Shown one piece after another: positions 1 to 32,895 of a stretch of 32,895 nt of DNA (position 1 is the first letter of the stretch; each line of letters begins with the position of its first letter). A program made the position numbers and the translations under genes. Origin of the DNA: Oscillospiraceae bacterium (GTDB lineage: Bacteria > Bacillota > Clostridia > Oscillospirales > Oscillospiraceae); assembly GCA_017887695.1 (NCBI GenBank), contig JAGHHM010000062.1, forward strand, positions 1 through 32,895, in the 5' to 3' direction. The notes under the pieces are model-generated. The model saw only the letters and a list, made by a program, of their open reading frames with translations, did not search any database and had not been told where the DNA came from.

Positions 1-102
1 AATCGTCCACTCCTGCACCACCTTTCCAAACTTCTGTCGTATAGTATACTCACTTTTCCCGGATCTGTAAAGAGAAAAAGCGGGAATGTTACAGAGATGT
101 AA

Positions 103-127
103 TATTCGACAAATTAATCCTGATGCG
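103..127 (+). repeat. attL core, TATTCGACAAATTAATCCTGATGCG
   Basis: Identical to 6431-6455; flanking bases differ on both sides. Confidence 0.92.
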
Positions 128-178
128 GCTACAACCCGTTGGGGCCCAGTTAATTGATGGGTTCATACGCCTGTATTG

Positions 179-195
179 TGCAACAATCTGCAACA
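179..195 (+). promoter_or_regulatory. Putative integrase arm-type site pair (TGCAACA-N3-TGCAACA)
   Basis: Two TGCAACA copies 10 bp apart; same architecture in the same orientation at 6274-6290 near the other end. Confidence 0.6.
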
Positions 196-206
196 AACTA
201 GGCTTT

Positions 207-1316
207 TTAATTTGCTGCCACAACTAAATTTGGCCCCGAGAAGAGGGAATTTACTTTTGCTGCCGTACTAACGGAACGAGCGTTTTTTGAGTAGTGTAGG
301 TACACATTCATCGTCATATTCGGGGAGCTGTGACCCAAGAGGTACTGCACTTCCTTGAGGTCCAGACCTGCCTCAAAGCAGAGCGTGGCATACGTGTGCC
401 GCAACAGATGCGGGTGAACGTAAAACGGAACCGTATACGGGGACTTTCTCGAGGCGGGGTTACCCTTTGCGTTCACCGCGCACATTCGCTCCAATCGGGG
501 CGTGATCTTGCGAAGAAGGTACTGGTCGGTTACGTCAAACACATACGCTTCCGCTCCCTTTGCCTGCGCAACCTCGTTAAGTCTAGCCAATAGTGCGGGT
601 GGAGCTGGAACTGTTCTCCGGGAGGCCACCGTTTTCAGAGGGCTAGTGTAACCTGTCCGGTCCTTCCTTGCGGTGTATTGCTCCAAGACAGTAACCGTAC
701 CCTTATCAAAATCTACATTCTTTAAATTGAGCCCTAATGCTTCAGACTCCCGGAGACCCGCATAACCGCACAAAAGCACAAATGTGTAGAGCTCAACGTC
801 CCGCCTCGCTAGAATCTGGGATAGAAGCAAATTAAGCTGATCGCGGGTAAGCGGTTCACGTTCCCGCGCCGGGGGCCCGCCAGCGGCAACGCTGGAGGTT
901 ACCGGATTTCTTGCGATTATGCCGTTTTCTACCGCACAAGTGAAAAGCTCCTTCATGCGGGTCCTTATGACTTTCTGCGTGTTTTTAGCTTTCCCCCGTG
1001 CCTCCATCATCACTCTGGCGCAGTCCGCAGGCCGAACGTCCCGCACTTTCATAGCGCCGATAATCGGTAGAATGTGTAGGTTCATGGTGAGTAGGATCGC
1101 ATCGACAGATTGCGGCCTGATCTTTGGCCTCTTGTAGGTATCCACCCACATCTGAGCAAACTCTACAACAGTTGTGTTGTCGTTAATGTTGACCCCCATG
1201 CCGAGATCGGCTTGGGCCTGACGAACTTTTCGTTCTAATTCCTCTCTGGTTTTTCCTCTAATGTACTTCCGGCTGCCGTCGGGACAGCGGAGAGCTTTCG
1301 TAAAATACTTCGCCAC
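207..1316 (-). CDS. Tyrosine recombinase/integrase (Tn916/phage type)
   Basis: C-terminal HLLRHTYATLCFEAG...LLGHSSPNMTMNVYLHY and LRESEALGL motifs. ORF opens at 1355, but GTG at 1316 has an SD (GGGAGG) about 8 nt upstream. Confidence 0.93.
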   Translation of the reverse strand: MAKYFTKALRCPDGSRKYIRGKTREELERKVRQAQADLGMGVNINDNTTVVEFAQMWVDTYKRPKIRPQSVDAILLTMNLHILPIIGAMKVRDVRPADCARVMMEARGKAKNTQKVIRTRMKELFTCAVENGIIARNPVTSSVAAGGPPAREREPLTRDQLNLLLSQILARRDVELYTFVLLCGYAGLRESEALGLNLKNVDFDKGTVTVLEQYTARKDRTGYTSPLKTVASRRTVPAPPALLARLNEVAQAKGAEAYVFDVTDQYLLRKITPRLERMCAVNAKGNPASRKSPYTVPFYVHPHLLRHTYATLCFEAGLDLKEVQYLLGHSSPNMTMNVYLHYSKNARSVSTAAKVNSLFSGPNLVVAAN

Positions 1317-1351
1317 TGCTTTTTCCTCCCTTTTGTTCGGTTTAGCCGGGT

Positions 1352-1387
1352 TCACGGGTTCACGGGTTCACGGGTTCACGGGTTTTG
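1352..1387. repeat. 9-bp tandem repeat (GGGTTCACG, about 4 copies)
   Basis: gggttcacgggttcacgggttcacgggttcacggg between the integrase and the upstream ORF. Confidence 0.9.
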
Positions 1388-1637
1388 GGGCCTCACAGGC
1401 GGGACAAAACCTCGGACAGCTATCGCAGCCATTCGCCTGGGCAAACCACGGGCCTGTGGGATTACGCTTATTATTAGAACAGTATGCGCACCGATTCACC
1501 CCCTCTGCGTACTGCAAGTTCTCCTGATATATTCGATCTATCGGGCAATCCCGATAATTCAGAGCGACGAAACAGGTGGACTCGGTGTTGTACGGGCACC
1601 CGTTGTCGCAGAACCTACCGTTCATGTCAAAAATCAC
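1368..1637 (-). CDS. Small Cys-rich (zinc-ribbon-like) protein; start either GTG 1637 or ATG 1625
   Basis: 10 Cys in about 89 aa, several paired; start overlaps or abuts the stop of the upstream ADP-ribosylglycohydrolase gene. Confidence 0.7.
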   Translation of the reverse strand: MIFDMNGRFCDNGCPYNTESTCFVALNYRDCPIDRIYQENLQYAEGVNRCAYCSNNKRNPTGPWFAQANGCDSCPRFCPACEAPKPVNP

Positions 1638-2538
1638 TACCCTTCCGTCTGTTTGTTCTTGCCTGTTTTCCGTTCTCGTCGAATTTCGAGGTAAACCTGT
1701 GTATGATATCCTGCTCCTCCCGCAAGCATTGCGCTAAAACAGCACCCCGGATAACGGACAAAAAGCTATCCGGGATTCCGTAGTAAGCGCCAGCAACCCC
1801 TCCGGTTATAGCGGCCACAGTGTCGCTGTCTCCGCCTAGAGAAATGGCGTTTCTGATGGCGTCCTCAAAGCTGTACGATTCCAGGAACGCTTTTAGAGCA
1901 GGGGGCACAGTTCCCTGACAGGTCTCGTTGAACTTGTACATGGGACGAATGGCGTTTAATGTAAATCGCATATCATACCCATGCTTTTTGATGTACCTGC
2001 TGATCTCATGTCTCGTTGCTCCGGTTTTGGCAAGGTACACGCATCCTGCTGTTACGACGGCTCCGCGTATACCCTCCCGGTGGTCATGAGACGGGAGGGC
2101 GGACAGGCGACCTAACAGCTCAGCCTCTTCCAGAGACTCTGCAACCATGCCGCAGGGAGACGCTCGCATAGCGGATCCGTTACCGCAGCTTTTGTACGGG
2201 TGCTGCGTCTTCGCAAACAACCACTTGCTGAACCGCCCACCATATCCGGCATCCGGGTATGTGCGTCCAATACGCACCATCTCAAAGGTAAGATCTTCCA
2301 CAAACGCTTCCTCGCTCCTGTGCTCTGGCCAGTTCATGCACGCCTGAGCAACCGCCACGGTCATGTAGCTGTCATCCGTTAGAAAGCACCTTTTGTGGAA
2401 AAAAGGAAACTCCTTCGTCTTAATGTTGCGCCATTCATAGATTGAGCCAACAAAGTCCCCAATCATTGCTCCGTACATTCTCATCATCCTTTCCGTGATT
2501 TCTGGGTGGGTTCCTACTTCCATTATACGAAAAATCAC
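1627..2538 (-). CDS. ADP-ribosylglycohydrolase family protein (likely start at MYGAMIGDFVGS)
   Basis: MYGAMIGDFVGSIYEWRNIKTKEFPFF...LTDDSYMTVAVA...GNGSAMRASP...AISLGGDSDTVAAITGGVAGAYYG: the D/T-rich metal-binding motifs of the ARH/DraG fold. Confidence 0.93.
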   Translation of the reverse strand: MIFRIMEVGTHPEITERMMRMYGAMIGDFVGSIYEWRNIKTKEFPFFHKRCFLTDDSYMTVAVAQACMNWPEHRSEEAFVEDLTFEMVRIGRTYPDAGYGGRFSKWLFAKTQHPYKSCGNGSAMRASPCGMVAESLEEAELLGRLSALPSHDHREGIRGAVVTAGCVYLAKTGATRHEISRYIKKHGYDMRFTLNAIRPMYKFNETCQGTVPPALKAFLESYSFEDAIRNAISLGGDSDTVAAITGGVAGAYYGIPDSFLSVIRGAVLAQCLREEQDIIHRFTSKFDENGKQARTNRRKGSDF

Positions 2539-2544
2539 GGTATG

Positions 2545-2602
2545 CCCGCGTCAAGGTGGAGACTCTATATACACAGTATATAGAGTTCTACCTTGACGCG
2601 GG
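2545..2602. repeat. Long imperfect inverted repeat (27/26-nt arms, 5-nt loop)
   Basis: cccgcgtcaaggtggagactctatata-cacag-tatatagagttctaccttgacgcggg. Confidence 0.88.
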
Positions 2603-2654
2603 AGCGCGCACGCGCGCGTACGTGGATGTTATGTGATACAGCGGAAACTTACCC

Positions 2655-2683
2655 TTGACATAATAGAACGTATGTTCTATTAT
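2655..2683 (+). promoter_or_regulatory. Sigma70-type promoter with an embedded LexA/DinR-type SOS box
   Basis: TTGACA (2655-2660), 17-bp spacer, TATTAT (2678-2683); spacer holds GAACGTATGTTC inside 10-bp inverted arms ATAATAGAAC/GTTCTATTAT. Confidence 0.75.
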
Positions 2684-2715
2684 TAGCTCGCGGGATTTCG
2701 CTGGAAAGGGTATGT

Positions 2716-2811
2716 ATGCGTGAGAGAATTATTGATTTGTTGAAAGAGCTTGATGAACGGAAACTGAGAATAGCATACTTCTTTATCTTAGCGCTTATCA
2801 GAAAGGACTGA
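2716..2811 (+). CDS. 31-aa micro-protein MRERIIDLLKELDERKLRIAYFFILALIRKD
   Basis: ATG with upstream SD-like GGAAAGG (6-nt spacing), downstream of the SOS-type promoter and ending in a terminator stem; too short for the supplied ORF track. Confidence 0.65.
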   Translation: MRERIIDLLKELDERKLRIAYFFILALIRKD

Positions 2812-2838
2812 GCCGTAAGGTTCAGTCCTTTTTCTTTT
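2802..2838. terminator. Bidirectional terminator between convergent micro-ORF and repressor
   Basis: AAAGGACTGA-N10-TCAGTCCTTT stem followed by T-rich tract. Confidence 0.8.
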
Positions 2839-3202
2839 TATCCGCGATGTCGTTAACCAGACTTTCCAGCACATCCCATCCACGATCATCTAATTTTGCG
2901 AGCGCGGACACGAATCTTTTTTTAAATGTATCGCCCGCGTCCGCGAGAATATCACCGACCAAAGAGGATATTTCCTCGTCTGGGCTCATTTCCACGAACA
3001 TATCGCCTACCCCATCGCGCAGCCAAGTTTCGCTTACATGAAACACGCGACAGATATCTGAGATAGTTCTATCGCTCGGCACGCCGTCCCTCACAAGTTT
3101 CGACACGTATTGCTGAGATACCTTTAGCTTTTCCCCGAAGGCTGTCTTAGAAAGGCCGGACGCGGTGACTACCTCAGAGATTCTTTCGTTTATACTGCTC
3201 AT
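2822..3202 (-). CDS. XRE-family HTH repressor of the element
   Basis: MSSINERISEVVTASGLSKTAFGEKLKVSQQYVSKLVRDGVPSDRTISDICRVFHVSETWLRDG; SD AAAGAGGTG upstream of ATG at 3202. Confidence 0.9.
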   Translation of the reverse strand: MSSINERISEVVTASGLSKTAFGEKLKVSQQYVSKLVRDGVPSDRTISDICRVFHVSETWLRDGVGDMFVEMSPDEEISSLVGDILADAGDTFKKRFVSALAKLDDRGWDVLESLVNDIADKKKKD

Positions 3203-3261
3203 TTTGTCACCTCTTTTCCTTTTCAATTAAAACACGCCTGAAAGGTTTTGTCAAGAAAATT

Positions 3262-3317
3262 ACAACTGAGTTGTGGAAAAGTGTTGACAACACCATTTGG
3301 TTGTGATAAAGTACAAC
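3262..3317. promoter_or_regulatory. Divergent operator/promoter region with repeated ACAAC/GTTGT half-sites
   Basis: ACAACTGAGTTGT (3262-3274), ACAAC-N8-GTTGT (3287-3304), ACAAC (3313-3317); rightward promoter TTGACA (3284-3289)-17 bp-TAAAGT (3307-3312). Confidence 0.65.
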
Positions 3318-3341
3318 TGGGAAGTGATTCGGGGCGACTTA

Positions 3342-3626
3342 TTACAGGGCTTGCAGTATTCGATTCATGACAAGCTCCCACACGGCGTACGCGAGAGCCA
3401 GATACGCGGATACCCCAATCATAATCAGTACAACGTGAATGACCGCGCTTGTGGTATCTACGTCTTTCTGTGTTATCCGTCGCCTTGGCTCGAAGGATCC
3501 TCTCCAGGAATCCTGGAGTACGTTTAGGAGCGTCGCATATATGCTGCGGCATACATACGCGAACCCTACGGCAAAAGCGGCCAGATATACGCCGATAGCA
3601 GCCATGGATAGAATACCATTCACCAC
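3342..3626 (-). CDS. Small hydrophobic membrane protein (about 94 aa)
   Basis: Two hydrophobic segments flanking a basic loop; GGAGAGGGGGTG upstream of GTG start. Confidence 0.55.
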   Translation of the reverse strand: MVNGILSMAAIGVYLAAFAVGFAYVCRSIYATLLNVLQDSWRGSFEPRRRITQKDVDTTSAVIHVVLIMIGVSAYLALAYAVWELVMNRILQAL

Positions 3627-3710
3627 CTACACCCCCTCTCCTGTATGCTCCGTCACTCCCCCATAGTACCACACACCCCATTCCACATGCAACCGGAGGA
3701 GGTGATTCTA

Positions 3711-3863
3711 TTGACAGCGAGGCAGGAAAAGATTTTGGAGACCCTGACGAGGTTGGTCCCATGCCTGAATGACTGGGAGCAGGAGCGCCTCCTTTCTTTC
3801 ATTGAGGGAATGGCGGCGGTAGCCCAGCTTGGTACCAGAGATGAAGCCGAGAAGCCGAAATAA
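3711..3863 (+). CDS. Small hypothetical protein (MTARQEKILETLTRLVPCLNDWEQERLLSFIEGMAAVAQ...)
   Basis: SD GGAGGAGGTG 6 nt before TTG at 3711; helical composition. Confidence 0.6.
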   Translation: MTARQEKILETLTRLVPCLNDWEQERLLSFIEGMAAVAQLGTRDEAEKPK

Positions 3864-3953
3864 TCTTATTGAGGAGAAGTGAACTGATGAGAAACCGTGA
3901 CCCGGTTCCCCAGCGCACAGATTACAGAACACTCCCGAAAGGGGGTGATCTTG

Positions 3954-4289
3954 ATGGAAGGGGCCAACATTGCATACTACACTCCTGAATCACTGGCAAC
4001 CAAGTGGGGGTGCAGCAAATTCACCGTGTATGAACTTCTCCGAAAAGGAGCCCTGCGGGGGTTTAAGTTGGGGAGAGACTGGCGCATCACGGACGACGCA
4101 AGAATTGCCTATGAGCAGGACCCAACAAATTCTACCGCCAGCGTGTATAACCGAAAGCCGGCAGCCCGTAAAACCGATATGAGGATACTCCACGTTGACC
4201 ACGGAGCAACAGTCCAGGCTGTGGAATATCCCCGAAATCAGAAATGTTCGAGAGGAGAAGTTCACAAAAACTATTGCGCTCCCCGGTAG
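3954..4289 (+). CDS. Excisionase-like HTH DNA-binding protein
   Basis: YYTPESLATKWGCSKFTVYELLRKGALRGFKLGRDWRITDDARIAYE (MerR/HTH_17-like); SD AAGGGGGTG before ATG 3954. Confidence 0.85.
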   Translation: MEGANIAYYTPESLATKWGCSKFTVYELLRKGALRGFKLGRDWRITDDARIAYEQDPTNSTASVYNRKPAARKTDMRILHVDHGATVQAVEYPRNQKCSRGEVHKNYCAPR

Positions 4290-5661
4290 AGCTGGAATTC
4301 GAGACAGCGCATATGAGACGTTAATGGGGCGAGGGGCCTGGGACGGGACCGGGTACGGGGCCCCGGTGAGGCGAGACCGTAGGGCGGATATCGTGATCGG
4401 ATTGCCAGGCTCTGGCAAGAGTAGTACGGCGGTGAATCCCCTCTCCCAAAAACACGGCTCCCGCGTGATCGACAGCGATATGGCCAAAGAGCTTTTGCCG
4501 GAATACGACAACGGTCGGGGCGCGAAAATGGTCCATGAAGAGAGTTCTGCCGTAAGAGACCGGGTATACGATGAAACGGTAGCTCGCGGGGAGAATTTCG
4601 TTCTCGCAACTGTCGGGGCGGACATCGGTAAGATTGAAGGTTACATTGACGGTCTGCACGACGCCGGGTATACTGTTGGTCTGCACTACGTCGATGTTAC
4701 CCCGAAGCAGGCTGCGCAGCGAATGCTTTCCCGCTTTTTGCCGGATGGTACCCCCTCCGGCAGATATACACCGCCCGATGTATTGCTAAGCGCGGGTAAT
4801 TTTCCGCAGGACACATATAACAGACTTTTGACGAGAGGAGTTGCAGATGAGTACCAAAAGTACGACAACCGAAACACCCGAGCAGAAGATCGAGTCTCTC
4901 CGGAAAGTGATCGCGAACCTGGAGGATTCTCTGAACGCGCTGCGGATGTACGACCGGGAGAACGAGGCGCTGGTGGTATGGCCCGGGGAGGAGGATATGA
5001 CGGAAGAGCAACTGGAGAAACACTGGACGTTCCTCCGAGATCTGTACAGCCGGGAGCTGGAGAAAACTCTGTCAGAGCAAGATCAACTGACAAGAGCTAT
5101 GACAGATACGCCCCAGATGAGCCCCTTTTCGGACTAGAAGGGGGTATAACCAGAAAGGAACTGTCCCGGATTAACGGCCTGAAGTCGTTCCAGAAATGGT
5201 TTAAAGACGGAAATGGGGAGCTTCGAGACAGCAAAACCGGGCTTCCTGTTGTGGTGTTTCATGGAACCTCTACGGCGGGGTACACGAGATTCATCGAGCA
5301 GGCGAGTGGAGAACCCGGCTTTTGGTTTGCCGGGCATCCCAATACGTCCGCGTCTCCGTATTACTTAAACACAGAGGATCCTGATGCGAGGAGAAGGGCG
5401 TTTATCCCGGAGGCGTTGAAAACTTGGGATCAGGCAGACGAGTATGTGTTCCGCGTGTTCCCGAATCTCGAACTTTCCCAGGAAGTGGATGAATCTGGCA
5501 ATGATGTATTCGTAGTGTACGACGCAGATGATGGGGCGTATCTGGGGGAGTATACCGCAGACGACACTGGCTTGAAGAAGTTCGATAGGGAGCTCCAGGA
5601 TTTGTCCGCGATGGCGTGGGAGAAGCAGAATTTTGACGGTATTCCCTGCTTAACAGTATGA
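4195..5661 (+). CDS. Zeta-toxin-like P-loop kinase fused to a C-terminal ART-like domain (start uncertain: TTG 4195 or ATG 4324)
   Basis: ADIVIGLPGSGKSST Walker A, SRVIDSDMAKELLPEYD, EGYIDGLHDAGYTVGLHYVDVTPKQAAQRMLSRF (zeta family); then LPVVVFHGTSTAGYTRF...GFWFAGHP, resembling polyvalent-protein ART domains. Confidence 0.8.
   Translation: MTTEQQSRLWNIPEIRNVREEKFTKTIALPGRAGIRDSAYETLMGRGAWDGTGYGAPVRRDRRADIVIGLPGSGKSSTAVNPLSQKHGSRVIDSDMAKELLPEYDNGRGAKMVHEESSAVRDRVYDETVARGENFVLATVGADIGKIEGYIDGLHDAGYTVGLHYVDVTPKQAAQRMLSRFLPDGTPSGRYTPPDVLLSAGNFPQDTYNRLLTRGVADEYQKYDNRNTRAEDRVSPESDREPGGFSERAADVRPGERGAGGMARGGGYDGRATGETLDVPPRSVQPGAGENSVRARSTDKSYDRYAPDEPLFGLEGGITRKELSRINGLKSFQKWFKDGNGELRDSKTGLPVVVFHGTSTAGYTRFIEQASGEPGFWFAGHPNTSASPYYLNTEDPDARRRAFIPEALKTWDQADEYVFRVFPNLELSQEVDESGNDVFVVYDADDGAYLGEYTADDTGLKKFDRELQDLSAMAWEKQNFDGIPCLTV
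4847..5137 (+). CDS. Nested 96-aa protein overlapping the zeta-ART gene in the +1 frame
   Basis: Strong SD GAGAGGAG 6 nt before ATG 4847; helical acidic protein (MSTKSTTTETPEQKIESLRKVIANLEDSLNALRMYDRENEALVVWPGEEDMTEEQLEKHW...); G/C-rich third codon positions in this frame. Confidence 0.65.
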   Translation: MSTKSTTTETPEQKIESLRKVIANLEDSLNALRMYDRENEALVVWPGEEDMTEEQLEKHWTFLRDLYSRELEKTLSEQDQLTRAMTDTPQMSPFSD

Positions 5662-6227
5662 TCCACTCAGCTACCTACGCCAATATGAGTGACGCGGAAC
5701 GAGCGGAAGCTGTTGCCTATGCCTACGAGTACGCATCCGATTTGGCGAAGGTTCACACAACAAGTGCGTACTCTCCCTCGTCAAAATGGGTGGAAAAGCT
5801 CTACGACTATGAGCAAAGTGGGGGAGACGCTGCGGAGTATCTTATGCTACGCGGCATGGCCCAGGTAAGCGGAAAGAGCCTAACAGAAACCGTGCTCGAC
5901 TCGAACATAAGCGGTATCGGAGATACAGAGCGTGCGCAAATCATTTTCTTGGAAACCACGATGCCAGAGTCCTTTACGGACCCCTATACTAAAGGGCATG
6001 AGTACGTCCTGGATACAGATCAGCAAAGAGTGTTTTCGGAAACATACCTGGCTGATCTCCAGCGCAGTTTCCTAGAACTGACATCGTCTCAGGAATACGG
6101 CGCTGCGGATGTTGCGACCAGGTACGAATTGGTCAAAGACATGAAAGCGGATGTAAACGCTAGGACAAAGAGGGAGATTTCAAACTGGCTGTACAGCCAG
6201 GGGATCTCCCCGACGAAGAAGCCATAA
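5658..6227 (+). CDS. Hypothetical protein, possibly derived from a phage large polyvalent/virion protein
   Basis: ATGA overlap with upstream stop; MSDAERAEAVAYAYEYASDLAKV and helical repeats. Confidence 0.8.
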   Translation: MIHSATYANMSDAERAEAVAYAYEYASDLAKVHTTSAYSPSSKWVEKLYDYEQSGGDAAEYLMLRGMAQVSGKSLTETVLDSNISGIGDTERAQIIFLETTMPESFTDPYTKGHEYVLDTDQQRVFSETYLADLQRSFLELTSSQEYGAADVATRYELVKDMKADVNARTKREISNWLYSQGISPTKKP

Positions 6228-6232
6228 GCACG

Positions 6233-6269
6233 AAAGCGCCGACCCAGAGAATCCGGGTCGGCGCTTTTT
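6233..6269 (+). terminator. Rho-independent terminator at end of element operon
   Basis: AAAGCGCCGACCC-N9-GGGTCGGCGCTTT followed by T tract. Confidence 0.9.
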
Positions 6270-6273
6270 CTTT

Positions 6274-6290
6274 TGCAACAGAATGCAACA
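6274..6290 (+). promoter_or_regulatory. Putative integrase arm-type site pair (TGCAACA-N3-TGCAACA)
   Basis: Same motif pair as 179-195. Confidence 0.6.
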
Positions 6291-6350
6291 GCTTTCTCCT
6301 TTTAGTACCCAATTTTACTGCTTTTTGCCACAGCATATGCGGCGACTTTT

Positions 6351-6398
6351 GATTAAAAAATATCCCGCAAACCACTGCGGCACAATGGTTTGCGGGAT
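6351..6398 (-). terminator. Minus-strand terminator inside the element, downstream of the target gene
   Basis: ATCCCGCAAACCA/TGGTTTGCGGGAT stem (6362-6374/6386-6398) followed by a T-run on the minus strand. Confidence 0.8.
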
Positions 6399-6425
6399 CG
6401 AAAGCGGAAGTACATGAGGGTGTGC

Positions 6426-7511
6426 TTATTTATTCGACAAATTAATCCTGATGCGTCGCAGAAGCAGGTAGGCTGCCGGGCAGAGGACAGTCCAGGGTAC
6501 CATGGGCCAGATGAACTGGCCGAAGCGCAGGTAGCGGTCTGATACGGTGTCAGTGGTGAGGATCTGCTGGCTGGAGACAGACCAGCAGGCGCTGCGATCA
6601 GCAAGGACCCACAGGGCGGCGGACATCGCCAGAAAAAGCAGCAGAGCCAGCGGGAGGACAGGGTGCTCTTTCCGCCGCAGGGTCAGGCAGCAGACAAGAC
6701 AGCACAAAACGGTCAAAAGTATATAGATGAGATTTTGATAGCGGTAAAGCAGCTCCGGCAGATACAGTGTGCGGTAGGCTACCCAGAACAGCAGCGGCAG
6801 CAGGAACAGGGTGCAGAGCGAGATCTCCCAGGGAGAGATCTGGCCGCCCCAGGACAGTCGGGGCCGCTGGCCTGCGGATAGAGCTCGGATTACCAGATCG
6901 GTCAGGGCGGTAAGGAGGGCGGCCGCCAGGGCCCGTCCGGAAGTGAGAAGGATCAGCGGGAGAGTCAGACCAGAGAGAAGGCCGCTGTCGATGGTTGCAA
7001 AGAGCAGGTCGCCTGCGGCCAGAGAGCCGGCGTACCACTGTGCCAGGATCAGCTGTGCGACTCCTGCGGTGAGCTGGAAGCAGACAAAGAAATTCATGGC
7101 CAGGTTGGCCAGACGAAACCAGCGGCTGTGGTAGGTGTAGCGGTTTTGGAGATACACGCCGTAGGCCATGGCACCCAGATACAGAAGATAGCAGGCCAGC
7201 GTGGGGATAAAGAGATCCAGCAGGAAAAACAGCACGCCGCCGCCGATGGCAAAGGCAAAGCTGAGAAGATTCTGCCAGTCGGCGGTATCCAGAGTGCGGA
7301 TGGGCGGGTCGTCGCACAGCAGTGCGTCCACGGTTACGCCCAGTGCCCGGGCCAGGGGGGCCAGCAGAGCCACGTCCGGATATCCGCCTCCGCTTTCCCA
7401 GCGGGAAACGGATTTGTTGGATACGCCAAGCTGGTCGGCCAGCTCCTGCTGAGTCAGGTTTTTGGCTTTGCGGAAACGCTTGAGCCGTTCGGCAAATTCC
7501 ATCTCGGTCAT
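6426..7511 (-). CDS. XRE-family HTH regulator with C-terminal membrane domain (integration target)
   Basis: MTEMEFAERLKRFRKAKNLTQQELADQLGVSNKSVSRWESGGGYPDVALLAPLARALGV followed by several TM segments; SD AAGGAGG before ATG 7511. Confidence 0.9.
   Translation of the reverse strand: MTEMEFAERLKRFRKAKNLTQQELADQLGVSNKSVSRWESGGGYPDVALLAPLARALGVTVDALLCDDPPIRTLDTADWQNLLSFAFAIGGGVLFFLLDLFIPTLACYLLYLGAMAYGVYLQNRYTYHSRWFRLANLAMNFFVCFQLTAGVAQLILAQWYAGSLAAGDLLFATIDSGLLSGLTLPLILLTSGRALAAALLTALTDLVIRALSAGQRPRLSWGGQISPWEISLCTLFLLPLLFWVAYRTLYLPELLYRYQNLIYILLTVLCCLVCCLTLRRKEHPVLPLALLLFLAMSAALWVLADRSACWSVSSQQILTTDTVSDRYLRFGQFIWPMVPWTVLCPAAYLLLRRIRINLSNK
6431..6455 (+). repeat. attR core, TATTCGACAAATTAATCCTGATGCG
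   Basis: Identical to 103-127; overlaps the 3' codons of the 6426-7511 minus-strand gene. Confidence 0.92.
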
Positions 7512-7643
7512 AAAGGGGTCCTCCTTTTTGAGGGAAAATAGAGGAGACAGGCCTGTTTCCATGGACTCAGTATAGCGGAAAAACCCTCTCATGAACACCC
7601 CACGGTCCTGGAATTTTATCCCGGGAAGCGGGAACAGTAAAAA

Positions 7644-7684
7644 ATCAGCCTCTGTCAGGGAAGATTACCCCGACAGAGGCTGAT
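7644..7684 (-). terminator. Hairpin downstream of pheT
   Basis: ATCAGCCTCTGTC/GACAGAGGCTGAT; the AAAA at 7641-7644 reads as U's on the minus strand. Confidence 0.75.
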
Positions 7685-7726
7685 GAATTTATAGCTGGTA
7701 AAGCTGCGTTTGCAGAGCAGCTGGGA

Positions 7727-10423
7727 TCAGCGCAGCACCGCCCCCAGCTCCTTCTCCAGAGTTTCCAGGATGCTCTTTACATCCGCATCGGCCTCTTCAC
7801 TGGTGAGGGAGCGGTCGTCGGAGCGGAGCACCAGGTTGAAGGCCACGGACTTCTTGCCATCGGGAATACCCTTGCCCTGGTAAATATCAAAGAGAGTGAC
7901 CTCCTTGAGCAGGCCCTTTGCGCCCTTGCGGATTGCTTCCTCCAGAGCACCCACGGTGACTGCCTCGTCGCACACCACGGCGATGTCCCGGGTGACGGAG
8001 GGGAACTTGGGCAGGGGAACATACTCGGGATCAGGACCCTTGGCGTGCAGCAGCTGCGTGAAATCCAGTTCAGCACAGTAAAACTCGGCATCCACACCAT
8101 AGTTCTGCGCCACCAGAGGATGGATCTGACCCAGTACGCCCAGGCGGCGGCCCCCAGCGTATACATCGGCGCAGCGGCCGGGGTGATAGGAGGGGTTGTT
8201 CTGGCAGGGCTTCTCAAAGCGGATGTCCTCGGCCCGGATATCATTCAGGATAGCCTCCACAGCCCCCTTCAGGGTGAAGAAATCCATATCTTCACCATAG
8301 GCGCCCATAGAAAGGACCTTATTTTCCACAGCCAGGCCGTCGTTGCCGCCCTCCTGGTAAGTGCGTCCCACCTCGTAGAGCCGGGCGCTCTGATTGCGGT
8401 AGTTATAGTTCCGGGTGAGGATCTCCAGCATGGAGGGAAGGATAGTGGTACGCATGATGGAGGTGTCCTCTCCCAGGGGGTTGAGGATCTTGAAGGACTG
8501 GCGGCGGGGATCGTCCGCGCTCCAGCGGATCTTGTCGTAGCAGGTGGGGGAGATGAAGGAGTAGGTGATGATCTCATCATAGCCGAGGCTACGGCACATG
8601 GCTCCCAGCTGCCGTTCCAGCTTCTCCTCGGTGGAGTAGCCGCCCAGGGTGGTCTGGCCCCGCATGAGGGTGGTGGGGATGTTGTTGTAGCCGTGGAAAC
8701 GGGCAACCTCCTCCGCAAGGTCCGCCATGCCGATGACGTCGCCGCGCCAGGAGGGAACGGTGACCTGATCGCCCTCCACGGTGAAGCCCAGCTTCCGCAG
8801 GATCTCCACCATTTCCTGCTCCGGAATGTCCGTTCCGAGGAGGCCGTTGATGCGATCCGGCTCCAGCTTCAGGATCCGGGGCTGGGGAACGTGGTTGAGG
8901 ATGTCGATAACGCCGTCCACCACCTCTCCGGCGCCCAGCAGCTCCACCAGCTCACAGGCGCGGTTTACGGCAGGAAGGGTGTTGAGGGGATCCAGGCCCT
9001 TTTCAAACTTGGCGCTGGCCTCGGTACGCATACCCAGAGCCAGGGCCGCCTTGCGGATGCAGGTGCCGTCAAAGTTGGCGGACTCAAAGACCACATCCAC
9101 GGTGTCGTCCACGATCTCGCTGTTCTCGCCGCCCATGATGCCCGCCAGGCCCACAGCCCGGGTATCGTCGGCGATGACAAGCATGTTGTGGGTGAGCTTG
9201 CGGACATTGCCGTCCAGGGTGGTGAGCTCCTCGCCGTCGGCGGCCCGGCGCACAATGATCTTGCCGCCCTTAACATAGCGGTAGTCGAAAGCGTGCATGG
9301 GCTGGCCATATTCCAGCATAACATAGTTTGTGATGTCCACAATGTTGTTGATGGGCCGCACACCCATGCTCCGCAGCCGTTCCCGCATCCACTTGGGGGA
9401 GGGAGCAATCTTCACATTGCGGACCATCCGGGCGGTGTACCGGGGGCAAAGCTCCGGATCCGGGGTCTCCACATCCAGAAGCTCCACCAGGGAGCCCTCC
9501 GCACCGCCCTTTACCACCGGCTCGTGGAGCCGCAGTTCCTGGTCGAAGGTGGCGGCAGCTTCCCGGGCCAGGCCGATGACGCTGAGGCAGTCGGGACGAT
9601 TGGGGGTGATCTCAAATTCTACTACATGGTCGTCGGCGTTGATGATGGGCTTGATGTTGTCCCCGGGGGCGATGCCCTCCTCCCGCAGCACGAAGATGCC
9701 GTCGGGGATGCAGTGGGGGAACTCGGCCTGCTGGGCGTGGAGGTCGCTGAGGGTGCAGTAGCTGTTTGTCTTTGTATTAAAGGCCACCATGTCGCCTACG
9801 TGGAGATTGGGGCAGCAGGTGTCGGGGCATACGGTGCCCTCCGCGCCGATGCTGGCACAGGTGTGGAAGGTGCCGTCTCCCAGGGGCATGACCTCCAGCA
9901 TTTCAGCCGCTACAACGGGGCCGTAGACCTTGTCGCCCGGCTGGATGTCGGCGGGGATGGAGGGCTTGTCCTTGTCCAGGGGGTGGTAGTCACCCAGAAT
10001 GGCAGCGGGGGTGATGACGGCATAGGGGAAGTCCCGCTCATCCAGGCCCAACTCGGAAAGGCCGCAGAACATGCCGTTGGATACTACGCCCCGCAGCTTG
10101 CCCTTTTCGATCTTCTTGCCGCCGGGCAGAGTGGACTTGTGCAGGGCCACGGGCATCAGGTCGCCGGGGTGGATGTTCCAGGCGCCGGTGACGATCTGGA
10201 TGGGCTCAGCCTGGCCCACCTCCACCTGGCACACCCACATATGATCGGAGTCAGGGTGGCGCTCCATGGACAGCAGCCTGCCCACCACTACATTGGAGAT
10301 TTCCGCACCCAGGTCCTCGGTGGTCTCCACCTTGGAGCCGGAGAGGGTCATGGCCTCCGCGAATTCTTTATCATTGGCAGTGACGGTAACAAACTCATTC
10401 AGCCATTTTCTGCTCAAATTCAT
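7727..10423 (-). CDS. pheT: Phenylalanyl-tRNA synthetase beta subunit (898 aa, with insertion)
   Basis: Tandem with pheS; VVVGRLLSMERHPDSDHMWVCQVEVG, EFEITPNRPDCLSVIGLAREAAATF, MEYGQPMHAFDY-like and FDX-ACB domain sequence (KFPSVTRDIAVVCDEAV...). Confidence 0.97.
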   Translation of the reverse strand: MNLSRKWLNEFVTVTANDKEFAEAMTLSGSKVETTEDLGAEISNVVVGRLLSMERHPDSDHMWVCQVEVGQAEPIQIVTGAWNIHPGDLMPVALHKSTLPGGKKIEKGKLRGVVSNGMFCGLSELGLDERDFPYAVITPAAILGDYHPLDKDKPSIPADIQPGDKVYGPVVAAEMLEVMPLGDGTFHTCASIGAEGTVCPDTCCPNLHVGDMVAFNTKTNSYCTLSDLHAQQAEFPHCIPDGIFVLREEGIAPGDNIKPIINADDHVVEFEITPNRPDCLSVIGLAREAAATFDQELRLHEPVVKGGAEGSLVELLDVETPDPELCPRYTARMVRNVKIAPSPKWMRERLRSMGVRPINNIVDITNYVMLEYGQPMHAFDYRYVKGGKIIVRRAADGEELTTLDGNVRKLTHNMLVIADDTRAVGLAGIMGGENSEIVDDTVDVVFESANFDGTCIRKAALALGMRTEASAKFEKGLDPLNTLPAVNRACELVELLGAGEVVDGVIDILNHVPQPRILKLEPDRINGLLGTDIPEQEMVEILRKLGFTVEGDQVTVPSWRGDVIGMADLAEEVARFHGYNNIPTTLMRGQTTLGGYSTEEKLERQLGAMCRSLGYDEIITYSFISPTCYDKIRWSADDPRRQSFKILNPLGEDTSIMRTTILPSMLEILTRNYNYRNQSARLYEVGRTYQEGGNDGLAVENKVLSMGAYGEDMDFFTLKGAVEAILNDIRAEDIRFEKPCQNNPSYHPGRCADVYAGGRRLGVLGQIHPLVAQNYGVDAEFYCAELDFTQLLHAKGPDPEYVPLPKFPSVTRDIAVVCDEAVTVGALEEAIRKGAKGLLKEVTLFDIYQGKGIPDGKKSVAFNLVLRSDDRSLTSEEADADVKSILETLEKELGAVLR

Positions 10424-10441
10424 TGTTCGATTCCCCCTCTC

Positions 10442-11467
10442 TTAAAATTGCTCCAGGAAGCGTACGTCGTTTTCGAAGATCAGCCGCAGGTCGGCGATCT
10501 TGAAGCGGCGCATAGCGGTGCGCTCCAGGCCGATACCAAAGGCCCAGCCGCTGTACACATTGGGGTCAATGCCGCTCATCTCCAGCACATGGGGATGGAT
10601 CATTCCGGCGCCCAGCAGCTCGATCCAACCCTCGCCCTTGCAGGTGGGGCAGCCTACACCGCCGCACTTGTGGCACTGGACGTCCATTTCACAGGAGGGC
10701 TCGGTGAAGGGAAAGTGGTGGGGACGGAAGCGGGTCTTGGTTCCCTTGCCGTAGAGCTGCTCCACCACGGTGTTGAGGGTACCCTTCAGATCGGCCATGG
10801 TGACATTCTTGTCGATGACCATGCCTTCCACCTGGTGGAACATGGGAGAGTGAGTGGCATCCACCTCGTCCTTGCGGTACACCCGGCCGGGGGCGATGAT
10901 CCGGATAGGCAGGGGCATAGTTTCCATAGCCCGGACCTGCATGGGGCTGGTCTGGCTGCGAAGCATCACCCGGCTGTCGGTATCAAAATAGAAGGTATCG
11001 CTCCAATCACGGGAAGGATGGCCTTCCTCCGCGTTGAGCTTATCAAAGTTGTAGGTAGCCAGCTCGATCTCCGGGCCGTCCAGCACGGTAAAGCCCATGC
11101 CGATAAAAATTTCCTTGATCTCGTCCAGGGCAATATACATGGGATGACGGTGGCCCAGCTTCACACTCTTGCCGGGGATGGTCACATCCACCGCCTCGTC
11201 CTCCAGCCGTTTTTCCAGGGCAGCAGCCTCCAGGGCGGTGCTGCGCTCCTCCAAAGCCTGCTCCAGGGCAGCACGGACCTCATTGGCCAGCTGTCCCATG
11301 GCGGGGCGCTCCTCAGGAGAAAGCTTACCCATCATTTTCAATACGGCGGTCAGCTCGCCCTTTTTGCCCAGGTACTGAACCCGGAGGGCGTCCAGCTGGG
11401 CGCTGTCCGCCGCCGCGGCGAAGGCAGCCAGGGCCTGGGCGCGGATATTTGCCAGTTGTTCTTTCAT
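10442..11467 (-). CDS. pheS: Phenylalanyl-tRNA synthetase alpha subunit
   Basis: GHRHPMYIALDEIKEIFIGMGF, HTPSMFHQ-like (THSPMFHQVEGMVID), FTEPSCEMDVQC, GIGLERTAMRRF. Confidence 0.97.
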   Translation of the reverse strand: MKEQLANIRAQALAAFAAAADSAQLDALRVQYLGKKGELTAVLKMMGKLSPEERPAMGQLANEVRAALEQALEERSTALEAAALEKRLEDEAVDVTIPGKSVKLGHRHPMYIALDEIKEIFIGMGFTVLDGPEIELATYNFDKLNAEEGHPSRDWSDTFYFDTDSRVMLRSQTSPMQVRAMETMPLPIRIIAPGRVYRKDEVDATHSPMFHQVEGMVIDKNVTMADLKGTLNTVVEQLYGKGTKTRFRPHHFPFTEPSCEMDVQCHKCGGVGCPTCKGEGWIELLGAGMIHPHVLEMSGIDPNVYSGWAFGIGLERTAMRRFKIADLRLIFENDVRFLEQF

Positions 11468-11525
11468 GTCCAAAAACTCCTTTTCGGATGTTGATTTGAC
11501 GGAATACCTCCCGGGCGGCGGCAAA

Positions 11526-11765
11526 GAAAAAAGCCCTCCGTCCACCTCATGGGGACGAAAGGCAAGCCCTCCGCGGTACCACCCGCATTCGTACACAATC
11601 CTGTACGCACTTTTCTCCTGATAACGGCGGAGTGGGCCGTCCCCATCTCTGGGGCCGCTCCCGGGCGAACCAAGCGACACGATCCAGGCAGGCTTTCAGC
11701 CGGCGGCCTGCCCTCTCTTAGGACCGCAAACACGCTATTTTCCCGTTCAACGCACTGTAATCAAT
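11526..11765 (-). ncRNA. T-box leader upstream of pheS
   Basis: Minus strand GGGTGGTACCGCGGAGGGC matches the conserved T-box antiterminator sequence, followed by ...GGACGGAGGGCTTTTTTC terminator. Confidence 0.88.
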
Positions 11766-12158
11766 ACTTATATCACAAAAGTGATTCGAAGGCAAGGGGG
11801 AAAGAGAGAAAAGAAAGAGAAAATGCGATGAGTACAGCAAGTTCCAAAAGCTTCTTTCAGAAAGAGAGGCAATGCTGCCCGGGGGGAATATGTGTTTTCT
11901 GTGCAGAAAATAGGCGACGACTTGGGCAAGGGCGTGGCACGGTGATATTCGTCATAATCACCAAAAAAGCAAAATAATCCGCTGGAAAATAGGGAGTTAT
12001 TTCCATTCGCTCTTGTGAGAAATGTAGGATTTTGAAAATTCCATCAAAATATCATTGCTTCACAGATTGTTTACATTTATAATAATGGTGACGAGGAAGT
12101 CAGGAACTGTGGCGGACTGGCGGAGCCGTCGATCTTATTTTTTAGGAGGAAAAGGCAT

Positions 12159-13394
12159 ATGTTGTTTGAGAACCCCCTGATTGCGGCTGACAACACATGG
12201 GGCCTTATGGGCGTCCTTTGTGTTTCCGTCGCTCTCTCCATTTGGCTTGAGCAAAAGTACAAGTGGGCCTCCAAGGTTTCAGGCGCCATCATCGCTCTGA
12301 TCCTGGCTATGATCATGGCCAACATCGGCATCATTCCCATTCACAGCGATCTGTACGACAATGTGGTTTGGGGCATTGTGGTGCCCATGGGTATTCCTCT
12401 GCTGCTGCTGCAGTGCAACCTCAAGAGAATCTGGAAGGAAACCGGTCGGATGCTGGCAGTATTCCTGATCGGTGCCGTTGGTACTGTTGCAGGCGCCTTC
12501 ATCGCCTACTTTGTGGTCAAGGGCCCCTTCGGCAATGACCAGGGCCTGGCTCAGGTAGCGGCCATGATGACCGGTTCCTACATCGGCGGCGGCGTGAACT
12601 TTGCTGCCATGGCCAGCCAGTTTGATACGGCGGATACCCTGTCTGCTGCTGCAACTGTGGCGGATAACCTGCTGATGGCTCTGTACTTCTTTGTACTGAT
12701 TGCCTTTGCCGGTATGCGTTTCTTCCGCAAAAACTTCAAGCACCCCCACATTGACGAGGTGGAGAGCGGTACCGCCAACCGCGACGCTGCCCAGACCCAG
12801 GCTGCCGCTTTCTGGAGCCGCAAGGATATCTCCCTGAAGGACATCGCTTTCAACTTTGCGTACAGCATCGTTGTGGTGTGGGTTTCCATGATGATCGGTG
12901 GCTTCTTCAAGAGCCTGGTTCCCGCTGATCCCAACCCCTTCATGGACTTTATCGGCAAGTTCCTGGGCAGCGAGTATGTGTGGATTACCACCATCTCTAT
13001 GATCGTGGCCACCTTCTTTGACAAGCAGGTGGAGAAGATGCACGGCGCTCAGGAGATCGGTACTTACCTCATCTACCTGTTCCTGTTCGTCATCGGTGTT
13101 CCCGCCAACATCTACACCGTTGTCACCGAGGCTCCCTGGCTGCTGGCTCTGACCTTCATTATGGTCGTTGTCAACATGCTCTTCTGCTTCGGCGCTGCCA
13201 AGATCTTCAAGTTCAACCTGGAGGACGCCATCATCGCCTCCAATGCCAATATCGGTGGCCCCACCACTGCCGCAGGTATGGCTATCTCCCAGGGGTGGTC
13301 TGCTCTGGTTGGTCCTGCCATGCTGGTCGGCGTTCTCGGCTATGTTATCGGTAACTATGCCGGTACCTTCGTCGGCATTATCCTTGGTGCCTGA
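12159..13394 (+). CDS. DUF819 family membrane protein
   Basis: Polytopic sequence typical of the DUF819 family; SD AGGAGGA before ATG; TTTATAATAA promoter-like sequence upstream. Confidence 0.85.
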   Translation: MLFENPLIAADNTWGLMGVLCVSVALSIWLEQKYKWASKVSGAIIALILAMIMANIGIIPIHSDLYDNVVWGIVVPMGIPLLLLQCNLKRIWKETGRMLAVFLIGAVGTVAGAFIAYFVVKGPFGNDQGLAQVAAMMTGSYIGGGVNFAAMASQFDTADTLSAAATVADNLLMALYFFVLIAFAGMRFFRKNFKHPHIDEVESGTANRDAAQTQAAAFWSRKDISLKDIAFNFAYSIVVVWVSMMIGGFFKSLVPADPNPFMDFIGKFLGSEYVWITTISMIVATFFDKQVEKMHGAQEIGTYLIYLFLFVIGVPANIYTVVTEAPWLLALTFIMVVVNMLFCFGAAKIFKFNLEDAIIASNANIGGPTTAAGMAISQGWSALVGPAMLVGVLGYVIGNYAGTFVGIILGA

Positions 13395-13422
13395 TCGTAT
13401 TACTGTTTACTGTTCCTAAGCA

Positions 13423-13450
13423 TGGGGAACGCCCTGCGGGGCGTTCCCCA
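13423..13450 (+). terminator. Terminator-like hairpin
   Basis: TGGGGAACGCC/GGCGTTCCCCA. Confidence 0.65.
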
Positions 13451-13581
13451 TTATAGATAGCGGCGATATATTGGGGATCCAGTGCGCATCCACGGTCGGA
13501 TTCTGGCGAAAAAGCCGGAAAATAATAGGACGAGGACTGACAGCACCTGAATCCCGGGATCAGAAAAGAAAGGAGCGATTT

Positions 13582-14229
13582 ATGAACCAAAGTACCGTAT
13601 GCGTGCCAAAGGCAAGAGAGCTTCCTGAAGGCTTTGTCTATCTGGATGAGCTGATTGAGGACTGCATCATTGATGCCAAGTACGCCGGAACGGATAACTT
13701 TATGGGCCGTCCCGCCGATGGCTATGAGCAGCCCCTGGTTGTAGCCAGCCGTGAGGTGGCGGAGGGTTGTGTCAAGGCAGCGGACATCCTGCGCAAGCAG
13801 GGCTACCTGCTGAAGGTTTATGATGCTTACCGGCCCCAGCGAGCGGTGGATGATTTCTGCCGTTGGGGTGAGGATATTAAAGATCAGCGCCGCAAGCCGA
13901 TCCAGTATCCTAAGATTGAAAAACACCGGATGTTTGACGACGGGTATATTGCCCGCAAGTCTACCCACACCCGGGGCTGTTCTGTGGACCTGACCATCGT
14001 GGATATGAATACCCACCAGGAGCTGGATATGGGGTCCATCTTCGATTATATGGATCCCCGCAGCTGGCCGGACAGTCCTGAAGTTACGGAGGAGCAGCGG
14101 AAAAACCGCTATATCCTGCGGGATGCCATGATTGCCAGCGGCTTTGTGCCGTTTGAATATGAATGGTGGCACTTCGCAGTGTCCCCCGAGCCTTATCCCG
14201 ATACTTATTTTGATTTCCCCATCCGCTGA
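13582..14229 (+). CDS. ddpX: D-alanyl-D-alanine dipeptidase (VanX/DdpX family)
   Basis: KVYDAYRPQRAV, STHTRGCSVDLTIV (SxHxxGxxxD), FEYEWWHF; SD AAAGGAG. Confidence 0.92.
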   Translation: MNQSTVCVPKARELPEGFVYLDELIEDCIIDAKYAGTDNFMGRPADGYEQPLVVASREVAEGCVKAADILRKQGYLLKVYDAYRPQRAVDDFCRWGEDIKDQRRKPIQYPKIEKHRMFDDGYIARKSTHTRGCSVDLTIVDMNTHQELDMGSIFDYMDPRSWPDSPEVTEEQRKNRYILRDAMIASGFVPFEYEWWHFAVSPEPYPDTYFDFPIR

Positions 14230-14244
14230 CAGGCGGTGTGAAAA

Positions 14245-14272
14245 CCCCCGGCAGCCATAGGGCTGCCGGGGG
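14245..14272. terminator. Bidirectional hairpin between convergent genes
   Basis: CCCCCGGCAGCC/GGCTGCCGGGGG. Confidence 0.7.
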
Positions 14273-14301
14273 CTTGTTTGTTTGGCGCAAAGCAGGAGAG
14301 G

Positions 14302-14895
14302 TCAGAAGAAGGTGGGCGTCATAGCCCATACAGAGACACAGTCCTCCTCATCATTATTGAGGTATTTGTGGGGGATCGTACTTTTAAAGTAGATACTGTC
14401 CCCTTCGTGGAGACGGTACTCCTTGCCGTCCAAGAGGACGGTCATGGTGCCTTTCAGGACAAAGCCGCACTCCTCCCCTTCATGGGTGACCATCTCGTGA
14501 GAATAGGACTCGCCGCCCTTCAGAGTGACCCGGACCAGATCCAAGACATGGCCCAGACGGCTGGAGGTAAAGAGCTCATAGATTCCATGCCCCTGGTCGG
14601 TGATCATTTTTTTGTGTTCTCCCCGGCGGGTGATGGTGGCGGTGCGGGAGTCGCTGGTCTCAAAAAAGTAATTGACGTCTGTACCCAATGCCTGGGCAAT
14701 ACGATATAGGTTAACCACGGATGGCACCACCAGATTCCGTTCGATCTGGCTGATAAGCCCGGTGCTGACACCGCTTCGCTCTGCCAGTTCGGTGATGCTC
14801 ATTCCTTTGGTTTTGCGCAGTTCTTTGAGCCGTGTGCCTATGGAAAATTCCATCCTCTGACACTCCTTCTGACATGATTCCACCATTGAAATCAT
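14302..14895 (-). CDS. XRE-family regulator with C-terminal cupin domain
   Basis: MEFSIGTRLKELRKTKGMSITELAERSGVSTGLISQIERN plus HEGEECGFVLKGTMTVLLDGKEYRLHEGDSIYFKSTIPHKYLN. Confidence 0.92.
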   Translation of the reverse strand: MISMVESCQKECQRMEFSIGTRLKELRKTKGMSITELAERSGVSTGLISQIERNLVVPSVVNLYRIAQALGTDVNYFFETSDSRTATITRRGEHKKMITDQGHGIYELFTSSRLGHVLDLVRVTLKGGESYSHEMVTHEGEECGFVLKGTMTVLLDGKEYRLHEGDSIYFKSTIPHKYLNNDEEDCVSVWAMTPTFF

Positions 14896-15032
14896 CTATA
14901 AGTTACAGTTTAACCGAAAAGCAGGGGCAGGTCAACCCGTCAGGCGAAAATTTCACGGTCTCCTAACATGGCGCTCCCTCGACAAGAGACGGCGGCTGTG
15001 ATAGGATAAGCACAAAGAAAGGGGGCGCGCCT

Positions 15033-15878
15033 ATGGAAATGATAACCGCAGAGATAGCGGCCGGCTTGCTTCCACCCCGTCGGGCGAATGGACATAAAGG
15101 GGATTTCGGCCGGGTATATGTGGCGGCGGGGGCCATAGGCTATACCGGCGCGCCGGTATATGCCGCCGAGGCAGCTTGCCGCACCGGCAGCGGCCTGGTG
15201 TTTGTGGGCGTGCCCCGGGAGGTATATCCCATTGTAGCTGCCCGGTGTGCTACGGCTATGGCTCAGCCTCTTCCGGAAGAGCGGGAGGTTTTGCTGGAGC
15301 AGATGAGCCGGTGCGACGCAGCAGTGATTGGGCCGGGCCTGGGACGGTCGCCGCAGGCGGAGGCGCTGACACTCTTTCTCCTGGAAAAGCTGCCTGTTCC
15401 AATAATCCTGGACGCTGACGGCATAAACGCGGCTGCGGCGCATATAGATGTGCTGAGAGACCGGCTCTGGCCTACGGTAGTGACGCCCCATGAAGGGGAA
15501 TTTCTCCGTCTGGGCGGCGATCTGTCCCCTGGCCGGGAAATGGCCGCTCTGGCGATGGCCCGGAAGCTGGGCTGTGTGGTAGTGCTGAAGGGGCCTGGTA
15601 CGGTGGTGGCCGCGCCTGACGGACGGGTGAGGAACAACACCACCGGCAACTGCGGCATGGCCAAAGGGGGCAGCGGCGACGTTCTTGCCGGGATGATCGC
15701 TTCCCTGGTAGGGCAGGGGGCCAGTCCCTTTGACGCCGCCAGCTGTGCCGTGTGGCTCCACGGCCGGGCGGGGGATCTGTGCCGGCGGGATTTGACGGCC
15801 TATGCCATGACCCCGCCGGATATGATCGGCCGCCTGGGCGCCGTATTCCGGGAACTGCTGGAAGCCGAAAACGAATAA
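15033..15878 (+). CDS. nnrD: ADP-dependent NAD(P)H-hydrate dehydratase
   Basis: HKGDFGRVYVAAGAIGYTGAPVYAAEAACRTGSGLV...VLKGPGTVVAAPDG...GNCGMAKGGSGDVLAGMIA. Confidence 0.93.
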   Translation: MEMITAEIAAGLLPPRRANGHKGDFGRVYVAAGAIGYTGAPVYAAEAACRTGSGLVFVGVPREVYPIVAARCATAMAQPLPEEREVLLEQMSRCDAAVIGPGLGRSPQAEALTLFLLEKLPVPIILDADGINAAAAHIDVLRDRLWPTVVTPHEGEFLRLGGDLSPGREMAALAMARKLGCVVVLKGPGTVVAAPDGRVRNNTTGNCGMAKGGSGDVLAGMIASLVGQGASPFDAASCAVWLHGRAGDLCRRDLTAYAMTPPDMIGRLGAVFRELLEAENE

Positions 15879-15892
15879 GGAGGAAGGATCCC

Positions 15893-16552
15893 GTGCGAAA
15901 AGCCCTGCTTTTTGCACCAATGCTGATGCTCCTGCTCACCGCCTGCGGCGGCGGAGAGGAGAAAGATCCGGCGGCCGTGCTGCAGCAACAGTATGCCGCA
16001 GTGGCTGAAGCCACTATGGAGGCGGATGTCACCTGCCACTACGAGGGGGAGGAGCGGACATACACCCTGCTGTGTGCCTATACGCCGGAAAAAAGTACCA
16101 TCACAGTGCTTGCCCCCGACAACCTGGCGGGGATCTCCGCCACACTGGAAGGGGAGGAGCTGACGCTGTCCTACGATGATATTTCTCTGGATGCGGGCAG
16201 TTACTCTGCCGCGGCCATCTCTCCGGTGGCAGCCCTGCCAAAATTGATGACGGCCGCTTCTGCCGGCTATCTTACAGAGCAGAGCGAGGAGACAGTGGGG
16301 GAGCGGCCCTGCCTGCGGCTGGCATTTGATTTGTCAGAGGAGGAAGGAGCCCTGTATACCACCTGGTTTGATCAGGAAACCCTTCTGCCGCTGCAAAGTG
16401 AGATCAGTGTGGACGGAGCGGTGGTATTTGAGGTGGCCTGGAGCCGCTTTGAGGTAACGGGTACGGTGGATCAGACTGCCGACAGCGGGGAAGCTTCCAG
16501 CGGCCAGCCGGCAGAGACTACGGGTGAAGAGCAACAGACAGCGGAAAGCTGA
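15893..16552 (+). CDS. Lipoprotein, possibly LolA-like fold
   Basis: Lipobox LLTACGGG after signal peptide; GTG start with GGAGGAAGG SD. Confidence 0.75.
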   Translation: MRKALLFAPMLMLLLTACGGGEEKDPAAVLQQQYAAVAEATMEADVTCHYEGEERTYTLLCAYTPEKSTITVLAPDNLAGISATLEGEELTLSYDDISLDAGSYSAAAISPVAALPKLMTAASAGYLTEQSEETVGERPCLRLAFDLSEEEGALYTTWFDQETLLPLQSEISVDGAVVFEVAWSRFEVTGTVDQTADSGEASSGQPAETTGEEQQTAES

Positions 16553-16599
16553 ATATCATACTATGAAAACCACACAAAAGAAAAGGATGGGAGAACGCT

Positions 16600-17766
16600 A
16601 TGAAGAGTACACTAAGGAGAACCTGGGCGGAGATCGACCTGGATGCTCTGGCCCATAACTACCATGCCCTGCGCAAGCAGATGGGGCCTGACTCCCGCTT
16701 TTTGGGGGTGGTTAAGGCGGATGCCTACGGCCACGGAGCCATTGAAGTGGGGCGCACCCTGGAGGAACTGGGGGCGGAGTACCTGGCGATCTCCAATATT
16801 GATGAGGCCCGGGAATTGCGGCTGGGAGGCATTACCCTGCCCATTCTGCAGCTGGGCCTTACCCCGGCGGATCAGACCCCTGTTATTTTGGAAAATCATG
16901 TGACGCAGGCAGTATACAGCGAAAAAGCCGCTGAGGACTTTTCCCGGGAGGCAGTGGCCTGCGGCGGGAAGATGAAAGCCCATATCAAGATCGATACCGG
17001 TATGTCCCGTTTGGGCTTCCAGTGCGATGAGTCCCATTTTGAGGAGTCCCTGGCGGCCATCTGCCGGGTGTGTGCCCTGCCGGGGCTGGATGTAGAGGGA
17101 ATTTTCACCCACTTTGCGGTGTCCGACGAGAACGAGGAATCCTGCCGGGCCTATACATTGCTCCAGCACAGCCGGTTTGAGCAGATGATCCACCGCCTGG
17201 AGGAGAAGGGCGTCACCTTTGCCATCCACCACTGTGCCAATAGCGGCGCTACCGTGGGCTATCCCCAGTTTGCCCACGATATGTTCCGCCCCGGCATTAT
17301 CACCTATGGTATCGGTGATCAGGCGGATATTCTGGGCCTCAAGCCGGTGATGACCCTGAAGACCACGGTAGGGGTCATCAAGGATTATGTGCCGGATACC
17401 ACGGTCAGCTACGGCCGCACCTTCACCACCCACCGGCCCAGCCGTCTGGGGGTGCTGCCCATCGGCTATGCCGACGGCTTCCACCGGTGCCTCTCCAACA
17501 AGTGGCGGGTGTGGACTCCCTACGGTATGGCACCCATCGCCGGCCGTATCTGCATGGACATGTGCATGATCGACCTGACGGATCTGCCCCAGGTGCAGGA
17601 GGGGGATGAGGTGGAGGTATACGGCCCCCACAACAGCGTCAATGATGCGGCCCATCTGGCGGGTACCATCTCCTATGAGCTGACCTGCGCGGTGAGCAAG
17701 CGGGTGCCCCGGATCTACTATAAGGGCGGAAAGGAAATTGCCCGGGAGTTGCTGCTCCGTGGCTGA
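16600..17766 (+). CDS. alr: Alanine racemase
   Basis: RTWAEIDLDALAHNYHALRKQMG...VVKADAYGHGA...HIKIDTGMSRLGF...PIGYADGFHR...GRICMDMCMIDLTD. Confidence 0.97.
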   Translation: MKSTLRRTWAEIDLDALAHNYHALRKQMGPDSRFLGVVKADAYGHGAIEVGRTLEELGAEYLAISNIDEARELRLGGITLPILQLGLTPADQTPVILENHVTQAVYSEKAAEDFSREAVACGGKMKAHIKIDTGMSRLGFQCDESHFEESLAAICRVCALPGLDVEGIFTHFAVSDENEESCRAYTLLQHSRFEQMIHRLEEKGVTFAIHHCANSGATVGYPQFAHDMFRPGIITYGIGDQADILGLKPVMTLKTTVGVIKDYVPDTTVSYGRTFTTHRPSRLGVLPIGYADGFHRCLSNKWRVWTPYGMAPIAGRICMDMCMIDLTDLPQVQEGDEVEVYGPHNSVNDAAHLAGTISYELTCAVSKRVPRIYYKGGKEIARELLLRG

Positions 17767-17788
17767 GGCCTGTACAAAGTGACTTGGC

Positions 17789-17825
17789 AAGCCCCGTCGG
17801 CTGTATAGCCGACGGGGCTTTTTTC
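17789..17825 (+). terminator. Rho-independent terminator after alr
   Basis: AAGCCCCGTCGGCT/AGCCGACGGGGCTT followed by TTTT. Confidence 0.9.
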
Positions 17826-17957
17826 GTGCCTGACGGGGACGCAGAGGCCGGATGGCGCATAGAATGATTTGGGGCAGGAAAACCCCGGTATAAATTCCGC
17901 GGTTGCGTGGGAGAATGATAGTGGTCCGTCTGATACGGGCACTTCTTCCGGCGGAGT

Positions 17958-18332
17958 GTGAACTTTGTGGATACAAGCGTAAAACGCGGCGACATTTATT
18001 ACGCCGACCTCAGCCCGGTGGTGGGGAGCGAGCAGGGAGGCGTTCGTCCCGTGCTGATCGTTCAGAACGATACAGGGAATCGATACAGCCCCACTGTGAT
18101 CGCGGCGGCCATAACTTCCCAGACGGGAAAGGCACGCCTGCCGACGCATATAGAACTTGCGGCGCAAAACTATGGACTTACCCGGGATTCTGTGGTATTA
18201 TTGGAACAGATCCGCACGCTGGATAAGCGGCGCTTACGGGAGAAGATGGGGCGCGTGGACAAGGAACTGATGGACAGAGTAGACGCGGCCATCGCGGTCA
18301 GCTTCGGTCTGCACAGCGACAAGCTGGTGTGA
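17958..18332 (+). CDS. mazF: MazF/EndoA-family mRNA interferase
   Basis: [48 protein letters not shown]... Confidence 0.95.
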
Positions 18333-18364
18333 ATCTGAATCCCGGAACGGTCTGATAAGGAACA

Positions 18365-18398
18365 CAGGCCCGCGGAGGGAACTGCCTCCGCGGGCCTG
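18365..18398 (+). terminator. Hairpin after mazF
   Basis: CAGGCCCGCGGAGG/CCTCCGCGGGCCTG. Confidence 0.65.
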
Positions 18399-18435
18399 TC
18401 AGAAAGAGCCTACATAAGAGGAGTAAAGAAGATCC

Positions 18436-18981
18436 ATGAAAAAGAGAAAACTGCGTACAGCCCTTTGTGTGATGCTGGTGGGAACCGTCCTTGCGGCCTT
18501 TGTGGCCATTGCTGCCGAGGCGGGCTCTCAAGGGGATCCTCTGGTGACCCTCAGCTACCTGAATGATACCTTCCTGGGCCAGCTGCTGGGGAAGGTGGAC
18601 AGCAAGATCGGAGAGCAGAACCAGACCATCCGTCAGGAGCTGGAGCAGCGTATTGACCAGGCAGAGCAGGAGATCCTGGGCCAGGTAACCGGTACTGGCA
18701 CGGTGTCCGGAACCACAGCCTCTTACCACGAGGTGACTCTGTCTGATGGTCAGACCCTGTATGGCTCCGCTGGCTGTGAGGTGATGCTCCGCAGCGGCTC
18801 TGCCAGCTGTGTGTCGGAGGGAAAGAGCACTCCCGGCCTGGTGGATATTTCCGGGGGCGGCACTATCAATCATGGCAGTGCTCTGAAGGAGAACCATTTG
18901 TACACTATGACTGCTGACCGGGGCGTCAAGGCTTCTGGCGCTGTGACACTGCTGGTTCGGGGCAGCTATACCATCGGCTGA
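18436..18981 (+). CDS. Secreted hypothetical protein
   Basis: N-terminal signal sequence MKKRKLRTALCVMLVGTVLAAFVAIAAEA; flanked by hairpins. Confidence 0.75.
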   Translation: MKKRKLRTALCVMLVGTVLAAFVAIAAEAGSQGDPLVTLSYLNDTFLGQLLGKVDSKIGEQNQTIRQELEQRIDQAEQEILGQVTGTGTVSGTTASYHEVTLSDGQTLYGSAGCEVMLRSGSASCVSEGKSTPGLVDISGGGTINHGSALKENHLYTMTADRGVKASGAVTLLVRGSYTIG

Positions 18982-19004
18982 CCACTGTCCTACATACATA
19001 CCCC

Positions 19005-19043
19005 AGGCCCTCTCCGCATATGCTGGCGGAGAGGGCCTTTATT
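19005..19043 (+). terminator. Rho-independent terminator
   Basis: AGGCCCTCTCCGC/GCGGAGAGGGCCT then TTATT. Confidence 0.75.
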
Positions 19044-19078
19044 GCTTGGATATGACAGAGGAAAAAGGGGGGAGCGCG

Positions 19079-19603
19079 ATGGAGGAAATCCGACTATTCT
19101 GCGGGGGTCAGCCCAAGGGATGCGTCCTCCTGTCAGAGGGAGACAGCCGCCGGGAGGTGCGCTCGTCCATGGCGGATCCAGGGGACGGCCTGTACCGGGC
19201 CTTTTTGGTGGGAGAGCGGGGGGAACTGCCCCTGGGCGTCATGGAGCCGGTTGAGGGGCGGCTGACGGTATCCCGGCGACTGTACAGCCGGGATATTGCT
19301 GCTCTGGGACGGCTGGAGCGAGGGGAGGCACGGCTTTCCTTCCGGTTTGAGGAGAGCGCGTGGCAAAGCACAAATGATCCGGCGGAGGCGTCTGCAGTTC
19401 CGGAGCTGCACGGGCGTCTGCGGAAGTTCCCACGGGCTTGGCGCCGCCGGGAGGGGGAACGGCTGCTGCTGGCTATCCCGCTGGAGGAGGGGGAGCCTTT
19501 CCCGCTGGAGACCCTATTTTGTTTGGCCCGGGTGCTGCGGGTAGAGGGGCGGTTATGCGCGGTGTACGCCTTTGGCCGACAGGGACAGCCGCTTCCGCCC
19601 TGA
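19079..19603 (+). CDS. Hypothetical protein upstream of nrdR
   Basis: Continuous ORF with GGGGGGAG SD near ATG 19079. Confidence 0.6.
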   Translation: MEEIRLFCGGQPKGCVLLSEGDSRREVRSSMADPGDGLYRAFLVGERGELPLGVMEPVEGRLTVSRRLYSRDIAALGRLERGEARLSFRFEESAWQSTNDPAEASAVPELHGRLRKFPRAWRRREGERLLLAIPLEEGEPFPLETLFCLARVLRVEGRLCAVYAFGRQGQPLPP

Positions 19604-19730
19604 CAGATTGGAAAACATGGCAAAAAATCCTACCATTTTTTACCCGTATATGATACAATAGGCAAAACAGGGCGGCGGAAACACTTTTTCTGCGGTGCTG
19701 CCGCCTAGTACTACCGGGAGGAATCCACAG

Positions 19731-20189
19731 ATGAAATGTCCGTATTGCGGCTATAAGGAGAGCAAGGTAGTGGACAGCCGTCCGGCTGACGAGGGCAACA
19801 GTATCCGCCGCCGCCGGGAGTGCCTGGCTTGCGAGAAGCGGTTCACCACCTATGAGACCATGGAGTCGCTGCCCATGGTGGTCATCAAGAAGGACGGCAG
19901 CCGCCAGAGCTTTGACCGAAACAAGGTGCTGGGCAGTATGCTGCGGGCCTGCGAGAAGCGGACGGTACCTCTGGCCAAGCTGGAGGAGCTGACGGACGAG
20001 ATCGAGCAGAACCTCCAGAACAACCTGGAGCGGGAGATCACCACGGATATGGTAGGCGAGCAGGTGATGGAGAAACTGCGGGAAGTGGACGAAGTAGCCT
20101 ATGTCCGTTTTGCCTCTGTGTACCGCCAGTTTAAGGATATCCACACTTTCATGGATGAATTGGCAAAACTGCTGGAAGAAAAGAAGTAG
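19731..20189 (+). CDS. nrdR: Transcriptional repressor NrdR
   Basis: [42 protein letters not shown] zinc ribbon plus ATP-cone. Confidence 0.97.
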
Positions 20190-20218
20190 AGACTGACCGG
20201 GTTCACGGGCCAATGGCG

Positions 20219-20253
20219 CGGGGCGGGGGCGGCCATGCGCCGCCCCCGCCCCG
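20219..20253. repeat. 15-bp perfect GC-only hairpin
   Basis: CGGGGCGGGGGCGGC-catgc-GCCGCCCCCGCCCCG. Confidence 0.85.
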
Positions 20254-20343
20254 TACTGCTATGAAGGATATCGGAAGCCGTATGTTTCCTGTTGCGTCTG
20301 GGACAGCGGTATGGTATACTTGGCCCGGGGCTGGAGAAACCTG

Positions 20344-20724
20344 TCAGAAGATGTTTTTAATGCTCACCGACTGGGTCTCGGCTAATAATTGCAGCTGTAC
20401 CCGCAGCAGGACGATCTGGGCAGAGAATTCCCGGGTATCCTGTTGGGTGCACTCTTCTGCGGCGGCGGCGAACAGAACCTGAGCCTCGTTGAGCTCACTG
20501 TGCTCGATGATCGTGTGGAAATAGGTCTGGCTGTGCTCCCAGCCTTTACGGGCCTGGATGAGGAGGCTTTCCGCCTGTGCCCAGTTTTCTGTTTCGGCGG
20601 CTTGCGCAGCTTGCTCCAACAGCAGGGACCACTTGTCCGTCTGATCCTGTACATAAAATCCCGCCCAGAGGGAATAGGCAAGGATCAGCGCCATGGCACC
20701 CAGAGAGAGATAAAGTACTTTCAC
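20344..20724 (-). CDS. DUF4363 family protein
   Basis: N-terminal TM helix and helical extracytoplasmic part; ATGA overlap with DUF421 gene. Confidence 0.75.
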   Translation of the reverse strand: MKVLYLSLGAMALILAYSLWAGFYVQDQTDKWSLLLEQAAQAAETENWAQAESLLIQARKGWEHSQTYFHTIIEHSELNEAQVLFAAAAEECTQQDTREFSAQIVLLRVQLQLLAETQSVSIKNIF

Positions 20725-21404
20725 GCGGGGGCCTCCTTTGTCACACAGACAACAGTGCCTGCTTCATCGACGGTCATGAGGAATACCTGCTTGGGGGAAG
20801 TAAGACGGCGCTGCTTGAGTTGATTTTGAAGCCAGGAGAGGTCTCGCCCGCAGGAGCGGAGATTGTCGGCAAGAATGTGGCCGTCATTGACCACCAGTAC
20901 CGGCAAGGTCACATCATCGGGAAGGTCCAGCCCGACAGCCTGGGGCGTCAAGGGAGCGCAGCGGGTGTAGGGCAGGACGGACACTTGGCCGCTGGTTTCC
21001 AAAATGGCGTATTTTACGCTGGAGAGGTCGTTATACCCCTGGGTGCGCAGCTGCTCATAGAGTTCGTCCACGGTGAAGCGGGTTTTGGCCATATTGGCCT
21101 GGAGAATTTTGCCGCACCGGATGATGACGGTGGGACGGCCGCATACCAGGCTGCGGAAGCGGATGGATTTAAGACTGAAGAAGCTGACCAGCATGGAGAG
21201 GCTCAGCAGAATGATGATGGGGAACGCCCCGTTGACCAGGGGAATTCCAAAGTCCTGCATGGGGACAGAGGCCAGGTCTGATATGATCAGCGTGAGTACC
21301 AGATCCCCTGGCTCCAGTTCACCGATTTGCCGCTTTCCCATGAGCCGCAGGCCCACAATGATAAGCAGATAGAGAATCACGGTGCGGAAAAAAGCGGTAA
21401 TCAT
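20721..21404 (-). CDS. DUF421/YetF-YcaP family membrane protein
   Basis: VGLRLMGKRQIGELEPGDLVLTLIISDLASVPM...RPTVIIRCGKI...FTVDELYEQLRTQGYNDLSSVKYAILETSGQVSV. Confidence 0.92.
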   Translation of the reverse strand: MITAFFRTVILYLLIIVGLRLMGKRQIGELEPGDLVLTLIISDLASVPMQDFGIPLVNGAFPIIILLSLSMLVSFFSLKSIRFRSLVCGRPTVIIRCGKILQANMAKTRFTVDELYEQLRTQGYNDLSSVKYAILETSGQVSVLPYTRCAPLTPQAVGLDLPDDVTLPVLVVNDGHILADNLRSCGRDLSWLQNQLKQRRLTSPKQVFLMTVDEAGTVVCVTKEAPA

Positions 21405-21600
21405 GGATGCACTTCCTTTCCCTGGCAGTATGCGCCGGAAAGGACAGGATTATGTGCGGGGCGGTTGCTTGCCCCAACAGGTATGGCCCGAAAGATTCCG
21501 GGCGTTGTGATACATATAAAATTCAAAAGGTATTGACCGCGAAAGCGGTGATGATACATTGTCGCAGAAGGAAAGGAGGATTACAGGCAGAGCCCTGTCA

Positions 21601-21782
21601 TAAGCGCCAGTGCCCGCCGGGGAACTGCGAGAGCCGGAAGGTTCAGTGCGACCGGGCGGGACGACGAGGTGAGGGGAGTATCGAAGGATTCGGCGGGTGC
21701 CCCTCCGTGCCGCTCCGGGTGCGTACACAGTCGGCAAATATGCGGGTGACCGCAAAACAAAGGGACTGTGACCGGGGAACGA
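21601..21782 (+). ncRNA. glmS ribozyme (glucosamine-6-phosphate-responsive), predicted cleavage between 21603 and 21604
   Basis: A|GCGCCAG..., GACGAGG..GGGG.GTATCGAAGGATTCGGCGGGTGCCCCTCC core and CAAAACAAAGGGACTGTGACC 3' pairing, directly upstream of glmS. Confidence 0.93.
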
Positions 21783-21923
21783 GTGACAAATGGCTGCGAG
21801 TTTGTCCTCTTGATTTATTATGGAATATCGTATACGTTTCGCCTGCACTGGGGCTGCCTGGTACAGGATAGCTTGCTGTTGCCAGACGAAGCGGGATACG
21901 GACGAAATCAGGAGGAAAATCTT

Positions 21924-23768
21924 ATGTGCGGAATTGTTGGATATGTGGGACAGGAGCAGGCGGCCCCCATTTTGCTGGATGGCCTGAGCCGGCTGGAATA
22001 CCGGGGGTATGACTCTGCTGGTGTAGCGGTGTATTCCCAGCGTGATGAGCGGCTGTCAGTCTATAAGGCCAAGGGACGGCTGAAGGTCCTCAGTGATATG
22101 CTCCAAGGGGGCGCGGCGGTGGAGGGTACCGTTGGCGTGGGCCATACCCGTTGGGCCACCCACGGCGCGCCGTCGGATATTAACTCCCATCCCCAGATCA
22201 GCCGCAGCGGCCGCATTGCGGTGGTCCACAATGGCATTATTGAAAATTATGCGGAACTGAAGGCGTTTTTACAGGATCAAGGGGTGCCGTTTACCTCGGA
22301 GACGGATACCGAGGTGGTGGCCCAACTGATCGAATATTTTTGTGAAACCGACAAGGTGGGCATCCTGGAGGCGGTAGGTCGGGTAATGCGCCGGATCCAG
22401 GGAGCCTACGCGCTGGGCATTATCTGCGCCGACGAGCCGGATCAGCTGATTGCGGTGCGTAAGGACAGCCCGCTGATCCTGGGCTATGGTAAGGGCTGCA
22501 GCTTTCTGGCCAGCGACGTTACCGCTATCATCCGCCATACCCGGGATGTGGGATATATGGATGATGGCGAGGTGGCAGTGCTGACCAAAGACGGCATTCA
22601 GTGCTATAACCACCTGATGCAGCCGGTGGAGAAAGAGATCTCCCACGTAGACTGGGAAGTGGATGCGGCGGAAAAGGGCGGCTATGAGCACTTCATGTTC
22701 AAGGAGATCATGGAGCAGCCGGAGGCTATGCGCCGGGCCATATTCCCCCGGATCCGGGACGGACAGGTGTTTTTGGAGGATTTCCGCCTGTCGGAAGACT
22801 ATTTGCGCAGCGTCCATAAGTTGTATATTGTGGCCTGCGGCTCTTCCTACCATGTGGGAATGGTGGGCAAGTACAACCTGGAGCGGATTCTCCGTATCCC
22901 GGTGGAGGTGGCTCTGGCCTCGGAGTTCCGGTATATGGATCCCATTGTGGATGAAAAGACCTTGGTGATCGTCATCAGCCAGTCTGGTGAGACACTGGAT
23001 ACCATGGCGGCCCTCCGGGAGGCCAAGCGGCTGGGCGGAACCATTCTCTCTATTGTCAATGTGGTTGGTTCCTCTATTGCACGGGAATCCGACCAGGTCC
23101 TTTATACCTGGGCGGGACCGGAGATTGCGGTAGCCACCACCAAGGCGTATTCCACCCAGCTGGCAGTGCTGAACCTGCTGGGGCTGTACCTGGCGCGGCT
23201 GCTGGGTACCATGGAGGAGGAAGAGTATCGCACCATCCTCCAGGAGATGCTGCTGCTGCCGGGGAAAATGGAGGAGATCCTCTCCGACAAGGACGATATC
23301 CAGTATTTTGCCAGCCAGTATTTCAATCATAACAGTGTGTTTTTTATCGGACGGAATGTGGACTATGCCCTGGGGCTGGAGGGTTCCCTGAAGCTCAAGG
23401 AGATTTCTTATATTCACTCCGAGGCTTACGCTTCCGGCGAACTTAAGCACGGCACCATCAGCCTTATTGAGGAAGGCACACTGGTGGTGGCCCTGGGTAC
23501 CTACGCAAAGCTTTTTGAGAAGGCCATGAGTAATATTGTGGAGGTGAAAGCCCGGGGCGGCGATGTGCTGGCGCTTACCACCCGGGATCATGGCGAGGAG
23601 ATGAGGAAGACCGCCAATGGCGTTATCACCATTCCTGAGATCCATCCGTTGCTGCTGCCCTCTCTTGGAGTAGTGCCCTTGCAGCTGTTTGCCTATTATG
23701 TGGCTTTGATGCGGGGCTGTGACATCGATAAACCCCGGAACCTGGCGAAATCGGTAACGGTGGAGTGA
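21924..23768 (+). CDS. glmS: Glutamine-fructose-6-phosphate aminotransferase
   Basis: MCGIVGYVGQEQAAPILLDGLSRLEYRGYDSAG...; C-terminal DKPRNLAKSVTVE; SD GGAGGA. Confidence 0.97.
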   Translation: MCGIVGYVGQEQAAPILLDGLSRLEYRGYDSAGVAVYSQRDERLSVYKAKGRLKVLSDMLQGGAAVEGTVGVGHTRWATHGAPSDINSHPQISRSGRIAVVHNGIIENYAELKAFLQDQGVPFTSETDTEVVAQLIEYFCETDKVGILEAVGRVMRRIQGAYALGIICADEPDQLIAVRKDSPLILGYGKGCSFLASDVTAIIRHTRDVGYMDDGEVAVLTKDGIQCYNHLMQPVEKEISHVDWEVDAAEKGGYEHFMFKEIMEQPEAMRRAIFPRIRDGQVFLEDFRLSEDYLRSVHKLYIVACGSSYHVGMVGKYNLERILRIPVEVALASEFRYMDPIVDEKTLVIVISQSGETLDTMAALREAKRLGGTILSIVNVVGSSIARESDQVLYTWAGPEIAVATTKAYSTQLAVLNLLGLYLARLLGTMEEEEYRTILQEMLLLPGKMEEILSDKDDIQYFASQYFNHNSVFFIGRNVDYALGLEGSLKLKEISYIHSEAYASGELKHGTISLIEEGTLVVALGTYAKLFEKAMSNIVEVKARGGDVLALTTRDHGEEMRKTANGVITIPEIHPLLLPSLGVVPLQLFAYYVALMRGCDIDKPRNLAKSVTVE

Positions 23769-23781
23769 CAATGACAAGAGT

Positions 23782-23820
23782 AAGGCCGGGCGCGCATTTG
23801 CGTGCCCGGCCTTAAAAGAT
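23782..23820 (+). terminator. Terminator after glmS
   Basis: AAGGCCGGGC/GCCCGGCCTT. Confidence 0.75.
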
Positions 23821-24053
23821 TCTTAAAGAGAAATAAAACAAATGCTATGCGGAAAAGATGCAAAAATGATGCATAGAAAACTACAATGAAAAGAGAAAAG
23901 GAGGAACTTCCTGCCTGTTCTTTTCGTCTTTTCCAGTAGAGGAAGAGAAGTGGCGTTCCATCCAGGAGGGGGATCCCTCTGCGCAAGTCACCGGACGGAC
24001 CTGGCTTTTCAAGGACAGGGCTTAACGGTGCATGAAAATAAGGAGGATACAAG

Positions 24054-26480
24054 ATGAGAATGTTTGGGAAAAAAGCGGCGGCCTTGCTGCTGGCGCTGAG
24101 CATGGTGCTGGGCTTGGCTGCCTGCGGTGGCGGCGATGACACCAGCCAACTCAGTGGTACAATTTATGTGCCGAAGTTTATCGACTTCAACTTGGATGCT
24201 GAGTACATATACAGCGGCTTTTGTGATGGCCAGAATGTATATGTCATTGCTGATGTGCGGACGGAAGCCGAGCCTTACGTAGATCCTGAGACCGGTGAGT
24301 CTTTCCCCAACTATGAATACAGCACTGGTATTTTCCGTATTCCTCTGGAAGGCGGACAGGCGGAGAAACTGGAAAACTATACTTCCACCCCCATCCCCGA
24401 GGGAACGGAAGGAAGTGCCAGCATCAGCAATATCCGCGGCGGAGCTGACGGTACCCTGTGGGTAACTGAGGACGTGTATTACAACACCTTCGATCTGCCT
24501 GCGGATTTCGATCCTGAAACGGACAATATGTGGGACTATCCTTCCGAGAGTACCAACATTCAGGTGCTTCGCCAGCTGGATTCCACTGGCAATGAGATTT
24601 CCCGCATTGAGACCACTGGTATGCAGGAGAAGCTGGAAGCTGATTATATTCAGAATCTGGTGATGGATCCCGAGGGATGCTTCTATGCCTGCGCCACCAC
24701 TTACGGCGATAGTACCAGTGAGACCAAGGTCGTGGTAATGGATAAGGATCAGAATATCCTCTTTACCATTGAGGAGGAGAATCTGTGGGGACAGCTGACC
24801 CTGCTGGGTGACGGTACAGTGGGCATGAGCACTTGGTCTGACGAAGGTGGCCAGGTACTGCGTGTTATCGACAAGACTGCTAAGACTTGGGGTACGGAAT
24901 ACGCCCTGCCTCCCAATGCCAGCACTATTTATACCGGCAGCGCCAAGTACATCTTCTATTATGATAACGGTGATTCTCTCTACGGCTACAACAAGGAGAC
25001 CAACGCCGGAGAAAAGATCCTCAGCTGGAGTGCTTCCGATATCAATAAGGATGAGATGATGTTCTTCACCTTCCTGGAGGACGGACGGGTAGTGGCCATG
25101 ACCCGCAGCTGGGGCATGAATGGCGACAATATGACCATGGAGCTGGCGGTTCTTACTGAGACCGACGCCTCTGTGCTGAAGGATAAGACCATCCTGACCT
25201 ATGCTACCCAGTATCTGGGCTATGATGAGCGCAATAAGATCATTGATTTCAACAAGAAGTGCGATAAGTACCGCATTGAGATCAAGGATTATTCTGAATT
25301 CAACACTGCTGAGGACTATCAGGCAGGTCTTACCAAGCTGAATACCGAGATTGCCGCCGGCAACGTCCCCGATATTCTGAATGTCAGCGGCCTTCCCATC
25401 CATCAGTACGGTGCCAAGGGCCTGCTGGAGGATCTGTGGCCCTATATTGACAATGATGCCGACCTGGGGCGTGACGCCATTATGGAGAACGTGTTCAAGG
25501 CGGCAGAGCAGGACGGCAAGCTCTATCAGATTTCCAGCACCTTCTCCATCCAGACCGTGGTTGGCGCTACCAAGGTGGTTGGCGACCGGATGAGCTGGAC
25601 CCTTGACGACCTCAAGGCTGCTCTGGCCACCATGCCGGAAGGCTGCACCATTTTTGGTGAGGGCGATACCAAGGCGGGCATGCTCAGTACCGTTCTTTCC
25701 CAGAATATGGACAGCTTTGTAGACTGGACTACCGGTCAGTGCTCTTTTGATTCTGAAAGCTTTATTTCCCTGCTGGAATTCTGCAACAGCTTCCCCCTGG
25801 AGTACGATTGGAACAATGTGGACTGGGAGGAGTACGAGGACGACAATACCCGGGTTATGAACGGTAAGCAGATGCTCCTCAATGCCTATCTGTACGATAT
25901 CGGCGACAGCCTCCAGATGTATGAGGTGGTATTCGGCGGCGATTATTCCTTCATTGGCCTTCCTCAGGAGGATGGCAGCGTCGGCAGCAGCTTTAGCCTG
26001 GGCAACGGGATTGCCATGTCCAGCACCTGCAAGGACAAGGAAGGCGCTTGGTCTTTCATGCGGGAATACCTGATGCCCCAGTACGCCGATATGGATGAAA
26101 ATATGATGGTTGGCGGCATGAACCTCTCCACCAATAAGGCTGACTTTGAGAAGATGATGGAGCGGGCCATGAAGAAGGAGTACCAGCTGGATGAGAACGG
26201 CAATCAGGTTCTGGACGAGAACGGCCAGCCCATCGAGGTACCCAAGTATACCTATGGCTTCAACGATCTGACTGTGGAGGTCTACGCCACCACTCAGGAG
26301 CAGTACGATCAGTTCATGGCCCTCTACAATGCCATCGATTCTATTTCCACCTATGATGAAAACATCTACAAGATTGTCAATGAGGTAGCTGGTGGCTACT
26401 TCAACGGGGATAAGACCGTCCAGGATACTGCCAAGCAGATTCAGGACCGTGTGACACTGTATGTCAATGAGCAGAGATAA
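24054..26480 (+). CDS. Lipoprotein: N-terminal beta-propeller-like region plus C-terminal ABC solute-binding domain
   Basis: Lipobox LGLAACGGG; repeated propeller-like segments to about residue 370; C-terminal extracellular solute-binding family 1-like sequence; adjacent permeases. Confidence 0.8.
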   Translation: MRMFGKKAAALLLALSMVLGLAACGGGDDTSQLSGTIYVPKFIDFNLDAEYIYSGFCDGQNVYVIADVRTEAEPYVDPETGESFPNYEYSTGIFRIPLEGGQAEKLENYTSTPIPEGTEGSASISNIRGGADGTLWVTEDVYYNTFDLPADFDPETDNMWDYPSESTNIQVLRQLDSTGNEISRIETTGMQEKLEADYIQNLVMDPEGCFYACATTYGDSTSETKVVVMDKDQNILFTIEEENLWGQLTLLGDGTVGMSTWSDEGGQVLRVIDKTAKTWGTEYALPPNASTIYTGSAKYIFYYDNGDSLYGYNKETNAGEKILSWSASDINKDEMMFFTFLEDGRVVAMTRSWGMNGDNMTMELAVLTETDASVLKDKTILTYATQYLGYDERNKIIDFNKKCDKYRIEIKDYSEFNTAEDYQAGLTKLNTEIAAGNVPDILNVSGLPIHQYGAKGLLEDLWPYIDNDADLGRDAIMENVFKAAEQDGKLYQISSTFSIQTVVGATKVVGDRMSWTLDDLKAALATMPEGCTIFGEGDTKAGMLSTVLSQNMDSFVDWTTGQCSFDSESFISLLEFCNSFPLEYDWNNVDWEEYEDDNTRVMNGKQMLLNAYLYDIGDSLQMYEVVFGGDYSFIGLPQEDGSVGSSFSLGNGIAMSSTCKDKEGAWSFMREYLMPQYADMDENMMVGGMNLSTNKADFEKMMERAMKKEYQLDENGNQVLDENGQPIEVPKYTYGFNDLTVEVYATTQEQYDQFMALYNAIDSISTYDENIYKIVNEVAGGYFNGDKTVQDTAKQIQDRVTLYVNEQR

Positions 26481-27417
26481 ACGAATCCGTTTGAAAAGGG
26501 AAAAGCGTCCACACCCGTCGGGCAAAACTGCCCGGCGGGTGTGGGACACCAGCAACGCACATATACGGGACGTGATGCACAGCATGGCCTTTATGGGCCC
26601 CAGCCTTCTGGGTGTATCGGTGTTCTTTATTGTTCCGTTCCTGGTTGTGGTCTACTATTCGGTGATCCGTAGCCCCATCAACCCGGAGTTCGTGTTTTTG
26701 GACAACTTTATTTCTGTCCTGAAAAACTCGTCCTTCCAGACGGCAGCCAAGAACACCGCTACGTTTTCTATCGTAGCGGTGCCTCTTGCTGTTGTGCTGT
26801 CCTTGGGACTGGCACTGATTCTGGAGTGCCGGATCCCGGGAAAGAGCTGGCTGCGGACATTTTTCCTCAGCCCCATGATGGTGCCTGTGGCATCGGTGGT
26901 ATTGATCTGGCAGGTAGTGTTCCATTATAATGGTACCCTTAATGCAGTACTTTCCACCTTTGGCATCTCACCAGTAGACTGGCTCAATTCGCCCTATTGC
27001 CAGGTGGTCATTATCATCCTTTTCCTATGGAAGAATCTGGGTTACAACATGATTCTCTTTATGGCGGCCCTGAACAACATCCCGAAAGAGCTGCTGGAGG
27101 TAGCAGATGTGGAGGGCGCCTCTCCAGCGCACAAGTTCTTTAATATCAAGCTGCGCTATCTGTCTCCCACAGTGCTGTTTGTGACAATCCTCTCTATTAT
27201 CAGCTCCTTCAAGGTGTTCCGTGAGATCTACCTCCTTACCGGAAACTATCCTTATATGGGCCTGTACATGATGCAGCATTTCATGAACAATACCTTCCAG
27301 AGCCTGGACTATCAAAAGATGTCTGCAGCAGCGGTGCTGATGGCCCTGGTAATGGTGGTGCTGATCATCCTGCTGTTTAAGGCGGAGGACGTCTTTGGAA
27401 AGGATGTGGAGGGATGA
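26461..27417 (+). CDS. ABC transporter permease, carbohydrate type (MalF/UgpA-like)
   Basis: EAA-like loop ELLEVADVEGASPAHKFFNIKLRYLSP; overlaps both neighbours. Confidence 0.92.
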   Translation: MSMSRDKRIRLKREKRPHPSGKTARRVWDTSNAHIRDVMHSMAFMGPSLLGVSVFFIVPFLVVVYYSVIRSPINPEFVFLDNFISVLKNSSFQTAAKNTATFSIVAVPLAVVLSLGLALILECRIPGKSWLRTFFLSPMMVPVASVVLIWQVVFHYNGTLNAVLSTFGISPVDWLNSPYCQVVIIILFLWKNLGYNMILFMAALNNIPKELLEVADVEGASPAHKFFNIKLRYLSPTVLFVTILSIISSFKVFREIYLLTGNYPYMGLYMMQHFMNNTFQSLDYQKMSAAAVLMALVMVVLIILLFKAEDVFGKDVEG

Positions 27418-28298
27418 AAAAGAATCATTATGTTGGCCGGGCACTTTTAACGCTGGTAGCGGCCTTTTTCGCCTTCGCTTTCCTGATGCCCACCGTGCTG
27501 ACCATTACCAACTCCTTTATGACCCAGAGTGAGATCAGCGCCAACTATGGCAAGGTATTTGCCAATGCTGTGGGAAGTGCCAACACCTACATATCGGATA
27601 CGGTCAATCTTAAATTTATTCCGGATAAGGTCAGCCTGTCCCAGTACATTACCGTGCTGATCAAAAGTCCCGATTACCTGTTGAAGTTCTGGAATTCCGT
27701 GATTCTGGTGGTGCCCATTGTGCTTTTACAGGTAGGCGTGGCATCTATTACCGCATATAGTTTTACCCGATGGAGAGGGAAGTTCCGCAGCTTCCTGTTT
27801 TTCTTCTATGTGATCCTGATGCTTATGCCCTATCAGGTCACGCTGGTACCTAACTATTTGGTCAGCAGCTGGCTGGGGATCCTCAATACCCGGTGGGCTA
27901 TTATTTTCCCTGGTATGTTTGCCCCCTTCTCTGTGTTTTTGCTGACCAAGTTTATGCGCCGGATCCCCGTCTCACTCATTGAGGCGGCCAAATTGGACGG
28001 GTCCAGCGAATGGCAGATTTTTAAGGATATCTGCCTGCCCCAATGCCGCAGCGCGCTTTATTCCATAGCTATCCTGGTGTTTATAGACTATTGGAATATG
28101 GTGGAGCAGCCGATTGTCCTTCTGCCGGACGCCACCAAGCAGCCGCTGTCTGTATACCTGTCCACCATCAATGCCAGTGAGGTGGGCCTGGCCTTTGCCA
28201 TTGCCACCATCTATATGGTGCCCTGTCTGCTGCTGTTCCTCCACGGGGAGGACTACTTGGTAGAGGGCATCGCCCATCAGGGCTCTGTCAAGGGCTGA
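27414..28298 (+). CDS. ABC transporter permease, carbohydrate type (MalG/UgpE-like)
   Basis: SLIEAAKLDGSSEWQIFKDICLPQCRSAL EAA motif; ATGA overlap. Confidence 0.92.
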   Translation: MKKNHYVGRALLTLVAAFFAFAFLMPTVLTITNSFMTQSEISANYGKVFANAVGSANTYISDTVNLKFIPDKVSLSQYITVLIKSPDYLLKFWNSVILVVPIVLLQVGVASITAYSFTRWRGKFRSFLFFFYVILMLMPYQVTLVPNYLVSSWLGILNTRWAIIFPGMFAPFSVFLLTKFMRRIPVSLIEAAKLDGSSEWQIFKDICLPQCRSALYSIAILVFIDYWNMVEQPIVLLPDATKQPLSVYLSTINASEVGLAFAIATIYMVPCLLLFLHGEDYLVEGIAHQGSVKG

Positions 28299-28332
28299 GC
28301 CGAGCATATCCGTGTGAAAGGAAGAGAAACCA

Positions 28333-30372
28333 ATGGAAGCACAAAAATCCAAGAAGAGGGAGCTTATCAAGACCATCGCCATCGTGTTTCTGGCGGTGCT
28401 GCTGGTGTTGACCTTTTTCTCCAACACCATCATGAACCGTTCCCTGCCTGAGGTAGCTACCGGTATTGTCAATTCCGGTACCATCAATGCCAAGATCCGC
28501 GGCAGCGGTACGATTTCTGCCAACGAAAGCTATGAGGTTATTTTGAATCAGACCCGGGAGGTTCGTTCCGTCTGCGTGAAGGTAGGAGATACTGTGAACC
28601 AGGGGGATCTGCTGTTTGTCCTGGGCGATATCGAGAGCCAGGAGCTCCGGGATGCTGAGGAGCAGCTGTCGACTTTGCAGATCAACTACCAGAAGCAGGT
28701 CCTGGAGCTATCCAAAACATATGCCCAGAACGACCGCAGCCTCCAGGTGATCCGGGAGGATCTGGAGAAGGCGATTGCCCGCCGGGACGCCAACAAGGTG
28801 ACTGACGCGGATATCTCTTATAAGAAAGGTGACCTTGCTACTGCGAAAAACGAGGTGGCTCAGTTGTCCTTGATTCTGGAGGAGCTTAATGCGCTGATTG
28901 CCGACAACGGGGAGTATCAGGCGGCTCAGGCGGCGGTGACGGAGTGGAGCGGCAAGGTAGATACGGCTCAGAAAAAGGTGGAAGAGATCAAGGCAAAACT
29001 GGCGGAAGCCGGCAGTACCAGCGATATCAACCAGCTGAAAAGGGATATGGAGGCAAAAGCTGCCGCTATGGAAAGAGCGCGCAATGAGCTGACAACTGCT
29101 GAGTCGGCCTTGACGGAAGCGCTTAATAATTCTGTTTATTTGGAGATTGAGGCAAAAGCCAAGCAGGCTATGATCTATGCAGGGGTAGATATTACCGACC
29201 CAGCAAAGTTGGAAGCCTATATTCAGAATGTGATTGCAGAGGCCGCTGATGATACGAAAACACAGTATCAGAATGCTTACAACTCTGTGAGTGCCGCCAA
29301 AAATGCCTATAATACCGCCACTACCAAATATAATGGGGCGGTATCTGCCTATAACACGGCTAAAGAGTTATACGAGTCTGCTTCCAGCGGCAACAATGTG
29401 ATCACTACGCTGACCCAGCAACTCAACGCCGCTCAAAATGAACTCAACGCGGCTAATTATCAGTTGCAGATGGCCAATGCAGCTCTGACCCAGGCAGAAA
29501 ACAGCAACAAGGCTGTCAAAGAGCAGATCAAGGGTTATGAGGCAACAAAGCGCCAGCAGGATGCCCTCGTCACCACCCTGACGGACGAACTGGCTGCCAT
29601 GGAGGCACAAAAGACCATCTATGATGAGGCAGTCACCACGGTGGAAACCAAGGAGCGGGAGCTGGCAGACGCCCTCAGCGGCAAGGATATTGACAAACAG
29701 CTCAATGACCTGAATCTTCAGGCGACCCGGCTCCAGATCGACAAGCAGAAGGAGTTGGTGGCCAAATACCGTGAGGAGGCTATTTCCACGGAAATCACCG
29801 CCAACGTGTCCGGTACTGTCAGCGCCATCAATGTATCCGCTGGCAAGGAGACCACGGCAGGTTCTCCCATGGCAGTCATTGATGTGGTGGACCGTGGCTA
29901 TACCATCAAGATCCCGGTGACCAATGAACAGGCCAAGCAGGTTAAGGTGGGCGATACTGCCGATGTAAGCAACTATTACTGGGGCAATGATATTACGGCT
30001 ACCCTGGAATCCATTACCTCTGATCCTGAAAAGCCGGGCCAGGGAAAACTTCTGATCTTCCGTATTACCGGTGAGATTGATGCTGGTACTACCCTTAGCC
30101 TATCTATTGGCCAGCGCAGTGCCAACTATGACAGCATTATTCCCAAGAGTGCTCTGCGGGAGGATACCAACGGCCACTTTGTGCTGGTGGTGACAGCCAA
30201 GAGCAGCCCCTTGGGCAACCGCTATGTGGCTACCCGTGTGGATGTACAGGTACTGGCAGAGGATGATACCAACGCCGCAGTGAGTGGCCTTGCCCAGGGT
30301 GACTATGTGATTACAACCTCCAGCAAGCCTCTGGAGGCCGGAACCCTGGTCAGATTGGTGGAAAACGCATGA
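28333..30372 (+). CDS. HlyD/RND-type periplasmic adaptor-like protein with long coiled-coil hairpin
   Basis: N-terminal TM; barrel-sandwich half-motif (IRGSGTISANESYEVILNQTREVRSVCVKVGDTVNQGDLLFVLGD), about 350-aa coiled coil, second half (STEITANVSGTVSAINVSAGKETTAGSPMAVID). Confidence 0.9.
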   Translation: MEAQKSKKRELIKTIAIVFLAVLLVLTFFSNTIMNRSLPEVATGIVNSGTINAKIRGSGTISANESYEVILNQTREVRSVCVKVGDTVNQGDLLFVLGDIESQELRDAEEQLSTLQINYQKQVLELSKTYAQNDRSLQVIREDLEKAIARRDANKVTDADISYKKGDLATAKNEVAQLSLILEELNALIADNGEYQAAQAAVTEWSGKVDTAQKKVEEIKAKLAEAGSTSDINQLKRDMEAKAAAMERARNELTTAESALTEALNNSVYLEIEAKAKQAMIYAGVDITDPAKLEAYIQNVIAEAADDTKTQYQNAYNSVSAAKNAYNTATTKYNGAVSAYNTAKELYESASSGNNVITTLTQQLNAAQNELNAANYQLQMANAALTQAENSNKAVKEQIKGYEATKRQQDALVTTLTDELAAMEAQKTIYDEAVTTVETKERELADALSGKDIDKQLNDLNLQATRLQIDKQKELVAKYREEAISTEITANVSGTVSAINVSAGKETTAGSPMAVIDVVDRGYTIKIPVTNEQAKQVKVGDTADVSNYYWGNDITATLESITSDPEKPGQGKLLIFRITGEIDAGTTLSLSIGQRSANYDSIIPKSALREDTNGHFVLVVTAKSSPLGNRYVATRVDVQVLAEDDTNAAVSGLAQGDYVITTSSKPLEAGTLVRLVENA

Positions 30373-31484
30373 GGGCCCGGGAACTGTTTCGCCGCTTTGT
30401 CGGCATACTGCGGGGCTTCGGCTTTAAGCAGTGGTTCCTGCTGATTCTGAATGTAACGCTGGTTGCTGCCACCATTGCCTCCCTTGTGGGGCTGAATGTG
30501 GTTTGCAACACACTGGGCTCTGTGCGTGGTGCGGAGAGGTTCCGGGGAGACAGCGATATGCGCTTTGCTCAGATCGCTTGCTACCTGCCGGTGGGAAAAG
30601 GAAAAGAGGAGAGCGACATCCTCACATTCCGGCAGACCCTGGACACCAAGCTTATGGAGCAGTCTCTGGAAGCCCCGGAGAACGGCAGCCTTTATATCGA
30701 TGCATACAGCACCAGTGCCACGGTGACAGCCAGCAGTGACAGCAGCAAAAATGTGCAGGTAGAGGCCATTGCAGTGGGAGGGGAGTTCTTCTATTTCCAT
30801 CCCCTTCAGCTGCGCAGTGGCTCCTATATTTCCTCTGACGATCTGATGGACGACCTGGTGGTGCTGGATGAGGAACTGGCCTGGCGTCTGTTTGGCGGTG
30901 TGGAGCTGGAAGGAATGACCCTTACCATCAATAACCAGCCCTTTATGGTGGCGGGCGTTATCTCCCGGGAAACGGATTTTGCCACAAAAAGGGCGTACAG
31001 CGGTGAAGCGGGGCTCTTTATGTCCTACTCCGCCCTCAAACGGCTGGTGGATACCACAACCATCAGCTGCTATGAGATCATCATGCCGGATCCCATTACC
31101 AATTTTGCTATGGGCGTTGTTAAGGAGAGCTTCCCTCCGGAGCAGGTGGACGTGGTGGAGAACAGCAGCCGCTACTCCCTGGGACATCTGCTGTCAGTGA
31201 TCGGGAGCTTTGGCGATCGCTCCATGCGGGTCAACGGAGTGATTTATCCTTACTGGGAGAATGCCATCCGTCTGACAGAGGACTACGCCTCGCTGCTGCT
31301 GATCCTCAGCGTACTGTTTGCCCTGTGCCCCCTGACTTTTGCGGCTGTACTGATAATCAAGTACATTGTCCGGGGCTACCGGAAGGTGAAGAAAGCTGTG
31401 CCGGAGAAGGTGGAGGCAGTGATCGAGCAGCGCCGTGAGGAGCGTTTGGAGCGCGAATATGAGAAGAAAGCCGGAGGAGAATGA
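30369..31484 (+). CDS. MacB-like membrane protein (periplasmic-core-like domain between two TM helices, no ATPase)
   Basis: N-terminal TM, QAIACYLP.../VVLDEELAWRLFGGVELEGMTLTINNQPFMVAGVI resembling MacB_PCD, one C-terminal TM; ATGA overlap. Confidence 0.7.
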   Translation: MRARELFRRFVGILRGFGFKQWFLLILNVTLVAATIASLVGLNVVCNTLGSVRGAERFRGDSDMRFAQIACYLPVGKGKEESDILTFRQTLDTKLMEQSLEAPENGSLYIDAYSTSATVTASSDSSKNVQVEAIAVGGEFFYFHPLQLRSGSYISSDDLMDDLVVLDEELAWRLFGGVELEGMTLTINNQPFMVAGVISRETDFATKRAYSGEAGLFMSYSALKRLVDTTTISCYEIIMPDPITNFAMGVVKESFPPEQVDVVENSSRYSLGHLLSVIGSFGDRSMRVNGVIYPYWENAIRLTEDYASLLLILSVLFALCPLTFAAVLIIKYIVRGYRKVKKAVPEKVEAVIEQRREERLEREYEKKAGGE

Positions 31485-31487
31485 TCC

Positions 31488-32711
31488 ATGGCAAATCTGA
31501 GCTTACGAAATGTGAAAAAGGTATACGACGGTAACGTAGTGGCGGTGCAGGATTTCAACCTGGAGATTGCTGATAAGGAATTCATTGTCCTGGTAGGCCC
31601 TTCCGGCTGCGGAAAGTCAACCACTTTGCGGATGGTGGCGGGCCTGGAAGAAATCAGCGATGGAGAAATCTATATTAACGACGTGCTGGTCAACCGGGTT
31701 CCGCCCAAGGACCGTGATATTGCCATGGTGTTTCAGAACTACGCCCTCTATCCTCATATGACGGTGTATGACAATATCGCCTATGGCCTGAAGCTGCGGA
31801 AGTTCCCCAAGCGGGTTATTGATGAGAAGGTACGGGAGGCGGCAGAGATCCTGGATATTTCCGAGTTGCTCCGGCGCAAGCCCAAGGCCCTCTCCGGTGG
31901 CCAGCGCCAGCGTGTGGCCATCGGCCGGGCCATTGTCCGGGAGCCTCAGGTGTTCCTGATGGACGAGCCGCTGAGTAATCTGGACGCAAAGCTCCGTAAC
32001 CAGATGCGTTCTGAGATCATCAAGCTTCGCCAGCGGATCAATACCACCTTCATCTACGTTACCCATGACCAGACGGAAGCCATGACCCTGGGAGACCGGA
32101 TTGTCATTATGAAGGATGGCTTTGTCCAGCAGGTGGGCACGCCCCGGGAGGTGTTCAGCCATCCCGCCAATGTCTTTGTGGCCGGCTTTATCGGAACACC
32201 CCAGATGAATTTCTTCGACGCCCGGTTAGTCCGGGAGGGAGAGCGGTATTTCGTGGAGCTGGCAGGGGCCCGGGTGGCTTTGTCACGGGAAAAGCAGGAG
32301 CGGCTCCTGGCCGGCGGAGTAGAATCCCGGGATGTGGTCCTGGGCGTCCGCCCGGAGCATATGTACCTGACCCATGATACCAACGCGGTGCAGGCGTCAG
32401 TGGACGTGTCGGAAATGATGGGCAGCGCGGTTCATATCCATGTGGCTGCCTGTGGCAGGGATGTGATCATCATTGTTCCTGTGTCTGAGGATGAGGAAGA
32501 GGCCCGGCGGGCTGTGCCCCAGATGGGGACGCCGGTGCGCTTTACCTTCCATGGTAGTGCCGCTCATGTCTTTGATAAGGAGAGCGGCGTGAACCTGGAG
32601 CAGCTGATGGCGGAAAAGAAAGAACCGGTTTCCCCTGAGGCTCCTCAGCCGGAGCTGGAGCCGGCGGCAGTAGTGGCTTCCGCCGACATGGGGGATCCCT
32701 TTTCTGAGTAA
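31488..32711 (+). CDS. Carbohydrate ABC transporter ATP-binding protein (MsmX/UgpC/MalK family)
   Basis: GPSGCGKSTTLRMVAGLE, LSGGQRQRVAIGRAIVREPQVFLMDEPLSNLDAKLR, C-terminal TOBE/MalK domain. Confidence 0.95.
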   Translation: MANLSLRNVKKVYDGNVVAVQDFNLEIADKEFIVLVGPSGCGKSTTLRMVAGLEEISDGEIYINDVLVNRVPPKDRDIAMVFQNYALYPHMTVYDNIAYGLKLRKFPKRVIDEKVREAAEILDISELLRRKPKALSGGQRQRVAIGRAIVREPQVFLMDEPLSNLDAKLRNQMRSEIIKLRQRINTTFIYVTHDQTEAMTLGDRIVIMKDGFVQQVGTPREVFSHPANVFVAGFIGTPQMNFFDARLVREGERYFVELAGARVALSREKQERLLAGGVESRDVVLGVRPEHMYLTHDTNAVQASVDVSEMMGSAVHIHVAACGRDVIIIVPVSEDEEEARRAVPQMGTPVRFTFHGSAAHVFDKESGVNLEQLMAEKKEPVSPEAPQPELEPAAVVASADMGDPFSE

Positions 32712-32740
32712 ACCGCCTGCATAGATTTATAGCAACAATA

Positions 32741-32774
32741 AAAACGCCCGGCCTTTGATAAGGCCGGGCGTTTT
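32741..32774. terminator. Bidirectional terminator between convergent genes
   Basis: AAAACGCCCGGCCTT/AAGGCCGGGCGTTTT. Confidence 0.85.
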
Positions 32775-32780
32775 CTCATG

Positions 32781-32895
32781 TCAGTGCTGAGGGGAATGGG
32801 CAGGCAGGAATTTCCAGAAATGCCAGATGTGCATGTCACAGGGCATGTCAATTCCGTGCTGCCCCAGAAAGCCGTACTGACGGTGGCAGCCGTGG
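32781..32895 (-). CDS. 3' end of a truncated ORF (...HGCHRQYGFLGQHGIDMPCDMHIWHFWKFLPAHSPQH), possibly alpha/beta hydrolase/esterase
   Basis: Open minus-strand frame running off the window end and ending before the shared terminator. Confidence 0.6.
   Translation of the reverse strand, partial: HGCHRQYGFLGQHGIDMPCDMHIWHFWKFLPAHSPQH

Follow-up and report, generated by a model that had tools for sequence, protein, structure and literature searches.

An apparent deletion relic of a MuF-type polyvalent protein gene, with a putative gene, a candidate zeta antidote, nested in its +1 frame

The reading frame ORF1, from an Oscillospiraceae bacterium, is the remnant of the interior of a giant phage polyvalent protein gene, and within it, in the +1 frame just behind a zeta kinase domain, lies a small second gene whose predicted amino acid sequence seems to have been held by selection. 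ORF1 is part of what we call the window, that is, the whole stretch of 32,895 nucleotides of DNA that was analysed. Our preferred reading, to which we would give a probability of roughly 0.4, is that the locus is a relic of a polyvalent gene whose nested +1 gene would most likely have neutralised zeta; the antidote role and the injection of the giant protein are steps that we infer. How does a cell that produces injected phage toxins survive making them? If our reading is true, an antidote carried inside the giant gene answers that question, and such an antidote would escape standard annotation, in which long overlaps on the same strand are rejected. To our knowledge, there are few reports, from bacteria and their mobile elements, of long nested genes on the same strand that are demonstrably under selection; among the results listed when open-licence papers were searched, no zeta or polyvalent example of a nested or overlapping antitoxin gene came up. 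The finding deserves follow-up as a lead to overprinting in polyvalent phage proteins. The features discussed below are collected in Table 1.

Table 1. Features of the polyvalent relic and of related loci; positions are those of the window unless a locus is named.
Feature	Position	Strand	Basis or remark
Excisionase-type HTH gene	3954..4289	+	HTH_17, TIGR01764, phrog_1840; runs into relic 5' edge
ORF1 (zeta kinase, disordered linker, truncated ART)	4195..5661	+	matches L006 residues 1281-1758 (polyvalent protein of 3221 aa) at 46% identity
Zeta_toxin kinase domain	4381..4875	+	Pfam PF06414; AF2; Foldseek
Walker A GLPGSGKSS, residues 69-77	4399..4425	+	sequence
Shine-Dalgarno-like GAGAGGAG	4833..4840	+	6 nt before nested ATG at 4847
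Nested gene, candidate zeta antidote, 96 aa	4847..5137	+	+1 frame relative to ORF1; +1 conservation vs L006
Frame-0 linker, residues 228-305	4876..5109	+	Gly/Arg/Ser-rich, predicted disordered; out-of-frame reading of nested gene
ART-PolyVal N-terminal fragment (FHGT...GFWF...YY)	5233..5364	+	catalytic-Asp strand absent
Deletion junction	5638..5660	.	L006 residues 1759-3033 missing, reading frame changes; tblastn/blastp of both ORFs vs L006
ORF2, C-terminal end of same polyvalent protein	5658..6227	+	L006 residues 3034-3220, 38% identity
L010 tandem nested ORFs	L010:4085-4366, L010:4385-4612	-	both with strong SD sites
L024 tandem nested ORFs	L024:5497-5691, L024:5821-6090	+	after zeta

It seems clear, judging from sequence and a predicted structure, that the N-terminal half of ORF1 encodes a true zeta-type kinase. 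A preliminary description of this DNA had said as much on seeing the Walker A motif, and Pfam, the structure model and the top PDB matches bear it out. The Zeta_toxin profile (PF06414) matches residues 63-226 with E=5.3e-17 and 62.4 bits, against a curated cut-off of 22.3, and the AF2 model of the domain has pLDDT values mostly of 77-96 over residues 32-170 and lower ones, about 46-92, over residues 170-224. The best PDB matches of this model in Foldseek are the zeta and PezT structures 1gvn, 3q8x and 2p5t (E 1e-8 to 1e-6). In Walker A, residues G69, P71, G74, K75, S76 and S77 are invariant in four homologs, as are D93, D95, R176, R180 and R190, which lie at the expected places and are candidates for the catalytic Asp and the two catalytic Arg. 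The epsilon/zeta and PezAT systems to which those structures belong resemble the window's zeta in kinase fold, in Walker A and apparently in conserved Asp and Arg positions, and they also have a small helical partner encoded next door, a part that the nested ORF would play here. They differ from the present case in that zeta of the window is internal to a larger protein, and in that the nested ORF is downstream, overlaps, and has no homology to epsilon or PezA. That no epsilon-type antitoxin is evident, as first stated, is correct by homology, but the conserved small ORF in another frame, which had been missed, is a candidate for the role.

What does the nested ORF encode? The predicted protein has an ordinary composition and is modelled by AF2 as a helical hairpin (pLDDT 83.5; helices 11-34 and 53-86); the frame-0 linker read from the same DNA has pLDDT values of 22-26, about 23, and is by prediction fully disordered. 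The closest relative of ORF1, on contig L006, has a homologous +1 ORF (L002:1914-2279, minus strand), whose start is at the same codon. Neither Pfam nor NCBIfam matched the nested protein above cut-off, a fold search of the helical hairpin gave no significant PDB match, and the phage collection contained no homolog. Sequence matches to PDB entries at E of about 0.04-1 were short and weak, and Pfam and PADLOC matches at about 0.003 were to unrelated, partly coiled-coil regions; all of these we judged to be compositional chance.

The scheme that we favour may be put as follows. In its intact form the gene would encode a giant protein, about 2,800-3,200 aa long, with the zeta kinase in the middle, and by analogy with the literature this protein would be carried in the virion and delivered by injection into the next host. 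The small gene would have a ribosome-binding site of its own, start just 3' of the kinase domain and run, in the +1 frame, across the disordered linker of frame 0, so that selection would hold the amino acid sequence of the nested protein and, in frame 0, just the absence of stop codons. In the phage-producing cell the nested helical protein would neutralise zeta, and the kinase would act only after injection, when it arrives without the antidote. A separate antitoxin gene beside zeta would break the long protein, and overprinting would avoid the break.

The antidote hypothesis is based on the position of the nested ORF right after zeta, the place where one would look for an antidote to it, on its size and helicity, on an analogy with AvrRxo1, and on the small ORFs that come after MuF toxin genes; an antidote is our best guess from these analogies. 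The gene for the zeta-like AvrRxo1 toxin is followed by a gene for a 98-aa antitoxin, Arc1 (PMC4938570). Toxin-then-antitoxin order, antitoxin size and helical content in that system all resemble those of zeta and the nested ORF, and a Foldseek search with the window's zeta domain has AvrRxo1-Arc1 structures among its matches. Against this, AvrRxo1 and Arc1 are encoded by separate genes that are not overprinted, AvrRxo1 is an NAD kinase from plant pathogens, and the nested protein shows no sign of the double-tyrosine motif of Arc1, KExFD...ExxYY. Small putative immunity ORFs follow 89% of MuF toxin genes (Jamet 2017, PMC5576092), and these adjoining ORFs are presumed to be immunity genes; here the small gene sits inside the giant gene, in the other frame, and the window copy lacks MuF_C. 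Zeta systems in general pair with proteins of about 80-100 aa, encoded downstream in AvrRxo1-Arc1 and upstream in the zeta loci of this bacterial family. In the latter, represented by L026-L031, a conserved ORF of about 90 aa (..YEFSLRQEVLLEKGASVLGDLFRYR..) lies upstream of the stand-alone zeta genes, overlaps them and has the look of their antitoxin. We considered whether the nested protein is homologous to these epsilon-like upstream ORFs and rejected this, as hhalign gave it a probability of 0.2%.

Might the nested gene be real and do something else? Some other role is nearly as likely as that of an antidote: the product could serve as a chaperone in assembly, help with packaging or act as an anti-defence peptide, overprinted on a linker that is permissive since it is disordered and tolerates such overprinting. 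Conservation in the +1 frame is silent on function, and the nested proteins of two distant loci, L010 and L024, look TnpV-like, unlike that of the window; we know of no link between TnpV and zeta. Such a role would not, however, lead one to expect a start site that coincides exactly with the end of the zeta domain, as it does in at least five loci, or a size and helical content that suit a zeta partner, as those of Arc1 do.

The question of how general the antidote arrangement might be is a related issue. A search of genome contigs with the whole ORF1 protein found nothing; a search with a zeta alignment yielded seven loci, and the phage and plasmid collections contained distant zeta domains only. 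Six further zeta-polyvalent loci (L007, L010, L019, L021, L022 and L024) were compared, and a +1 ORF follows zeta in all six, which is to be read knowing that such ORFs are expected fairly often given the frame-0 protein. In five loci (the window, L006, L007, L019 and L022) the same zeta-tail codons contain an SD-like site and an ATG; in L021 and L010 the two lie no more than about 30 nt from that position. We do not count L019 and L022 as independent support, as their nested ORFs begin where conservation lies in frame 0, and these ORFs may be there by chance. That polyvalent proteins with an internal zeta carry an overprinted +1 antidote in the linker that follows, and that the arrangement recurs with unrelated small proteins in elements of Clostridia and Bacteroidales, is a proposal that we make tentatively and with somewhat more doubt than we attach to our reading of the locus in the window. 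The nested ORFs of the different loci do not make one clear family.

Two of these distant polyvalent genes, L010 of Clostridiales and L024 of Bacteroidales, each have two tandem +1 ORFs after zeta, and the second of the two is weakly TnpV-like (E 2.7e-4 in L024,.075 in L010). This leaning suggests real but different small genes. When whole genomes were searched for the TnpV family, the nested ORF of L024 was the only one recovered, weakly (E 0.002, below cut-off), and that of L010 was not recovered.

Is there a nested gene at all? One could suppose that the Gly/Arg/Glu-rich composition of the linker opens the +1 frame by chance, and that the similarity to L006 is a shadow cast by conserved DNA or by an RNA element. 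It is true that +1 frames open over such a length are common given the frame-0 protein, that other long shadow ORFs exist in GC-rich giant genes, and that antisense shadow ORFs of zeta likewise yield tblastn matches. We accordingly rejected openness of the +1 frame as evidence, as it is not significant given frame-0 composition (p.12-.74 per locus). We nonetheless regard this explanation as unlikely, for reasons that come from a direct selection test on one pair of genomes, the window and L006. Differences at frame-0 codon positions 1, 2 and 3 are.35/.28/.65 in zeta and.43/.38/.67 in the ART segment; in the nested stretch they are.44/.36/.29, so that the codon-position pattern switches to that of the +1 frame exactly at the nested ORF (Fisher p 1.3e-8 for position 3). 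Over the ungapped nested block of 62 codons, +1 identity is 53%, compared with 33-34% expected from randomly placed substitutions (z +5.0; none of 20,000 simulations reached the +1 value), and frame-0 identity is 27-28%, below a chance level of 36-37% (z -2.1). A shadow should be less conserved than the frame that casts it. Five control blocks from zeta and ART have frame-0 z values of +5.0 to +7.9 and +1 values of at most 0.2, and none has the +1 codon-position pattern; as the controls behave in the opposite way, the frame switch is confined to the nested block.

Frame 0 itself has not been free to close. Both frames of the nested block are free of stops, and 83-86% of randomised sequences contain one; with the nested protein fixed and codon use normal, the probability that frame 0 would be open is.018 and.031 in the two members of the pair. 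We conclude from this one pair of genomes that the nested frame has been under amino acid selection and that frame 0 has been kept open. Translation of the putative nested gene is supported.

What sort of gene is the host of this nested frame? Relatives of the ORF1 protein are found in five of 301 genomes of the same family, the window itself being one of the five. The closest, from the Oscillospiraceae MAG record that contains contig L006, is a protein of 3221 aa with MuF_C (4e-19), Zeta and ART-PolyVal domains, and its gene adjoins a phage-type exonuclease gene; L007 encodes a 2816-aa protein with MuF_C (2e-18), near an endolysin. ORF2, just downstream of ORF1, matches the last 190 residues or so of the L006 protein. 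Since ORF1 and ORF2 both match this one protein, the window contains a deletion relic, and by this comparison the locus is what remains of a phage MuF-type polyvalent gene. Compared with L006, the window lacks about 1280 N-terminal and about 1275 internal residues, and the two pieces left are out of frame; only two fragments are present, MuF_C is absent, and the window copy may be dead. The start of ORF2 overlaps the stop of ORF1 as ATGA (window 5655-5661), an arrangement of the translational-coupling kind with no Shine-Dalgarno site before ORF2; lying at the deletion junction, the overlap is probably accidental.

The preliminary description had rightly picked out an uninterrupted frame of 488 codons with both domain signatures, had missed that this frame is a piece of a protein of 3221 aa, whose C-terminal end is in ORF2, and had thought the fusion of zeta and ART unusual. 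The fusion is not novel and as such is ordinary: Iyer 2017 (PMC5512222) described fusions of zeta kinases to MuF, and also ARTs, within polyvalent proteins, and, as in those proteins, zeta and ART occur here in one giant phage-encoded protein, with MuF_C in the window's relatives. Searching the 2017 paper by term, we found no mention of overlapping genes.

The ART half of the fusion stands as a truncated N-terminal fragment and fails as a full domain. The ART-PolyVal profile (PF18760) matches residues 347-390 over profile positions 2-45 of 140 and, at 24.1 bits, falls short of the curated cut-off of 31.2; L006 has a full domain at 42.4 bits, above the cut-off. The window shares the N-terminal FHGT...GFWF...YY segment of the family and lacks profile positions 46-140. 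Homology of ORF1 to the giant protein stops at about residue 481 of 488, and the missing part of the ART (profile 52-136, including the GYDG strand at L006 residue 1844) falls within the stretch deleted in the window. The short ART end that had been remarked on is therefore explained by loss of the strand with the catalytic Asp. Of the conserved ART residues proposed for checking, FHGT and YY are kept; the Asp strand is gone, so that the H-Y-D catalytic triad is incomplete. As that strand lies in the deleted part, a working ART in the window is improbable.

A functional stand-alone zeta-ART toxin of two domains, as first envisaged, has in its favour the single uninterrupted ORF with both signatures, but is very improbable, as ORF1 is the interior of a protein whose C-terminus is encoded just downstream and out of frame, its ART part lacks the core strands and the catalytic Asp and is modelled by AF2 with low confidence, its uncertain start is a TTG in frame 0 at the 5' edge where homology to the relative begins, and no genome of the same genus among those searched carries it.

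The surroundings of the relic are consistent with a decayed prophage or other element. An excisionase-type HTH gene and, on the opposite strand, a repressor-type HTH gene lie upstream of ORF1, and the flanking genes include one that we take, from its sequence, to be pheT, so that the element would lie between chromosomal genes such as this. No tRNA was found, and direct repeats examined as marks of its ends were not convincing. An ADP-ribosylglycohydrolase gene (window 1627-2538, minus strand; PF03747, 6e-32) lies near the ART fragment and divergent from it, with the repressor-type HTH gene between, and may be there by coincidence or as a member of the element.

One further zeta-like kinase was seen, in L011 (5008-6084, minus strand), where an apparent lipoprotein signal peptide (LLSGCG) comes before the kinase and a large, apparently secreted protein is encoded beside it. 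It is possible, going by these signals, that this is an extracellular kinase of the zeta family.
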